64,000 nt of DNA. Origin: a bacterium (GTDB lineage: Bacteria; Myxococcota_A; UBA9160; UBA4427). A model generated the notes under the pieces. It did no database searches and was not told the DNA's origin. It saw only the letters and a list, made by a program, of their open reading frames with translations. Positions 1 through 64,000 of this stretch are shown piece by piece (position 1 is the first letter of the stretch; the number at the start of each line of letters is the position of its first letter). The stretch covers positions 1 to 64,000 of the forward strand of contig JANSYR010000019.1 of assembly GCA_024742285.1 (NCBI GenBank), written 5' to 3'. A program made the translations under genes and the position numbers.

Positions 1-402
1 GCGCGTCTGCGTTCCGCCACCGCAGGCCGCGGAGCAGGATCCGTAGTCGCCGGTCACCCAGTCGTAGCTGCACGCTTGCGTGTTGCACGACTGCGTATCT
101 ACCGGTCGCGATCCCGGATCGCAGAACGCATCGGCGACGACGTTGCCGAATCCGTCGTCACATACGACGGAACGCGTCTGCGTTCCGCCACCGCAGGCCG
201 CGGAGCAGGTTCCATAGACGCCGGTCACCCAGTCGTAGCTGCACGCTTGCGTGTTGCACGACTGCGTATCTACCGGTCGCGATCCCGGATCGCAGAACGA
301 ATCGGCCACGACGTCGTCGTTCGCGTCGAGGCACTCGACGGTTCGGGTCTGGTTTCCTCCACCGCAGGCGACGGAGCACTCGCCGAACAGGCCCGTGGAC
401 CA
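1..402 (-). repeat. 171-bp tandem repeat encoding TSP1 modules
   Basis: Three in-frame units lie at 232-402, 61-231 and 1-60 (cut by the window edge). Each full unit is exactly 171 bp (57 codons). Units 2 and 3 are almost identical at DNA level, and the distal third of unit 1 (232-297) matches unit 2 (61-126) base for base. Silent positions are kept too, which suggests recent duplication or gene conversion rather than protein-level selection alone. Confidence 0.9.
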
Positions 403-486
403 GGTGAAGCTGGCTTGTGCCCGCGCCTCCGTGTGGGTCGCGAGCAGCGCGAGGAGCGTCAGGAAGAGGATCGACAGACTGCGCAT
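1..486 (-). CDS. Secreted thrombospondin type-1 repeat protein (3' end outside window)
   Basis: The frame is open from an ATG at 486 down to base 1, giving the first 162 residues. Residues 1-25 form a signal peptide (MRSLSILFLTLLALLATHTE, then cleavage near ARAQA). After it come two complete and one partial TSP1-like repeats of 57 residues. Each has a W near its start, a CSxxCGGGxQTR signature, and later Cys at conserved spacing (FCDPGSRPV, CNTQAC). TSP1 repeats are usually disulfide-bonded extracellular adhesion modules, so a surface or secreted role is inferred. A GGAAAG ribosome-binding site lies upstream of the ATG. The rest of the protein is beyond the window edge, so its total length and any anchor are unknown. 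Confidence 0.85.
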   Translation of the reverse strand, partial: MRSLSILFLTLLALLATHTEARAQASFTWSTGLFGECSVACGGGNQTRTVECLDANDDVVADSFCDPGSRPVDTQSCNTQACSYDWVTGVYGTCSAACGGGTQTRSVVCDDGFGNVVADAFCDPGSRPVDTQSCNTQACSYDWVTGDYGSCSAACGGGTQTR

Positions 487-936
487 CGGTGTGTTCTTTC
501 CGGCAGCGGTGTTCGGTCGGAGGGTACTGCTCTCGAGTCTGCCCTTCGGCCTCCCGGCGCTCAGGCTGAAAGTGATCGGGCCTCGAACCGGATGGTGACT
601 TCGACACGCGGACTCGTCACCGCTCGAACTGCGGTCCCTCTCGCCGCGCCAGGGTCTCCCCCGTAGGAACAGGCACGAGCCGAGCCCGGCGCCACCGCCG
701 GGATCGGACACCGCGAGGCGCAGGAACGCGCCGCCATTTCCGGAACGCGCTGAGGGGCCCCGACAGCCTCCCGCATGGCGGGGCCGAGGCAGCGAGCAGC
801 TCGGGCGTCACTGCGTCCGGTCACCCGTGACCGATCGGTTCGGCCGGGATACGTGCGACCCGGAGCGACGGACCGAAGAGACTCGTGTCGTCGCTCGGAC
901 GGAGCCCTGCCGCGAGCGCGAGGTCCGCCGTCACGC
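487..936. other. Intergenic region, no gene seen
   Basis: This 450-bp stretch lies between the start of the thrombospondin-repeat gene and the end of the deacetylase gene, both on the minus strand. I see no ORF with plausible protein character, and no clear promoter, terminator or RNA structure. It must carry the upstream signals for the thrombospondin-repeat gene. Confidence 0.5.
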
Positions 937-2040
937 CTAGCGTGCGCCGAGGTTCGGAATTCGGCGTCCGTGGACCTCGAAGACGGCGTCGACGATCGCC
1001 TTGAGGGGCGTGCCGGCCTCCAGGTTGTTGCGTCCGTCCTCGGTTCCGTAGGAGAGGCGGGCCTCGTCGGCGAGGAGCGACTCGACGACCGCCGTCGCGC
1101 CTTCGCGCACGCCCGAGAGCGCATACCCCCCTTCGAGGACGTGCACGATCCGCCCTTCGCAGAGCGTGTCTGCGAGCGAGCGGAGGATGCGCGAAAGGGC
1201 GCGGTAGCCCTCGAAGCTCAACTCCATCGAGGCGAGCGGATCGTCGGCGTGGGCGTCGAAACCGCACGACACGAGGATCAGGTCCGGCGCGAAGCCCATC
1301 GCCGCGGGCACGATCAGGCGCTCGACGACGCCGACGTATTCGGCGTCGCCGCACCCGGGTGGCATCGGCACGTTCAGCGTCGTCCCGAGTCCGCGCCCTT
1401 CGCCTTCTTCGCCGAAGTCACCGGTTCCGGGATAGAAGGGGAACTGATGGGTCGACGCGTAGAGCACGTTCGGATCGTCGTCGAAGATGTGTTGCGTCCC
1501 GTTCCCGTGATGGACGTCCCAATCGAAGACGAACACCCGGAGGTCGGGCTCCTCGGCCTGGAGCGCGCGGACCGCGACCGCGACGTTGTTGAAGAGACAG
1601 AACCCCATCGAGCGCGCCGCCTCGGCGTGGTGTCCCGGCGGACGCACGGCGGCGAGACCGCGCGCGGCTTCTCCGCGCAACACGCGTCGAGCCAGGTCGA
1701 TCGTGCCCCCCGCGGCGAGGAGGGCGACATCGAAGCTCGAAGGCGTGTGGTACGTGTCGGCGTCGATGCGTCCGGGCGGGAGCTCGCGGGTCGTCGCGAG
1801 GGCCTCGAGCATGCGGGTCTCGTGCGCTCGCGCGATCTCTTCGACGTCGGCCGCGCGCGGCGCGACGATCTGCACGCGATCGCGGAAGGGGGCGAGGGCT
1901 TCGCCGAGCGCGACGAGCCGCTCGGGGCGTTCGGGGTGTCCGTCCGGGCCCCGATGGCTCTGGTAGCGGGCGTCCTCGACGACCTCGACGGGCGCGGTCG
2001 GTTCGGCGTCGGTCGGACGATCCGGGGAGGCATCGGGCAT
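937..2040 (-). CDS. Histone deacetylase family zinc hydrolase
   Basis: The 367-residue protein has the full arginase/deacetylase fold signature. It carries HPERPERL near residue 35, PPGHHAE with the charge-relay His pair at 137-138, DWDVHHGNGT at 173-182 supplying zinc ligands D175 and H177, and GFDAHADDP giving the third ligand D262. A LEGGYAL segment near the C-terminus holds the catalytic Tyr. Bacterial members include acetoin-utilization (AcuC-like), acetylpolyamine and protein deacetylases; the substrate here cannot be told from sequence. The ATG at 2040 is preferred because the sequence upstream in this frame has no protein character. It follows phaR by 88 bp on the same strand, so co-transcription is possible but not shown. 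Confidence 0.9.
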   Translation of the reverse strand: MPDASPDRPTDAEPTAPVEVVEDARYQSHRGPDGHPERPERLVALGEALAPFRDRVQIVAPRAADVEEIARAHETRMLEALATTRELPPGRIDADTYHTPSSFDVALLAAGGTIDLARRVLRGEAARGLAAVRPPGHHAEAARSMGFCLFNNVAVAVRALQAEEPDLRVFVFDWDVHHGNGTQHIFDDDPNVLYASTHQFPFYPGTGDFGEEGEGRGLGTTLNVPMPPGCGDAEYVGVVERLIVPAAMGFAPDLILVSCGFDAHADDPLASMELSFEGYRALSRILRSLADTLCEGRIVHVLEGGYALSGVREGATAVVESLLADEARLSYGTEDGRNNLEAGTPLKAIVDAVFEVHGRRIPNLGAR

Positions 2041-2128
2041 GGGGACCTCGGCGGGCGCACGGGCTCCTGGATTCCGAACGGCCCGGTCGTCGTGTGTGGG
2101 GAAGCGCGTCGCGCGGGGCGGCGCGCGT

Positions 2129-2800
2129 TCAGTCGCGTTCGCGGAGCGACTTCTCGAGGCGTTCGATCGCGTCCGCGACTCGCGTGAGATTCTCGTTGAG
2201 CGCGTCGAGATCGCTCTTGCGCGGAATGTCCGCGAGGTTGCGGAGATCGCTGCGTTCGATCGCGCCCGCGATCGCCGACTGGATCGACTCGCGGAGGTCG
2301 GGGAGTCCGCCCACCCGGGGCCAACGTCCGGCGTCGCGGGCTTCGTCTTCCGATTGCGCGGCGCCTTCCTCGCGAGCGGGCTCGCGGGAGGTGAAGGGCG
2401 AGCGTCGTTCGTGCCCCTCGCGCGCCTCCCATCCGAAGCCTCGACCGCTCTTGCCGATCCCGGGCGATGCGTCGACGAACTCCTTGAAGCGATCCTGGAA
2501 CTCGCCGAGCCCGTCGGTCGCGTCGTCGACGCTCTTCTTGATCGCGCCGTAGAGAGCATCCCCGCCCCGGGAGAGGATCTGCGTCAGCAGCGTGTCCGAC
2601 GGATCCTCCTTCGCGCGCTGGTTGTCGACCAGGATCTGCGAGAGGGCGACCTGCGTGATGTCCTCACCGGTCTCCTTGTCGACGACGCGGACTTCCTCGC
2701 CTTCGTCGAGGAGCTTCGCGATCCCCTTCAGCGTGATGTAGCGGCTGGTCTCGGTGTTGTAGAGCTTGCGGTTGGCATACCGCTTGATCAGGATCGCCAT
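2129..2800 (-). CDS. phaR: Polyhydroxyalkanoate synthesis regulator, PhaR type
   Basis: The N-terminal 60 residues match the PHB/PHA accumulation regulator DNA-binding domain: MAILIKRYANRKLYNTETSR followed by a helix and RVVDKETGEDITQVALSQIL. In known systems PhaR represses phasin and PHA genes and senses PHA granules. Residues 60-110 are the expected helical continuation. The C-terminal half is charged and low-complexity, ending in a coiled-coil-like segment (LNENLTRVADAIERLEKSLR). At 223 residues it is a little longer than many PhaR proteins. No PHA synthase or phasin gene is in the window. It lies 67 bp downstream of the small protein that follows the ArsA-like pair. Confidence 0.85.
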   Translation of the reverse strand: MAILIKRYANRKLYNTETSRYITLKGIAKLLDEGEEVRVVDKETGEDITQVALSQILVDNQRAKEDPSDTLLTQILSRGGDALYGAIKKSVDDATDGLGEFQDRFKEFVDASPGIGKSGRGFGWEAREGHERRSPFTSREPAREEGAAQSEDEARDAGRWPRVGGLPDLRESIQSAIAGAIERSDLRNLADIPRKSDLDALNENLTRVADAIERLEKSLRERD

Positions 2801-2867
2801 GTCGTCAGTCTAGCGCGCGATCGCTCTTCTCCGGCGGCCGGGCCTCCCGTTCGCGGGGGACGCGGGC

Positions 2868-3317
2868 TCATTCCTCGACGTCGAAGCGCTGCACGCGACG
2901 GCCCCGCTGCGCCGGTTTCGGCCGCTGCGCCGCGGGCTCCTCCGGCGCGCCGGGTGAGTCGGCCCGGAGGCCCAGCTCCCAGAGCAGCTCCCGGAGACCG
3001 AGGAACGCGCGGAGGACCGCTCGGGCGTCGGGGTCGCGCTCGGATCGCTGCTCCCAGCGCTCGATCTCCCGGGCCAGGGCCTCTTCGAGGGGCTTGGCGA
3101 GGCCCGACGGGAAGATCGCCCCCTCCCGGAGGCGGCCGACCTGGGCCTCGAAGCGCCGCGCGACCTCGGCGGCGAGTCGCTCGGTCTGCTCGGGGTCGAG
3201 GCCGCTCGCTCGCCCGCCCGCCTCGAGGATCGCGGCGATCGCGGCGACCGATTCCCGGGCCGCATTGCCGACGTGGACCCGGGCGCGCGCGATCGCCTGG
3301 TCGAACTCGTCGCTCAA
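2868..3317 (-). CDS. Hypothetical alpha-helical protein following ArsA-like pair
   Basis: This 149-residue protein has no family I recognise. It is predicted to be soluble and mostly helical (alternating A/E/R-rich stretches up to about residue 120) with a disordered Pro/Arg-rich tail. The chosen start is a TTG that overlaps the stop of the upstream ArsA-like gene in a TTGA arrangement, which implies translational coupling. Its position between an ArsA-like pair and phaR suggests a role tied to membrane or granule protein handling, but that is only context. Confidence 0.65.
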   Translation of the reverse strand: MSDEFDQAIARARVHVGNAARESVAAIAAILEAGGRASGLDPEQTERLAAEVARRFEAQVGRLREGAIFPSGLAKPLEEALAREIERWEQRSERDPDARAVLRAFLGLRELLWELGLRADSPGAPEEPAAQRPKPAQRGRRVQRFDVEE

Positions 3318-4492
3318 GTCGCGTCCCCGACCAGCTCGTCACCGATCCGGAGGAGCGCTTCGAGGCCTTCGATCTCCGTGGCGCGCTCGGCGATCTCGTG
3401 GAAATCGACCGCTCGACCCTGCACGCGTCGTCCCAGCGCTCGACGGGTCTCGAGCAGGTCCTTTCGGGTGTGCGAGGCTTCCTCGAGGATGGCTTCGAGG
3501 ACGGCGACCTCGGCTTCGGGGGCTTCCACGCCGTGTCGGGCGAGGTCCTCGGTCAGGCGTTTGCGGTCGGCGTGGACGTCGGCGCCCTGCGCGAAGTCCG
3601 GGTCCAGGTCCTCGGGCCACGGGGCGATCCGGTTGAGGACGACCGCGGCGAGTCGGGCGCCCTCGGCGTCGAGCGCTTCGAGGAATTCGAGCGTCCCGGG
3701 CTCGGTGCCGGAATGGGCGCCTCCGACGAGCACGAAGCGCGTGTCCTCGCCGACCAGGATCTCTTCGACGCGCGTGGTGCCTGCCTGGAAGCCCTCGGTG
3801 AGGCCGGACACCGCGGAGAGGAACTCGGTCAGATCGTCGAGGAAGCCGACGCCCGCGATCCGCTCGATCAGCCCCATCATGCGCTGGAGGGAGCGGCCGA
3901 AGATCCGGAAGCCGAAACGACTGGCCGACATGGCCGGCCGGATCAGCGTCTGGACGAAGCGCCCTTCGAGGAACTCGCGCAGACGCCGAGGCGCGGAGAG
4001 GAAGTCGAGGGCGTGGCTCGCCGGCGGCGTGTCGACGACGACGAGGTCGTAGCGCCCGGATTCGACGGCCTCGCGCACCTGCTCGAGGGCCGCGTACTCC
4101 GCGCTCCCGGCGAGGGCTTCGGAGAGGTGGCGGTAGATCTTGTTGTCGAGCACCCGGGCGCGGGAGGCCGCGTCCGGGGCGAGCCGCTCGACGAGCCCGT
4201 CGAAGGTGGGCTTCGGATCGAGCATCAGGGCCTCGAGCGGAATGTCCTCAGCGTCGGCGCCGAGCGAGACGGGCGCGGGCTCGGCCCCGAGGACTTCGAT
4301 GCCCAGGGCGTCGGCGAGTCGCCGGGCGGGGTCGATCGTGAGCACGAGCGTCCGTCGGCCGCCCTGCGCAGCGCGCAGGGCGAGGGCGGCGGAGATCGTC
4401 GTCTTGCCGACGCCGCCGGTGCCCGCGCAGACCAACACACGTGCGTGTCGCAGGGCTTCTTCGAGTCCCTGCGTGGACTCCCGCGGCGTCAT
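3314..4492 (-). CDS. ArsA/Get3-like ATPase with variant Walker A (second of pair)
   Basis: The 392-residue protein has an ArsA-type P-loop at residues 24-32 (GTGGVGKTT), DPARRLADAL in the switch region, and VVVDTPPASHALDFL as the Walker B/A-loop segment. The signature lysine of the deviant Walker A (GKGGVGKT) is replaced by Thr (T25). The ATG at 4492 overlaps the stop of the upstream ATPase gene (ATGA). Paired ArsA-like proteins in which one partner lacks the signature lysine are known in Actinobacteria and may form heteromers; the same is inferred here. There is no arsenite-binding Cys cluster and no arsB nearby, so arsenic export is unlikely. A role in chaperoning or targeting is possible. 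Confidence 0.85.
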   Translation of the reverse strand: MTPRESTQGLEEALRHARVLVCAGTGGVGKTTISAALALRAAQGGRRTLVLTIDPARRLADALGIEVLGAEPAPVSLGADAEDIPLEALMLDPKPTFDGLVERLAPDAASRARVLDNKIYRHLSEALAGSAEYAALEQVREAVESGRYDLVVVDTPPASHALDFLSAPRRLREFLEGRFVQTLIRPAMSASRFGFRIFGRSLQRMMGLIERIAGVGFLDDLTEFLSAVSGLTEGFQAGTTRVEEILVGEDTRFVLVGGAHSGTEPGTLEFLEALDAEGARLAAVVLNRIAPWPEDLDPDFAQGADVHADRKRLTEDLARHGVEAPEAEVAVLEAILEEASHTRKDLLETRRALGRRVQGRAVDFHEIAERATEIEGLEALLRIGDELVGDAT

Positions 4493-5472
4493 GCGGCGCT
4501 CTCCCCGGCGTGTTCGGTGGCGGGTCGGACCGGTTGGGCGACGAGCCCGTCGGCGAATTCGCTCCAATCGGTTCCGCCCTCGAGGCCACCGGGCAGGATC
4601 GGCACGTCGACCACCGGCAGGTCGCAGCGGGTCGAGACACTCACGCGTTCGGCCTCCGCGAGGGCCGCCCGCGACGCGGCGTGCTCGACGAGCGGTGTGA
4701 GCGCGGCGGGGGGCGGCCAGGCTTCGAAGGAGAGGTCCGAGGCGGCGAGCACTTCGCGCAGGGCCGGGGACGGCCGCGGCGGGAGGCGGTTCACGATGAC
4801 GCGATCCACGCCGATGTCGATGTCCTCCCGAGCCCGGTTCACGAGCTCGACGGTCTCCCGCACGGGCAGCTCTTCGGGCAACGTCACGGGGAGCAGCAGG
4901 GTACGCTCGCGGTCGTGGACGAGGGCCTCGACCCAGCCCGCATGGCGGGCGAGGGGGCCCGCGCGCACCGCCTGCTGCGCCACGCGAGGGACGTCGAGAA
5001 AGGTGAGCCCATGGCCGGTCGCCGGCGCGTCGACCACGATCAGGTCGTATTCCGGGCGTCCGTCTTCCTGGCTCTGTTCGACGTGCCAGAGCTTCCCGAG
5101 CAGGATGAGCTCACGCCATCCCGGCGCCGCCTCGAGCAGCTGGCGGAAGATCTCGCTGCCGAGGATCCGATCGGTCACGAGCCCGAGGCCGGTCTGGAGA
5201 CGGACGTAGTGGGCGAGGGCCTCGTGGGGGTCGACCCGGATCGCGTGGAGCCCGGGGCGGAGCTCGCGTCCCTCGTAGCCGAGGGGCTCCGGGTCGGACT
5301 CGAACCGGGAAGCGACGGCCTCGATCGGCGCCGTCTCGGCCAGCAGGACCCGCATCCCGGTCCGCCGCGCGGCCTCCGCCAGCAGGCAGGCCACGGTCGT
5401 CTTCCCGACCCCGCCCTTGCCGGTCACGATGATCAGACGGTGATCCAGCAGGCTGCGAATCCTGGAGGTCAT
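4489..5472 (-). CDS. ArsA/Get3-like ATPase with canonical Walker A (first of pair)
   Basis: This 327-residue ATPase has the classical deviant Walker A GKGGVGKTT at residues 18-26, with signature lysine K19, and LLAETAPIEA and LIVVDAPATGHGLTFLD as switch and Walker B regions. The fold follows the ArsA/GET3 family through to the C-terminus. It is the first gene of a minus-strand run; the next ATPase overlaps it by 4 bp and a small protein and phaR follow. The 198-bp gap upstream is shared with a divergent zinc-finger gene and should hold both promoters, but I could not pick a convincing pair of -35/-10 boxes. Function as an anion pump is not supported by neighbours. Confidence 0.85.
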   Translation of the reverse strand: MTSRIRSLLDHRLIIVTGKGGVGKTTVACLLAEAARRTGMRVLLAETAPIEAVASRFESDPEPLGYEGRELRPGLHAIRVDPHEALAHYVRLQTGLGLVTDRILGSEIFRQLLEAAPGWRELILLGKLWHVEQSQEDGRPEYDLIVVDAPATGHGLTFLDVPRVAQQAVRAGPLARHAGWVEALVHDRERTLLLPVTLPEELPVRETVELVNRAREDIDIGVDRVIVNRLPPRPSPALREVLAASDLSFEAWPPPAALTPLVEHAASRAALAEAERVSVSTRCDLPVVDVPILPGGLEGGTDWSEFADGLVAQPVRPATEHAGESAA

Positions 5473-5670
5473 GCGTTCCTCGACCTACGCGGGTCGGCTC
5501 GGTGGGGAAAACCCTTCGTTCCAATCCACAGTCTAGCTCCCCCGTGGTCGCCGCGTGCTCAAGTGGTGTGCGAAAGAGGCCGAAGAATTCGGTTGTCAAA
5601 GTGTTTTTCGCGTCGCTGTCCGCCGACCGGCTCCGGTCGCGGCCCGACGCTGCCGAGTCGGGGAAACCAC

Positions 5671-7287
5671 GTGATCGTCACCTGCGAAGAATGTACGACC
5701 AGCTTCCAGCTCGACGAAGCGCGCATTCCGCCGGGCGGGGCCCGGGTGCGCTGTTCGCGGTGCAAGCACGCCTTCTTCCTGCCCAGCCCGAACGAGTCGG
5801 CACCGGACCCGGTCCACTCGATCGCGGAAGAGGCGGCCGCCGACGCGGCCGCGGGCACGCCCGAGCCGTCGCAGGATCTGAACGAGGACACCTGGGACGG
5901 GCTCGGCGGCGATCCCGTCGAGACCGGCGACGCGGCGTCGTCCGCGATGACCGATCCGGCCGAGTCGCGTGCTGAGCCTGCGTCCCCGCCCGAGGTGGAC
6001 GAAGAAGAAGATTGGCAGTTCAGCGAAGAGGTCCGCGTCGAAGGCGACGACGACCTCGAAGACGATTTCGGCGAGGACTTCTCCGGAGAGGCGGAGGGGG
6101 AGCTCGATTTCGGCGGGAGCCAGGACTTCTCCGAGGGCTTCGACGAGTCGGCGCTCTCGATGGAGGCCGACGACGCTTCGGTCGCGATGCCGTCCGTCGA
6201 CGAGCCGGACATCGCGTCGGCTGCCCTCGAGGACACCGGTGCGGGTTCGGGACTCGATCTCGATGGCCCCGAGACGCCGCCGCCGGTGGCGACCGCGTCG
6301 GCGGACGCTGCGGCCGCTGGTGTTCGGGACGAGTCGAGCTTCGGCACCGTCGACGATTTCTCCTCGCTCATGGAGGACGACGTGCCGGCGGCGAACGACG
6401 CCGTGGGCGGGCTCGCGAGCGAGATCGCTGCGGAGCTCGACGCCGAGGACGCGAGCGCCGGTCTCTACGCGGGGGGCGGTCAGTCCGATGACCTCGGTGA
6501 CCCCGAGAGCTGGGATCTGGTGGGCAGCGACGACTACGGCGCGCCGCGCGCGCGGGGGGCCTCGCCCGCTTCCGCCGCGATCAGCGCGCCCGTCGACGAA
6601 GACGCGTTCTTCAACGACGACGTCTTCGAGGACACGCCCGAGGAGATCGACCTCTCGGCGATGCCGCTCGCGACCGGAATCGTCGGTAAGGTCGTGCGCG
6701 CGATCGGTTGGGGCGCATCGGCGGCGGCCGTGATGGCCGTCGGTTTCCTCGCGTTCCAGGCCGAATGGGCCCGGGTCACGCCTTCGCTCCAGGCCGTCTC
6801 GGCCGGGCCGATCACCGCGCAGACCCTCGGCTCGGGCTGGGTCGAGACCGCGCGAGCCGGCACGCTCCTTCGCTTCGAAGGCGAGGTGCGCAACACGGCG
6901 GCGACCCCGCTCTTCGCGTCCGACGTGACGATCGCGCTCCTCGATGCGAAAGGGGAGCGCCTGCCCGCAGCGCCGATCCTACGCGCCGGCCTTCCGCTGC
7001 CCGAGACGTCCCTCCGCGAAGCGGCCCCGGACGTGCTCGACGAAAGCGTGGCGGCCGCGTCCACGCGCTTCGCGCGCACGCCGATCGCACCGGGCGGATC
7101 GCTTCGCTTCGAGGCGATCGTGGCCGCGGACGAGCTCCCCGAGCGAGCCGCCCGGGCGTTGCTCGAGGTCGCGGAGCCCCGGCCCGCGCCGGCGCGGCGA
7201 AGCGCGCCGGCGGCACCGGTTCCGACGGCGACCGCGGCATCCGGACCGCCGACGGAGACGGGTCAGGCCGAGCGATCCTCGCCCTGA
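5671..7287 (+). CDS. MJ0042-type zinc finger, DUF3426-like membrane protein
   Basis: The 538-residue protein begins at a GTG (VIVTCEECTTSFQLDEARIP). An MJ0042-type zinc finger is formed by C5, C8, C28 and C31. Residues 40-330 are a very acidic, Ala/Asp/Glu/Ser-rich, probably disordered linker. A single transmembrane helix follows near 345-362 (WGASAAAVMAVGFLAFQAEW), and the region beyond resembles DUF3426 (RFEGEVRNTA, then a beta-rich extracytoplasmic domain with a Pro/Ala tail). Proteins of this layout are common in delta-proteobacteria, with cytoplasmic finger and periplasmic domain, and their role is unknown. The 3' end overlaps convergent tatA by 25 bp. Confidence 0.85.
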   Translation: MIVTCEECTTSFQLDEARIPPGGARVRCSRCKHAFFLPSPNESAPDPVHSIAEEAAADAAAGTPEPSQDLNEDTWDGLGGDPVETGDAASSAMTDPAESRAEPASPPEVDEEEDWQFSEEVRVEGDDDLEDDFGEDFSGEAEGELDFGGSQDFSEGFDESALSMEADDASVAMPSVDEPDIASAALEDTGAGSGLDLDGPETPPPVATASADAAAAGVRDESSFGTVDDFSSLMEDDVPAANDAVGGLASEIAAELDAEDASAGLYAGGGQSDDLGDPESWDLVGSDDYGAPRARGASPASAAISAPVDEDAFFNDDVFEDTPEEIDLSAMPLATGIVGKVVRAIGWGASAAAVMAVGFLAFQAEWARVTPSLQAVSAGPITAQTLGSGWVETARAGTLLRFEGEVRNTAATPLFASDVTIALLDAKGERLPAAPILRAGLPLPETSLREAAPDVLDESVAAASTRFARTPIAPGGSLRFEAIVAADELPERAARALLEVAEPRPAPARRSAPAAPVPTATAASGPPTETGQAERSSP

Positions 7288-7463
7288 TCGACCTTCTCCT
7301 TCTCGGGCGTGACGTCGATCTCGTCGTCTCCGGAGATGCCGGCCTTGAAGTTCTTGATCGCCTTGCCGAAGCCGGAACCGATCTCCGGCAGTCGACGCGC
7401 ACCGAAGAGCACCACGACGATCACCAGGATGATCCCGAGCTCCATCGGACCCATTCCGAACAT
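7263..7463 (-). CDS. tatA: Twin-arginine translocase subunit TatA
   Basis: This 66-residue protein is a typical TatA/TatE. It has a short N-terminus (MFGMGPMEL), one transmembrane helix (residues 8-21), the hinge FGARRLPEIGSGFGKAIKNF starting near residue 21, and a charged cytoplasmic tail. TatA oligomers form the pore through which folded twin-arginine substrates cross the inner membrane. The ATG at 7463 has a GGAAG site upstream. tatB and tatC are not in the window. The Tat-type signal on the DUF3500 protein (25178-26602) is a possible local client. Confidence 0.95.
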   Translation of the reverse strand: MFGMGPMELGIILVIVVVLFGARRLPEIGSGFGKAIKNFKAGISGDDEIDVTPEKEKVDQGEDRSA

Positions 7464-7729
7464 CGTGTCTTCCTCTCTCTCCCCACGGCGCCCCCTCCAT
7501 GATCCTGCTGAGGAAGGACGGGGCGTGTGGAATCCGGCGCGCATTCCGTCGGCAGGACTCCGCCTGCGCGATTCGGGCGGATGGTGCCGCCGGGTCCATC
7601 CCGGGTCAAGCGCCGGGGGTGCCCCGGATTGCGACGATTCGGGCAAGCAACGACCCGTAGTCGCCGCGGCGGCGACCCACTCCGGAACTTCTCCCTAGAA
7701 CTCCTCACACGAAGGCTAGAATCGACTCC

Positions 7730-9079
7730 ATGGCACTCTTCAAGGCCTACGACATCCGCGGCATCGTTCCGGATGAGCTGGATCACACCAAGGCATACGC
7801 GATCGGCCGCGCGATCGGACACTGGCTCGGAGAGGGTCCCGTCGCGGTGGGTCGCGACGCGCGGACGCATTCTCCCGAGCTGACCTCGGCTCTGGTCGAC
7901 GGCCTCCGGGACGAGGGGCTCTACGTGCAGGACCTCGGGCTCGTGGCGACCCCGATGCTCTACTTCGCGGTGGAGTCCCTGGGCGCGAACGCCGGCGTGA
8001 TGGTGACCGCCTCCCACAATCCGGGCGAGTACAACGGGTTCAAGATCTGCCGGGCCCACGCGGTCCCGGTCGGCGAGGCGAGCGGTCTGAAGGAGATCGA
8101 GGCGCAGGTCGAGGCGAGGCGCGATGCGCCGGCGGCGGCCGCGCGCGGCGGGGTCACGCACCACGAAGTCGGTGATGACTACACGAACCACGCGCTGTCG
8201 GTCGGGGAGCATCGCCCCCCGCTCAAGGTCGCGATCGATTGCGGCAACGGCATGGCCTCGGTGGGGCTCCGGCCGATCCTCGAGGCGCTTCCGATCGACG
8301 TCGTCGAGCTCTACTTCGAGCCGGACGGCTCCTTCCCGAATCACGAGGCGGACCCGCTCAAGGTCGAGAATCTCGCGGACGTGGCGGAGGCGGTGAAGCG
8401 CGAAGGGGCGGATCTGGGCGTCGCGTTCGATGGCGACGGAGACCGCGCGGTCTTCGTCGACGAGCAGGGTGAGCCGGTCTCCGCCGATCTGGCGACGGCG
8501 CTGATCGCGCGGCGGATGCTCGAGCGGGAGCCGGGGGCGCGGGTCCTCTACGACCTGCGTTCGAGTCGCGTGGTCGCCGAACAGGTCGAGCGATCCGGCG
8601 GCGTCGCCGGCATGTGTCGCGTCGGGCACTCCTTCGTGAAAGCGCAGATGCGGGAAGAGGGCGCGATCTTCGCGGGGGAGCTCTCGGGCCACCTCTACTT
8701 CCGGTTCACCAAGGACCTGATCGCCGACGACGGCACCGCGGCGCTCGTCGCGATGCTCGACGTCCTCGGCGCCGAGGGGCGGCCGCTCTCGGAGCTGATC
8801 GCGCCGCTGCGCTGTTATGCGGCGAGCGGTGAGATCAATCGTCGAGTCGCGGACACCGGCCACGTGATCGAGACGATCGCCGGCGAGCACGCCGACGCGC
8901 CGGAAGTCTCGCGGCTGGACGGTCTCCTGGTCCGTTACCCCACCTGGTGGTTCAACATTCGAGCCTCGAATACCGAGCCGGTGCTGCGTCTGAATCTCGA
9001 GGCGGACACCGCGGAAGAGATGGCCGCCCGGCGAGACGAGATCCTGGGTCGGATCGAGGCGCTCGGCGCGGGGGACTGA
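7730..9079 (+). CDS. Phosphomannomutase/phosphoglucomutase
   Basis: The 449-residue enzyme has all four domains of the alpha-D-phosphohexomutase superfamily. FKAYDIRGIVPDEL is at the N-terminus, the phosphoserine loop VTASHNPGEYNGFK is near residue 95, the metal-binding loop AFDGDGDRAVFVD is near 235, a sugar-specificity GELSGHLYFR loop is near 320, and a C-terminal RASNTEPVLRLNLE phosphate-binding loop is present. It interconverts hexose 6- and 1-phosphates for nucleotide-sugar synthesis; Man versus Glc preference is not decidable by eye. A TAGAAT box ends 7 bp before the ATG, hinting at a leaderless message. The next gene overlaps its stop by one base. Confidence 0.95.
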   Translation: MALFKAYDIRGIVPDELDHTKAYAIGRAIGHWLGEGPVAVGRDARTHSPELTSALVDGLRDEGLYVQDLGLVATPMLYFAVESLGANAGVMVTASHNPGEYNGFKICRAHAVPVGEASGLKEIEAQVEARRDAPAAAARGGVTHHEVGDDYTNHALSVGEHRPPLKVAIDCGNGMASVGLRPILEALPIDVVELYFEPDGSFPNHEADPLKVENLADVAEAVKREGADLGVAFDGDGDRAVFVDEQGEPVSADLATALIARRMLEREPGARVLYDLRSSRVVAEQVERSGGVAGMCRVGHSFVKAQMREEGAIFAGELSGHLYFRFTKDLIADDGTAALVAMLDVLGAEGRPLSELIAPLRCYAASGEINRRVADTGHVIETIAGEHADAPEVSRLDGLLVRYPTWWFNIRASNTEPVLRLNLEADTAEEMAARRDEILGRIEALGAGD

Positions 9080-9888
9080 TGGGTTTCGTCGCGCGCGTGC
9101 ACGCCGGGATGCGCCTCGCGAGCGAGGGCTTCTCGTTCCTGCGCGGGCAGCCGCGGCTCTGGGGGCTCGCGACGGTGCCGGTGCTCTTCGCGCTCCTCTG
9201 CGTGGGAGGCGCCGGGAGCGCCTTCTGGCTCCATCTCGACGAAATCCACGCGTTCTTCGCCTCGCTCCTGCCGGAGCTCGAGGCGGGGGCGTGGTGGACC
9301 TGGCTGTGGGTCGGGCCGGGCAAGGCGCTGCTCTTCCTGGCGCGCTGGCTGGCGGTCCTGCTCTCCTTCGCGGTGACCTTCGTCGCCGCCCTGCTCGTCG
9401 CGAACGTGGCGAGCGCGCCCTTCCTCGACGTGCTCTCGGAGCGGGTCGAGGCGATCGCGCTCGGGCGAGGCGTCGCGAGCGAGGAGGGATTGCTCGCCGG
9501 GGCGCTCTCGAGCTTCGTGTCCGAGCTCGGTCGGGTGGCGTTCCTCGGCGGGATCTGGGTCCTGCTGACCGGAGCGGGGCTCGTCGTGCCGGGCGCCCAT
9601 TTCGTGACGGGCCCGCTTCTGATCGCCATCACGATTGCGTTCCTGCCCCTCGACTATGCGGGCTTCGCGCTCGACCGCCGCGGGCTGTCCTTTGCCGATC
9701 GCCGTCGATGGCTGGCGGCCCATCGCCCGACGATGCTCGGCTTCGGCGGGATCGCGTTCGCCGCATGCATGGTGCCGGGCCTCAACCTGGTGCTGCTCCC
9801 GACGCTCGTCACGGCGGGGACCCTGCTCGTGGCGCGCACGAATCCGACTCGGGACGAGGCGGCCGCGCTCGGCGTCGACGCAGGCTGA
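9079..9888 (+). CDS. EI24/CysZ-like integral membrane protein
   Basis: The 269-residue protein has several hydrophobic helices (near residues 27-50, 80-115, 155-180, 180-200 and 230-255) and the EI24/CysZ family layout. The N-terminal GMRLASEGFSFLRGQPRLW is typical, as are the helical hairpins separated by a soluble segment (LSERVEAIALGRG). CysZ is a sulfate transporter in E. coli, but the wider family has unclear substrates, so transport of sulfate is not claimed. The start ATG shares one base with the stop of the phosphohexomutase gene (TGATG), so they are co-translated. Confidence 0.75.
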   Translation: MGFVARVHAGMRLASEGFSFLRGQPRLWGLATVPVLFALLCVGGAGSAFWLHLDEIHAFFASLLPELEAGAWWTWLWVGPGKALLFLARWLAVLLSFAVTFVAALLVANVASAPFLDVLSERVEAIALGRGVASEEGLLAGALSSFVSELGRVAFLGGIWVLLTGAGLVVPGAHFVTGPLLIAITIAFLPLDYAGFALDRRGLSFADRRRWLAAHRPTMLGFGGIAFAACMVPGLNLVLLPTLVTAGTLLVARTNPTRDEAAALGVDAG

Positions 9889-9897
9889 GTCGTCGGC

Positions 9898-10662
9898 CTA
9901 GCCGGCGAGCGCTTCGGTGACGAAGTCGAGGATCGAGGCGACGTCGTCCTCGCCGTTCGGAGTCGAGACCTTCTCTGTCGTCGGCCGCCCGGGAAGCGCC
10001 TCGCCGAGCGCGCGGATCGCACCCTCCGCGTCGCTTTCGTCGGTCGCGAACACCCGGCAGCGCAGGTCGCCCAGGTCGGCGCGCGCGATCGGCCCGATCG
10101 GGTCCAGCCCGGCGTCGGCGGAGTGGCCGACCGGTCCTGCGAAGACGCATGCGCGGACGTTCGAGAGAAAGGGCAGGGCCCAGGCGCAAGCGCTCGCACC
10201 GAGGCCCACGCCGACGATCGCGATCCGGCTCCCATCGAGGCTCGGTTCGGCGCCGAGGGCCTCGAGGCTGCGTACGATGTCGGAGACCGATTGCCGCGCG
10301 AATTCCTCGACGAGGGCCCGCGTGTCCGCATCGAGGGCCTGGCCTCGGGTCAGCTTCGCGTGGCCGTCGACGAGGCGGTCGGTGAGCTTGGGGCTCTGGC
10401 GAGCGCCGAGGAGCGGGAGGTCGATCTGTGCGATCGCGAGCGGTCGTCCCGCCTCCGCAGACCAGGCGTCGGATCCGCCGAGCACGAGGACGAGGGGTGA
10501 GGACTCGCCGTTCTCCGGTCGATGGAGGCGACCCGGCACGAAGTCACCGCGGCTCACGACCTCGAAGACTTGCCCGGTCCCCCTGGCCGGGGACGCGTCT
10601 CGCAGGGTCAGGCGTGCGGGCGACTCGTCGAGGGGGCGGTAGAGAGAGGGCGCGGCGGACAT
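9898..10662 (-). CDS. Alpha/beta-hydrolase-like protein
   Basis: The 254-residue protein has features of a dienelactone-hydrolase-like alpha/beta fold. These are an early strand with SPLVLVLGGSDAW, a nucleophile-elbow position in IAIVGVGLGASACAWALPFL, and a late VSTPNGEDD segment before the final helix. The expected nucleophile motif GxSxG appears as GVGLGAS, so the catalytic Ser/Cys is missing or displaced and activity is doubtful. The ATG at 10662 was chosen because upstream sequence is repetitive and lacks coding character. It is convergent with the EI24-like gene with only 9 bp between them. Confidence 0.6.
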   Translation of the reverse strand: MSAAPSLYRPLDESPARLTLRDASPARGTGQVFEVVSRGDFVPGRLHRPENGESSPLVLVLGGSDAWSAEAGRPLAIAQIDLPLLGARQSPKLTDRLVDGHAKLTRGQALDADTRALVEEFARQSVSDIVRSLEALGAEPSLDGSRIAIVGVGLGASACAWALPFLSNVRACVFAGPVGHSADAGLDPIGPIARADLGDLRCRVFATDESDAEGAIRALGEALPGRPTTEKVSTPNGEDDVASILDFVTEALAG

Positions 10663-10700
10663 GGCGCGCAACCTTAGCAGTCGCCACGCGTCGACGGGTG

Positions 10701-10781
10701 GCGCCCGCGGCGAAGGTGAAGCGCCCGCAGCGAAGGTTGAAGCGCCCGCGGCGAAGGCGAAGCGCCCGCAGCGACGGCGGA
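10701..10781. repeat. Four-unit 20/21-bp tandem repeat
   Basis: Units begin at 10701, 10721, 10742 and 10762, each starting gcgcccgc followed by g/a-gcgaagg and a variable end. They alternate between a g and an a at the ninth base, so the true period may be about 41 bp. The array lies between the hydrolase-like gene and the sigma factor gene and is not part of either. Confidence 0.8.
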
Positions 10782-10820
10782 GCCAGCGTCGCTTGGAGGG
10801 AGAAGCCGAGGGCCGGGGTG

Positions 10821-11426
10821 CTACTTGAGCAGCAGCTTGCGCGTGCGGTAGAGCGTCGACTTGACGGCGTCTTCCGACTTCGACGTCGCGGCGGCGATCT
10901 CCGCGATCGGCATCGATTCGAGATGATGCATCTCGAAGAGCCGGCGCTGCTCGGCCGTGATCTCGTGCTCGAGCACGTGATCGAGGTGGCTCGCGCGTTC
11001 GACCATCTCGTAGTTCTCGAGCGGCGTCGCCTCGGGTGCGCTCGCGGCGGTCAGGCTCGAGAACGCGACGTCCTCGTCCTCCTCGAAGAGCGGGACGGTG
11101 GGGTGGCGCTTCTTGCGGAAGCGCGCGGCGAGGGTCCGGCGCGTCAGCCCGAAGATCCACGCGGCGAAGGGCGCATCGCCCCGGAAGCCGTCGATCGACG
11201 AGAAGATGTTGATGAACACCTCCTGCGTCGTCTCTTCGGTATCCGCGCGGTTGCGCAGCCGCTTGTCGAGGAACGCGTACACGCGCTTGAAGTAGCGCTC
11301 GTAGATCTCGTCGAAGGCGGCGCGATCGCCGGTCCGGATCCGATCGACCAGGACTTCGTCCGAAACGCGACCCGACGGGTTCGTGGGGTCGATCGGAGTA
11401 GCATCCGGGGAAAGCGGCGCGCCCAT
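10821..11426 (-). CDS. ECF-type RNA polymerase sigma factor
   Basis: The protein (201 residues from the chosen ATG) has sigma region 2 (VDRIRTGDRAAFDEIYERYF, then RAYAFL-like core binding and EETTQEVFINIFSSIDGF) and region 4 with a helix-turn-helix (HHLESMPIAEIAAATSKSED followed by AVKSTLYRTRKLLL). It therefore redirects RNA polymerase to a specific promoter set. No anti-sigma factor gene is adjacent. The start is uncertain: the reading frame stays open to 11696, and the ATG at 11426 lacks a good ribosome-binding site. Residues before about GRVSDEVL are not expected to be conserved. Confidence 0.85.
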   Translation of the reverse strand: MGAPLSPDATPIDPTNPSGRVSDEVLVDRIRTGDRAAFDEIYERYFKRVYAFLDKRLRNRADTEETTQEVFINIFSSIDGFRGDAPFAAWIFGLTRRTLAARFRKKRHPTVPLFEEDEDVAFSSLTAASAPEATPLENYEMVERASHLDHVLEHEITAEQRRLFEMHHLESMPIAEIAAATSKSEDAVKSTLYRTRKLLLK

Positions 11427-11808
11427 GGAGAGCGGTGCGCCGTTGGCGTCGGGCGATGTACGCGCGTCTCGCTCCGACTCCGGTCGGGCTCGATCTCGCG
11501 CTTCGCTGTCTCCGCTTGTGCTGCTGCTGATCGTCAAAGCCGAATTCCTCGAGCGCCGCGTTCGAGCGCTCGGACCTTCGTTCCTCCGGCTGGCCCAGTC
11601 CAATCCGGAGTCTCCCCCCACATAGACAGTTGCCCGGAGGCATGGCGGGGTGTCAAAAATTGTCACCTCCCGCCCGAATAAGCCCGAAATCGTCACTCCG
11701 ACCCGAGGGGGATGGCGCCTGCTCGATTATGACGAAACGTCAGATCCGGATCCGCCGATCGGGAGCGAGCTGGACGACCTCGGGCGGCTCGGCGATTGGT
11801 GGCACCCC
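11427..11808. other. Intergenic region upstream of sigma factor gene
   Basis: This 382-bp gap is locally less GC-rich around 11640-11700. On the minus strand a perfect TTGACA (rc of 11651-11656) is present but without a convincing -10 at 16-18 bp. The frame of the sigma gene is open through most of it, so part may be an N-terminal extension. I see no other gene. Confidence 0.4.
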
Positions 11809-12444
11809 TCAGGCGGGGACGAGCGGCTCCGCGAGGAGGTCCGCATCCGTCAGGCCGGTGCGGAAGGCCGAGGGGCTCGGCGGGTCGACCAGGCCGGAGG
11901 CGGCCGGATCGGTGGCGCGGATCGGATGTGCGGCCCCGAGGGTCACCCGGCGCAGCCCGTCCGAAGGGCCACCGGCCTCGAGCGGCTCGAGCAGGAGCGT
12001 GAGCTGTCCCTGCTGTCGCAGTGCCCGAGTTCGCGAGAGCCCGAGGCGGCCGTCGCCGAGCAGGCCCGAAACGTGCTCGACGGCGGCGAGCACCTCGGCG
12101 TCGAAATCGGGCGCGAAGAGCTGGAGGCGCGGCGGCGCGAGGGGACGGAGGCCGAGCTCGGGGGCGAGCTTCTGGAAGTCCGCGACGCGCGGGGTGATCC
12201 AGCCGAGATCGGAGAGCCCGCTCGCGAGCAGACGGGCGACCGGGTCGCCCGCGTCCTCCGCCGTCGCGCGGATGCAGATCAGCTCACCCGCCTCCCCGAT
12301 CGCGAGGAGGTCGATCGGGGACGTGGCTCCGAGGAAGCCCTCCGCGACGACGCGCCAACCCGGCGAGGAGCGCCGAAGGGCCTGCCGCAGCGCCCGTCGG
12401 AGCGATCCGACCTCGATCGCGCCCTGCCACTCGAGCTCAGCCAA
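11809..12444 (-). CDS. Conserved-looking protein of unknown function in ParA locus
   Basis: The 211-residue protein starts at a TTG that overlaps the end of the MinD-like gene by 8 bp, implying coupled expression. The first 80 residues look like a small alpha/beta domain (FLGATSPIDLLAIGEAGELI followed by an RAT strand), which faintly recalls restriction-endonuclease-like or DUF folds that handle DNA or protein. The middle has FDAEVLAAVEHVSGLL, and the C-terminal 50 residues look disordered. I do not recognise a family. Its job is likely tied to the two ParA/MinD-like proteins upstream. Confidence 0.65.
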   Translation of the reverse strand: MAELEWQGAIEVGSLRRALRQALRRSSPGWRVVAEGFLGATSPIDLLAIGEAGELICIRATAEDAGDPVARLLASGLSDLGWITPRVADFQKLAPELGLRPLAPPRLQLFAPDFDAEVLAAVEHVSGLLGDGRLGLSRTRALRQQGQLTLLLEPLEAGGPSDGLRRVTLGAAHPIRATDPAASGLVDPPSPSAFRTGLTDADLLAEPLVPA

Positions 12445-13276
12445 GGACCCGGCTCCGCGCGTCTTCGTAGAGGAGACGCGCCACGTCCATCAGCGCCCGC
12501 GCCGCCGGCGACTGGGGATGGGCGAGCCCGATCGGCCGCTGGGCGGCGATCGCACGGTAGACGTGGAGATCGTCGACGAGCAGACCGTACGAGATCAGCG
12601 GGCGCCCGGACTCCGCCTCCGTTCGCCGCGCGAGGACGTCGAAGGCCGCCCGCGCCTCGGCGATCGACTCGACGCCGTGCAGTGTCACCCCGAGTTCGAG
12701 CGCCGGATGACGCGCGTAGAGGGCGCGAGCGAGGCCGGCGGTGTCGTCGAGGTCGCGAGGGCGCGCCCCCGAGAGCAGAAGCATCCAGCGCATCGATTCT
12801 CCGCCGGTGCCTTGCTCTTCGAGCCAGTCCGGCGGGATGCGCACGAAGACGATCCCCCCGTGACGGGCTTGCCGGGCCTGGCGCGAGGCGAGCTCTGCCG
12901 CCGTCTCGTAGAGCCCTCTCAGGTCCTTGGCCGGGCAGAACAGGAGCTCGCAGCCGAGCGGGCCCACGCCGGGCTCCGGCCAGAGCGGGGAGCCACGATC
13001 GCCGTCCGGGACGAGCAGGGTCGTCGATGCACCGAGGCGTGCCGTCTCGACGGCGAGATTCCAGGCGAGGGCGGCGCGTACGACGTCACGCTCGCCGATC
13101 GGCAGTCCGAGCACCGGGAGCGGCGGCGGCGTCGGTCCGCGATCGGTCGACTCCGTCGGCGGAAGGGCGGGTGCCTCGGGCGCCTCCGGCGCCGGGGCAT
13201 CGGCCTCCGCAATCCCTTCGCCCTCTTCGAGCTCGGGCAGGAAATAGTGCAGGACGTCGGCGAGATCGCGCGGCAA
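12437..13276 (-). CDS. Degenerate MinD/ParA-like protein lacking the P-loop
   Basis: The 279-residue protein starts at a TTG. Residues 1-50 are an acidic, Pro/Ala-rich linker. From about 55 the secondary structure resembles the SIMIBI ATPase fold: VVRAALAWNLAVETARLGAS then TTLLVPDGD corresponds to the helix and strand after a Walker A, but no GKT motif precedes it. Later strands fit too (GIVFVRIPPDWL, RWMLLLSGARPRDLDDT, SYGLLVDDLHVY). This resembles non-hydrolysing FlhG/MinD relatives. It lies directly downstream of the ParA-CBM48 gene (81 bp) and could act as its partner or regulator. The assignment is by pattern only. Confidence 0.6.
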   Translation of the reverse strand: MPRDLADVLHYFLPELEEGEGIAEADAPAPEAPEAPALPPTESTDRGPTPPPLPVLGLPIGERDVVRAALAWNLAVETARLGASTTLLVPDGDRGSPLWPEPGVGPLGCELLFCPAKDLRGLYETAAELASRQARQARHGGIVFVRIPPDWLEEQGTGGESMRWMLLLSGARPRDLDDTAGLARALYARHPALELGVTLHGVESIAEARAAFDVLARRTEAESGRPLISYGLLVDDLHVYRAIAAQRPIGLAHPQSPAARALMDVARLLYEDARSRVLG

Positions 13277-13357
13277 GGCGTCGTCCCTCGGGCTTCGGTC
13301 CGGTCGTGAGCGAAGCGGAGGCGGATCCGACCGGCAGGACCGCTCCGGGAGCAGCAG

Positions 13358-14461
13358 CTAGCGGACGTGGAGGATCGAGTTCGGTTGTCCCGTCGGGCCG
13401 GGGGCCGTCTGGGGATTGTTCGGATCTTCCCGCCACTCGCCGTCGACGACGTAGCGGTACTGGTAGGTGCCGGGCTCGAGGGTCAGGACCTTGGTCCAGA
13501 CCCGCTCCTGACCTTCCGAGGCGATCAGCGAACGCACGCCCCGGTCCGGTACCCAGCCGTTGAAGTCGCCCGCGATCCGCACGTCGCCGGCGACACCGTC
13601 CTTGAACCGGACGACGACCTCGCGCGGCGGCCCCCCGGCCTCGGGCGCCTCGTCCTCTTGCTCGAGGGTCGGCGGTCGCGTGGCGAGCTGGTCCGGCGGC
13701 GAAGCGGCGAGCTCGAGGGCGACGGAGGCGTAGTCGAGAGCGCCGTTCGCGGACGGTGCGTAGAGCGAGATCGGTAGACCCTGCCTCGCGGCTTCGCGGA
13801 GCTTGACGTTCAGCCGGATGACCGAGTCGAAGCAGAGCTCCTTGAACAGCTCGCGAATGTCACCGAGGGTCTGCCGCGCATAGCGCGTTCGACCGTCGTA
13901 GAGGGTCGGCAGGACCCGGACGTGGAGCTCGTGGCCAATCCGATCCGAGAGGAGGCTGATCGTCTCGAGCAGCTTCTGCACGCCGTCGATCGCGAAGAAG
14001 CTCGTCTCGAGAGGGACGATCACTTCGCTGGCGGCGCGGAGCGCGTTGAAGGTGAGGAGCCCGACGTTCGGCGGGCAGTCGATCAGCACGTAGTCGTAGA
14101 GGGGCGGCAGCGTGTCGATCGCCGCGGCGAGCCGCTCGGTCCGGGCGTCGTGGCGTTCGGTGGCGAGCTTCTGCTCGAGGGCGGAGAGCACGATGCTCGA
14201 CGGTGCGATGTCGATCTGGTCGGAGACGTCGATGATCACCGAGTCCATCCGGCTCGCGCCGGCGGGTTCGACGAGGACTTCGTAGAGGTTCGCATCGAGG
14301 TCGTCGGGCTCGAGGCCGACGGCGAGCGTCGCGTGGGCCTGCGGATCCATGTCGACGATCAGGACGCGGTGGCCGTCCGCGGCGAGGGCGCCGGCGAGGT
14401 TGACCGTCGTCGTGGTCTTCCCGCAGCCGCCCTTCTGATTCACGATGGCGATGACACGCAT
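13358..14461 (-). CDS. ParA-family ATPase fused to a C-terminal CBM48/AMPK-type glycogen-binding domain
   Basis: Residues 1-255 of this 367-residue protein are a ParA/Soj ATPase. The deviant Walker A is KGGCGKTTTT (K10-T19), VDMDPQAHAT follows near 42, and Walker B YVLIDCPPNVGLLTFNALRA is near 130. After a short disordered linker, residues 280-367 form a CBM48/AMPK glycogen-binding-like domain. It shows VRIAGDFNGW (W303), RVWTKVLTLEPGTYQYRYVV (W322) and VDGEWREDPNN (W343), ending in NSILHV. The ATG at 14461 is the start because it begins the first ParA strand. It is not next to a parB and sits among a MerR regulator and a MinD-like gene, so chromosome partition is unlikely. Binding of a glucan or polar glycogen-like cue is an inference. 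Confidence 0.9.
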   Translation of the reverse strand: MRVIAIVNQKGGCGKTTTTVNLAGALAADGHRVLIVDMDPQAHATLAVGLEPDDLDANLYEVLVEPAGASRMDSVIIDVSDQIDIAPSSIVLSALEQKLATERHDARTERLAAAIDTLPPLYDYVLIDCPPNVGLLTFNALRAASEVIVPLETSFFAIDGVQKLLETISLLSDRIGHELHVRVLPTLYDGRTRYARQTLGDIRELFKELCFDSVIRLNVKLREAARQGLPISLYAPSANGALDYASVALELAASPPDQLATRPPTLEQEDEAPEAGGPPREVVVRFKDGVAGDVRIAGDFNGWVPDRGVRSLIASEGQERVWTKVLTLEPGTYQYRYVVDGEWREDPNNPQTAPGPTGQPNSILHVR

Positions 14462-14521
14462 GACGTCCCCCCCGAAACGTTCCACCGCCTCTCTTCGAAA
14501 TGCGGCGTGCGATCTGTCTGC

Positions 14522-14539
14522 ACCGGACGCGAGTCCGGT
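14522..14539. other. Perfect 7-bp hairpin between merR-like and parA-like genes
   Basis: The arms at 14522-14528 and 14533-14539 (accggac/gtccggt) are perfectly complementary and enclose a 4-base loop, gcga on the plus strand. No T-run follows on either strand, so a simple intrinsic terminator is not supported. It could be a processing or attenuation hairpin, or a dyad bound by a regulator such as the MerR-like protein. Confidence 0.45.
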
Positions 14540-14595
14540 CCTCCCTCGGGACCCCCCGATCCCCAGGGCCTGCAGTCAGAGGGGCTGGCGAGCCG

Positions 14596-15168
14596 TCAGC
14601 CGGTCTGACTCCAATCCTTGATCCGGCGCTTGCTGGCCGGCTGTGCTGCACGCGGGCCCGGCTTGGCCGGGAACGCCGCGTCCTGGACATCATCGAGCGA
14701 ATCGGTCTCGACCGCCACCGGGGCGGCGCCATTCTCGAGCGAACGATAGAGCGAGACCTCGCGCTCGAACTCCGCGACCTCGAAGACCCACTCCTGACCG
14801 GTGATCGCTTCGAAGACGGTGTCGTCCTGGAAGACGAGCACCACGTCCCCGGTCGCGACCAGCACGAGCTCGGAGAGCGGGCGACCGACCTGGGGCAGGA
14901 GCGCCTGCAGGGCGCGAACGCTCTTGCGGATCTTCTGAACGGAGACGCCCGCGTCGATCAGGCGCTTGGTCGCCTTGAGCGCGACCAGGTCGTCGAAGCT
15001 GTAGCGGTGATGGCCACCGGGCGTCCGCTCCGAGGGCTCGATCAGACCGGTCTTCGCCCAGTACTGGAGCTGTCTCCGGGACAGGTCGAGCAGATCCACG
15101 ACCTCCCGGGTCTTGAATTGCGACCGTACGACTTCCGAAGCATCCCGTGTTCGACTCGACTGCGACAC
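14596..15168 (-). CDS. MerR-family transcriptional regulator
   Basis: The 190-residue protein starts at a GTG with a G-rich (ggggggcag) site upstream. Residues 17-85 are a MerR winged helix-turn-helix: FKTREVVDLLDLSRRQLQYW, then KTGLIEPSERTPGGHHRYS and a helix LIDAGVSVQKIRKSVRAL. The C-terminal 100 residues contain a strand-rich segment (ELVLVATGDVVLVFQDDTVF) and no metal-binding Cys, so metal sensing is not indicated. It precedes the ParA-CBM48 gene by 134 bp on the same strand and may regulate that locus. A promoter fits at 15457-15485, which gives a long leader. Confidence 0.85.
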   Translation of the reverse strand: MSQSSRTRDASEVVRSQFKTREVVDLLDLSRRQLQYWAKTGLIEPSERTPGGHHRYSFDDLVALKATKRLIDAGVSVQKIRKSVRALQALLPQVGRPLSELVLVATGDVVLVFQDDTVFEAITGQEWVFEVAEFEREVSLYRSLENGAAPVAVETDSLDDVQDAAFPAKPGPRAAQPASKRRIKDWSQTG

Positions 15169-15625
15169 CTGCCCCCCTGCGCCGGTCCCGGTTCGGGAAC
15201 GCGGCCTCCGACCTGCTCCTTCGCGCGATCGCGAAGTCCGCTCTGCTGTGGCGCCGCTCTCCCGCCCGCGAGGGGTGGAAGAGGCGGCTCCGGGATCCGG
15301 GGCCGAGCTCCGCTCGAAACACGGCCCGATCGACTGCTTCCGGTCTGTGCCGGGCTCCGGCCGGGGCGTCCAGCCACGGTCGAAGCGATGGATTCGGGGG
15401 GTTCGAACGCGCTCGCTGCCCCGGGGGTTTCGCCAGAGCCGGTCGAGCCTCTGCAGAGTAAATTGGGGGCGGGGCTGCAAGTCAAGCCAAAAGACCCGGG
15501 ATTTGTCGCGATGAGGGGGAAATAGTGCCTCCGGCTCGGGCGTGTCCCCGAGGCATCGGCGGCCCTTTCTTCGGTGGGGTCTCCCCTCGTATGCGGCGCT
15601 CGGGCTCGCTGGGTAAGGTCGCGAC
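15169..15625. other. Divergent intergenic region
   Basis: This 457-bp region separates the MerR-like gene (minus) from the broken ATP-cone gene (plus). The segment around 15457-15530 is visibly richer in A/T than its surroundings and holds the merR-side promoter. I see no coding sequence. The roughly 290-nt leader between that promoter and the GTG is unusually long and might hold regulatory RNA structure. Confidence 0.5.
15457..15485 (-). promoter_or_regulatory. Sigma70-type promoter for the merR/parA-CBM48 group
   Basis: On the minus strand TTGACT (15485-15480) is followed by a 17-bp spacer and TTTACT (15462-15457). Transcription would begin near 15450 and run into the merR-like gene 280 nt later. 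Boxes and spacing are close to consensus; no experimental support. Confidence 0.55.
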
Positions 15626-16925
15626 GTGCCGAATGACGCCGACGTCGAGAAGCGCGCCGAATCGAGCGCGAGCGGGGGCCGCGCCGCGGACGGGGGCTCG
15701 CGGAGCGCGATGTCCCGCTTCGCGGGCCGCGAGGGCGCCGTCCTGGACGCCGAGGACCGCTCGAAAGAGGCCGAGGAAGCCGAAGAGGAAGAGGAGAGCC
15801 TGTCGCGCCTGCGGGTGGCCGACGGCGATGTGCTTCGTCCCTTCATGCGCGGGATCCTCGTGCACTCCCTCACGGAGCGGGGCGTCGCCTTCGAAGACGC
15901 CTACGAAGTCGCGCAGGCGGTCTGGAAGCGGCTCCGCGGGCGCAGCCAGGTGAGCAAGAAGGAGCTCGGGGCGCTCGTCGACGAGCTGGCCGAAGCCGGC
16001 GCGCGGACGGATCCGGCGGATCGCGGCATCAGCCTCGACACCGTGCTCGACGTCCACGGCAAGGACGGCCGCTGGCCCTTCAACCAGGGACGCCTCCAGC
16101 AGAGTCTCCTGGCTGCCGGGCTCCGGCCGCGTCAATGCTTCGAGATCGTGCTCGAGATCGAGCGCGACGTGCGCGAGCGCGGGGACGACAGCGTGACCCG
16201 CGACGCGCTCCGTGAGAGCGTGGCCGCGCTGCTGCGGGAGCGCGTCTCCGCTGCCGCGGCGGACCGCTATCTCGCCTGGCGCTCCTTCCAGGCCGAGGAC
16301 GAGCGGTGTCGGCAAGTCGACCCTCGCGCTCGAGGTCGCGCGGCGTTTCTCGATCGGGCGCCTGCTCTCGACGGACTCGATCCGGGACGTGATGCGCGTG
16401 ATGTTGTCCGACGATCTGGTTCCGACGCTCCACGTGTCCTCCTTCGAGGCGCATACGCGACTGGTCAATCCCGTGCGGGAAGGCGCGGATCCGGTGATCG
16501 AGGGGTTCCTCGATCAGTCGCGGACCGTCTCCGTCGGCGTCCGCGCCGTGATCGAACGCGCGATCGCCGAGGGGACGAGTACGGTCCTCGACGGGGTGAG
16601 TCTCGTCCCGGGTCTCTTCGATCCCGAGGAGTGGCGCGACCGGGCACACGTCTTCTTCCTGCTCGCGGCGGACGAGGATCGCGAGTCGCTGCACAGTCAT
16701 CTCGTTGCGCGCGCGCATGGCCGCGGGGCGCGCGCCTCCGAGCGCTACGTGCGCAACTTCCAGGGCATCTTCACGATCCAGGAGGATCTGCTCGAGCGCG
16801 CCGAGCGCTTCGGCATCCCGGTCGTCGACGTCCAGGATCGGGACCGGGCGGCGAGCCGGGTCGTGAAGCACGTCGTCGACCTCCTCGGAGAGCGGCGCCG
16901 GGCCGAGCGCGGCGCCCCGGCGTAG
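15626..16925 (+). pseudogene. Broken ATP-cone / 2-phosphoglycerate kinase-like gene
   Basis: The first part (from the GTG at 15626, about 226 codons) encodes an acidic N-terminus and ATP-cone-like regulatory modules (RVADGDVLRPFMRGILVHSL, WPFNQGRLQQSLLAAGL). It ends at FQAEDER. At 16304-16305 the frame shifts by one base and the P-loop kinase resumes as GVGKSTLALEVARRFSIGRL, with STDSIRDVMRVML and a full C-terminal domain to 16925. The strand that should precede the P-loop, about ten residues, is missing. So this is a small out-of-frame deletion, not just a one-base slip. Intact relatives are ATP-cone proteins with a 2-phosphoglycerate-kinase-like domain. Real decay or an assembly error are both possible. 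Confidence 0.75.
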
Positions 16926-17053
16926 CGCTGCCGGCTTTTCGGCGACGGCTCGAGTAGAGTCCGGGCGCCGGAGGCCCGACCGGGCCCGGCCCGGATCTGC
17001 GCGCCCCGCGCGATCCCCCCTCCCTCCCTCACTCCTGCCTCGAGGTTCGATCC

Positions 17054-17716
17054 ATGGGTCGATCCCTGAAATACGAGATTCCCGGCGTGGACCCGCGCGT
17101 CGCCCTCGACGTGTGGGCGGAGAAGGGGTGGAGCGGGGTGTTCGGGACCGCCGCGGAGGCGGAGCGCCGCTCGCGTGTCCTCGAGATCGGCTTCGGCCGC
17201 GGGGAGTTCCTGCTCGATCTCGCGACGAGCGCGCCGGACGTCGAGTTCGTCGGCGTCGAGGTCTCGTTCAAGCGCACGCTCAAGATGGCACGGAAGGTCG
17301 CGCGGGCGGCCCTCCCGAACGTTCGCCTCGTGGAGGCGCGCGCCGAGGAGGCGATCCGGAGTCTGCCCGAGCCCGGCAGTCTCGACGCGATCTGGATCAA
17401 CTTCTCCGACCCGTGGCCGAAGACGCGCCACGCTCATCGCCGCGTGATCCAGCCCGAGTTCGTCGCCGCGGCCGCCGCGGCGCTCTGCGAGGGCGGCCAC
17501 CTCTACGTGGCGACCGACGACGTTCCGTACGCTCACCAGATGGACGAGGTGCTCTCCGCCGAGCCCGCCCTCCAGAACGCCTACGCCCCCTGGCCCTTCG
17601 TGAGCGAGGTCAGGGGACGGAGGCGGACCGGCTACGAATCCCAGTGGCGCGAGGAGGGGCGGCCGATGCACTTCTTCGCCTATCAGCGCTGCGGCGTGGA
17701 GCGCCCGGATGGCTGA
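17054..17716 (+). CDS. trmB: tRNA (guanine-N7-)-methyltransferase
   Basis: The 220-residue protein is TrmB, which makes m7G46 in tRNA from S-adenosylmethionine. The SAM-binding motif is RVLEIGFGRGEFLLDLA at about 41-57, followed by FVGVEVSFKRTLKMARKV. The catalytic/tRNA-binding block INFSDPWPKTRHAHRRVIQ lies near 115-133, and VATDDVPYAHQM follows. The C-terminal RRTGYESQWREEGRPMHFF is also family-typical. A GAGG site lies 8 bp before the ATG. rlmN overlaps its 3' end by 8 bp, so the two RNA methylation genes form a unit. Confidence 0.95.
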   Translation: MGRSLKYEIPGVDPRVALDVWAEKGWSGVFGTAAEAERRSRVLEIGFGRGEFLLDLATSAPDVEFVGVEVSFKRTLKMARKVARAALPNVRLVEARAEEAIRSLPEPGSLDAIWINFSDPWPKTRHAHRRVIQPEFVAAAAAALCEGGHLYVATDDVPYAHQMDEVLSAEPALQNAYAPWPFVSEVRGRRRTGYESQWREEGRPMHFFAYQRCGVERPDG

Positions 17717-18782
17717 GTCGATCGTCCAGACCCACGCGACGCGGCGACCCAACCTGAAGGATCACGGGCGGGAGGCCCTGCGTGCGCTCTTCGCCGAGCG
17801 GGGCTGGCCGGCCTATCGCGCGGACCAGGTCGCGACCTGGCTGTACCAGCAGGACGTCGACGACGTAGAGGCCATGTCGAATCTCCCTGGGGCGATTCGC
17901 GAGGCGCTGGGGTCGGAGTTCGACACGCGCTCCCTCGACGTCGTCGAGACCCAGCGCTCCGTCGACGGGACGCAGAAGCTCCTGCTGGGCGCCTTCGATG
18001 GGGCGCGGATCGAGGCGGTGCTGATTCCCGAAGAGCGCCGCAATACGCTCTGCGTGTCGACCCAGGTCGGTTGCCCGCTCACCTGCGACTTCTGCGCGAC
18101 CGGCGCGCTCGGATTCACGCGCAACCTGTCGACCGCCGAGATCGTCGATCAGGTGCTCCACGCCCGTCGACACATGGAGCCTGGCTCGAGCCTCACGAAC
18201 CTCGTCTTCATGGGCATGGGCGAGCCGCTCCTCAACCTGCCGGCGGTCTCGGAGGCGATCCGGATCCTGACGGACCCCAAGGCCTTCGCCCTCGCGCCGC
18301 GCCGAGTGACGGTCTCGACCGCCGGGGTCCTCCCGCAGATCGGGCCGCTCCTCGAGGTCGCGCCGATCCATCTCGCGGTCAGCCTGCACGCGACGACCGA
18401 TGCCGTGCGCGACGTGCTCGTGCCGCTCAACAAGCGCTTCCCGATCGCGGAGCTGCTCGAGACCCTGCGCGAAGAGCCACGGATCCATCGACGTCGCCCG
18501 GTCTTCTTCGAGTACACGCTGATGAAGGGCGTGAACGACTCGATCGCGGACGCGAAGCGCCTGCCCGGGCTGCTGCGCGGGATTCCCTCGAAGGTGAACG
18601 TGATCCCGATGAATCCGCACGACGACGCGCCCTACGAACCCCCGAGCCAGGAGACCGTCGACGCGTTCACGGCCGCGCTCCATGACGGTGGGGTCCGGGT
18701 CACGCTCCGCCGCGATCGCGGGCGCGACATCGACGCCGCCTGCGGCCAGCTCGCGAACCGGCGCCCGGCCGGCAACGCGTAG
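17709..18782 (+). CDS. rlmN: 23S rRNA/tRNA adenine-C2 methyltransferase RlmN (radical SAM)
   Basis: The 357-residue enzyme methylates A2503 of 23S rRNA and A37 of some tRNAs at C2. The radical-SAM cluster Cys are C122, C126 and C129 in VGCPLTCDFCATG. The second conserved catalytic Cys, in DIDAACGQL, is C345. SAM-binding MGMGEPLLN, the VSLHATTD strand and the N-terminal helical accessory domain (PAYRADQVATWLYQQ) are present. A GGAG site within the trmB 3' end precedes the ATG. Both catalytic cysteines are intact, so it should be active. Confidence 0.96.
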   Translation: MAESIVQTHATRRPNLKDHGREALRALFAERGWPAYRADQVATWLYQQDVDDVEAMSNLPGAIREALGSEFDTRSLDVVETQRSVDGTQKLLLGAFDGARIEAVLIPEERRNTLCVSTQVGCPLTCDFCATGALGFTRNLSTAEIVDQVLHARRHMEPGSSLTNLVFMGMGEPLLNLPAVSEAIRILTDPKAFALAPRRVTVSTAGVLPQIGPLLEVAPIHLAVSLHATTDAVRDVLVPLNKRFPIAELLETLREEPRIHRRRPVFFEYTLMKGVNDSIADAKRLPGLLRGIPSKVNVIPMNPHDDAPYEPPSQETVDAFTAALHDGGVRVTLRRDRGRDIDAACGQLANRRPAGNA

Positions 18783-18903
18783 GCAACGGGCCCGGCCCCG
18801 CCCGGCTCGACGCCCCGCGGTGCGCCCGAATCCCGTCAAGCGCACCCCGGGGAAGGCCGATGCGCCCGGGAGGACGACGGGGGGCCGCGTCCGGTGAGGG
18901 GAC

Positions 18904-19581
18904 ATGCTCTACGCGTTCGGGGACATCCACGGTGAGCTCGAGAAGCTCGACGAGCTGCTCGACCTGACGCCGCTGCAGCCCGGGGACCGCCTGGTCTTCC
19001 TCGGCGACTACATCGATCGCGGACCCGACTCGAAGGGGGTGATCGATCGCCTGATCGCGCTCTCGCAGGAGTACGAGTGCGTCTTCCTCCTGGGCAACCA
19101 CGAGTCGATGTTCCTCGACTTCCTGGGTTGGACCGACGACGCCTACTTCGGAGGCGACGCGTTCCTGCTGAACGGCGGCGACCGGACCCTCGCCGGCTAC
19201 GGCTACTTCGATCGCGAGGAGACGAGCCGCGAGAGCTTCCGCCTCCCGAAGGACCACGAGGACTTCCTGCTCGGTCTCCGGCTCTCGCACATCGAAGGCG
19301 ACTACCTCTTCGTCCACGCAGGCATCTCGCAGGATCACCTACGCTCCGGCGACCTTTCCTACGCGCTTCGCAAGAGCCGACCCGAGGACATCCTCTGGAA
19401 CCGAACGAGCGGAGAGCTGCCCCACGACCTCGGGATCACGATGGTCTACGGGCACACGCCGAACGAGGACTTCGGCGTACGCTGGAACGCGCCGTTCTCG
19501 ATCGGCGTCGACACGGGCGCCGTCTACGGCGGCCCGTTGACGTCGATCCGGCTCCCGGACGAGACGATCTTCCAGGCCTAA
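18904..19581 (+). CDS. PPP-family serine/threonine protein phosphatase (calcineurin-like)
   Basis: The 225-residue protein has the full metallophosphatase signature set: GDIHG (6-10), GDYIDRGPDSKG (34-45), GNHE (64-67), a later HAG (near 140) and GHTP with the final metal ligand. This arrangement is closest to bacterial PPP/PrpA-like phosphatases that act on phosphoproteins, although diadenosine tetraphosphatase-like activity cannot be excluded. The ATG follows a gaggggac site. It stands alone after rlmN (121 bp) and overlaps the convergent lytic transglycosylase gene by 4 bp. Confidence 0.9.
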   Translation: MLYAFGDIHGELEKLDELLDLTPLQPGDRLVFLGDYIDRGPDSKGVIDRLIALSQEYECVFLLGNHESMFLDFLGWTDDAYFGGDAFLLNGGDRTLAGYGYFDREETSRESFRLPKDHEDFLLGLRLSHIEGDYLFVHAGISQDHLRSGDLSYALRKSRPEDILWNRTSGELPHDLGITMVYGHTPNEDFGVRWNAPFSIGVDTGAVYGGPLTSIRLPDETIFQA

Positions 19582-22052
19582 CCGCGCGGCGGCCCGCTCG
19601 CGACGGCGCTCGCTGCGTCCGTGTTCCGCTGGCGGAGCTTGGGAATCGTGAGCTTCATGCCCGCGGAGAGCGCGTCGAGATCGACGTCCGGGTTGTACTG
19701 GCGGAGCAGCCAGATCGGGACGTCGTAGCGTCGCGTGGAGAGGATCCACAGCGAGTCGCCGGGGCCGACGCGGTGGCTGACGGTTCCCTCGATCTCCCAC
19801 TCGGCGAAGAAGTCTTCCTGGAGGGATCGGTGGTACTCGACCCGGATCCGCTCGAAGGCGTCCGGCGAGATGTCGGAGAAGTCGAGGCGCAGGCGCTGCT
19901 GGACGACCACCGGCTCGCCGAAGCGCAGGCCGTTGATCTTGCGCAGGCGGCTCGCGCGGAGGCCGAGCCACTCGGCGTAGTGGCCGAGGGTCTCGCCGGT
20001 CTGGACGACGATGGTGCCATTGCTGGCGACGGTGTAGTCGGTCGGGTCGGCGAGGAGGCCCGGGGAGGGCTCGGTCGCGCTCTCGTCCGAGACCGAATCG
20101 GTCTCGACCAGAAGGGCTTCGCCCTCGGCGGGCGCCGGGGTCCCGGTCGCTGCGAAGTCGGTTGCGTCGGGATCGAGCGGTGCCGTGCGCGCCGGGGAAA
20201 GCGCGGCGGCGGCGTCCGGGTGCGCCTGCTTCGCGGTCGCTCCGGCGCTCGCGATCGCCGTCGGCTTCGGGACGCGGAGCTTCTGGCCCGGATGGATCCG
20301 GTTCCGGCTGCGCAGGTCGTTCATCGCGACGAGGTCGCCGACCGTGATCCCGAAGCGTCGCGCGATCTCGGTCAGGTTGTCGCCGCGGCGAACCGTGTAG
20401 GCGTCGGTCTCGCCGGCCGACGCGATCACGCCGCTTCGCGAGACGCGAAGCCGCTGGCCGGCGTGGATGCGGTTGCGGCTGCGGAGGTTGTTCATCGCGA
20501 CGAGGTCGGCGACGGTGATTCCGAAGTTGTCCGCGATCTTCGATAGGTTGTCGCCACGGCGCACGGTGTAGAACCCGCTCTGCGGGAGTGCGGCCGGGGC
20601 GTCGGCGGTCTTCTTCGAGGGCTTGTAGGAAGCGTTGCGGGTCGTGGCGCCCGAGCTGCGTCCGTCGGTCGGGAGCTTGATCTTCTGGCCGACGCGGATG
20701 CGGTGCTTGCTGCGCAGGCCGTTCAGGGCGACGAGCTCCGACATCCGGACGCCGTGGCGTCGGGCGATCGTCGAGAGCGTGTCGCCGCGTCGGACCGTGT
20801 AGGTCGTGTCGCGGGTCTGCCGGGCGTACTGCTGAGCGACGGGCAGGCTCGCGATTCCCTGGGCGAGGGGCTTCGGGAGCGACGCGCGCGGGACCTTGAT
20901 CGAGAAGCCCTTCGGAACGCGCTTGGCGCCCTTCCAGACCGTCGGTCGAAGGGCGGGATTCGCCTGCTCGAGCGTCCGCCGGTCGACGCCGATCGCCTTC
21001 GCGAGGTCCGTGGCCTTCGCGTAGTAGGGCATGTCGATCGAGTCGTAGACGATCGGCTGGTCGAGGTCGAGTGGCCCGAAGTAGAACTCGGGATTGCTCG
21101 CGACCGCGCTCGCGGCGAGGAACTCGACATAGAAGTTCCGGCTCGCGAAGCCGAAGGTCCGGGACTTGTACTTGCGGACGATCGTGGTGATGTCCTTCGT
21201 ACCGAGCTTGCGGGCCGCGCGGCGCATGCCGGCGGCGCCGTGGTTGTAGGCGGTGATCGCCAGGGGCCAGGAGCCCGTGACCCGTCGATTCTGTTCGAGC
21301 AGGCGGGCCGCGGCGACGGACGCGCGATAGGGATCGAGGCGCTCGTCGACCACGTGGTCGACCTGCATGAAGCGTCGGCCGGTCGAGCGCGTGAACTGCC
21401 ACAGGCCGGCGGCGCCGACGCGCGAGTAGACGTTCGGCGTATACGACGACTCGACGTGAGGGAGGTTCGCGATCTCGAGGGGCAGGTTCATGTCCCGCAG
21501 CGTCTGGAGGATGTGCGGCTTGTACGCGCCCGAGCGGATGACGCCGGCGCGGAACTTGTTCGCCTGGCCGAGCTGGAACCGGACGAGGCGGGCGCTCTTC
21601 TTGAGCGTCGCGTTCTCCACGCCGGCCGGGAAGAGGGCGAGGACGCGCTGCTCTTCGCGAGAGAGTCCCGAGCGCTTGCCCTTCGCCAGCGTCAGCAGGA
21701 TCTGCTTGTAGTGCTTCTTCCGCTTCTCGGTGTGGCGCTCGCGCCCGCGACCCGAGAGGCCGGTCGGGATCTTCGCGACTTCGTAGACGATGCCGAGGTC
21801 GCGGCTGTCGTGGATCAGGCCGGCGTCGGTTCCGACCTCGCTGTAGATCCGCTTCCAGAAGGCGACGTCCTTCTCGAGGGCCGCCGGTCGCGGGAAGTCC
21901 TTCGGTGCGGACATCGCGGGGGGCGCGATCAGTAAGAGGGCGGCGATCGTGAGCGCCGACAGGGCGAGCACGGCCGTCGAGACGATCCGATCCAGGTCGA
22001 AGGTCGGTACCGGACCGGTGTAGGTGGGGCGAAATTCCAGCAATCGCTTCAT
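19578..22052 (-). CDS. mltD: MltD-like membrane-bound lytic murein transglycosylase with five LysM domains
   Basis: The 824-residue protein starts at the ATG at 22052, with ggagggag upstream. Residues 20-50 form a signal/anchor helix. The Slt family 1 domain lies near 170-320: LPHVESSYTPNVYSRVGAAG holds the catalytic Glu, and WQFTRSTGRRF and ITAYNHGAAG follow. Three LysM modules (YTVRRGDTLSTIARRHGVRM and two YTVRRGDNL copies) and two more divergent ones (IVVQTGETLGHYAEWLG, HRVGPGDSLWILSTRRYDVP) fill the C-terminal half, joined by Ala/Pro-rich linkers. It cleaves the glycan strand of peptidoglycan in the periplasm. The protein is longer than E. coli MltD (two LysM). Confidence 0.93.
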   Translation of the reverse strand: MKRLLEFRPTYTGPVPTFDLDRIVSTAVLALSALTIAALLLIAPPAMSAPKDFPRPAALEKDVAFWKRIYSEVGTDAGLIHDSRDLGIVYEVAKIPTGLSGRGRERHTEKRKKHYKQILLTLAKGKRSGLSREEQRVLALFPAGVENATLKKSARLVRFQLGQANKFRAGVIRSGAYKPHILQTLRDMNLPLEIANLPHVESSYTPNVYSRVGAAGLWQFTRSTGRRFMQVDHVVDERLDPYRASVAAARLLEQNRRVTGSWPLAITAYNHGAAGMRRAARKLGTKDITTIVRKYKSRTFGFASRNFYVEFLAASAVASNPEFYFGPLDLDQPIVYDSIDMPYYAKATDLAKAIGVDRRTLEQANPALRPTVWKGAKRVPKGFSIKVPRASLPKPLAQGIASLPVAQQYARQTRDTTYTVRRGDTLSTIARRHGVRMSELVALNGLRSKHRIRVGQKIKLPTDGRSSGATTRNASYKPSKKTADAPAALPQSGFYTVRRGDNLSKIADNFGITVADLVAMNNLRSRNRIHAGQRLRVSRSGVIASAGETDAYTVRRGDNLTEIARRFGITVGDLVAMNDLRSRNRIHPGQKLRVPKPTAIASAGATAKQAHPDAAAALSPARTAPLDPDATDFAATGTPAPAEGEALLVETDSVSDESATEPSPGLLADPTDYTVASNGTIVVQTGETLGHYAEWLGLRASRLRKINGLRFGEPVVVQQRLRLDFSDISPDAFERIRVEYHRSLQEDFFAEWEIEGTVSHRVGPGDSLWILSTRRYDVPIWLLRQYNPDVDLDALSAGMKLTIPKLRQRNTDAASAVASGPPRG

Positions 22053-22393
22053 GGACGACTCCCTCCGCCCTTCATCCATCGGCAACTCACCGGCAGATTC
22101 GGAGCAGAAAGCGTCGTTTCCCCGCTGGGACTCGTCGAAAACCCACGATGGCGTGCATCGGGGCTCGGCGGCCAGCCTCCGTCAGTTGATGTGTCGGCCC
22201 GCCCGCCGTCGCATCGCGATCGGCGGTGGGCACCTGTCGGGGGGATTCGATTGTCGTCGCGGGGCCGCTGCCGCGAGGCATCCGAAGCGGACCCCTGGAT
22301 CCGTTCAGGTGCCCGTCGGCTCGGCCCGGTTCCCGCGCGCGACCGGAACCCGAGAGGGGGAGGGGACGGTCGGTCCGCGGGATCGCCTCGAGT
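22053..22393. other. Intergenic region between ffh and the transglycosylase gene
   Basis: This 341-bp stretch is downstream of ffh and upstream of the transglycosylase gene, both on the minus strand. It should contain an ffh terminator and the transglycosylase promoter. I see no strong hairpin-plus-U-run, no clear promoter boxes and no small gene. Confidence 0.45.
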
Positions 22394-23905
22394 CTACTTC
22401 TTCTTTTTCTTCTTTCGCGAGGCCCGCTGCTGCTTTCGCTTGTTCTTCTTCGCCTTCGGGTCCTGGCGCTTCTTGGTCGCGCTGCGGCCGCCTCCGCCGC
22501 CGAGCATGGCCATCGGGTCGAAGCCGCCACCCATTCCGCCGGGGCCGCCCATCCCGGGCATCCCGCCGCCGCCACCGAGGCCACCGAGCAGACCGCCCTG
22601 CTTGCCGAGCATGCCCATCATCTGGCGCATCTGGGAGAAGCGCTCGACGAGCCCTTCGATGTCCTTGACCGTGCGCCCGCAGCCCGCAGCGATCCGGCCC
22701 GCGCGACTCTTGTCGATGATCGAAGGTTCGGCCTTCTCGGCCTTCGTCATCGACTGGATCATCGCCTCGACCTTCTTGAGCTCGCCGTCGTCGACCTGGT
22801 CGGCGAGCCCGCCGATCCCGGGCATCTTCGCGAAGACGTCCTTGAGCGGCCCGAGCTTCTGGATCATGCGCATCTGCTTGAGCAGGTCGTCGAGGCCGAA
22901 GGTCCCCTTCAGGATCCGCTCGGCGTCTTCTTCGGCCTCCTTCTCGTCGACGACCTCCTCGAAATCCTTCACGAGGCCGACGATGTCGCCCATGCCGAGG
23001 ATGCGGCTGGCGAGGCCTTCCGGGCGGAACTCCTCGAGTCGGTCGACCGTCTCGCCCGTACCGAGGAACTTGATCGGGACGCCGGTCACCGCCTTGACCG
23101 CGAGGGCCGCACCACCGCGGGCGTCGCCGTCGAGCTTCGTCAGGATCACGCCGTCGAGGTCGATCTTCTGCGCGAAGGCGCCGGCGACGTTGACGGCATC
23201 ACGCCCCATCAGCGCATCGCACACGAGCAGCTTGTTCGCCGGTTCGACGCGTCCGACGATCTCCTCGAGCTCCGCCATCAGGTCGTCGTCGACGGCCAGA
23301 CGACCGGCGGTGTCGTAGATGATCGCGTTGTGGCCTTCGCGCTTCGCGCGCTCGAAGGCCGCGGCGCAGATCGCCGGGGGCAGGTCGCCTTCGACGCCGT
23401 GATGGACCGGGACGTCGATCTGGGCGCCGAGAGTCTTCAGCTGGTCGACCGCGGCGGGTCGATAGACGTCCGCGGCGACGAGCAGCGGCTTCAACCCCTG
23501 CTTGCGGAGGTGGACCGCGAGCTTCGCCGAGATCGTCGTCTTTCCGACGCCCTGGAGGCCGGCGAGCATGATCGACGTGATCCCGCGGTCCTTCGCGAGG
23601 GTCGTGTCGACCGGGCCCATCAGGTCGACGAGCTCTTCCTCGCAGATCGCAACGAAGTGCTGGCCGGGGGTGACCTTGATCTTCCGGCCCGACCGATCCT
23701 TGACCCGGGTCTGGACCTTCTCGCCGAGGCTGCGCTCCTTGACCCGGTCGAGGAACGAGCGGGTGACCTTGAGGTCGACGTCCGCCTCGAGCAGCGACAT
23801 GCGCACGTCGCGCAGCGCTTCGTCGATGCTTTCTTCGTTCAGTTCGCGAACGCCCTTCAGCCGGTCGGTCGCGTTCTTGAAGCCCTGGGTCACGGTCTCG
23901 AGCAA
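22394..23905 (-). CDS. ffh: Signal recognition particle GTPase Ffh
   Basis: The 503-residue protein is the SRP54 homologue that binds signal sequences and docks with FtsY. The N domain spans 1-100, and the G domain has the P-loop GLQGVGKTT (116-124), VAADVYRPAAVDQL, DTAGRLAVDDDLM and TKLDGDARGGAAL. The Met-rich M domain contains MRMIQKLGPLKDVF and KSRAGRIAAGCGRTVKDI. The tail beyond about 440 is unusual: a Gly/Met-rich stretch and then a run of Lys/Arg ending in six lysines. The start is a TTG with GGAGGA six bases upstream. The gene is monocistronic here. Confidence 0.97.
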   Translation of the reverse strand: MLETVTQGFKNATDRLKGVRELNEESIDEALRDVRMSLLEADVDLKVTRSFLDRVKERSLGEKVQTRVKDRSGRKIKVTPGQHFVAICEEELVDLMGPVDTTLAKDRGITSIMLAGLQGVGKTTISAKLAVHLRKQGLKPLLVAADVYRPAAVDQLKTLGAQIDVPVHHGVEGDLPPAICAAAFERAKREGHNAIIYDTAGRLAVDDDLMAELEEIVGRVEPANKLLVCDALMGRDAVNVAGAFAQKIDLDGVILTKLDGDARGGAALAVKAVTGVPIKFLGTGETVDRLEEFRPEGLASRILGMGDIVGLVKDFEEVVDEKEAEEDAERILKGTFGLDDLLKQMRMIQKLGPLKDVFAKMPGIGGLADQVDDGELKKVEAMIQSMTKAEKAEPSIIDKSRAGRIAAGCGRTVKDIEGLVERFSQMRQMMGMLGKQGGLLGGLGGGGGMPGMGGPGGMGGGFDPMAMLGGGGGRSATKKRQDPKAKKNKRKQQRASRKKKKKK

Positions 23906-24095
23906 GGGGTCCTCCGAGGGCCGCGAGGTTAGCAGCCGTCGTCAAAGCGGGTCGCGGATCCGCGGAAATGACCTCGAGAGGTCGCCTTGCCGCTCCGTCG
24001 GGAGGCCGGCATGCTTGGGCTTCGCCGTCGGGGACACCCGGCATCGCCGCCGGGAACCGCCGGCGCGCCGACACCATCACATCGGGAGACGAAGC

Positions 24096-24314
24096 GTGAG
24101 CATCGAGGTCGAGGCCCAGATCACCGGCAACGTATGGAAGGTCGAGACCGAGGTCGGGGCCGAGGTCGAGGAGGACGACGTCCTGCTCATCATCGAATCG
24201 ATGAAGATGGAGATTCCCGTGGAGGCGCCCGAGGACGGGAAGGTCCTCGAGATCAAGGTCGCCGAAGGGCAGGCCATCGAGGAAGGGGACGTCCTGGTCG
24301 TCCTCGAAGCGTAG
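24096..24314 (+). CDS. Small biotin/lipoyl-attachment carrier protein
   Basis: This 72-residue protein is a stand-alone biotinyl domain. The ESMKMEIPVEAPEDGKV segment carries the modifiable lysine at K37, with strand pairs and acidic turns on either side (VGAEVEEDDVLLI, EGQAIEEGDVLVVLEA). Such carriers serve acyl-CoA or oxaloacetate carboxylases; no carboxylase subunit is in the window, so its partner is unknown. The GTG start follows gggaga. The next gene, a GNAT protein, begins 7 bp after the stop, so they are probably co-transcribed. Confidence 0.9.
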   Translation: MSIEVEAQITGNVWKVETEVGAEVEEDDVLLIIESMKMEIPVEAPEDGKVLEIKVAEGQAIEEGDVLVVLEA

Positions 24315-24321
24315 GCGTCGA

Positions 24322-25200
24322 ATGGCCGCAGCGGAGATCCGAGAGCGAGCAGGGGACGCGCGGCTACGCGCCCGAAGGCTCGGCCCCGGAGACCGCGGCG
24401 CGGCGCTGGCACATCTCCGCGCGGACGAAGAGGCGAACCTCGTCCTGATCGACCTGGTGGATCGGCTCGGGCGGGCCCTGGGCCCCGGCGAGATTCCGCC
24501 GCAGATCTACGGCGCCTGGGACGGAGATCGGCTCGAAGCCCTGGCGGCGCTCCGGCCGAGCATCGTGCTCTCGGCCGGCGCATCCGAAGAGGCCTTCGAA
24601 GTCTTCGTTCCCTTGGTCCTGCGGGTACCGAGCGGCCTCGCGAAGTGCGACCGCCACCTCGTGGCCCCGATCTGGGACGCGCTCCGGGAGGAGGGCCGGG
24701 TCTCGACGATCGACCGGATCGAGATCGCCTACCGGCTTCGCCCGGAGGCGATCGTCGCGGCCGATGCGTCGCTGCCGGGCGTCGCCCGTCCGGCGCGCCC
24801 CGAAGAGCTCGACGAGCTCGTCTACGCCGCGCGCGCCAGCCTCTGGGAGGAGGACCGTCCGGATCCCGCAGAAGGCGACCCGGTCGGCTTCCAGCGCTGG
24901 GTCCAGGGGCGCCTCCCGCGCGCGCGGATCGTCTCGGAGGGCGGACGCACCGTCTTCGTCGCCTACGCCGACGTTCGCCGCGAGGAGGGCTGGCTCGTCC
25001 AGGGCGTCTACACCTGGCCGGAGTGCCGTCGCCGCGGCTTCGCCCGGCGTGGGATGGACTCGGTGGTGCGTGAGGCCTTCGCGTCGGGCGCGCGCCACGT
25101 CCAGCTCGCCGTCGTCGAAGGCAACGACCGCGCGGCGCGCCTCTACGAGCAGCTCGGATTCGAGCCCTTCGCCGAGCTCAGGACGGTGCTGTTCCACTGA
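24322..25200 (+). CDS. GNAT-family N-acetyltransferase-like protein
   Basis: The 292-residue protein has a GCN5-related fold in its C-terminal half. A strand VFVAYADVRREEGWLVQGVY leads into the pyrophosphate-binding loop CRRRGFARRGMDSVVREAF (near 232-250). AVVEGNDRAARLYEQLGFEP follows, the typical final motif B helix. The N-terminal 140 residues may be a second degenerate acyltransferase domain. Substrate is not evident. It converges on the DUF3500 gene with a 23-bp overlap. Confidence 0.82.
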   Translation: MAAAEIRERAGDARLRARRLGPGDRGAALAHLRADEEANLVLIDLVDRLGRALGPGEIPPQIYGAWDGDRLEALAALRPSIVLSAGASEEAFEVFVPLVLRVPSGLAKCDRHLVAPIWDALREEGRVSTIDRIEIAYRLRPEAIVAADASLPGVARPARPEELDELVYAARASLWEEDRPDPAEGDPVGFQRWVQGRLPRARIVSEGGRTVFVAYADVRREEGWLVQGVYTWPECRRRGFARRGMDSVVREAFASGARHVQLAVVEGNDRAARLYEQLGFEPFAELRTVLFH

Positions 25201-26602
25201 GTCCGCGCGCACGCAGGCGGTCGATCACCGCCTCGCGCAGCCACCGACCCTCTTCGACCACGCGGAGCTGCTCGATTCCGTAGCTCTCGTGCCAGGCGGC
25301 CACGCCCGTCGGCATCGCGACGCGCCGGGTTGCCTCGATCGTCTCGGAGGACCCCATGCGACGGCTCGTGCGCGACCCATCCTGCACGGCCTCCGGTGCG
25401 ACATCGCGGGGATGGATCTCGACGATCGCGACCCGATCTTCCCAGCTCTCGGCGGACCACACGTCGCCGGTCCGGATCGGCCCCGCCCGGAAGTGGCCCG
25501 CCACCGCGCGACTCGGGTAGTAGGCGAGGTCCAGCCCGGTCTCTTCCCGGAGTACGGTCTCGAAGAGTCGCCGCATCCCCATCGTGTCGATTCGCTCGGG
25601 GGCGTTCGCGACGACCTCGCCGACCGAGAGCGGTGCCTCGCCGTCGCGCGCCACGTTGAGGAACGCATGGAGGTGGGGCGCGGCGCGAAAGTGGAAGACC
25701 GCCGCCGGTGACTCGAGGCGGAAGATGGGGGACGGCTGGTCGTCGAAGCGCATCCCCTCCTGATGGTCGACGTCGTAGTCGGCGAGGTGGAACGTCTCGA
25801 TCCCGCCGTTCGCCTCGATGCACGCCCAGGCGTAGTCGCGGTCGCCTTCGGCGTAGTTCCCCAGGATGCGGTCGATGACCGCCCGGGCGGCGGCGCGCTG
25901 CGTCGTCGTCAGTTCGCCGACGGGCACGCCTTCGAAGTGGCCGTCGGTCCCCTGGACGGCGACGGCGGTCTGGACCGGCGCCTTCGGACGACGCGCCTGC
26001 TTCCGGGCGGCAGGCGAGAGACTCGCGATCAGGGCCTGGCCGGCCTCGAGCTGGTCGAGATAGGCGTTGCCCGGCAGCCCGACCTCACCGTCTCCCGTCT
26101 GATCGCCGTAGACCTGGGGGCCACCGAAGGGATCGCCCTCGCGATTCGCGCCGCCCATCCGGAGGTTGAGGTGGGCGCCGGTGAGGTGGACCTGGTACGG
26201 GCCGGCCTCGGGATCCCCGACGAAGAGCAATCGACCGTAGTTCAGCCCGACGAGGCCGAGGAAGAACTGATCGAAGAGACGGGTCCGTCCGGCCGGCGAG
26301 AGCGAGGCGTGGATCAGGTCGACGAGGAGCGCCTGCTCCTGGCGCCGAAGGAACACCGTCTTGGTTCCGCCGCTCGCGACGCCGCGGTTGTGGAACTGTC
26401 GGCGGGGGTGGTCGTAGTCGACGAACGCGTCGTCGACGCCGCGCGCACGGAGACGACCCGACAAGGCCCGGGCGAGGTCGTCGACCGGCGCGAGCTCCGC
26501 GCTCGGCTTCGGCGGGAGCAGGCCGCGGCTGGCGACGCCGAAGAGGCCGCTCGCGGCGAGACCGGCGGTGCCAGCGAGGAGCTGCCGACGGGAAGGGGGC
26601 AT
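25178..26602 (-). CDS. DUF3500-like exported protein with Tat-type signal
   Basis: The 474-residue protein begins with a twin-arginine-like signal (SRRQLLAGTAGLAASGLFG). The mature part resembles DUF3500 proteins, with LVGLNYGRLLFVGDPEAGPY, HLTGAHLNLRMGG and GPQVYGDQTGDGEVGLPG blocks. Function of this family is not established. The C-terminal 150 residues (from about PAAVFHFRAAPHLHAF) have further conserved-looking His/Asp positions but no motif I can name. It is a candidate client of the Tat pathway; tatA lies at 7263-7463. Confidence 0.75.
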   Translation of the reverse strand: MPPSRRQLLAGTAGLAASGLFGVASRGLLPPKPSAELAPVDDLARALSGRLRARGVDDAFVDYDHPRRQFHNRGVASGGTKTVFLRRQEQALLVDLIHASLSPAGRTRLFDQFFLGLVGLNYGRLLFVGDPEAGPYQVHLTGAHLNLRMGGANREGDPFGGPQVYGDQTGDGEVGLPGNAYLDQLEAGQALIASLSPAARKQARRPKAPVQTAVAVQGTDGHFEGVPVGELTTTQRAAARAVIDRILGNYAEGDRDYAWACIEANGGIETFHLADYDVDHQEGMRFDDQPSPIFRLESPAAVFHFRAAPHLHAFLNVARDGEAPLSVGEVVANAPERIDTMGMRRLFETVLREETGLDLAYYPSRAVAGHFRAGPIRTGDVWSAESWEDRVAIVEIHPRDVAPEAVQDGSRTSRRMGSSETIEATRRVAMPTGVAAWHESYGIEQLRVVEEGRWLREAVIDRLRARGLSGTAPS

Positions 26603-26650
26603 CGTTTCGACCTCCGAGCGGACCTCGATTCTAGCGCGACCCGCCGTCGA

Positions 26651-26678
26651 TTGAGCGCGTCCGGGGAAGGGCTACCGT
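26651..26678 (+). promoter_or_regulatory. Promoter of the SDR gene
   Basis: TTGAGC (26651-26656), a 16-bp spacer and TACCGT (26673-26678) precede the SDR start. Transcription should begin near 26685 and give a 30-nt leader that includes the aaggaga ribosome-binding site before the ATG at 26719. Confidence 0.5.
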
Positions 26679-26718
26679 GCCGCCTCCCAACGATTCATGA
26701 ACGGAAAAGGAGACTCCG

Positions 26719-27582
26719 ATGGGCCTGTTGGACGGAAAGGTCGCGATCGTGACCGGAGCGGGTGGCGGACTCGGGCGCGAACACGCGCTGGCGCTCGCGA
26801 AGGAAGGCGCCGCCGTGGTCGTGAACGACCTCGGTGGTGCGCGGGACGGTTCGGGCTCCGGCTCGGCGATGGCCGACCAGGTCGTGGACGCCATCAAGGC
26901 GGCCGGCGGCGAGGCCGCGCCGAACTACGACAACGTGTCGACCGTCGAAGGCGGGGAGTCGATCCTGAAGTCGGCGCTCGACGCCTTCGATCGCGTGGAC
27001 ATCCTGATCAACAACGCGGGCATCCTCCGCGACAAGAGCTTCTCGAAGACGACCGAAGATCTCTGGGATCCCGTGATCGCCGTTCACCTGAAGGGCACCT
27101 ACTGCGTGACCCGCCCAGTCTTCAACTGGATGAAGGAGAACGGGAACGGCGGCACGATCATCAACACGAGCTCGACGTCGGGCCTGAACGGCAACTTCGG
27201 TCAGTGCAACTACGGCGCCGCGAAGGCGGGCATCGCCGGGTTCACGCGCTGTCTCGCCCTCGAAGGGAAGAAGTACGGCATCCGCTGTCACATCCTCGCG
27301 CCGGTCGCGCACACGCGGCTGACCGAGGACCTGCCCGGGTTCGGCGACGATGCCGCTGCGGCGAAGTACGACCCGAGCCTCGTCTCGCCGCTCATGGTCT
27401 ATCTCGCATCCGACGCGGCGAAGGACATGACGGGCAAGACCTTCCTCGCCGGCGGGGGCCGGATCGCCGAGATGCGGGTCGTGACCGCGACGGGCATCAC
27501 GAAGGAAGAGGACGGCGGGCTCTGGACGGCCGAAGAGGTCGGCGCCCGGATGGCCGCGGGCGAGATCCTGCTGCCCGAGTAG
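26719..27582 (+). CDS. Short-chain dehydrogenase/reductase, MFE-2/17beta-HSD4-like
   Basis: The 287-residue enzyme is a classical SDR. The cofactor motif is TGAGGGLG (12-19), NNAGILRDKSFSKTTEDLWD follows, and the catalytic triad lies in INTSSTSGLNG and the YGAAK motif. The extended ILRDKSF segment and the VVVNDLGGARDGSG stretch after the first strand resemble the (3R)-hydroxyacyl-CoA dehydrogenase domain of multifunctional enzyme 2 and related steroid/acyl-CoA SDRs. A role in beta-oxidation or sterol metabolism is inferred. There is a clean aaggaga site before the ATG, and PlsB follows 88 bp later. Confidence 0.9.
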   Translation: MGLLDGKVAIVTGAGGGLGREHALALAKEGAAVVVNDLGGARDGSGSGSAMADQVVDAIKAAGGEAAPNYDNVSTVEGGESILKSALDAFDRVDILINNAGILRDKSFSKTTEDLWDPVIAVHLKGTYCVTRPVFNWMKENGNGGTIINTSSTSGLNGNFGQCNYGAAKAGIAGFTRCLALEGKKYGIRCHILAPVAHTRLTEDLPGFGDDAAAAKYDPSLVSPLMVYLASDAAKDMTGKTFLAGGGRIAEMRVVTATGITKEEDGGLWTAEEVGARMAAGEILLPE

Positions 27583-27632
27583 TCGAGGCAGGCGTGCCGG
27601 GGCGGCGTGGTCCGCTCCGGCGCGTCGCCAAT

Positions 27633-27661
27633 TTGGCGGCCCCAGGGGGCGTCGGTACCCT
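27633..27661 (+). promoter_or_regulatory. Promoter giving a probably leaderless plsB message
   Basis: TTGGCG (27633-27638), a 17-bp spacer and TACCCT (27656-27661) end 9 bp before the ATG at 27671. Initiation at the usual 7-9 bp after the -10 box would put the transcript start at or next to the ATG, and no Shine-Dalgarno sequence is present. Confidence 0.45.
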
Positions 27662-27670
27662 GCGGTGATC

Positions 27671-30460
27671 ATGTCCGACGATCCAGAGACGACCGAGCGG
27701 CCGCCCGAAGGCGAGCCCGTCCTCGACGCGGACGCCGAATCCGCCGACTTCTCCGGCGGCCCCGAGATCTCCGACAGCTCTGGCAGCTCTGGCAGCTCCG
27801 ACGGAAAGGATCGCGCTCCGGCCCCGCTCCCGCCCCACGTGGCGAAGGGAGCGGCGCGCTCGTCGATGGCCGAGCGGTTCAATTTCCTCTTCCGCTCGTT
27901 CGCGAGTCGGTTCTTCGCGCACTTCGAGCTCGACGAGGCCGTCGTCGAGCGCCTGAAGGCCCTCGAGTCCCGCGGCAGCGTCGTCTACGTCATGCGGTAC
28001 TCGAGCCGCCTCGACTACTTCCTGTTCAACACGCTCTTCCTTCGGCATGGCCTGCGGCTCTCGGGCTTCGCGAACGCCATCCACTTCTACTACTACCGGC
28101 CGCTGCATCAGCTGATCCCGACGATGCTCCGACTGAAGCGGGCGCGACCGCGGGAGGTGGAGCACGCCGAGGACTGCGAGATCGTCCGGGAGCACGTGGC
28201 CGCCGGCCACAGTCTCTTCCTCTTCCTGCGGACCCAGCGACTCAAGGCCTTCCTGCGCGGGAAGAAGCAGGAGCGGCGACGCGATGAGCTCGACCTGCTC
28301 GGCGAGGTCGTGCGTCAGGTCCGGGAGGTCGATCCGGAGCGTGAGGTCTTCGTGGTTCCCCTGGCGATCTTCTGGCGCAAGGGGCCTCGGACCGAGAATC
28401 GATTCCTGAACGTCGACTACGGGTCCCTCGCCCGTCCGTCGGACTTCGCGAAGGTCGCACGGTTCCTCTCCACCTACCGCAGCCTGACGGTCAAGGTCGG
28501 CGACGCGATCGACGTCGGTCTCTACGGGAAGGTGAACGCGGACGACGACGCGAAGCGACTCGCGCGCAAGATCCGCCGCGCGGTGCTCATCCATCTCTAC
28601 CGGGAAGAGAAGGTCGTCGAGGGTCCGTCCCTCCGTCCGCGTTGGCGCGTGTTGAAGGAGGTCCTGGGCGACCCCGGCGTGCGGAAGGCGATGGCGGTCC
28701 GCGCGAGCGCCGACAAGGGGTCGCCGGAGAAGGCCGAGCGCGAGGTCGAGAAGATCTTCAAGGAGATCTCGGCCAACATGAGCTCGACGTGGCTGGCGAT
28801 CGGTGCCGCCGTCGTCGGCGCGATCTTCAAGCGCCTCTTCGCCTCGATCGAAGTCCACCGGCTGAACGAGATCGCAGAGGACGCCAAACGTCATCCGATC
28901 GTCCTCGTTCCGAGCCACCGCTCCTACTTCGATTTCCTGATCCTCTCCTGGCTCTTCTACCAGAACTACCTCGTCCCGCCCCACATCGCGGCCCGGGAGA
29001 ACATGGCGTTCGGCCCCTTCGGATACCTGTTCCGCAACATGGGCGCGTTCTATCTCCGCAAGTCCTTCGACGATCCGCTCTACAAGGAGGTCTTCCGCGC
29101 GTACGTCGCCTACCTCGTGCGCGAGGGCTTCACCCAGGAGTTCTTCATCGAGGGCGGCCGCTCGCGGACGGGCAAGAACCTGGCGCCGCGCCTCGGCATG
29201 CTCTCCTGGGACGTCGATGCCTTCCTCGAAGGCAACCGCAAGGATCTCTTCTTCGTCCCGATCGCGATCAGCTACGAGCGACTCGTGGAGGAATCCGGGA
29301 TGGTCGAAGAGCTCGCCGGCGGCGAGAAGACCGAAGAGAGCGTCCTCGGTCTCTTTCGCGCGCGGAAATACCTCCAGCGGCGCTTCGGGTCGGTCCACGT
29401 GTCCTTCGGCGAGCCGATCTCCCTCGCCGGCGCCCTCGGCGGTCAACGCGAGCGTTTCGAGGCGCTCCAGCGCGGCGAGATCTCCTCGACGGAAGTGCGC
29501 ACGGTTCTCGAGGAGCACAAGCGCGACTTCGTGGGCTCCCTCGGCCACTCCCTCGTCGAGCGCATCGGTTGGGCGATGGTCGCGAACGCGACCTCCGTCG
29601 CCTCGGTCGTCCTGATGGGCGCGCCGCATCGCGGCGTCCTGCGTGAGGACCTGGTGCGCGGGATGCAGGAGGTGGCCGGGCTGCTGCGGCTACAGGGGGT
29701 ACGACTCACGACCGCCCTCGAGCACGACCTGCCCGAGCTGCGTGAGTCGATCGCGTTCCTCGAGCGATCGGACCTCCTCAAGTCCCGGCTCGACCACCGC
29801 GGAGAGATCCTTCACTTCGAGGAGAGTCGCCGGCGTGCCCTCGACATCTACCGGAACTCGATCGCCCACTTCCTCGTGATCCCGAGCGTGCTCGCGCGCG
29901 CGGCGCTCGGCGGCCTGCCGCGCAACGGTGTCCACCAGGAGCTCGAGACCTGGATCGACGTCTTCTACCGCGAATACTATGCGTCCCGCGAGCTCTACCT
30001 CACCCGCGGCGAAGCCGTCCTCGAGCACTTCGAGAGCGAGGGATGGATCACCCTCGACGGCGACGGGGTCTGGCAGGCGACCCGCGAAGGGCATCGGCCG
30101 CTCCGCGTCCTGGCAGAGCAGACGCGCGGCGTCGTCGAATGCTACGACTCGATCGTGCGTGTGCTTTCCGCGTGGATGCAGTCGGCGGACGAGGGCGTGC
30201 TCCGGAGCGGGCTCATCAAGGAGGCGCAGCTCGACTTCGAGGGCGCCCAGCTGCTCGGGGACGCACGCCGGATGGAAGCGCTCAGCGACACGACCTTCGA
30301 CAACGCGCTCGCGTGGCTCGCCTCCCGGGACATCCTCGAGAGCGAGTCCATCACGACCGGCAAGCGCGGCGGTCGGGACACCCGTTATGCCCGTGGGGAG
30401 AAGTGGTCCGAGCTCGCGCGGCTCGGGGCGCTTCTGGCGGCGGCTCTCCGGGACGGGTAG
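27671..30460 (+). CDS. plsB: Glycerol-3-phosphate 1-O-acyltransferase PlsB
   Basis: The 929-residue protein is a long PlsB-type acyltransferase that acylates sn-1 of glycerol-3-phosphate at the inner membrane. The catalytic HX4D is HRSYFD (H416, D421) within VPSHRSYFDFLILSWLFY. Further acyltransferase blocks are FYLRKSFDDPLYKEVFRAY, FFIEGGRSRTGKNLAPRLG (near 493) and FVPIAISYERLVE. The C-terminal 350 residues fit the extended PlsB tail. The N-terminal 60 residues are acidic, with a repeated Ser-Gly stretch, and are not expected in E. coli PlsB (807 residues). A GTG two codons upstream is an alternative start. Confidence 0.93.
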   Translation: MSDDPETTERPPEGEPVLDADAESADFSGGPEISDSSGSSGSSDGKDRAPAPLPPHVAKGAARSSMAERFNFLFRSFASRFFAHFELDEAVVERLKALESRGSVVYVMRYSSRLDYFLFNTLFLRHGLRLSGFANAIHFYYYRPLHQLIPTMLRLKRARPREVEHAEDCEIVREHVAAGHSLFLFLRTQRLKAFLRGKKQERRRDELDLLGEVVRQVREVDPEREVFVVPLAIFWRKGPRTENRFLNVDYGSLARPSDFAKVARFLSTYRSLTVKVGDAIDVGLYGKVNADDDAKRLARKIRRAVLIHLYREEKVVEGPSLRPRWRVLKEVLGDPGVRKAMAVRASADKGSPEKAEREVEKIFKEISANMSSTWLAIGAAVVGAIFKRLFASIEVHRLNEIAEDAKRHPIVLVPSHRSYFDFLILSWLFYQNYLVPPHIAARENMAFGPFGYLFRNMGAFYLRKSFDDPLYKEVFRAYVAYLVREGFTQEFFIEGGRSRTGKNLAPRLGMLSWDVDAFLEGNRKDLFFVPIAISYERLVEESGMVEELAGGEKTEESVLGLFRARKYLQRRFGSVHVSFGEPISLAGALGGQRERFEALQRGEISSTEVRTVLEEHKRDFVGSLGHSLVERIGWAMVANATSVASVVLMGAPHRGVLREDLVRGMQEVAGLLRLQGVRLTTALEHDLPELRESIAFLERSDLLKSRLDHRGEILHFEESRRRALDIYRNSIAHFLVIPSVLARAALGGLPRNGVHQELETWIDVFYREYYASRELYLTRGEAVLEHFESEGWITLDGDGVWQATREGHRPLRVLAEQTRGVVECYDSIVRVLSAWMQSADEGVLRSGLIKEAQLDFEGAQLLGDARRMEALSDTTFDNALAWLASRDILESESITTGKRGGRDTRYARGEKWSELARLGALLAAALRDG

Positions 30461-30544
30461 CTTCCGCGCCCTTTCGGGCCCCCGTCCGGATCGTCTCTCG
30501 CGTTCGCCGGGGGCCGGTCCCCGAGCCCGTTTCCCGAGGAAGCC

Positions 30545-30949
30545 ATGTCCGCCGAGTCCCCTGCCGACCCCATCTCCATCATCGACTTCGAAAAGGGCGG
30601 GGGTCTCGTGACCGCGATCGCCCAGGACGACGACACGGGCGAGGTCCTGATGGTCGCCTACATGAACGAGGAATCGCTCCGCCGGTCCCTCGAGATCGGC
30701 GAGGTCGTCTACTGGAGCCGGAGCCGGAAGAAGTACTGGCACAAGGGCGAAGAGAGCGGAAACGTCCAGAAGCTCAAGGGCATGTACGTCGACTGCGACG
30801 GCGACGCCCTCGTCCTGCGCGTCGAGCAGATCGGCGGCGCCGCGTGCCACACGGGGAAGCGCAACTGTTTCTTCCGCCGGATCGACGGCGGAACGATCGA
30901 GGACGTCGGCGTCCAGGTCTTCGATCCCGACGAGGTCTACAAGAAGTGA
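30545..30949 (+). CDS. hisI: Phosphoribosyl-AMP cyclohydrolase
   Basis: The 134-residue protein is the stand-alone HisI enzyme of histidine synthesis, which opens the purine ring of PR-AMP. It shows [38 protein letters not shown] and the metal-binding [14 protein letters not shown], followed by [11 protein letters not shown] with the zinc Cys. There is no fused HisE domain. hisG begins in an overlapping GTGA at the stop codon. Other his genes are not in the window. Confidence 0.97.
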
Positions 30950-31848
30950 GCATACTGGCCCCCACGAACGACGAAGGTCCCAAGATCCGACTCGGCCTGC
31001 CCAAGGGCAGCCTGCAGGAAACGACCGTCTCGCTCTTCGCGAAGGCGGGCTACGACGTCCGGATCTCCGGACGTTCCTACTACCCTTCGATCGACGATGC
31101 CGAGATCGAGTGCATCCTGATCCGGCCCCAGGAGATGGCGCGCTACGTCGGGCAGGGCGTGCTCGACTGCGCGATCACGGGACTCGATTGGGTGATCGAG
31201 TCCGGAGCCGACGTCGAGGAGCTCGCCGACCTGCGCGCGCCGTGGCCGAACTACGGTCCCGTCCGGTGGATCCTCGCGGTCAAGAACGACTCGCCGTTCC
31301 AGACGCCGAAGGATCTCGAAGGCAAGCGGATCGCCACCGAGGTCATGGGCATGACCGAGCGATACTTCGCCGAGCAGGGGATCAGCGCTCAGCTCGAGTT
31401 CTCCTGGGGCGCGACCGAGGTCAAGCCGCCGGTGCTCGCCGACGCGATCGTCGACGTGACCGAGACGGGCTCGAGCCTGCGCGCCAACAATCTGCGCGTG
31501 ATCGACCTGCTCCACGAGAGCACCCCCCGACTGATCGCCCATCGCGCTTCGCTCCAGGATCCCTGGAAGCGCGGCAAGCTCGAGCGGCTGAAGATGCTGC
31601 TGATGGGCGCGATCGCCGCCGCGACCCGGGTCGGGCTCTCGATGAACGTTCCGAAGGACAAGATGGAGAGCGTGCTCGCGCTCCTGCCCGATGCCGGCAA
31701 GCCGACGATCTCGCCGCTCGCCGATCCGTCCTGGGTCGACATCTTCGTGATCGTCGAGGAATCCTTCGTCCGCGATCTGCTGCCGAAGCTCCACGAGGCC
31801 GGTGCCCGCGGCATCGTCGAGAACCCGCTCAACAAGATCATCGACTGA
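30946..31848 (+). CDS. hisG: ATP phosphoribosyltransferase, long form
   Basis: The 300-residue enzyme catalyses the first step of histidine synthesis. It has [59 protein letters not shown] and the PRPP motif [18 protein letters not shown]. The extra C-terminal domain ([20 protein letters not shown] to the end) marks the long, self-regulating form that is feedback-inhibited by histidine and does not need HisZ. The GTG start overlaps the hisI stop by 4 bp. Confidence 0.96.
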
Positions 31849-31849
31849 C

Positions 31850-32497
31850 GTGTCGCCCGCCGCGGGACGTGGGACGCCCGTCCATGACCGAGGGCGCTTC
31901 GGCCGCTTCGCCGGCGGACTGCTGGACTACGCCCGTACGGCCTGGTGGGGCACGGTCGCACCGCGCACCCTCGAGCGGCGCCCGCTCGGCGTCGCGCAGG
32001 GCGTGATCCTGCGAGAGGAAGCCGGGCGTCCCGAGGTCCTGTTGAGCGTGCGGAGCGACCTCTTCGGCTGGGAGCTTCCGGGTGGGACCCTCGAGGCCGG
32101 GGAGGATCCGGCGACCGCCCTGATGCGAGAAGTCGAGGAGGAGACCGGACTCGAGGTCGCGGTCGAGGGCGAGGTCGGCGTGTGGCAGCGCACCGGGTTC
32201 AGGCCCCACACCGCGCACGTGTTCCGATGTCGCGTACGGGGCGGGCGGCTTCGCCCGTCCCACGAGACACCGCGCGTCGCATGGTTCGACGCCGCCGCTC
32301 CGCCCGAGGCGCTCTTTCCCTGGTACCGCGCGCCCCTGGCGATCGGCTGCGAACGGCGGCCCGATGCCGTCGCGATCGAGGAGAGCCAGGGGCTGGCGTG
32401 GATTCTCGAAGCGATGCAGATCGACCTGCGGATGCGCTGGGACGGCTTGCCGGATCCGTCCGCGCCGATTTCCGAGGGCCCGCATCGCGACGGCTGA
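31850..32497 (+). CDS. Nudix hydrolase
   Basis: The 215-residue protein starts at a GTG immediately after hisG. The Nudix box runs G78 to L101: GGTLEAGEDPATALMREVEE then ETGL, with all catalytic Glu/Arg residues present. An extra N-terminal segment (FAGGLLDYARTAWWGT) may be a helix that contacts membrane or partner. The substrate is probably a nucleotide or other organic pyrophosphate; no specificity motif is evident. Tight linkage to hisG suggests co-transcription rather than shared function. Confidence 0.88.
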   Translation: MSPAAGRGTPVHDRGRFGRFAGGLLDYARTAWWGTVAPRTLERRPLGVAQGVILREEAGRPEVLLSVRSDLFGWELPGGTLEAGEDPATALMREVEEETGLEVAVEGEVGVWQRTGFRPHTAHVFRCRVRGGRLRPSHETPRVAWFDAAAPPEALFPWYRAPLAIGCERRPDAVAIEESQGLAWILEAMQIDLRMRWDGLPDPSAPISEGPHRDG

Positions 32498-32649
32498 CGG
32501 GCCGGTTCGCCCGGGATCGCGCGGAGGCGCATCGCCCGACGCGTATCGGCATTCCGTCTGATCGAGCCCCCTCGACTCGGGCGCCGCCGCTACGCTCGCG
32601 CCTGCCGCGCCCCGGCTCGAGGCGTATCCAAGGTCAGGAGAGATCTGTC

Positions 32650-34878
32650 GTGTCCGAAATCCGAACGACCCACACGTTCTGCCGGATCTGTGAGTCCCTC
32701 TGCGGGCTCGAGGTCGACATCGACGGCCAGGGTGAGATCGCGGCGATCCGTCCGGACGCCCGACACGTCGAGAGCGAGGGGTTCGCCTGCGTGAAGGGGC
32801 TCAAGCAGGATCGCCTCTTCGGGAGTCCCGACCGGCTCGAGTACCCCATGAAGCGCGTCGGCGATCGCTTCGAGCGCATCTCCTGGGAGCAGGCCCTCGA
32901 GGAGATCGGCGCGAAGGTCAAGGGCCTGCGCCGGGACCACGGGGCCGATTCGATCGGGATGTACGTCGGGACCGCGGCGGGCTTCAGCCTGCTCCACCCG
33001 ATCTTCGCCCAGGGCTTCATGAACGGGGTCGGCTCGAAGAGCATGTACGCCTCGTCGACCCAGGACTGCAGCAACAAGTTCGCGGTGGCGAAGGAGGTCT
33101 ACGGCTTCCCGTTCACCCAGCCCTTCCCGGACCTCGACCACACCGAGTGCCTGATCATCGTGGGCGCGAATCCGATCGTCTCGAAGTGGAGCTTCCTTCA
33201 GGTGCCGAACCCGGGGAGGCGCCTGCGCGAGATCGAGGCGCGAGGCGGCAAGATCTGGATCGTCGACCCGCGTCGGACGGAGACCGCGAAGGTCAGCGGG
33301 GAACACGTCGCGATCCGGCCGGGGACCGACGTCTTCTTCTACCTGAGCTTCCTCCACGAGCTGATCCTGACCGGCGGTGTCGACGAGGCGGTCGTGCGCG
33401 ACCACCTGCGCGGCTTCGAGACCGTGAAGATGCTCGCGGCCGACTGGCCGGCGGAGCGCACCGCCGAGGTGACGCGGATTCCGGCGGAGACGTTGCGGGC
33501 GATGGTCGCGAGCTACCGCGAGGCGAACGGCGCGGCCCTCTACTGCTCGACCGGCGTGAACATGGGCGGGCACGGTGCGCTCGCTTTCTGGATCCAGGAA
33601 GTCATCAACGCGGTCTCGGGCAACCTCGACCGGGTGGGCGGTCTCCTGCTCGGTCGAGGCATCGTCGACTTCGCCCGCTTCGGCGCGAAGTCCGGTTTCG
33701 GCCTGCGCGACGACCGCTCCCGGATCGGCGGCTTCGCCTCGGTCAACGACGCCTATCCGGGAGGGATCCTCGCGGACGAGATCCTCACGCCGGGGGAGGG
33801 CAAGCTGCGCGCGCTCTTCGTGACCGGCGGCAATCCGCTGATCACGATGGCCGGGGCCGGACGTCTGCGCGACGCCTTCGAAGAGCTCGACCTGCTGGTC
33901 ACGCTGGACATCCTGCCGAACGAGACCGGTCAGCTCGCGGACTACATGCTGCCGGCGACCACGCCCTTCGAGCGTCCGGATCTGCCCTTCGCGTTCCCGC
34001 TCCTGATGGGGATGCAGTCGCACCCGTACCTGCAGGCGACGGAGCCGGTCGTCGAGGCGAAGGCGGAGCAGCGCGACGAGGCGAGCATCTACCTCGACCT
34101 CGCCCGGGTCTGCGACGCTCCGCTCTTCGGCTCCCGCGTCGTCCAGAAGGTGCTCGAATGGGTGACGCGGGCCTTCGGCCCGAAGCGGGAGGGCCTCCCG
34201 CCCTCGCTTCCGCAGGCGGGTCTCATGAGCCTGCTCCTCCGCGTCACCGGCAACGGCAGCTTCCGGAAGCTCCTCGGCGAACGTCATGGGCGCCTGCTCT
34301 CGCCGCAGCAGGCCGGGACCTATCTGGGGAAGCGCGTGGCCAAGCCCGACGGACGCGTCGACCTCGCCCCCGACGGGCTCGTCGCGCGAGCGCGGTCCGT
34401 GCTCGACGAGGCTTTCCGGGAGGAGCGCAGCCAGCCCGGACGCCTCAAGCTGATCACCCGCCGCCATGTGAAGACCCACAACTCCTGGACCCACAACGAG
34501 CCGAGCTTCGTCGCCGGAACGCGGACGACGAACTACGTCTACATGCATCCCGAGGACGCGAAGGCCGCCGGACTCGCGAATGGCGACCTGGCCGACGTCC
34601 GCTCCGAGACCGGCGTCGTGCGCCTGCCCGTCGAGTTCCTGAACGAGCTCCAACCGGGCTCGGTCGCGATCCCGCACGGCTGGGGACATCAGGCCGCCAA
34701 GGGGCTGACCGTCGCGAGCGCGACGACCGGGGTGAACGTGAACGTCCTGGCCGCGAGTGGTGCGGAGGCCGTCGAGCCGATCTCCGGCATGTCCCACCTC
34801 ACGGCGATCCCGGTCGAGGTCGTCCCGGCGGACGGACCCGTCGATCGCGGGGACTGGACGGGGCGTCCGGGCGCCTGA
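32650..34878 (+). CDS. Molybdopterin oxidoreductase (DMSO reductase family), orphan catalytic subunit
   Basis: The 742-residue protein starts at a GTG with aggagag upstream. C11, C14, C18 and C47 (CRICESLC and FACVKG) bind an N-terminal 4Fe-4S cluster. The molybdopterin domain follows, with the probable Mo/W ligand C140 in SSTQDCSNKF, LIIVGANPIVSKWSF, IWIVDPRRTETA and VTGGNPLITMAG. The C-terminal domain with YMHPEDAKAAGLANGD is the dinucleotide-binding beta barrel. There is no Tat signal, so it is cytoplasmic. No electron-transfer partner subunits are adjacent. Formate dehydrogenase-like or other activity cannot be told apart here. Confidence 0.9.
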   Translation: MSEIRTTHTFCRICESLCGLEVDIDGQGEIAAIRPDARHVESEGFACVKGLKQDRLFGSPDRLEYPMKRVGDRFERISWEQALEEIGAKVKGLRRDHGADSIGMYVGTAAGFSLLHPIFAQGFMNGVGSKSMYASSTQDCSNKFAVAKEVYGFPFTQPFPDLDHTECLIIVGANPIVSKWSFLQVPNPGRRLREIEARGGKIWIVDPRRTETAKVSGEHVAIRPGTDVFFYLSFLHELILTGGVDEAVVRDHLRGFETVKMLAADWPAERTAEVTRIPAETLRAMVASYREANGAALYCSTGVNMGGHGALAFWIQEVINAVSGNLDRVGGLLLGRGIVDFARFGAKSGFGLRDDRSRIGGFASVNDAYPGGILADEILTPGEGKLRALFVTGGNPLITMAGAGRLRDAFEELDLLVTLDILPNETGQLADYMLPATTPFERPDLPFAFPLLMGMQSHPYLQATEPVVEAKAEQRDEASIYLDLARVCDAPLFGSRVVQKVLEWVTRAFGPKREGLPPSLPQAGLMSLLLRVTGNGSFRKLLGERHGRLLSPQQAGTYLGKRVAKPDGRVDLAPDGLVARARSVLDEAFREERSQPGRLKLITRRHVKTHNSWTHNEPSFVAGTRTTNYVYMHPEDAKAAGLANGDLADVRSETGVVRLPVEFLNELQPGSVAIPHGWGHQAAKGLTVASATTGVNVNVLAASGAEAVEPISGMSHLTAIPVEVVPADGPVDRGDWTGRPGA

Positions 34879-35175
34879 TCCTCGTCGCGCGCCGGACCCG
34901 GCCAGCCGGATCGAAGGGGTCGGAAATCCGGCGATCCTGCGGTCAATCGACCCGCGGTGGGGCCGGCTCAGGCTCTGTTGCCGGTCTGCTGCGCATCCAT
35001 GCGACGAACGGCGTCGATGGGCCGGAAAGTGCCGAAGCCCCATCGAGTCCGCCCGGCGCCCGCCTCCTGCTGGGCGGAGGGGCGGGCGGTCGCGGGGCAC
35101 GCAGCGTTATGTTTCCACTCTTGCGAGGCCGGGCGGCCACCCACCGGGACGTCCGCGCCGCGTAGGAGCAGTCGG

Positions 35176-36990
35176 ATGTTGGAAGCAGGGGACGCAGCTG
35201 CCTTCGGGGCCCTGTCCGTAGCGCTCTTCGCGCTCGGAGCAGGCGCGCTCGTCGCCGGCGTCCTCTTCTTGTCGGCCGAGGAGCGGCCCGGTGGTTTCTG
35301 GGTGATCGCCTGGGCGGCGATTCTGCTCGCCGGCGGCTTCTATACCGGGGAGTCGAGCGGTTGGGCGGGCGCGTCCCACCTGGGCATGGTCGTCGATGCG
35401 CTCTTCGCGCCTCTCATGCTGGTCGGCTGCTACGCGCTGCGATGCGGCGCGGCAGCGCCCCGATGGCCGCTGGGCGTCGGAGCCCTGGCGGGGGTGGCGC
35501 GCCTTTCGGCCGTCGCCTGGGGCCTCGCTTGGGCGGAGGTGCTCCTGGCGTTCACCGTCGCCCCTCTGCTCTTCCTCGCGGCGGCCGAGGTGACCTGGCG
35601 AGCGCCGGAGGCGATGCGTTTCCGACGAACGATCGCGGTCTTCCTGGCCGGATTCGCGGCCATCGAGATCCTCGACGCCGTACGCGACTCGACGACCGGG
35701 GAGAACACGGTCCTGTACGGCACGCTCGCGGCCGTCGGTTTCCCCCTCGCGGCCTTCCAGCTCGCGTCGCGCATCGACGCACTCCAGCAGGGGCTGACCT
35801 CCGCGGAAGCCGCTTCCGCCGCGGCCGAACGCCGGCGGGATGTCGATCGCAGCCACTTCCACGGCCTCTTCGACGAGGTCCGGGAGCTCGTGGCGGAGCT
35901 CGACGGCGAGACCCGGATCATCTTCGTGAACGCACGCGCGCTCGAGCTCTTCGGCATCGAGCCCGAGGCGGTGATCGGTCTCCGGGCAATCGATCTCGTT
36001 CCGCCGGCCGTCCGCCCCGCGGCCGAGGCCAGCTGGAAGATGCAGGTGCGACCGGGCGGCCTCGAGGAGCCGGTCACCTTCGCGCTCCCGGGGTTCGGCG
36101 CGAACGGCGGTGACGTCGTTCTCGAGGTGAACGTGAGCGAGCAGAGCTTCGAGGGCGAGTCCCGCTATCTCGTGCTCGCTCGGGACGTGACCGATCGGCA
36201 CGAGAGCGAGGCGCAGCTCGAAGCGCGACAGCGCGAGCTCGAGGCGCGGATCGCGGCGAGCCGCGAAGAGCTGCGCGCGGCTCAGCTGCGCCTCGAGGAC
36301 CAGGAGCGTCTCGCCGTCGTCGGTACGCTCGCATCCGGGATCGCCCATCAGATCAACAACCCGCTCGGCGCGATCCGCGCGGCCGCGGATTTCGCGCTCC
36401 TCGAGGCGGACACGCTGGAGGGGCCGCGGATCTCGCGCGAAGCCCTCGAGCGGATCGGAGAGGAGGCGGAGCGGGCCGGTCTGATCGTGAAGAGCGTGCT
36501 GCGCTTCGCGCGTCAGGGCGCCACGCCGAAATGGATCGACGACCTCACGCCCGTCGTGCGCCGATCGGCGACCCTCTGTCGCGACTACCTCGAGAAGAGA
36601 GGGGCGTCCCTCGAGATCCACGCGACGGACGCGGAGCTCCCGATGCTGATGAGCCCGATCGAGATCGAACAGCTGGTCGTCAATCTCGTTCGCAACGCGG
36701 CGGAGTCGAAGGAGCGCGGGGCGAACGTGCAGGTCTCGATCGATCGCCATCCGAACGCCTGCGTGGCGCGGCTGCTGGTCGAAGACGACGGAGGCGGGAT
36801 TCCTCAGAACGTCTTGCCGGAGGTCTTCGATCCCTTCTATACGACCCGGATTCAGGAGGGCGGCTCGGGGCTCGGTCTCTCCGTGGCCCACGGCATCGTC
36901 GAGGACCACGGCGGAACCATCCGGATCGAGAGCAAGTCCGGCGACGGCACGCGCGTGATCGTCGAGTTCCCCCTCCGCCCGACGAGCTAG
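35176..36990 (+). CDS. Membrane-bound PAS sensor histidine kinase
   Basis: The 604-residue protein starts at the ATG at 35176 with aggagca upstream. Residues 5-205 contain about seven hydrophobic helices (for example ALFALGAGALVAGVLFLSA). A short coiled coil leads into a PAS domain near 230-345 (GETRIIFVNARALELFGIEP). The phosphoacceptor is H391 in LASGIAHQINNPLGAI. The ATPase shows LVVNLVRNAAES, DDGGGI and GSGLGLSVAHGIVEDHGG. No response regulator gene is next to it, so the output partner is unknown. The 7-TM-like input suggests sensing at the membrane. Confidence 0.93.
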   Translation: MLEAGDAAAFGALSVALFALGAGALVAGVLFLSAEERPGGFWVIAWAAILLAGGFYTGESSGWAGASHLGMVVDALFAPLMLVGCYALRCGAAAPRWPLGVGALAGVARLSAVAWGLAWAEVLLAFTVAPLLFLAAAEVTWRAPEAMRFRRTIAVFLAGFAAIEILDAVRDSTTGENTVLYGTLAAVGFPLAAFQLASRIDALQQGLTSAEAASAAAERRRDVDRSHFHGLFDEVRELVAELDGETRIIFVNARALELFGIEPEAVIGLRAIDLVPPAVRPAAEASWKMQVRPGGLEEPVTFALPGFGANGGDVVLEVNVSEQSFEGESRYLVLARDVTDRHESEAQLEARQRELEARIAASREELRAAQLRLEDQERLAVVGTLASGIAHQINNPLGAIRAAADFALLEADTLEGPRISREALERIGEEAERAGLIVKSVLRFARQGATPKWIDDLTPVVRRSATLCRDYLEKRGASLEIHATDAELPMLMSPIEIEQLVVNLVRNAAESKERGANVQVSIDRHPNACVARLLVEDDGGGIPQNVLPEVFDPFYTTRIQEGGSGLGLSVAHGIVEDHGGTIRIESKSGDGTRVIVEFPLRPTS

Positions 36991-36994
36991 AACG

Positions 36995-37025
36995 AAAAAG
37001 CCCCCGGATCCGAAGATCCGAGGGC
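36995..37025 (-). terminator. Intrinsic terminator of the zinc-ribbon gene, UUCG loop
   Basis: On the minus strand the stem runs from 37025 to 37000 with an 11-bp arm (one G-U pair, which would be a C-A mismatch on the plus strand) and a C(UUCG)G tetraloop at 37014-37011. Five T residues follow (36999-36995). This is a classic rho-independent terminator for the 37058-37546 gene. It lies only 4 bp beyond the end of the convergent kinase gene. Confidence 0.9.
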
Positions 37026-37057
37026 GTTCGTGGTTCGTCGGGACTCCGGAGCCCGTC

Positions 37058-37546
37058 CTAGCGTCGCTGCTCGCGGAGCCCGCTCGCCTCCCACTCCTTG
37101 GAGAGCTGCTTGAGCTTGCGCGAGAACTCCTCGAAGGGGTCGTCGAAGGAGAGGATGATCTCGGTCGTGCGCGGGATGTCGTCGCCGTTCAGCAGACCGC
37201 GGTAGCGGTTCAGATTCGCGAGGATGGCCTCGGCGACCTTGAGCGCGCGCTTCTCCGTCTTGATCAGGGGCGACTGGAGCGTGTAGACGTTGTTGCGTCC
37301 CCAGAGGCTCTCGTCGCGGACGATCGCGATCTCGCGGTAGACGCCGTTGATCGGATCGAAGTTGTACTCGACGCGGACCTCCTTGAAGATGTCCGAGTTG
37401 CCGGTGTAGAACCCGCGTTCCTTCTCCACCTTGCCGAGCTGTCGGCAGCGCGGACAGTAGAAGGTGTCGCCGTGATTGAGCAGGAACACGCCCTTGGCGT
37501 AGTCCTCGCAATCCGTGTTCTCGCAATATCCAACGCCGCGCTTCAT
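37058..37546 (-). CDS. Conserved-looking zinc-ribbon protein
   Basis: The protein has a putative N-terminal zinc ribbon with CENTDC and YCPRC (four Cys). Residues from about 45 on form a mixed alpha/beta domain with RVEYNFDPINGVYREIAIVR and a helical C-terminus (FDDPFEEFSRKLKQLSKEWE). I do not recognise the family. The ATG at 37546 is preferred because a gagga site lies about 8 bp upstream; another in-frame ATG three codons earlier (37555) abuts that site. It has its own terminator at 36995-37025, so it is a single-gene unit. Confidence 0.7.
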   Translation of the reverse strand: MKRGVGYCENTDCEDYAKGVFLLNHGDTFYCPRCRQLGKVEKERGFYTGNSDIFKEVRVEYNFDPINGVYREIAIVRDESLWGRNNVYTLQSPLIKTEKRALKVAEAILANLNRYRGLLNGDDIPRTTEIILSFDDPFEEFSRKLKQLSKEWEASGLREQRR

Positions 37547-37555
37547 GCTGGCCAT

Positions 37556-38264
37556 CCTCTTGGATGCCTCCTTCGGTCCATCGTGTCTTGCTCGGGGCCC
37601 CTCTGAGACTCATCCCGTAGCCACACGCGTTCCGTCTATTCGCCAGGGTAGAAGAGCAAGTCGCGTGCCACGGGCGGGGGGAGCTGGGGGGCGTTCCGTC
37701 CGCGATCGAGCTTGCCGATGGTACCCGAATTGCCTGCCGGTCGACTGCCTTTGGTCCGCCGATTCGATGCCGGGGCATCGATCGAGGATCGTGTTGAAGA
37801 CGCTCTTGCGTCCTGCTTCGTTCCCCCGAAGGCGCGCTCCGCGATTGGATCGCGTCGTAGGGTCCTGTCTGCTGCGGGTTCGTCGGTCGCGTTCCGACCA
37901 AAAGTGGAAGAAGACTTCCGCGCCCCACGCGGTGCGCAATTCCTCGCGCAGCGGCCTCGCGGCCTGCCCGGGCCAGGAAGTCGGCGGGCAGCGTCCAAGT
38001 GGTCGCCGCGCGATCCCTCGAGCCGGGGGGTCGCTCGGTTCGCTGCGTGTCCCTTGCTCATCGGTCGGACGACCCGATCGGCCGGCCGCTCCGCATTCGG
38101 GACGGGGAGAGGGAAGCGTGGGGAGCGCAGTTCTCCTTCGAGTCCAGGGGGTGGAAAACGCGTGCCGGGACGAGCCCGTGGCCACAATGTTTCCGGAGAC
38201 CGAAGTCTTGTCAACCGCGATTTGATTTCGGTGAAGCGGTCAGGCGTCACTCTGCCGCGATGCG
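37556..38264. other. 709-bp intergenic stretch, no gene seen
   Basis: This is the longest gene-free stretch in the window, between the zinc-ribbon gene (which starts nearby, minus) and ccmC (which ends at 38265, minus). Six-frame reading gives only Arg/Pro-rich shadow frames. A small dyad (gatgccggggcatc) lies near 37767. The last 100 bp are less GC-rich (gtcttgtcaaccgcgatttg). I see no tRNA, terminator or convincing promoter. Confidence 0.4.
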
Positions 38265-38990
38265 TCAGACGCGGTCCGCCTCCGTCGCCGCCCGATCGCC
38301 GTCGAGTCGGTCCGTCTCGGCGCGTAGAGCGCCTACACGCCAGCGCAGCGCGAGCAGATAGGCGAACACGAAGAAGAGCGTCAAATTTCCGACGAGGAAG
38401 GGGAGGCCCATCCCCTCACCCAGCCCGGAGCTCTCGTTGGCCAGATTGTCCGGATGCACCGCGCCTCCGACGAGGTCGATGATCCAGTAGTTGAGCGGGA
38501 TCAGGACGACGCCGAGGATCCCGTAGATCGAAGCGAACCGGGCCGCGCGCTCGTCGCCCTCGGTGAAGCTGCGCAGCAGCAGGTACGCCACGTAGACGAA
38601 GAAGAGCAGGAGGGTGAGCGTCAGCCGCGCGTCCCACACCCACCAGTTCCCCGGTCCCCAGGCGCCGCGCGCCCAGATGGGGCCCGTGATCAACATGAGC
38701 AGACAGAAGAGCGTTCCGACCTCGGCGCCGGCGATCGCGAGCTGGTCGTGGATCTCGCGCCCGCGCCAGAGGAAGAGCCCGCCGGCGATCGCCGTCGCGA
38801 CGAATCCCAGGTAGGCGCCGTAGGCGAGCGGCGGATGCACGTAGAGAATCTTCTGCATCACGCCCTGGATCGAATCGAGGGGGGCCGCCGCGACGGTCCA
38901 CGCCCAGATCGGAAGCAGCACGACGACGAGCCAGCCGAGTACGCGGAGCGTCGGTTCGAGTCGATCGGGAGCGGACGGCGGGTTCGTCAT
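38265..38990 (-). CDS. ccmC: Heme exporter protein CcmC
   Basis: The 241-residue protein has six transmembrane helices and the heme-handling WWD motif (GPGNWWVWDARLT). His residues in YVHPPLAYGAY and GAVHPDN match the two axial ligands of CcmC. It loads heme onto CcmE in the periplasm. It is the last gene of the ccm operon, 99 bp after ccmB. The C-terminal cytoplasmic tail is charged and short. Confidence 0.95.
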   Translation of the reverse strand: MTNPPSAPDRLEPTLRVLGWLVVVLLPIWAWTVAAAPLDSIQGVMQKILYVHPPLAYGAYLGFVATAIAGGLFLWRGREIHDQLAIAGAEVGTLFCLLMLITGPIWARGAWGPGNWWVWDARLTLTLLLFFVYVAYLLLRSFTEGDERAARFASIYGILGVVLIPLNYWIIDLVGGAVHPDNLANESSGLGEGMGLPFLVGNLTLFFVFAYLLALRWRVGALRAETDRLDGDRAATEADRV

Positions 38991-39089
38991 GGCGGAGAAT
39001 CCTTGTGGCGCGGAACAGGGTGCCTTCGGAGCGCGTCACCGTCGAGCCGCGAATGGCTGCACGGGATGGGGAATGGACTCGCCTCGCGG

Positions 39090-39755
39090 CTACTCGTCCA
39101 GCACGTAGTCGAAGAGCAGGAACGAGAGGACGAGATAGATCCCGCCGATCACGATCAGCGGTTGGAGGAGGCCCAGCCCGACCGGATCGCCGGCGAGGCT
39201 GACCGTGGTCCCCCGGACCGCCGCCGCGAGCACCGGGATCAGCGTCGGGATCAGGAGCACGGGCAGGAGAACTTCCCGGAACCGGCTTCGTACGCTCATC
39301 GCCGAGAGCAGCGTACCCACGCTGCAGATGGCCATGTTCGCGCAGGCGACGATCGCCGCGCTCCCCCCGAGTCCGACCGAGAGATCGACCCGGAAGAAGA
39401 GGGCGAAGACCAGGGCGGTCAGGACCTGGACCAGGGTGATCAGGATCCAGGTCGCGGCCGCCTTGCCGAGGAAGATCCAGCCGCGGGTGCCCGGCGCGAG
39501 GGCGAGGGCGGTCATCGCCTCGTTCTCGAGCTCGGTGGCGAACGTCCTTCCGAGACCGATCACCGCCGCGAACACGTAGGTCACCCAGAGCAGCCCCGGC
39601 GCGAGCCGCGCGATCTCGTCCTCCTCCATCTCGGGGAAGGCGAACTGGAAGACGATCACGACGAGGAAGGAGAAGACCGTCATCGCGACGATCCGGTCCC
39701 GCGAACGCCACTCGGTCACGAGGTCCTTCCAGAGCAGGGCGAGCGCGACGTTCAC
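39090..39755 (-). CDS. ccmB: Heme exporter protein CcmB
   Basis: The 221-residue protein starts at a GTG with ggggag upstream. It has six hydrophobic helices and the CcmB N-terminal block LLWKDLVTEWRSRDRI. LAPGTRGWIFLGKAAATWIL and GLLQPLIVIGGIYLVLSFLL are also typical. It is the membrane partner of CcmA in the ABC-type complex that releases holo-CcmE. It lies 35 bp downstream of ccmA. Confidence 0.93.
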   Translation of the reverse strand: MNVALALLWKDLVTEWRSRDRIVAMTVFSFLVVIVFQFAFPEMEEDEIARLAPGLLWVTYVFAAVIGLGRTFATELENEAMTALALAPGTRGWIFLGKAAATWILITLVQVLTALVFALFFRVDLSVGLGGSAAIVACANMAICSVGTLLSAMSVRSRFREVLLPVLLIPTLIPVLAAAVRGTTVSLAGDPVGLGLLQPLIVIGGIYLVLSFLLFDYVLDE

Positions 39756-39789
39756 GGTCGGCTCCCCTCGCGGCCCTGCGGTCGGCTCG

Positions 39790-40535
<746 letters not shown>

Positions 40536-40539
<4 letters not shown>

Positions 40540-42488
40540 CCCTCGTCGCCCCCGGCGCTCGCGGGCTGGAGCGCGCCGCCGCAATGGGAGCAGAAGCGCC
40601 AGTTCGGATCGACGCGCCCGCCGCAACTCGGGCAGAACGTGCCGGTCGGGATCGCGTCGGCGTCGACCGGCGCGGCGGCGGCCTCGGTCGAGGTCGGTGC
40701 GGCGGTCGATTCGGCCGCCGCGGAGGGCGTCGGGGCCTGCGCGGCGTTCGTCTCGGGCTCGGCGTGCGCCCGCTCCTCGCGCATCAGCTCGATCGCTTGC
40801 CCGCGGAGCGACTCGCGCATGGACGCGTAGTCCGCCTCGTCGAGCTTCCCGGTCTCGAAGTCGTGGTCGAGATCGGCGATGTCGGCGTAGACGCCCTCGC
40901 GCTCTTCGCGGATGCGCGCGAGGGTCGGGTCGATCCGGCTCGTGCTGCGCTGGCTGCTCCGAAGCGGGGAGACCATGAACCAGGCGGCGGCCGCGACACC
41001 GAGGAAGGTGAGGGCGAGGGTCGCCTCCTGCGGGAGTCCGCTGCCGCGTAGCGGCTCGAGACGCAGGTCGACGGTCTCGTGCATCTCGACGTTGTAGGCC
41101 TCGCGGTGGAGATAGTTCCGCGTCCGGTTGCGGAAGGGGCGGCGGCGATGGAGACGCGAGCTCTCGAGGGCGAGGCCGGTGTCGGCGATCAGGACGTTCA
41201 GGGTCTGGACTTCGCGCGGGAAGCGCATGCCGACGTCGACGCCGTCCGGGCCACTCGGCATCCGGTACTTGAAGCCGATCGAGTGCTCGCCGGGGCCGAT
41301 CGGTCCGAGCACGTCGAAGCCGCCGTCTTCGGTCGGCACGAGCCCGAAGGCCTCCGCTTCCCGGGCGACCCCGTCGAGGGTCGCTCCGCGGGGCACCGCG
41401 ACGTGCAGGAGCGGCGCTTCCCGTGTGCCCGTCACGGGGGCGCCAGGCGATACGACGAGACTGAGGTCGACGTTCGCTTCGAGGCGGGTGTCGTCGAAGT
41501 CCACCCAGACGTCCGCGCGCGGAAGCACCACGGCGCCCGGATCCCGGCGACTCTCCGGCAGCGTGAAGGCGACCCGGATCGACTCGCCCGCGCGCAGGCC
41601 GTCGCGTGCCCAGCTTTCGAGCGGTTGTGCATCGTCGTCCGCGAGGGTGCGCGAGGGGACGAGGCCGTCGCCGTCGACGGTGAGACCCGAGGTGCCCGCG
41701 ACCACGACGAGGCGGCCCACAGCTTCGCGCAGGGCGATCTCGAAGTCGGCGTCGCGCGACGCGCCGTCGAGGGGCAGGCTCCACTGGTACTCGACGCGCT
41801 GCTCGCCGGGATAGAGCGGGCCGAAGAAGCGGACGCGCCCGTCCTGCATCGCGAGGTCGTCGCCGATCGAGTTGGGACCGGCGTCGAAGTCGAGGGGCGC
41901 ACTCGGCATCGGCCGTTCGAAGATCGCGGCCGCCGAGCCGTCCGCGGGCAGCTGGATGACGCGACTGCCGCGGCTGGTGAGCTTCAGGATCTCGGTCACG
42001 ACGACGCGGTCGCCCATCCAGTCGATGCGCGCGCGGAGCTCGTCGATCGTCACGCCCTGGATCTCGGTCGTCGGGCTCGAGACGCGGATGGTGATCTCGG
42101 CGTCCGTCTCGCCTTCCACGAAGGTGATGCGCTCGCCGAAGGGGATGTCGCCGACGCGGGCACCGACGAGATAGACGATGCCGGGGTCGTTCGAGATGCC
42201 GGTGAAGACGTGGCGCCCCTCGGCGTCGGTCACGCCGTTGGCGAGGCCCGGCATGCCGTTCGGGTCGAGCGCGTAGAGGGCGAGGTCGCGGCCTTCGAGC
42301 GAGAGCGCGGGCTCGTCGGTCACGAGCTCGACGACGAGCTCGCCCGGACCCGGCGGCGGTGGGGGCGCCTGACCGACGTCGTTTCCGTGCTGTGCGAAGG
42401 CCGCGCACGGGAATCCGATCGCGAGCAGGAGGACGGTGATCGCGACGCGAACGCGCGATCGCCTGAGGCGAGGCGGCGCAAGCTTCAC
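40536..42488 (-). CDS. Large periplasmic/membrane protein with CcmI-like helix and C-terminal zinc ribbon
   Basis: The 650-residue protein starts at a GTG overlapping the ccmF stop. After a signal peptide (VAITVLLLAIGFPCAAFAQH) comes a long beta-rich extracytoplasmic region (27-480), including ELVTDEPALSLEGRDLALYA. A transmembrane helix lies near 492-510 (LALTFLGVAAAAWFMVSPL). Next is a helical segment resembling the CcmI N-terminus (IREEREGVYADIADLDHDFE, TGKLDEADY; near 522-560). A Ser/Ala-rich linker ends in paired CxxC motifs (CPSCGG, CSHCGG near 618-640). Its site between ccmF and ccmA suggests apocytochrome handling; CcmH/G-type Cys motifs are absent. The combination is unusual. Confidence 0.75.
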
Positions 42489-44560
42489 GCGCGGCTCTCC
42501 GCTCGAGCGCCGCTGTCCTGCTGGGCGTTTTCTTTCTGGGCGTTCTCTCTCTGGGCGTTCTCTCTCTGGGCGTTCTCTCTCTGGGCGTTCTCTCTCTGGG
42601 GATGGGGCCAGAGCACGATCAGACAACCGACGACGAAGAGGACGCCTCCGCTCCAACCCCAGTTGACCAGCGGGTTGTGATAGATCTTGAACGTGCCGGA
42701 GCCGTCGGGCTCCACCGCCGTGAGGATCACGTAGAGGTCCTCCCGCCAGCCCGACCAGATCGCCGGGATCGAGTTCGGCTGCTGTTCTAGCCAGTAGAGC
42801 CGCTTCTCCGGCGTCATGACGGCCAGGGGCGTACCGCTGTGGCCGTCCTGATCGCTGTTCCGATAGAGCGCGAGGCGCGCCTTGGCGCCGCCGTAGTGCT
42901 GGGCGGGGATCGCCTCTGCGGTCAGGTAGTGGAGCCGGAACTCGTTGATCGTGGTCGAGTCGCCCGGTCGGATGTTCTCGAGCTTCTCCGTGTTGAAGGC
43001 CGCACCGGAGACGCCGAGCAGGAGGATCACCACGCCGGCGTGGACGATGTACCCGCCGTAGCGCCGCTGGTTGCGTCGCAGGAGCGTCGTGAGCGCCGTC
43101 CAGACACCCTCGCCGCGTCGCTGCACCCGCGCGTTGATCGCGCGGGCGTACTCCTGGACGATCGTCGCGAGCACGAAGGCGCCGAGGCCCCAGGCCGAGA
43201 TCGCCCAATAGCCCGGCGCGGTCCCGAAGAGCACGAGCACGCCGAGGGCGGTCACCGCTCCGATCGCGGCGGGAACGACGAACTGGCGTTGCAGACTCGC
43301 GAGGCTGGCCTTGCGCCAGGCGATCAGCGGACCGATGCCGGTCAGGACCATGAGAAGGAGCGCGAGGATGCCCGCGAAGGTGTTGAAGTAGGGCGGGCCG
43401 AGGATCCGCCGCACGCCGCCGATCGTCTCGGTGAAGACCGGGAACATCGTGCCGACGAAGACGACGAAGAGGATCGCCATGAAGATCCAGTTGTTGATGA
43501 TGAAGCTCGCCTCGCGCGACAGCACGCTCTCGAGCTTGTTCGGGCTCCGCAGCCGGGGCAGGCGGAAGAGCAGCGCCGCGATGAAGCCCGCCAGCATGAT
43601 CGTCACGTAGAAGAGGAAGAGTCGGCCGAAGCTGTCACTGTTCGCGAAGGCGTGGACCGACTGGACGACGCCGGAGCGGGTCAGGAACGTGCCGAAGAGG
43701 CAGAGGCCGTAGGTCAGGCCGATCAGGACGATGTTCCAGGTCTTCAGCATGTCGCGCTTTTCCTGGATCATGACCGAGTGGATATAGGCCGTCCCGGCCA
43801 GCCAGGGCATGAGCGACGCGTTCTCGACGGGATCCCAGGCCCAGTAGCCGCCCCAGCCCAGGACTTCGTAGGCCCAGCGTCCGCCGAGCATGATCCCGAC
43901 CGAGAGCACGCTCCAGGCGAAGAGCGTCCAACGCCGCGTCGTCCGGAACCACGTCGTCCCGAGCTCGCCGGTCACGAGTGCCGCGAAAGCGAAGGAGAAG
44001 GGCAGGGCGAAGCCGGTGAAGCCCGTGTAGAGCATGACCGGGTGGATCATCATCACCGGGTGCTGGAGCAGCGGGTTCAACCCGTTCCCGTCCGAGAGCC
44101 GGTCTGCGTAGGGGACACGCTCGAAGGGCGGAGTCTCGAAGTTCAGCAGGTAGAGGAAGAACGCGACGTTCAGCAGCATCGCGACGCAGACCCAGGGCAT
44201 CAGCCGTCGGTTCTGGGTCCGGTTGCCGAAGATCGCGACGGCGGCGTAGGCGGTCAGCATCCAGCCCCAGAGGAGCAGCGACCCGGCCTGACCGCCCCAG
44301 AGCGCGCCGAGCCGGTAGTGGAGCGGCATCGTCCGCGCGGAGTGACTGGCGACGTAGGCGAGCGAGAAGTCGTTGTTCGCGAGCGCCCAGAAGAGCGCGA
44401 GCATCGCCGTCGAGCAGGCGGCGAAGACGAGCAGCATCGAGCGCTCGCTCACTCGCGTCCATTCTTCGCGTCGGGTCAGTCCGGCGTACACGCCGGCGCC
44501 GACCCCGAGCGCGCAGAGCAGGAGTCCGAGGCGAAGCGCGTAGAGTCCGATGTCCGCCAT
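42485..44560 (-). CDS. ccmF: Cytochrome c heme lyase subunit CcmF
   Basis: The 691-residue polytopic protein carries the heme-binding WWD motif (WGGYWAWDPVENASLMPW) near residue 240. Conserved His positions appear in LLQHPVMMIHPVMLYTGFTG, AYIHSVMIQEKRDMLKTWNI and YIVHAGVVILLLGVSG. It ligates heme from CcmE to apocytochrome c with CcmH/I partners. The C-terminus carries five pentapeptide repeats (QRENA/QKENA) encoded by a 15-bp DNA array, which is not a usual CcmF feature. It begins directly after ccmE with no gap. Confidence 0.95.
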   Translation of the reverse strand: MADIGLYALRLGLLLCALGVGAGVYAGLTRREEWTRVSERSMLLVFAACSTAMLALFWALANNDFSLAYVASHSARTMPLHYRLGALWGGQAGSLLLWGWMLTAYAAVAIFGNRTQNRRLMPWVCVAMLLNVAFFLYLLNFETPPFERVPYADRLSDGNGLNPLLQHPVMMIHPVMLYTGFTGFALPFSFAFAALVTGELGTTWFRTTRRWTLFAWSVLSVGIMLGGRWAYEVLGWGGYWAWDPVENASLMPWLAGTAYIHSVMIQEKRDMLKTWNIVLIGLTYGLCLFGTFLTRSGVVQSVHAFANSDSFGRLFLFYVTIMLAGFIAALLFRLPRLRSPNKLESVLSREASFIINNWIFMAILFVVFVGTMFPVFTETIGGVRRILGPPYFNTFAGILALLLMVLTGIGPLIAWRKASLASLQRQFVVPAAIGAVTALGVLVLFGTAPGYWAISAWGLGAFVLATIVQEYARAINARVQRRGEGVWTALTTLLRRNQRRYGGYIVHAGVVILLLGVSGAAFNTEKLENIRPGDSTTINEFRLHYLTAEAIPAQHYGGAKARLALYRNSDQDGHSGTPLAVMTPEKRLYWLEQQPNSIPAIWSGWREDLYVILTAVEPDGSGTFKIYHNPLVNWGWSGGVLFVVGCLIVLWPHPQRENAQRENAQRENAQRENAQKENAQQDSGARAESRA
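42522..42596 (-). repeat. 15-bp tandem repeat encoding QRENA at the CcmF C-terminus
   Basis: Five units lie at 42522, 42537, 42552, 42567 and 42582. The last four are identical and the first differs at two bases (QKENA). They sit in frame in the CcmF C-terminal tail, just after its last transmembrane helix, so unit-number changes would keep the frame. Confidence 0.95.
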
Positions 44561-45022
44561 CTACAGATCCACGCTCGCCTGGTCGGCGGGCCCCGCCTGG
44601 GCCTCGAACTTCGACGGGCACTTCGCGAGCAGATTGTCCGCCACGAAGACCCGAGCCCCGCGGTTCAACTCGAGCTGGCCTTCGACCACGACCTCGGCGC
44701 CGTCCTTGAACAGGTCGGGGGTCTCGAGGCTCTCGTAGACGACGGCGAGGGTCTGCCCGACCGGGCCGCCCGCGTGGGGCGGGTGGTTCTGGACGTGGAA
44801 GACGACGCGTTGCCCGTCGAGGTCGCGCTCGATCGACTCGTTCGCGACGTAGCCGTGGACGCGCGCGCTGCGGCCGACCATCTCGCCGGCGTTGGCGTGG
44901 AACTCGTCGAGGTCCTGGAAGTACTGGAACGAGAGGCCGGCTTCCATCTGGGTCGTGCCCCACCAACCGAGCAGTGCGGCGATGGCGACGACGCCGATGG
45001 CAATCTGGACACCCTTGGACAT
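44561..45022 (-). CDS. ccmE: Heme chaperone CcmE, CxxxF variant
   Basis: The 153-residue protein has an N-terminal anchor helix (IAIGVVAIAALLGWWGT) and the CcmE OB-like fold (VRVHGYVA-type strand, VVVEGQLELNRGARVFVADN). In classical CcmE a HxxxY motif follows the LAK strand; here it reads LAKCPSKF, so C135 replaces the heme-binding His and F139 replaces the Tyr. CxxxY CcmE forms are known from some delta-proteobacteria and archaea; CxxxF is further diverged. It starts the ccm operon, about 140 nt after the promoter at 45172-45200, and ccmF follows immediately. Confidence 0.9.
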   Translation of the reverse strand: MSKGVQIAIGVVAIAALLGWWGTTQMEAGLSFQYFQDLDEFHANAGEMVGRSARVHGYVANESIERDLDGQRVVFHVQNHPPHAGGPVGQTLAVVYESLETPDLFKDGAEVVVEGQLELNRGARVFVADNLLAKCPSKFEAQAGPADQASVDL

Positions 45023-45171
45023 GGATTTCGTCCCGTTTCCTCGTCGACGAGCCGGCGTCCGTGCTCGCGTCGCAGGCCGAGGGGCCCGGCGAGCGGGGAA
45101 GCGCGCGCGGCGCGTCGGTTCGAGGGGGTTGGAGGCTTCTGGGAGCGCGTCCGGAATCGGTGGACGAGCCG

Positions 45172-45200
45172 AGATTAGCTTCGGCCCCCGGGTGTGTCAA
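45172..45200 (-). promoter_or_regulatory. Near-consensus promoter of the ccm operon
   Basis: On the minus strand a perfect TTGACA (45200-45195) is followed by a 17-bp spacer and TAATCT (45177-45172). This is the best sigma70-type promoter in the window. The start would lie near 45165, leaving a leader of about 140 nt before ccmE. Confidence 0.75.
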
Positions 45201-45254
45201 AGACGGTTGGGGCGAAAATTGCTTTGTTTTCGGACACTTGGACGATTGGCTGCC

Positions 45255-45283
45255 TTGACGCTCTCGAACCACCGGGCTAACCG
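45255..45283 (+). promoter_or_regulatory. Promoter of the aminotransferase-engB unit
   Basis: TTGACG (45255-45260), 17 bp, then TAACCG (45278-45283). The -10 box ends 6 bp before the ATG at 45290, so the message is probably leaderless. It is divergent from the ccm promoter 55 bp away. Confidence 0.5.
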
Positions 45284-45289
45284 AGGCGC

Positions 45290-46528
45290 ATGCCGCAGAC
45301 GCCGCCCGCTTCGAATCCGGACCCGCCGCGAGACCGCCGCTGGAGCGCCCGGGCCGAGTCCCTCGCGCCCTTTCTGGCGATGGAGGTCCTCGAGCGCGCC
45401 GCGGAGCTCGAGCGGGACGGGATCGACGTCGCCCACCTCGAGCTGGGCGAGCCCGAATTCGCGCCGCCGGAGGCCGCCAACCGTGCCGTCGAGCTCGCCC
45501 TCGCGCGGGACGACACGAACTACACGGACAGCCGGGGGCTCTGGACGCTGCGCGAATCGATCACCGACGATCTGGCACGTCGCTTCGGTGCTTCGGTCGA
45601 CCCGGAGCGGGTGCTGGTGACCCAGGGCACGTCGAGCGCGATGACCCTGGTCTTCGCGTGCCTGGTCGACCCGGGGGACGAGGTGATCCTGCCGACGCCC
45701 CACTATCCCTGCTACCCGAACTTCGTGCGTTTCTGTGGGGGCGAGCCGGTCTTCGTCGAGACCGACGCCGACGCGGGCTGGCACATCGATCCAGCGCGGG
45801 TGCGCGCAGCCATCACGCCGCGCACGAAGGCGATCGTCGTCGGCTCTCCGGCGAACCCGACCGGCGCCGTGCAGCCGCGCGACGTGATGGAGGCCCTCGC
45901 CGCCCTCGGCCCGACCCTGGTCTCCGACGAGATCTACGACGGGCTCGTCTACGACGGCGCCCGGACGACCTCGGCGCTCGAGATTTCGGACGAAGCCTTC
46001 GTCCTCGACGGGTTCTCGAAGCGGTACGCGATGACCGGCTTCCGGCTCGGGTGGGTCGTCGCGCCCGAAGCGGCCATGCGGCGGCTCCAGATCCTCCAGC
46101 AGAACCTCTTCATCTCGGCCGGCAGCTTCGTCCAGCACGCCGGGATCGCGGCGCTCGCCGAGGGGGCGGAGATGAGCGCCGCGCTGCTCGAAGCCTGCAC
46201 CGACCGCCGCCGCCTGCTCGTCGACGGCCTCCGCGGGCTCGGCTTCGGGATCGAGCGGGCGCCGGAAGGCGCCTTCTACGTGCTCGCGGACGCGCGGGCG
46301 TTCGGGTCGGATTCCCGTGCGCTGGCCTTCGACCTCCTCGAGGAGGCCCACGTCGGCTGCACGCCGGGCATCGATTTCGGAGCGGCGGCGGAGGGGCGAC
46401 TGCGCTTCTGTTACGCGCTGGCGCGGGAGACGATCGAGACGGCCCTCGAGAGGATGGCGCCGGTCCTTGCCGCGCGGCGCGAGAAGGTCCTTTCCGCTCG
46501 GCGCGAGAATCGGGAGGTGGGCGCATGA
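45290..46528 (+). CDS. PLP-dependent class I/II aminotransferase
   Basis: The 412-residue enzyme has the fold-type I signatures: ELGEPEFAPPEAANRAV, NYTDSRGLWTLRESITDDLA, TQGTSSAMTLVFACLVDPGD, VVGSPANPTGAVQPRDVMEA, SDEIYDGLVYDG and the PLP lysine in DGFSKRYAMTGFRLGW. The carboxylate-binding Arg sits in GRLRFCYA. It is probably an aspartate/aromatic-type aminotransferase, but the substrate is not clear. The start lacks a Shine-Dalgarno sequence and follows closely on a promoter. engB overlaps its stop (ATGA). Confidence 0.92.
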   Translation: MPQTPPASNPDPPRDRRWSARAESLAPFLAMEVLERAAELERDGIDVAHLELGEPEFAPPEAANRAVELALARDDTNYTDSRGLWTLRESITDDLARRFGASVDPERVLVTQGTSSAMTLVFACLVDPGDEVILPTPHYPCYPNFVRFCGGEPVFVETDADAGWHIDPARVRAAITPRTKAIVVGSPANPTGAVQPRDVMEALAALGPTLVSDEIYDGLVYDGARTTSALEISDEAFVLDGFSKRYAMTGFRLGWVVAPEAAMRRLQILQQNLFISAGSFVQHAGIAALAEGAEMSAALLEACTDRRRLLVDGLRGLGFGIERAPEGAFYVLADARAFGSDSRALAFDLLEEAHVGCTPGIDFGAAAEGRLRFCYALARETIETALERMAPVLAARREKVLSARRENREVGA

Positions 46529-47205
46529 AGATCCTCGAGGCCGAGCTGATCGCCTCGGCGCCTCGCGTCGAGAAGCTGCCCGAGTCGGGGTTGCCGGAGG
46601 TCGCCTTCCTCGGCCGCTCGAACGTGGGGAAGTCGAGCCTGCTGAACGCGCTCGCGCGGCGGAAGAAGCTCGCGCGGACGAGCAGTACGCCGGGCAAGAC
46701 CCGCGAGCTCGTGCTCTTCCGCGTACGGACCGATCGCGGGGAGATCGGCCTCGTGGACCTTCCTGGATACGGTTGGGCGAAGGTGTCTCGAAAGGAACGC
46801 GCGAGCTGGCAGCGCCTCGCGGAGGGCTACCTCGCCCGCCGCGAATCGCTCTGTCTGGCGATGGTCCTCCAGGACGTGCGCCGCAGCTGGAGCGAGGACG
46901 AAGCGCTTCTGCTCGCGTGGCTCGCCGAGCAGGGCGTGCCGGGTCGCATCCTCCTGACGAAGACCGACAAGCTGAAGCTCATGAAGCGCAAGGAAGCCGT
47001 GAAGAAGCTCCGCGCGGCGATCGGCGAAGGGTTCGGGAAACCGATCGCGACGTCGTCGCAGAAGGGCGAAGGGCTCGACGTCGTCTGGCGGACCTGTTTC
47101 GAGTTCGCGTATCCCGAGCGGTTCCGGGATCCCGACGAAGAAGCGCCGGCGGAGGCGGTGGGGACGCCCGAGCCTGCCGCGCACGAAGGTCCGGTCGAGG
47201 GCTGA
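46525..47205 (+). CDS. engB: Ribosome biogenesis GTPase EngB (YsxC/YihA)
   Basis: The 226-residue GTPase has G1 GRSNVGKSS (30-38), the TSSTPGKTRELV G2 region, G3 DLPGYGWAKVS, G4 TKTDKLK and a C-terminal helix (KGEGLDVVWR then FEFAYPERF). EngB acts in assembly of the 50S subunit. The last 25 residues are an acidic Pro/Ala tail. The ATG overlaps the aminotransferase stop by 4 bp, so the two are translated together. It converges on cofE with 10 bp between stops. Confidence 0.96.
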   Translation: MKILEAELIASAPRVEKLPESGLPEVAFLGRSNVGKSSLLNALARRKKLARTSSTPGKTRELVLFRVRTDRGEIGLVDLPGYGWAKVSRKERASWQRLAEGYLARRESLCLAMVLQDVRRSWSEDEALLLAWLAEQGVPGRILLTKTDKLKLMKRKEAVKKLRAAIGEGFGKPIATSSQKGEGLDVVWRTCFEFAYPERFRDPDEEAPAEAVGTPEPAAHEGPVEG

Positions 47206-47215
47206 CGGGGTCGGC

Positions 47216-47983
47216 CTAGCGGAAGAGGTCGGTCGCGGGATCGCGCAGGATGTCCGCCACGCCGCCATCGCCGGAGATCGGAAACCCTTCGACGACGACC
47301 ACCGGGATCCCCGCGCTCTTCAGCATGAGCAGCCCCGCTGCCGCGGCGAGCTGGTCCGCGGTCGCGGGCTGGGTCACGAGCAGCTCGCGACCGATCCGGT
47401 CGCGGGAGCCGCGGTCGTCCTTGATCGGGGCGAGACCGGCGGAGCCGAGGGCGACGTCGACGAGTCCGTCGCGCCAGGGGCGGCCGAAGGTGTCGGTGAT
47501 CACGACGGGCGTGTGGGCCCCCTGGGTCGAGAGCGCCTCGTGGATCCGGCGTGCCGACGCGTCGGGGTCGAGGGGCAGCAGCACGGCGATGTCCTCGCCC
47601 GGCGCGTTCGAGAGATCGACGCCGGCGTTGGCGCAGACGAAGCCGTGCTTCGTTTCGCAGATCAGGACGTTGTTGCCGCGTCGGACGATGCGTGTGCTCT
47701 CGTCGAGCACGATCTGGACCTGGCGCGGGTCGCGGTCGTGATCGGCCGCGATCTCCTTCGCCTCCTCGCCCGGCGTCACGTCTTCGAGCCGGACGAGGCG
47801 TCCTTCCGCCTTCGACACGATCTTCTGGGCGATCACGACGATCCGGCCGTCGAGCTCGACGTCCGCGCTGGCGGCGGCATCACGGATCATCGCCGCGAGA
47901 TCGGTCCCGGGCTCGACCTCGGGCAGGCCGGGGATCGGCACGAGGCGGAGTGGGAAGGTCGTGCCGGCGGGCGTCTCAGACAT
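47216..47983 (-). CDS. cofE: Coenzyme F420-0:L-glutamate ligase
   Basis: The 255-residue enzyme adds gamma-linked glutamates to F420-0. It shows VVIAQKIVSKAEGRLVRLED (with the GTP/metal-binding KxxSKxEG), RRGNNVLICETKHGFVCANA, GVDLSNAPGE and VITDTFGRPWRDGLVDVALG, all conserved in CofE. There is no fused FbiB C-terminal oxidoreductase domain. It is last in the cofD-cofC-cofE run and overlaps cofC by 8 bp. Confidence 0.95.
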   Translation of the reverse strand: MSETPAGTTFPLRLVPIPGLPEVEPGTDLAAMIRDAAASADVELDGRIVVIAQKIVSKAEGRLVRLEDVTPGEEAKEIAADHDRDPRQVQIVLDESTRIVRRGNNVLICETKHGFVCANAGVDLSNAPGEDIAVLLPLDPDASARRIHEALSTQGAHTPVVITDTFGRPWRDGLVDVALGSAGLAPIKDDRGSRDRIGRELLVTQPATADQLAAAAGLLMLKSAGIPVVVVEGFPISGDGGVADILRDPATDLFR

Positions 47984-48623
47984 CGTCGTCTCCGTCGGCG
48001 GCCTCGCGCAGGAGCGTCCGCGTACGGACGCCGCCGCCCACGGTCTCGAGGAAGGCGTCGAGGTCCTCGGGCTGATCGAGGTCGATGGCCAGCGAAGCCA
48101 GGGCGAGCTCGTGAAGGGGAACGCCGGCGTCCGCTGCCGCCTCGCCGTGGCGCTTGGCGCTGTCGGGGCCGAAGCGGCACGGGATCAGCCCGGCGGGATG
48201 ATGGAGGAGGGCGGACGTGCCGCCGTCCGCCGAAGGCGCGAGCCAGACGCTCGGCCCCTCGTTCGCGGCCGCTTCCAGAAGGCGCGTGAAGTCGCTCGCG
48301 AGGGCGCCCGCGACGTCGCCGAGGACGAAGAGGAGGTCGTCGCCCACGCCACAGAGTCGTTCGCGTCCGTCTTCGAGGGCCGCGTTCAATCCGGGCTCGG
48401 GACGCAGCAGGACCTCGGCGCCGGCCGCCCGGGCGTGGGTCGCGACCGTCTCGTCCGGGGTCGTGACCGCGATCCGGTCGATCCCCGGCGTCGCGTCGAG
48501 CGCCTCGATCAGGTCTTCGAGCATCGCCAGCGTGAGCCGTCGCCGCAGCCCGTCCGGCAGCCGCGAAAGGAGTCGGGACTTGCTGTCCTCGAGGTTCTTC
48601 ACCGGGATCAGCGCGATCGTCAT
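47976..48623 (-). CDS. cofC: 2-phospho-L-lactate (or analogue) guanylyltransferase
   Basis: The 215-residue protein is a CofC/FbiD nucleotidyltransferase. It has IALIPVKNLEDSKSRLLSRL at the N-terminus, LRRRLTLAMLEDLIEAL, a DETVATHARAAGAEVLLRPE strand-loop and the metal-binding LLFVLGDVAGALASDFTRLL. It activates a phospho-organic acid with GTP; whether lactate-, enolpyruvate- or glycerate-phosphate is used cannot be told by eye. The ATG at 48623 begins the first conserved strand. It lies 34 bp after cofD. Confidence 0.92.
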   Translation of the reverse strand: MTIALIPVKNLEDSKSRLLSRLPDGLRRRLTLAMLEDLIEALDATPGIDRIAVTTPDETVATHARAAGAEVLLRPEPGLNAALEDGRERLCGVGDDLLFVLGDVAGALASDFTRLLEAAANEGPSVWLAPSADGGTSALLHHPAGLIPCRFGPDSAKRHGEAAADAGVPLHELALASLAIDLDQPEDLDAFLETVGGGVRTRTLLREAADGDDDV

Positions 48624-48657
48624 CTGCGCCGCCCGTCGTGCGTCGAACGACCCCTCG

Positions 48658-49602
48658 TCATCGCAGCCGGTCCGCCACCCCGAGCGCCGCCCGCGCGACC
48701 GATTCGGAGACCGTCGCATCGACCATCATCGTATCGACCGCCGTCGCCGCGAGGCCGAGGGCCTCGACCGCCGGGAGCAGCTCCGCGTCCCGTTCGTCGA
48801 ACACGAACCCATCGATCCAATCCGCGTAGAAGCGCGCGACGCCGAGGGCCGAGACTTCGATGCCGAGCGCCCGCAGCAGGGTGTGCGCGGGCCCCTTGAT
48901 CGGGGCGCCGCTCACGATGGGCGAGACCGCGACGATCGGCGAGTCGGTCGCGTCGAGGGCCTCTCGCACGCCGGGCACGGCGAGGATCGGGCCGATCGAG
49001 ACGATGGGATTGCTCGGGCAGACGAGGATCGTGTCGGCGGCGGCGATCGCTTCGAGCACGCCCGGCGCGGGGGTGGCGGCTCGGGCCGCGGAGAGGTCGA
49101 CGGCCTCGACGTCCGTCGGCGCGCCGTCGCGCACGAGGTACTCCTCGAAGTGGATCGAGGTCCCCCCGCTCAGCTCGACCCGGGTCGGGCACGGGTCGTT
49201 CGACATGGGCAGGAGCCGGAGCGCGAGACCGAGGTCCCGGCGCAGCTCGTCCGCGACCTCGTGCAGGCCGGCGCCCTCGGCGAGGCGGAGCGTGCGGTGG
49301 AGGCAGTTCGCGTAGTCCGCATCCCCGAGACGGAACCAGGCTTCGTGGCCGAGCTCCGAGAGCCGATCGACGAGGCGATGGGTGTCTCCTGCGAGACCGA
49401 AGCCGCGCTCGGGATCGATCCGATCCGCGAGGGTGTAGGTCACGATGTCGAGATCGGGGGAGACGTGCACGCCGTAGAAGGAGCGATCGTCGCCGGTGTT
49501 CACGACGACGATCACGTCCTCGGGCGGGCAGGCGCGTACGACGCCGCGCAGGTAGCGGGCCGCACCGACCCCGCCGGCGAGCACGACGACCGCGCCGCTC
49601 AC
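48658..49602 (-). CDS. cofD: 2-phospho-L-lactate transferase (F420-0 or dehydro-F420-0 synthase)
   Basis: The 314-residue enzyme transfers the activated phospho-acid to the deazaflavin Fo. The start VVVLAGGVGAARYLRGVV is the CofD nucleotide-binding motif. VVVNTGDDRSFYGVHVSPDL, TYTLADRIDPERGFGLAGDT, WFRLGDADYANCLHRT and ILVCPSNPIVSIGPILAVPG complete the family pattern. The GTG start overlaps the stop of the upstream lipoprotein gene (GTGA). Fo synthase (cofG/cofH) is not in the window. Confidence 0.95.
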   Translation of the reverse strand: MSGAVVVLAGGVGAARYLRGVVRACPPEDVIVVVNTGDDRSFYGVHVSPDLDIVTYTLADRIDPERGFGLAGDTHRLVDRLSELGHEAWFRLGDADYANCLHRTLRLAEGAGLHEVADELRRDLGLALRLLPMSNDPCPTRVELSGGTSIHFEEYLVRDGAPTDVEAVDLSAARAATPAPGVLEAIAAADTILVCPSNPIVSIGPILAVPGVREALDATDSPIVAVSPIVSGAPIKGPAHTLLRALGIEVSALGVARFYADWIDGFVFDERDAELLPAVEALGLAATAVDTMMVDATVSESVARAALGVADRLR

Positions 49603-49934
49603 AGCTCGTCTCCCGGATCGTCTTCCTCGCCTCGGAGCCGCTCGAGGCGAGCCGCGTCCGCGGTCAACCGTTCGGCGACGGCGCGCAGCTCCGGATCCTC
49701 GTGGAAGGGCGCGGCCTCGAGGTCGCGGGGCGTCGTGACCATGCCCGCGAGCCTTGCCCGGTCGCGTTCGACGCGGGCTTCGATCTCCGCGATCTCGGCG
49801 GCGCGTGCCGCCTCGTCCTGTGGGAGCGCGTGGTCCCCGTTCCCCGACGCGCAGGCCATCAAGACCGCGGCCAGGGGGAGCGCGGTGATTCGTCCCGGTC
49901 GGCGAGGGCGCGGGGATCGTTCCGGGGAGTTCAT
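49599..49934 (-). CDS. Small lipoprotein with coiled coil, first gene of the cof run
   Basis: The 111-residue protein has a basic N-terminus and a lipoprotein-like signal (ITALPLAAVLMACASGNG, lipobox ending at the Cys). The mature part is helical and charged, with EIAEIEARVERDRARLAGM and LRAVAERLTADAARLERLR, a likely coiled coil. I do not recognise a family. cofD begins in an overlapping GTGA at its stop, so expression is coupled, although a functional link to F420 synthesis is not obvious. Confidence 0.7.
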   Translation of the reverse strand: MNSPERSPRPRRPGRITALPLAAVLMACASGNGDHALPQDEAARAAEIAEIEARVERDRARLAGMVTTPRDLEAAPFHEDPELRAVAERLTADAARLERLRGEEDDPGDEL

Positions 49935-50093
49935 GTGGGGCGATTCTTCGGGACCCCCGGCTTCCCGTCAAGTGCGCGTCCGCAAACGTGAAATCCGGTC
50001 CACGGCAGCGACGGGAACGAACGGGCTCGACGCGCTGCACGCGTCGTCTGAGGGCCGCGAGAAGGCGGCACGCGGCTTGCTCTCTCGCCGGGG

Positions 50094-51848
50094 ATGGCGA
50101 GAGCGACTGCACGCGAGCGGGACGGGACGAGTGGACGTCGGGCTCCCGGAACCGGGTGGATCGTGGCCGTGTGCTGCGTGTTGCTGGTGGGCTCCGCGCG
50201 GACGACGGGCGCGACGGTAGGTGCGACGGAGGACGCAGACGGTTGGCGACCCGCGGCCTGGGGCGCGCGACCGGCCGAGCCGCTGATCGCCGTCGCGGCC
50301 TCCGCACGTTCGGGGCTCGCGTTCGCTTCCGGAGGCGTGGTTCGCTGGTGGCAGGCGGAGGCCGGCGGGGGGAGCGAAGCGGCGGCGCTCCCGGACGTGC
50401 GGGACATCGCATTCGGACCGCGGGATGCGCTCTGGATCGCGACCGGCGAGGGACTCTTCCGCTGGGAAGGAGGGGCCCGGCCCGAACGTCGGTCGCTCCG
50501 GGGAGATGCCGGCGTCGCGAACGTCCATCGCGTGATCGGGGACGAGGCCGGCCTGCTCGTCGCGACGGAAGCCGGCGCCTACTGGTCGACGCGCGGACGG
50601 ATCTTCCAGCCGCTCGTCGCTTCCCAAGTCGGCGGCGGCGTCGAGCACGCCGCATTCCTCGCGCTCGGGGCCGCACCCGGATTCGCCGAGCGTCGCGTGC
50701 TCTGGCTGCTGGGACCGGGCGGTCTCGAGCGGGTCGAGGGAATCGCAAGCGATGCCGGGCTCCGGATCCTTCGGCGCGATCGGCTGCCGCTCCCGCGACC
50801 GCGCAGCGAGGCGCGAGCGGTCGATCTCGTCGCGGCGGCCTCGGAGGCGTCGGCGGTGTCGGAGGCCTCGGGCGCGTCGATCGTCGTGCTCTATCCCGAC
50901 GGGCTCGCCGTCGCGGACGCTTCTGCGCGGGCCCCGATCTGGCGGCGCTATCGACCGGTGCTCGCCCCGGGTGCCGTGGCGCGGCGCCTCGACTGGAACG
51001 ACGAGGGGCTGATGCTCGCGACGGATCGCGGTCTCTACCGGGGCGATGCGCCGGGGGGGCGCTTCCAGCGGCTCGGCCCCGAGCCCGGCGCGCAGCCGTG
51101 CGTCGATCTCGATGTCTCGTCCGCAGAAGGGCCGGGAATCGTGCTCTGTCGCTCCGGTGTCCACGTCCGGTCGACCGATCGGGTGCGGATCGCGGCAGCC
51201 GTCATCGCGCCCGTTCCCGGGACGCGTCCTCCGGGATCGCGCGAAGACGCTTCGCCGATTCCCGAGGATCCGCCGGTCGCCGCGTTGCGGGCGCGGGCGC
51301 TCGTTCGTGCCGGGCTCGACCCCGAACGGGATCGGGCGCTGCGATCGGGACTCGCGCGACGCGGCTGGTGGCCCGAGCTCGGACTGCAGTTCGGCGCCGA
51401 TTTCGATCGCGACGACCGGCGCTTCGCCGACCAGGCCTTCGTGTCCGGCGACTATCGACGGCTCTCCGACCGGACCCGAGACCGCACCACGCGTTTCGAG
51501 GCGCTGCTCCAGCTCGACTGGCGTCTCGGGGAGGTCGCCTATCCCGACGACAGCGTCGATCTCTCCCGGGAGCTCCGGCAGGTCCTCGCCTTGCGGGACG
51601 ACGTGAGCGACGAGATCCATCAGCTCTACTTCGAACGCGCCCGGATCCGCGCGCGCCTCGCTGCGGGCGGTCCCTTCGAGCCGGGGGAGCCCGCGAAGCT
51701 CCGCCTCCGGGCGCGGGAGCTCGCGGCCGGACTCGATGCGTGGACCGGTGGCTGGCTCTCCGAGTGGCAGCGCGACCAGGCGTCCCTGCCGCCCGACCCT
51801 TCATCCCCGAACGAAGGTCCCGAGAACCGAGGTCTTGCTCTCGAATGA
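50094..51848 (+). CDS. Secreted beta-propeller-like protein of unknown function
   Basis: The 584-residue protein has an N-terminal hydrophobic segment (WIVAVCCVLLVGSARTTGAT), either signal or anchor. Residues 60-370 contain repeats of the type IAFGPRDALWIATGEGLFRW, DEAGLLVATEAGAYWSTRG and WNDEGLMLATDRGLYRGDAP, as in two-component-regulator/WD-like propellers. The C-terminal third (WPELGLQFGADFDRDDR, then helices RELRQVLALRDDVSDEIHQL) is different and could be a barrel fragment or helical domain. The family is not recognised. The next gene overlaps its stop (ATGA). The start has no good ribosome-binding site. Confidence 0.7.
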   Translation: MARATARERDGTSGRRAPGTGWIVAVCCVLLVGSARTTGATVGATEDADGWRPAAWGARPAEPLIAVAASARSGLAFASGGVVRWWQAEAGGGSEAAALPDVRDIAFGPRDALWIATGEGLFRWEGGARPERRSLRGDAGVANVHRVIGDEAGLLVATEAGAYWSTRGRIFQPLVASQVGGGVEHAAFLALGAAPGFAERRVLWLLGPGGLERVEGIASDAGLRILRRDRLPLPRPRSEARAVDLVAAASEASAVSEASGASIVVLYPDGLAVADASARAPIWRRYRPVLAPGAVARRLDWNDEGLMLATDRGLYRGDAPGGRFQRLGPEPGAQPCVDLDVSSAEGPGIVLCRSGVHVRSTDRVRIAAAVIAPVPGTRPPGSREDASPIPEDPPVAALRARALVRAGLDPERDRALRSGLARRGWWPELGLQFGADFDRDDRRFADQAFVSGDYRRLSDRTRDRTTRFEALLQLDWRLGEVAYPDDSVDLSRELRQVLALRDDVSDEIHQLYFERARIRARLAAGGPFEPGEPAKLRLRARELAAGLDAWTGGWLSEWQRDQASLPPDPSSPNEGPENRGLALE

Positions 51849-52543
51849 CGTTTCGAACTCTCTCTCGAACCTGGCGTGCCCGCGTTGCGTGGGCCGTCTT
51901 CTTCTCGACGGCGGTCGGCGCCGGTCCCGCCGCGGCGGCCGCTCTCCTCTCGGAGGTCTACTACGACGCTCCGGGCAGCGACGACGGCGCGGTCTTCGTC
52001 GAGCTCTCCGGTCCTGCCGGCTTCGTCCTCGATGGCTGGGTGATCGAAGGCGTGAACGGCAGCAACGGTGCGGTCGGTCCTTCGATCCCGCTCAGCGGGG
52101 CGATCGGTGCGGACGGGCTCTTCGTCCTTGCCGATCGTTTCTCCGACGGGACGACCGGCGTCGCGAACGCCGACCTGCTGGCGAACTTCGACTTCCAGAA
52201 CGGTCCGGACAGCGTGGTCCTGCGTGATGCCGCAGCGCTCGTGCGCGATGCGCTCGGCTACGGCGTGTTCGACGCCGACGAGATCTTCGCGGGTGAGGGC
52301 TCGGCGGCGCCGGACGGGGTCGCCGGCGAGAGTCTCGCGCGCGTCTTCGCGGATCTCGACACCGACGACAACGCGCTCGACTTCGTGCTCCTCTCGAGTC
52401 CGACGCCCGGGGAGGCGCCCTTCGCGGTCGTCCCCGAGCCGGCCACCGGATTGCTGATGGCCCTCGGGCTCGCGGGGCTCTCGGCAGCGGGGCGACCGAA
52501 AGGGCGGTGGCGTGGGGCGGACGTGCTCCGCTCGCGCCGTTAG
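51845..52543 (+). CDS. Lamin-tail-domain protein with PEP-CTERM sorting signal
   Basis: The 232-residue protein has a signal peptide (WAVFFSTAVGAGPAAAAALL), a lamin-tail-like beta domain (LLSEVYYDAPGSDDGAVFVE, GFVLDGWVIEGVNG, FVLADRFSDG) and a C-terminal PEP-CTERM signal. The last has VPEPATGLLMALGLAGLSA followed by a basic tail. PEP-CTERM proteins are processed by an exosortase and usually exported with exopolysaccharide. It overlaps the stop of the propeller-like gene by 4 bp, suggesting the two are made together. The tail after the helix is longer than usual. Confidence 0.85.
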   Translation: MTFRTLSRTWRARVAWAVFFSTAVGAGPAAAAALLSEVYYDAPGSDDGAVFVELSGPAGFVLDGWVIEGVNGSNGAVGPSIPLSGAIGADGLFVLADRFSDGTTGVANADLLANFDFQNGPDSVVLRDAAALVRDALGYGVFDADEIFAGEGSAAPDGVAGESLARVFADLDTDDNALDFVLLSSPTPGEAPFAVVPEPATGLLMALGLAGLSAAGRPKGRWRGADVLRSRR

Positions 52544-52687
52544 TCTCCAGGCGCGCGATCGGAGCCGTTCTCCGGTCGCGCGCCGAAACGAATGGCGCAG
52601 TCGCCATCGGCGAGCCCTCCTCGATCCGCGTCCGGATCCGGGGGCGGGCCGGGACGCGACGAACCAGCGCACCGCGAAGGGACGAAC

Positions 52688-53029
52688 ATGGCCAAGAAGG
52701 TCGACTGGTACTACTTCCGCAAGGGTTGAACGAGCTGCACCAAAGCGTCCAAGTTTCTGGACGCCGAGAAGGTCGTGGTGAAGGAGGAGATCCCGGCGAG
52801 CCGCAAGCTCGGCGAGAGCGACGCGAAGGCGATCGCCAAGGAATCCTCGAAGGTCTACGTCGCGAAGGGCAAGAAGCTCGACGTCTTCGACATGAAGTCG
52901 GAGAAGGTCGGGGACGTCGCGGCGAAGATGCTGGGCCCCACCGGCAATCTGCGGGCGCCGACCCTGCGCGTCGGGAAGACGACGATCGTCGGCTTCAACG
53001 AGGAGACGTTCGCCGACGTGCTCACGTAG
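52688..53029 (+). CDS. ArsC-like thioredoxin-fold selenoprotein (in-frame TGA = Sec14)
   Basis: The reading frame ATG(52688)-TAG(53029) is broken only by TGA at 52727-52729. Read as Sec it gives a 113-residue protein: VDWYYFRKG, then U14-T-S-C17, then KASKFLDAE. This is a strand, a UxxC redox site and a helix, as in ArsC/Spx-type thioredoxin-fold proteins. The C-terminus matches that fold, with a cis-Pro-like RAPTLRVGKTTIVGFNEETF. The start has an aaggga site. A SECIS-like hairpin follows the TGA at the right distance (52745-52764). Without Sec the product would be a 13-residue peptide, and a downstream GTG start would lose the active site. Substrate unknown; no Sec-insertion genes are in the window. 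Confidence 0.9.
52727..52764 (+). promoter_or_regulatory. Bacterial SECIS-like element after the Sec TGA
   Basis: The TGA at 52727-52729 is followed 15 nt later by a perfect 6-bp stem (gcgtcc/ggacgc, 52745-52750 and 52759-52764), extendable by one A-U pair to 7 bp with a 6-nt loop agtttc. The loop has a G in its second position, and the loop begins 22-23 nt after the TGA. Both fit the known loose consensus for bacterial SelB-recognised hairpins. Confidence 0.75.
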
Positions 53030-53401
53030 GCGCGGCCGTCGGGATGCGCGGCGATCTCGAGGGGGTCGAACGGAGGCACTCCAGCGCCCGAAAACGGCCG
53101 ACCTTCCGGACGCGGCCGGCGGAGCGATCCGTCGGCCGCGTCGTCGTCGCGGGCTGCGATCCGGCAACCCCTGCGTTGATTCGTGGGTGAATCGCCGCAA
53201 TTCGATCTTCGGCGTGCGCCAGGTCTCCCCGACGGCCGTCCGGGCTTTCAGATTCCGACGCGGCGACCCGATAGGAGAAGGACCTGCGTCCGGACTGCCG
53301 GCGGCGGGCGCGCCCCGCCGTGGCCACGGTCGGGCGGGGGCTATGTTGACCGGACCGCTCTGGCGGAACGGGTCGAATTTCAATGGGGGCGTCGGCTCGC
53401 G
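53030..53401. other. Intergenic region after the selenoprotein gene
   Basis: This 372-bp gap separates the selenoprotein gene from the next plus-strand gene. The same frame as the downstream gene is open for part of it (from 53183) but the translation there is Arg/Pro-rich and not protein-like. A weak TTGACC at 53344-53349 lacks a good -10. No terminator was seen. Confidence 0.4.
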
Positions 53402-54004
53402 ATGCTGTCGGGCTTCAACACGAATTTTCGCTACCGGGGCGTGCTCTTCCACGTCCAGACCGAAGATTCCGGCCTGGGGAACCCCCACGTGATCACCCAC
53501 CTCTTCCACGGTGGGAACATCATGGCCAGCGAAAAGCGCGACTACTCCGAGTTCCTCGGAGAGAAGGAGGGCGACGCCCTCGAAGACGCGATCCGCAAGC
53601 TGATGGAGGGGCTCCACAAGTCGATGCTCAAGCAGCTCTCCCGCGGCGAGCACGACGCGGCGATCGAGCAGCGCATGGGGCCCGACGTCTTCCAGATCGA
53701 CGCGACGGACGCGACCGCCGAGCCGCCCACCCTTACGGAAGAAGAACGCCCGCCGGCCCCTCCGCAGGAGCGGGCGCAGGTCCCGCCGGTCGCCGAACCG
53801 ACTTTCGTCGAGCCGCACGCGCTCACCGAGCCGCAGGCGCCCATCGATCCGCCACCGGCGGCCGCGTCCGAACAGACCGATGGTGGCTCCCGCCTCTCGC
53901 GCGTCTTCGGTGACCGCGTGGTCAGTGAGAAGCCCCTCGACGAGGTCGTGCTGGACTACCTCGTCGAGAACGCGCGCAAGCGGAAGCGGACGACGAAGTC
54001 GTAG
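53402..54004 (+). CDS. Conserved-looking protein upstream of ftsEX
   Basis: The 200-residue protein begins LSGFNTNFRYRGVLFHVQTE DSGLGNPHVI-like: an N-terminal beta domain of about 60 residues (then HLFHGGNIMASEKRDY). I believe this pattern recurs in delta-proteobacterial genomes but cannot name the function. It is followed by a helix (LEDAIRKLMEGLHKSMLKQL), a Pro/Glu-rich disordered stretch (110-165) and a basic C-terminus. It has no signal peptide. It lies 125 bp before ftsE on the same strand, so it may be co-expressed with the division genes. Confidence 0.65.
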   Translation: MLSGFNTNFRYRGVLFHVQTEDSGLGNPHVITHLFHGGNIMASEKRDYSEFLGEKEGDALEDAIRKLMEGLHKSMLKQLSRGEHDAAIEQRMGPDVFQIDATDATAEPPTLTEEERPPAPPQERAQVPPVAEPTFVEPHALTEPQAPIDPPPAAASEQTDGGSRLSRVFGDRVVSEKPLDEVVLDYLVENARKRKRTTKS

Positions 54005-54129
54005 CGCGCTTACCGGCGGCGCCCCTGGAACGGGACGCCCTGCGTGTTCTGTGCGACTCTCCCCGGGTCCGTCGACGGCGGAACCTGCCCCCCGCAGAGC
54101 CCCGAAGCGAGCGCTCCTTGAGACGCAGG

Positions 54130-54846
54130 GTGACCAATCCGGCCGGCGAGCCGCCGGTCCGCATGTACCACGTGTCGAAGTCGTACATGGCGGGGCAGTA
54201 CGCGCTGCACGACATCTCGCTCGAGGTGCGCCGCGGCGAGTTCGTCTTTCTGACCGGCGCGTCCGGTGCGGGCAAGACGACGCTGCTCGAGCTGATCTTC
54301 GCGGCGACGGAGCCGTCCGAAGGCCAGATCCTCGTGCTCGGACGGAACGTCGCGCGCCTCGGAGCCGGCGCCGTGCCCGCGTTGCGTCGTCGAGTCGGCG
54401 TCGTCTTCCAGGACTTCAAGCTCCTTGACGACCGGACCGTCGAGGAGAACGTGCGGCTCGCCCTCGACGTGATCGGGACGCCGCGGCGCGAAGCGCGCAC
54501 CCGCGTCTTCCAGCTGCTCAAGTCGGTCGGACTGCAGCACCGCCGCTTTCATCATCCGAAGTCGCTCTCCGGCGGCGAGCAGCAGCGCGTCGCTCTCGCG
54601 CGTGCGCTCGTGAACGAGCCGGAGATCCTGCTCGCCGACGAGCCCACGGGCAATCTCGACCCGGAGCTCACGATCGAGATCATGGACCTGATCATGGCGG
54701 CGGCGACCCGGGGAACGACCGTGATCGTCGCGACCCACGACCATTCGCTCATCGACCGCTACGGCAAGCGCATGCTTCGCCTCGAGAACGGCCGCATCGC
54801 GGAGGACCTGCCCGCCGCGACGGCCGCCCTCGGGAGCAGCGCATGA
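54130..54846 (+). CDS. ftsE: Cell division ATP-binding protein FtsE
   Basis: The 238-residue ABC ATPase has Walker A GASGAGKTT, a Q-loop VVFQDFKLLDDRTVEENV, signature LSGGEQQRVALARALVNEPE and Walker B ILLADEPTGNLD, matching FtsE closely. With FtsX it controls periplasmic peptidoglycan hydrolase activation at the septum. The start is uncertain: GTG at 54130 was chosen, a TTG at 54118 and an ATG at 54163 are alternatives. ftsX overlaps its stop (ATGA). Confidence 0.93.
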   Translation: MTNPAGEPPVRMYHVSKSYMAGQYALHDISLEVRRGEFVFLTGASGAGKTTLLELIFAATEPSEGQILVLGRNVARLGAGAVPALRRRVGVVFQDFKLLDDRTVEENVRLALDVIGTPRREARTRVFQLLKSVGLQHRRFHHPKSLSGGEQQRVALARALVNEPEILLADEPTGNLDPELTIEIMDLIMAAATRGTTVIVATHDHSLIDRYGKRMLRLENGRIAEDLPAATAALGSSA

Positions 54847-55748
54847 GTCGCGTCCTCGTCCTGCTCCGCGTGATGTTCGCCAACGCCCTGCGCGGCGTGC
54901 GGCAGGCGAGTGCGACGAGCCTCCTCGCGGTGCTCACGATCGCCGTCGTCCTGGTGCTCGTGGGGAGCGCCTCGCTCCTCGTCGGCAACATGACCGGGAT
55001 CCTCGACGACTTCGGCGCGGAGCTGCAGCTGACCGCCTACCTCGACCCCGATCTGCCGGAGTCCGAGCTCACCCCGCTCGCGGAGCGGGTCGCGGCGGCC
55101 CCCGGAGTGGCGGCCGTCGAGCTCGTGACGAAGGACGAGGCCCTCGAACGCTTCGAGCGGATCGCCGGGGGTGGGGCGCTCCTCGAAGGGCTCGAGGAGA
55201 ATCCGCTGCCCGCCTCCCTGGAGATCGAGCTTCGGCCGGACGCGCGCACGGCGGCGTCCCTCGCGACCCTGCGCGAGTCCCTCGACGGTCTGCCGGGTAT
55301 CGACGAGCTCGCCCACGGAGAGGAATGGATCGAGGGCTACACCCGTGCGGTCGCGCTCATCCGCGGCGGCGCCTGGGGCATCGGCCTCGTGCTGGGTCTC
55401 GCGGCGCTGCTGATCGTGGCGAACACGATCCGCCTCGCGTTCTACGCGCGGCGCGACGAGCTCGACATCCTGGCGCTGGTCGGCGCGAGCCGGACCTTCG
55501 TCCGCGTGCCCTTCCTGCTCGAGGGGACGCTCCAGGGCATGCTCGGCGGCGTCGTCGCGCTGGTCGTCGTCTTCGGGGCGTACGAGCTGCTGCTGCCGCA
55601 GCTCCGCTACGGGCTCGAGCTCCTCGTCGGCCGGGCCGAGCTCTCCTTCTTCACGTGGAGCGAGGCGCTCTCGCTCGTCGCGTCGGGGGCCGGGCTCGGG
55701 TTGCTCGGGGCGATGACGGCGCTCGCGGGCTGGCGCGGCGAGTCGTGA
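54843..55748 (+). CDS. ftsX: Cell division protein FtsX
   Basis: The 301-residue permease has one N-terminal transmembrane helix (near 22-48), a periplasmic domain (50-165, including LTAYLDPDLPESELTPLAER), and three C-terminal helices (IGLVLGLAALLIVANTIRLA, MLGGVVALVVVFGAYELLL, AGLGLLGAMTALAGW). YARRDELDILALVGASRTFV between helices 2 and 3 is a conserved FtsX/MacB-type coupling segment. It transmits FtsE ATPase cycles to EnvC-type activators. Gene order ftsE-ftsX-envC supports this. Confidence 0.94.
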   Translation: MSRVLVLLRVMFANALRGVRQASATSLLAVLTIAVVLVLVGSASLLVGNMTGILDDFGAELQLTAYLDPDLPESELTPLAERVAAAPGVAAVELVTKDEALERFERIAGGGALLEGLEENPLPASLEIELRPDARTAASLATLRESLDGLPGIDELAHGEEWIEGYTRAVALIRGGAWGIGLVLGLAALLIVANTIRLAFYARRDELDILALVGASRTFVRVPFLLEGTLQGMLGGVVALVVVFGAYELLLPQLRYGLELLVGRAELSFFTWSEALSLVASGAGLGLLGAMTALAGWRGES

Positions 55749-56908
55749 GTCGCGGATCGTTCACCGCGTGTGTGTCGGCGTGCGTGTCGGCGTGTGTGCT
55801 CGGTGTCCTCCTCGCGTCGACGGCGTCGGCGCAGGATCGCCAGGAAGAGCTGGATGCGTTGCGTGATCGCATCCACGACAGCCGCGAGCGCGTCACGGGT
55901 CACGAGGCGGACGAACGGGCGCTCCTCGAGCAGCTCGAAGACGTGGACCGGCGACTGACCGACGTGATCCGCGAGCGCGACGCGGCGCGACGCGACGTGG
56001 TGCAGGCCCAGACGCGGGTCGATGCGCTCGGCCCGGAGCTCGACCGGGCGCGCTCGGCCCTCAGCTCGACCCAGCGCGCACTCTCCGCGCGGGCGGTCGC
56101 GCTCTATCGCGGCGGCGAGCTCGGTCCCGTTCGCGTCCTCTTCTCTTCGGAATCGCTGCCCGAGATGCTCACCCGCGCGAGCGCCCTCCGCGTGCTCGTG
56201 CGGCACGACGCGGGCCTCGTGGCGCGCCATGCCGAGGAGCGGGACCGGCTCGAGGCCGTCGAGGCCAGGGAACGGGCGGCCCTCGAAGAGCGACGCGAGG
56301 CGGACGCGCGCCTCGCGGGCCACGCGAAGCGCCTCGCCGGCGAGCGCGAGCAGAAGGGCACGATCCTCGTGCGGGTCCGCGAAGACCGGACGACGGAGCG
56401 GCGGCTCCTCCTCGAACTCGAGCAGGCCGCGCAGGCCCTCGAGGAGACGATCCGGAACCTCGGCTCGCGCGCCTCGAGCGGCGGCGTCGGGGGCGGCTTC
56501 CGCGAGCGCAAGGGCAAGCTCGCGCCGCCGGTGGCGGCGAAGGTCGTCGAACGATTCGGCAAGGTCATCGACCCCGAGTTCAGGACCACGACCTTCCGGA
56601 GCGGCATCGACTTCGGCGCCGAAGCCGGCGTGAGCGTGCGGGCCGTCGCGCCGGGACTCGTCCGCTTCGCGGGCTGGTTCCGCGGCTACGGTCGGATCGT
56701 GATCGTCGACCACGGCGACGGCTTCCACACGATCTCGGGTCACCTCGACGCGATCCACGTGAAGGTCGGGACACCGGTCGAAGACGGAGAGCCCCTCGGC
56801 ACCGTCGGCGAGACCGGTTCGCTCTACGGGCCGAGTCTCTACTTCGAGCTCCGCGAGAACGGGCAGCCGGTCGATCCGGAGCCGTGGCTGCTGGACCCAC
56901 GGGCGTGA
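55745..56908 (+). CDS. envC: EnvC-like murein hydrolase activator with degenerate LytM (M23) domain
   Basis: The 387-residue protein starts at a GTG overlapping the ftsX stop. After a signal peptide (VCVLGVLLASTASAQ-type) residues 35-250 are a long coiled coil. The C-terminal M23 fold is complete, but the zinc ligands are lost: HxxxD reads RSGID, and the HLHF motif reads SLYF in YGPSLYFELRENGQP. E. coli EnvC is similarly inactive and works by activating amidases under FtsEX control, so the same role is inferred. ctpA follows 172 bp later. Confidence 0.9.
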   Translation: MSRGSFTACVSACVSACVLGVLLASTASAQDRQEELDALRDRIHDSRERVTGHEADERALLEQLEDVDRRLTDVIRERDAARRDVVQAQTRVDALGPELDRARSALSSTQRALSARAVALYRGGELGPVRVLFSSESLPEMLTRASALRVLVRHDAGLVARHAEERDRLEAVEARERAALEERREADARLAGHAKRLAGEREQKGTILVRVREDRTTERRLLLELEQAAQALEETIRNLGSRASSGGVGGGFRERKGKLAPPVAAKVVERFGKVIDPEFRTTTFRSGIDFGAEAGVSVRAVAPGLVRFAGWFRGYGRIVIVDHGDGFHTISGHLDAIHVKVGTPVEDGEPLGTVGETGSLYGPSLYFELRENGQPVDPEPWLLDPRA

Positions 56909-57080
56909 GCGCGGTCGCACCGTCCCGGTCGCGCCGCGCTCTCCGGTGTCGTCCAGGCTTCCGGACCTCGCCGAGGGCCAGAGCGGAACTGCTACCGTCC
57001 CGGCTTCGTCCGAAACCGGACGCCCCCCGATCACGACCCGTTCCCGCGCATGGCTGCGGGCGGGACCATGAGGACTCGAC

Positions 57081-58598
57081 GTGAACGAGCGACCGTCCAC
57101 CCACCCCTCCCGAGGCGGGCTGGCCTCGCGCCTGCGACGCGCTGCCGGGGCCCTCTTCGTGGCTTCGATCGCGCTCGCCGCGCAGCCCCTCACCGCGCTC
57201 GCCGACGAGGAGCGCGATCGCCGCGCCCAGCGCTACGAGGATCTCGCCGTCTTCACGAGCGTGCTCGAACGCGTGCGAAGCCACTATGTCGAAGAGGTCG
57301 ACGAACACGCGCTGATGGAATCGGCGATGAAGGGGATCCTCGAGGACCTCGATCCGCACTCGGCCTTCATGACGCCGGACGCCTGCGAGGACATGAAGGT
57401 CGAGACCCGCGGCGAGTTCCACGGGATCGGCATCGAGATCTCGAAGGCGAGCGGCGCGTTCATCGAGGTCGTCTCCCCGATCGACGGCACCCCCGCTTCT
57501 CGCGCCGGCATCCAGGCCCGCGACCGCATCACCTCGATCTGTCCGACCGAGAAGCCGGCGGACTGGACCGAGGATTGTCGCGGCACGACGGAGATGAGTC
57601 TCGTCGAGGCCGTCTCGCTCATGCGCGGCAAGCGCGGCACGACGATCTCGATCTACGTCCTCCGCGAAGGCCTCGCCGAACCCCGGCGCTACGAGATCGA
57701 GCGGGACACAGTCAAGGTCGCGTCGGTCCGCGACGAGATCGTGGAGCCCGGGATCGGGCACCTCAAGATCTCCTCGTTCCAGGAACGAACCGGCGCGGAC
57801 GTTCGGAGGAGTCTCGACGAGCTGCGCGAGGTGAACGAGGGGCCGCTCGAAGGACTCGTCCTCGATCTGCGCGACAACCCGGGCGGGCTGCTCAACCAGG
57901 CGGTCGAGGTCGCAGACGCCTGGCTCGGCGAAGGTCTCGTGGTCTACACGCAGGGACGCGACGAGCGGGAACGGACGGAGTTTCCGGCGGGCGACGCGAC
58001 GCGCGAGCCCGACTACCCGGTCGTCGTGCTCGTGAACGAGGGCAGCGCGAGCGCCTCCGAGATCGTCGCCGGCGCCCTCCAGGACCATCACCGCGCGCTC
58101 GTGCTCGGCGTGCCCACCTTCGGCAAGGGCTCCGTACAGACGATCTACGACCTCGACGGCGGCGCCTGCCTGCGGATCACGACCGCCCTCTACTACACGC
58201 CGGCGGGTCGTTCGATCCAGGAGGTCGGCATCCAGCCCGACCTGCTCGTCCAGCGGGGCGACTCGGAGGGCGGCCGACTGCCGAGCCGGCGTCGCGTGAG
58301 AGAGAAGGACCTGCAGGGGCACTTCACCCAGAAGGACGCCACCGAGCTCGACGGGGGCACCGCGCCGCCGACTCGCATCCTCGAACACGAGCAGTCGCCC
58401 GCGGATGGAGCCGCTCCCGACGGAGAGACCCAGGCGCTGGAAGCGTCCGAGCAGGCTGAGCCCGTCGACGTGCAGCTCGCCCGCGCGGTCGAGGTCCTCA
58501 AGAGCTGGACCTATTTCGAGGATCTGCGGAAGATGCGCGAAGAGCGGGACGGCGAAGCGACCGACGGCGCGACGGTCGCAGCGGCCGAGGGTTCGTGA
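57081..58598 (+). CDS. ctpA: C-terminal processing peptidase (S41 family, CtpA-like)
   Basis: The 505-residue protein starts at a GTG. A signal peptide spans about 18-42. YVEEVDEHALMESAMKGILE precedes a PDZ domain (IEVVSPIDGTPASRAGIQAR). The protease core has GLVLDLRDNPGGLLNQAVEV, VNEGSASASEIVAGALQDHH with the catalytic Ser, and GVPTFGKGSVQTI with the catalytic Lys. It cleaves C-termini of periplasmic proteins, often cell wall hydrolases or their regulators, which fits the ftsEX-envC neighbours. The 110-residue tail after the core is acidic and low-complexity. xseA overlaps its stop (GTGA). Confidence 0.94.
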   Translation: MNERPSTHPSRGGLASRLRRAAGALFVASIALAAQPLTALADEERDRRAQRYEDLAVFTSVLERVRSHYVEEVDEHALMESAMKGILEDLDPHSAFMTPDACEDMKVETRGEFHGIGIEISKASGAFIEVVSPIDGTPASRAGIQARDRITSICPTEKPADWTEDCRGTTEMSLVEAVSLMRGKRGTTISIYVLREGLAEPRRYEIERDTVKVASVRDEIVEPGIGHLKISSFQERTGADVRRSLDELREVNEGPLEGLVLDLRDNPGGLLNQAVEVADAWLGEGLVVYTQGRDERERTEFPAGDATREPDYPVVVLVNEGSASASEIVAGALQDHHRALVLGVPTFGKGSVQTIYDLDGGACLRITTALYYTPAGRSIQEVGIQPDLLVQRGDSEGGRLPSRRRVREKDLQGHFTQKDATELDGGTAPPTRILEHEQSPADGAAPDGETQALEASEQAEPVDVQLARAVEVLKSWTYFEDLRKMREERDGEATDGATVAAAEGS

Positions 58599-59851
58599 CG
58601 AGCGAGGTCGGTGGGGTGCGCCCGCGCCGGCGCGAGCCGCGGTTGCTCGGTGTCGGCCAGCTGCTCCGCGGCCTCCAGGGCCTCTTCGAGCAGCGCGTCG
58701 GAAACGTCTTCGTCGTCGGCGAGATCAGCAATCTCCACGAGGCGCGCTCGGGGCACGCCTACTTCACGCTCAAGGACGACGAGGGGCAGATCCGCTGCGC
58801 ACTCTTCCGCGGCGCGGCGCGAAGCGTCCGCTTCGGCCTCGAAGAGGGGCTCGAGGTCGTCGCCGAGGCGGACGTCTCGATCTACGCCGCTCGCGGCGAT
58901 CTCCAGCTCGTCGTGCGGACGCTCGAGCCGCGCGGGGTGGGTGCGCTCCAGCTCGCCTTCGAGCAGCTGCGCAAGCGCCTGCAGGCGGCGGGTCTCTTCG
59001 ACGAGGAGCGGAAACGCCCGTTGCCCGAATACCCGAAGCGGATCGGGTTGGTGACCTCGCCGACGAGCGCGGCCGTCCGTGACGTGCTCAAGGTCGCCGG
59101 GCGGCGTTTCCCGGGGACACCGATCCTGATCGCGCCGACGCTCGTCCAGGGCGACGAGGCGCCGGCGCAGGTGGCCGCGGCGATCGGTCGCGTCGCCTCT
59201 GCGCCGGATGTCGACGTGGTGCTCGTCGTGCGCGGCGGCGGCTCCCTCGAGGATCTCTGGGCCTTCAACACCGAGGCGGTGGCCCATGCGATCGCGGACT
59301 GCCCGGTCCCCGTCGTCGCGGGGGTCGGACACGAGACCGACGTGACGATCGCGGACCTGGTCGCGGACGTGCGTGCGCCGACGCCGTCGGCGGCGGCGAT
59401 GGTCGCGCTCCCGGACGGGGAGGCGCTCGCACGGCTCGTCGAGCGGGACACGCGACGGTTGGTGTCGGCGATCGAGTCGGAGCTCGATTCGGCGCGGCAT
59501 CGGGTCGAGCGGTCCGTCGAGGTCCTCCATGCGCGCAGCCCGCAGGCGCGGGTCGCGCTCGCGCGGACCCGCGAGGCCCGGGCGCGAACGGCGGCCCTCG
59601 CGGCGATCCGGCGCCACGTCGATCGGCGGAGGCGGCGGGTCGGCGAGTTGGCGGCGCGGCTCGATGCGATGAGTCCGCTCGCCGTGCTCGGGCGGGGCTA
59701 CGCCCTGGCGCGCCGGAGCGAGGACGGCCGGGTCGTGCGCCGGGCGACGGACGTGGCGGTCGGCGAGACCCTCGACGTGCAGCTCGCGGAGGGGGCGCTC
59801 GGCGTCGAGGTCACGCGACTCGACCCCGCCGAGGACGCGGACCGGGCCTGA
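58595..59851 (+). CDS. xseA: Exodeoxyribonuclease VII large subunit
   Basis: The 418-residue protein starts at a GTG overlapping the ctpA stop. It has an N-terminal OB fold (VFVVGEISNLHEARSGHAYF, TLKDDEGQIRCALF), the catalytic region (PKRIGLVTSPTSAAVRDVLK, VLVVRGGGSLEDLWAFN, VAGVGHETDVTIADLVADVR) and a coiled-coil C-terminal region before VLGRGYALARRSEDGRVVR. It forms the large nuclease subunit with XseB and degrades single-stranded DNA. The small subunit gene is 124 bp downstream behind its own promoter. Confidence 0.96.
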   Translation: MTSEVGGVRPRRREPRLLGVGQLLRGLQGLFEQRVGNVFVVGEISNLHEARSGHAYFTLKDDEGQIRCALFRGAARSVRFGLEEGLEVVAEADVSIYAARGDLQLVVRTLEPRGVGALQLAFEQLRKRLQAAGLFDEERKRPLPEYPKRIGLVTSPTSAAVRDVLKVAGRRFPGTPILIAPTLVQGDEAPAQVAAAIGRVASAPDVDVVLVVRGGGSLEDLWAFNTEAVAHAIADCPVPVVAGVGHETDVTIADLVADVRAPTPSAAAMVALPDGEALARLVERDTRRLVSAIESELDSARHRVERSVEVLHARSPQARVALARTREARARTAALAAIRRHVDRRRRRVGELAARLDAMSPLAVLGRGYALARRSEDGRVVRRATDVAVGETLDVQLAEGALGVEVTRLDPAEDADRA

Positions 59852-59924
59852 CCGGAGGCCGGGCGAAACGATTCGCTGCGCTAAAAAGTCCTTCGATTCC
59901 AAGGGGTTCGGGGCATGTGTCGCG

Positions 59925-59953
59925 TTGACGCACACCGGGTCCACGGTTAGAGT
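59925..59953 (+). promoter_or_regulatory. Promoter of the xseB-ispA-dxs-tlyA unit
   Basis: TTGACG (59925-59930), 17 bp, TAGAGT (59948-59953). The start site would be near 59960, 16 nt before the xseB ATG. Spacing and both boxes are close to the sigma70 consensus. Confidence 0.65.
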
Positions 59954-59975
59954 CGGGAACACCGATCGAGGTCCC

Positions 59976-60293
59976 ATGGCCGCCAAGAGCAGCAAAGCCG
60001 CCGCGCAGAATCAGGAGGCCCCCGAGCCCCTCAGCTTCGAGGGTGCCCTCGAGCAGCTGGAGACGACGGTCGGTCGCCTCGAAGAGGGGGAGATGCCCCT
60101 CGAAGAGGCGCTCGAGCTCTTCGAGAAGGGCGTGGGGCTGTCTCGGCAGTGCACGGAGACCCTCGAGGCCGCGGAGAGGCGGATCGAAATCCTGGTGGCG
60201 GACCGGGAGGGCGCCGACGGCGAGTGGGCGAGCGAGCCCTTCGACGATGCCTTCGAGCAGGACGAGGACGATGACGAAGATCCCGACGACTGA
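59976..60293 (+). CDS. xseB: Exodeoxyribonuclease VII small subunit
   Basis: The 105-residue protein has the XseB core: LSFEGALEQLETTVGRLEEG, MPLEEALELFEKGVGLSRQC and a helical TLEAAERRIEILV. The remaining 30 residues are a very acidic tail. It binds XseA in a 1:many ratio. The ATG at 59976 is chosen because it follows the promoter start; a more upstream ATG (59925) would fall inside the -35 box. ispA follows 43 bp later, a common xseB-ispA-dxs order. Confidence 0.95.
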   Translation: MAAKSSKAAAQNQEAPEPLSFEGALEQLETTVGRLEEGEMPLEEALELFEKGVGLSRQCTETLEAAERRIEILVADREGADGEWASEPFDDAFEQDEDDDEDPDD

Positions 60294-60336
60294 GCGGTCG
60301 GTCAGGGACGCCGCGCGAGCGGCCTGAGGATTGCCG

Positions 60337-61206
60337 GTGGATGTCGCAGCGTACATGGCGGAACGGATTCCGCTGGTCGATCGCGCGATCGAAGCGCGCC
60401 TCGATGGCCTCGCGAGCGGGGAGGCGCCGATCCCGGCGAACCTCGCCGGCGCGATGCGGCACCTGCTCTTCCCGGGCGGCAAGCGGCTGCGGCCCGTCAT
60501 GGCGCTCGCTGCGGCCGAGGCCGTCGGAGGGCCCGCAGAGGCGGCGCTTCCGCTCGGCGTCGCGGTCGAGCTCGTCCACACGTATTCGCTGATCCACGAC
60601 GACCTGCCCTGCATGGACGACGACGATCTGCGGCGGGGTCGGCCGACGGTCCACAAGGCCTTCGACGAGGCGACGGCGGTCCTGGCCGGTGATGCGCTCC
60701 TGACCGAGGCCTTCTCGGTCCTGTCGGAGGACGCGCACGCCGCCGATGCGCAGATCCGCCTCGACGTGGTCGGGCTGCTCTCGCGCTCGTCCGGCGCGCT
60801 CGGGCTGGTCGGCGGACAGGTCGACGATCTCGCCTTCGAAGCGGCGGGCGGGGACACGGGGGGAACCTCCGCGGGCTTCCTCGCGTCCATCCATGCGCGC
60901 AAGACCGCCGCGCTCTTCCGTGCCTCGATCGAGGGCGGGGCGATGCTGGCGGGCGCCAACGCCGGGCAGCGCGAGGCGCTCGAGCGCTTCTCGCGGGACG
61001 TCGGCATCGGCTTCCAGATCGCTGACGACGTGCTCGATGCGGACTCGGGCGAGGCAGCGAGTATCCTCCGGCTCCAGGGGATCGACGACGCGAAGCACGG
61101 TGCAGAAGGGCTGCTCGACCGGGCCCTCGGCGAGATCGATGGGTGGGGCGAGGCGGCGGAGCCGCTGCGGGCGCTGGCGCGCTTCGCGATCCGGAGAGAA
61201 CGATGA
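60337..61206 (+). CDS. ispA: Farnesyl/geranylgeranyl diphosphate synthase
   Basis: The 289-residue prenyltransferase has [20 protein letters not shown], the first Asp-rich motif [18 protein letters not shown] (DD at 88-89, DDDD at 94-97) and the second motif [12 protein letters not shown]. The extra two residues in the first motif mark the bacterial FPP-synthase type (IspA). A GAGGA site lies 6 bp before the GTG at 60337; a TTG (60331) and an ATG (60355) in frame are less well placed. dxs follows after 28 bp. Confidence 0.94.
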
Positions 61207-61234
61207 GCGGACGATGCGGAAGACGGGGACGGCG

Positions 61235-63130
61235 ATGAGCGACGCAAACGAGACGCGACCGCTGCTCCACGAGATCGAGCGCCCGTCCGATCTGCGCAAG
61301 CTTCCGCGCGACAAGGTCGAGCAGGTGGCCTCCGAGATCCGCCACGAGATCCTCTCACGGGTTTCGCAGACCGGCGGCCATCTGGCGTCGAGCCTCGGCG
61401 CCGTCGAGCTGATTACGGCGATCCACTACGTCTTCGACACGCCGAGCGATCGGCTGATCCTCGACGTCGGTCACCAGGGCTACCCGCACAAGATGCTGAC
61501 GGGCCGGCGCGAGGACTTCGAGACGATCGGCCAGCGCGGGGGCATGTCCAAGTTCCTGCGCCGGACCGAGTCCGAGTTCGACCATTTCGGCGCCGGCCAC
61601 GCGGGGACGTCGATCTCGGCGGCCCTCGGGATGGCGCGCGCGAAGTTCCACCAGGGCGAGGACGGCGTGGTCATCGCCCTGATCGGCGACGGCTCGATGA
61701 CCGCGGGCATGGCCTTCGAGGCCCTGAACCACGCGGGTCACCTCGACGAGAACAACCTGATCGTCGTCCTGAACGACAACGAGATGTCGATCGATCCGAA
61801 CGTCGGCGCGCTCTCCTCCTACCTCTCGAGAAAGCTCTCGGCGCCGATGGTCCGCCGCATGAAGGGCTGGGCGCGCGAGTTCCTCGACGGCCTCCCTGGC
61901 GACATGCTCCACTGGGCCCGGAAGGCCGAGGAGTCGGTCAAGACCTTCTTCACCCCCGGCATGCTCTTCGAGGCCCTCGGTTTCCGCTACGTCGGTCCGA
62001 TCCAGGGACATCGCATGGACATCGTCCTCGAGACGATGGAGAACGTGAAGGAGCTCGTCGCGAACGGCGGCGGTCCCGTCTTGATCCACGCGATGACCGA
62101 GAAGGGCCACGGCTACGCGCCGGCCGAGGCCGACCCGCTCAAGTACCACGGCGTCGGCCAGTTCGACGTGGAGAGCGGAAAGTTCGCGCCCAAGAAGGCG
62201 GCGCCGCCGACCTACACGAACGTCTTCTCGGACACGCTGATCCGGCTCGCGCGCGAGGACGAGCGGATCGTCGCGATCACCGCGGCGATGGCCTCGGGCA
62301 CCGGCCTCGACAAGTTCCAGCGAAAGCTTCCGAAGCGCTTCTACGACGTCGGAATCGCCGAGCAGCACGCGGTCACGTTCGCTGCGGGTCTTGCCGCCGA
62401 GGGCATGAAGCCCGTCGCGGCGATCTACTCGACCTTTCTCCAGCGGGCCTTCGACCAGGTCGTGCACGACGTCTGCCTGCAGAACCTCGACGTGACCTTC
62501 GCCCTCGACCGGGCCGGGCTCGTGGGTGCCGACGGCGCGACCCACCAGGGACTCTTCGACTACGCCTACCTGCGAACGCTGCCGAACGCGGTCGTAATGG
62601 CTCCGAAGGACGAGAACGAGCTCCAGCACCTGCTCGCGACCGCGATCAAGTACCCGGGCCCGTCGGCGATCCGCTTCCCGCGCGGCTCGGGGATCGGGAC
62701 GGCGCTCGATCCCGACGTCAAGGAGATCGCCATGGGCGAGGCGGAGCTCCTGCGAGACGGCGACGACGTCGCGCTGATCGCGATCGGCAACACCGTCCAT
62801 CCGGCGGTCGAGGCGGCCGGTGAGCTCGCGAGCGAAGGCATTTCGAGCGCGGTCCTCAATGCGCGCTTCGTGAAGCCGCTCGACCGCGAACGGATCCTCG
62901 ACCTGGCCCGCCGCGTCCGCACCGTCGTCACCATCGAGGAACACAGCGCGATGGGTGGCTTCGGGAGCGCGGTGCTCGAGCTGCTGGCCGAGGAAGGGAT
63001 CCGGACGCCGGTCCGGACCCTCGGCATCCCGGACAAGCTGATCGAGCACGGCGAATCCGCCGCGACCCTCGGGCTCGCCTCGCCGGACATCGCCGCCGCC
63101 GCCCGCGCCCTCGTCGCGGCCGCGGACTGA
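61235..63130 (+). CDS. dxs: 1-deoxy-D-xylulose-5-phosphate synthase
   Basis: The 631-residue thiamine diphosphate enzyme makes DXP from pyruvate and glyceraldehyde 3-phosphate, the first step of the MEP isoprenoid pathway. It has [53 protein letters not shown] (ThDP/Mg site), [20 protein letters not shown] with the catalytic Glu, and [16 protein letters not shown] second in-frame ATG seven codons upstream (61214) is possible; a ggggacg site favours 61235. Linkage to ispA fits shared isoprenoid supply. Confidence 0.97.
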
Positions 63131-63143
63131 TCCCCGTACTCCC

Positions 63144-63914
63144 TTGGCGCCCGCCGCCGCCCGGGGTGAGCGACTCGACGAGCGGGTCGTCCGCGAAGGC
63201 CTCGCCGAGAGTCGGAGCGCGGCGCAGGCGCTGATCCTCGCGGGCCGGGTCCTCGTCGACGACACGCCCATGGACAAGGCGGGGACGCGGATCGCGCCGG
63301 AGAAGTCCGTGCGCCTCAAGGGCGGCGCCCGCGCCTTCGTCTCTCGCGGTGGCGACAAGCTCGCCTCCGCCCTCGACCATTTCGGCTTCGACCCGACCGG
63401 TCTGCGCGCTCTCGACGTCGGCGCCTCCACCGGGGGCTTCACCGACTGCCTGCTGAAGCGGGGGGCGTCCCACGTCTGCGCGATCGACGTCGGGCACTCC
63501 CAGATGCACTCCCGGCTCCGGCTCGATCCGCGGGTCGACGTCCACGAGCGGGTGAACGCGCGGCACCTCGACCCGGCCGAGTTCCCGGGGCCCTTCGATC
63601 TCTTCGTCGTCGACGTTTCCTTCATCTCCCTCACGCTGGTCCTGCCCGCGATCGATGCCTGCGCGCCGGCTGCCGACGGCCTGCTCCTCGTGAAGCCCCA
63701 GTTCGAGGTCGGGCGCGATCACGTGGGGAAGGGCGGGGTGGTTCGCGACGACGCGCGGAGGGCCGAGGCCGTGGACGCGGTCGCGGCCGCAGCGGCCTCC
63801 CTCGGCCGCCGGGAGCTCGGGCGCGTGGACAGCGCCGTGCCCGGTCCCAAGGGCAACCGCGAGATCTTCCTCTGGATATCCGGCGCCGGGGACGATGAAG
63901 GGGCAGGGGGTTGA
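63144..63914 (+). CDS. tlyA: TlyA family rRNA 2'-O-methyltransferase (S4 + FtsJ-like)
   Basis: The 256-residue protein has an N-terminal S4 RNA-binding domain (RLDERVVREGLAESRSAAQA, LILAGRVLVDD, VSRGGDKLASAL) and an FtsJ-like SAM domain with LDVGASTGGFTDCLLKRGAS, AIDVGHSQMH, LFVVDVSFISLTLVLPAI and LLVKPQFEVGRDHVGKGGVV. TlyA proteins methylate 16S and/or 23S rRNA ribose and were once called hemolysins. The TTG at 63144 is the only start near the first conserved residue and has no strong ribosome-binding site. It is 13 bp after dxs. Confidence 0.92.
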   Translation: MAPAAARGERLDERVVREGLAESRSAAQALILAGRVLVDDTPMDKAGTRIAPEKSVRLKGGARAFVSRGGDKLASALDHFGFDPTGLRALDVGASTGGFTDCLLKRGASHVCAIDVGHSQMHSRLRLDPRVDVHERVNARHLDPAEFPGPFDLFVVDVSFISLTLVLPAIDACAPAADGLLLVKPQFEVGRDHVGKGGVVRDDARRAEAVDAVAAAAASLGRRELGRVDSAVPGPKGNREIFLWISGAGDDEGAGG

Positions 63915-63919
63915 TTCCG

Positions 63920-63933
63920 GGTCCCGCGGGACC
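63920..63933. other. 14-bp perfect palindrome just after tlyA
   Basis: The sequence ggtcccgcgggacc is fully self-complementary. It lies 6 bp after the tlyA stop. No U-run follows, so it is not a clear intrinsic terminator. Confidence 0.35.
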
Positions 63934-64000
63934 AGGTTCGCCCCACGCGGATGGGGAGGGGCCGGGCTGCTATGGTCCCGAATGCCCGCGATGCGCCGGT

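Follow-up and report, generated by a model that had tools for sequence, protein, structure and literature searches.

Locus and reading frame

The window, that is, the whole stretch of 64,000 nucleotides analysed in this study, harbors on its forward strand at 52688-53029 a gene of 113 residues with a single in-frame TGA, which is codon 14 (52727-52729). The frame translates as MAKKVDWYYFRKG-U-TSCTKASKFLDAEK...GPTGNLRAPTLRVGKTTIVGFNEETFADVLT and is closed by a TAG stop at 53027-53029. The coordinates, the frame of 114 codons, its one TGA, the KG-U-TSC motif and the TAG all agree with what the initial annotation had given. The features of the locus are as follows:

52676-52682, forward strand: GAAGGGA, a purine-rich stretch shortly 5' of the ATG, possible ribosome-binding site as judged from the sequence
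52688-53029, forward strand: ArsC family (seleno)protein gene (NF041106), 113 residues with predicted Sec14, ATG start, TAG stop
52727-52729, forward strand: TGA, very probably selenocysteine, Sec14 of the UTSC motif; TGA in 90/90 distinct homologues; aligned to Spx Cys10
52736-52738, forward strand: TGC codon of Cys17, the putative resolving Cys of UxxC; invariant in 90 homologues
52745-52764, forward strand: bacterial SECIS-like hairpin with a 7-bp stem, a 6-nt loop AGUUUC and a conserved G at 52753

The standard list of ORFs contains at this place only an 84-aa ORF that begins at GTG 52775 and from which the active site is absent, which bears out the earlier expectation that conventional gene callers would miss the gene or start it downstream. 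TGA also serves as an ordinary stop in the same genome, for example at the end of a 584-aa ORF at 50094-51848.

Family membership

With the TGA position entered as Cys for the profile programs, the product was found to match the NCBIfam model NF041106, "ArsC family (seleno)protein", with a score of 116.2 bits (cut-off 85) over the full profile (1-107 of 107), and it displays the UxxC active site as U14-T-S-C17. Compared with NF041106 (ArsC_rel_Se_1), the UxxC motif, the single Sec and the size are all alike, and no difference was found.

The family has been listed in two reviews as "Arsenate reductase-like protein" with UxxC and one Sec (PMC9312934; PMC13188914), the second of which names NF041106. 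Further reports of ArsC-type selenoproteins concern Desulfotalea and Desulfuromonas (PMC1794560) and the Global Ocean Sampling survey, where the selenoproteins called Arsenate reductase 2 (cd03032, UxxC) resemble the window protein at the level compared, namely as ArsC/Spx-type selenoproteins with UxxC (PMC2398784). Since the family, its motif and its assignment as a UxxC selenoprotein are previously published and curated, the window gene is to be regarded as an ordinary member.

Structure and likeness to Spx and ArsC

The AlphaFold model of the product (pLDDT 91.4) exhibits thioredoxin-type strands and helices, helix 1 opening with the UxxC, and its best structural matches were Spx and ArsC-related proteins, including 6gho (E 7e-5) as well as 3ihq and 3gkx (Z about 9, rmsd 2.7 over 87-89 residues). 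In the alignment with Spx, Sec14 is paired with Cys10 and Cys17 with Cys13, and the CxxC redox pair that Spx/MgsR proteins carry at the start of helix 1 is thus present with Sec replacing the first Cys. This correspondence with the Cys10-Cys13 switch, together with the occurrence of Spx structures among the top fold and sequence matches, speaks for a selenocysteine form of the RNA polymerase-binding, redox-sensing regulator Spx/MgsR, and the thioredoxin-like fold, the CxxC aligned to UxxC and a VGxNE near the C-terminus are indeed held in common with Spx/MgsR (TIGR01617; B. subtilis Spx). However, the TIGR01617 profile reached 22.2 bits against a cut-off of 75.05, the window protein is shorter, with the Spx C-terminal extension missing, Sec stands instead of Cys, and Spx Arg92 is Ala90 here, and we therefore regard such a regulator as rather improbable.

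The E. coli-type ArsC employs Cys12 with Arg60, Arg94 and Arg107. A genuine arsenate reductase with Sec in place of Cys would fit the place of the protein in the ArsC-like superfamily, the ArsC within the family name and the weak match to the Pfam ArsC profile (17.4 bits, under the cut-off of 24), and the fold and the nucleophile position are those of the glutaredoxin-dependent arsenate reductase ArsC (PF03960, TIGR00014). Nevertheless, in an alignment whose ArsC residues were verified with the help of solved ArsC structures, Ala59 and Ala90 occupy the places of Arg60 and Arg94, and Arg107 lies in an insertion absent from the window protein, whose site is of the CxxC type with a resolving Cys, whereas that of ArsC is of the CxxS type. 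The 25 families that occur most often in 72 neighbouring ORFs likewise include no arsenic genes, and an arsenate reductase is considered very unlikely. The earlier wording "ArsC-like" can accordingly be retained as the name of a fold and family, but the catalytic arginines of ArsC are absent.

The gene neighbourhood was also consulted for hints of function. The order of an upstream gene, a PEP-CTERM protein, the window gene, a downstream gene, FtsE, FtsX, M23 and S41 was observed only within the genus, and a Pfam scan of the 72 neighbouring ORFs, taken from diverse loci, revealed no recurrent partner, the top family being ECH_1 with 3/72. The neighbourhood was rejected as a clue because the order is confined to the genus and no function recurs among the diverse neighbours. 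At 53402-54004 the window encodes a conserved protein of 200 aa that matches no Pfam family and is syntenic with FtsEX across the genus.

Conservation of the TGA codon

In a comparison set of 148 genomes, ranging from the same genus up to the same phylum, NF041106 was over its cut-off in 58, with exactly one in-frame TGA in each match. In genome_contigs, 428 relatives were detected, and the best 80 of them were read; all of these 80 harbor the TGA, and by their record titles, mostly of metagenome bins, they span Myxococcota, Gammaproteobacteria, Acidobacteria, Gemmatimonadetes, Entotheonella, Eisenbacteria, Phycisphaerae and others. Phage records yielded no homologue.

When the best 80 of the 428 and the copies from the related genomes were pooled, 90 distinct DNA sequences were obtained, and codon 14 was TGA in every one of them; neither TAA, TAG nor Cys was observed at this codon among these 90 best-matching relatives. 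On the 5' side of the TGA, W7, Y9 and R11 are invariant across the 90 homologues, while synonymous codons vary at Y9, R11 and G13, and the start ATG occupies an equivalent position in 84% of the homologues. On this sequence comparison, the codons preceding the TGA are under protein selection.

The initial annotation had proposed to look for homologues with Cys at position 14. None was found within the family among the best-matching relatives examined here, and the Cys counterparts are more distant, namely Spx/MgsR/ArsC proteins, in which the residue opposite Sec14 is the first Cys of the active site; the classic Cys/TGA pairing thus rests on these distant Spx/ArsC relatives.

Several further loci were noticed among the related genomes. 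One (L159, G068:C121:17239-17526) is a divergent UTSC homologue with an in-frame TGA and a GPTGSYRAP motif, which at 79 bits lies under the NF041106 cut-off of 85, and two others are apparently broken copies, one frameshifted (L158, G032:C167) and one partial (L157, G079:C50). A second and different Spx/ArsC-like gene (L153, G122:C8:83129-83443, minus strand), for which no NCBIfam model was at cut-off, displays TGA at the position of the first active-site Cys (YWKST-U-TTC) and a GCACG-CGGGTT-CGTGC hairpin 3' of the TGA; its host belongs to another Myxococcota family and has a strong tRNA-Sec.

The SECIS-like hairpin

The hairpin GCGTCCA-AGTTTC-TGGACGC begins 15 nt after the TGA, and G is the second base of its loop, so that it shows the layout of a bacterial SECIS, in which a hairpin with an apical-loop G lies a short distance 3' of the UGA. 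No Rfam SECIS family was over threshold, and the single-sequence fold of the hairpin is unremarkable (z -0.91). Its codons are nonetheless strongly biased: Ser21 is TCC in 81/81 sequences against a background of 19% in the same genes, Arg19 is CGA or AGA in 67/73 (CGA background 10%), and Phe23 is TTT in 57% against 17%. The six pairs of the inner stem are intact in 69 of the 90 homologues, whereas synonymous shuffles preserve them in 10 on average and in no more than 18, and the 90 fold with a mean MFE of -14.3 kcal/mol against -11.1 +/- 0.4 kcal/mol for shuffled sequences, eight standard deviations below, although these sequences are related and the figures are thus not independent trials. 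The comparison supports the view that the codons of the hairpin are constrained beyond protein coding and selectively maintained, and the hairpin that had been reported to follow the TGA is therefore present at 52745-52764 and kept at synonymous sites in the homologues.

The rival reading of a pseudogene or sequencing error, with an ordinary ArsC-like gene interrupted by a nonsense mutation or with GTG 52775 as the true start, agrees with the mechanical ORF list and its lone downstream 84-aa ORF, but it is already refuted by the TGA that all 90 homologues share and by the invariant codons that flank it, and also runs against the equivalent start ATG and the hairpin kept at synonymous sites, which leave it next to no probability.

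Selenocysteine machinery

The genome of the window (6.55 Mb, 95% complete) contains a tRNA-Sec, detected by Infernal at 67.8 bits, over the gathering score, and by ARAGORN in agreement, with a UCA anticodon. A full-length SelB ORF of 655 aa, a SelA of 522.9 bits and a SelD fused with an N-terminal pyridine nucleotide-disulfide oxidoreductase domain were also found, and all four components sought on the advice of the initial annotation (selA, selB, selC and selD) are thus present. In the SelD locus (L018, G000:C16:123873-124790), SelD and the N-terminal domain (TIGR03169) share one 760-aa ORF.

Across the comparison set, SelA was detected in 57 of the 58 genomes with the family versus 53 of the 90 without it (Fisher p 5.6e-9, phylogeny not corrected for). 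The lone family-positive genome without a SelA match (G063) is 85% complete and has tRNA-Sec.

The match to NF041106, the universal TGA, the maintained hairpin, the full Sec machinery and the co-occurrence with SelA together uphold the original proposal, and the window gene is very probably a selenoprotein of NF041106.

Proposed mechanism and implications

The hairpin at 52745-52764 would position SelB and tRNA-Sec, which would decode the TGA at codon 14 as selenocysteine. The product would be a stand-alone thioredoxin-fold protein of the Spx/ArsC superfamily with Sec-Thr-Ser-Cys at the N-terminus of helix 1, in which the Sec14 selenolate may attack an oxidised substrate, such as a disulfide, and the mixed selenenyl-sulfide may then be resolved by Cys17. 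Sequence evidence gives good support to both the recoding and the fold, and the UxxC motif suggests that the protein is probably a thiol/selenol oxidoreductase. Given that the product lacks the arginines of ArsC, arsenate appears an unlikely substrate.

Whereas Cys homologues abound in most selenoprotein families of the thiol-oxidoreductase kind, this family presents no Cys form in 90 distinct sequences of many phyla, which raises the possibility of a reaction beyond the reach of a Cys form; a family that is obligately selenium-dependent, possibly a selenium-dependent redox sensor derived from Spx, can be put forward as a speculative suggestion.

This study indicates that the TGA is very probably a codon and not a stop. 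The selenoprotein family is widespread, though uncharacterised, and the window gene is one among hundreds of orthologues. As the family seemingly never occurs with Cys in the examined set of best-matching relatives, its chemistry is a fair experimental question.
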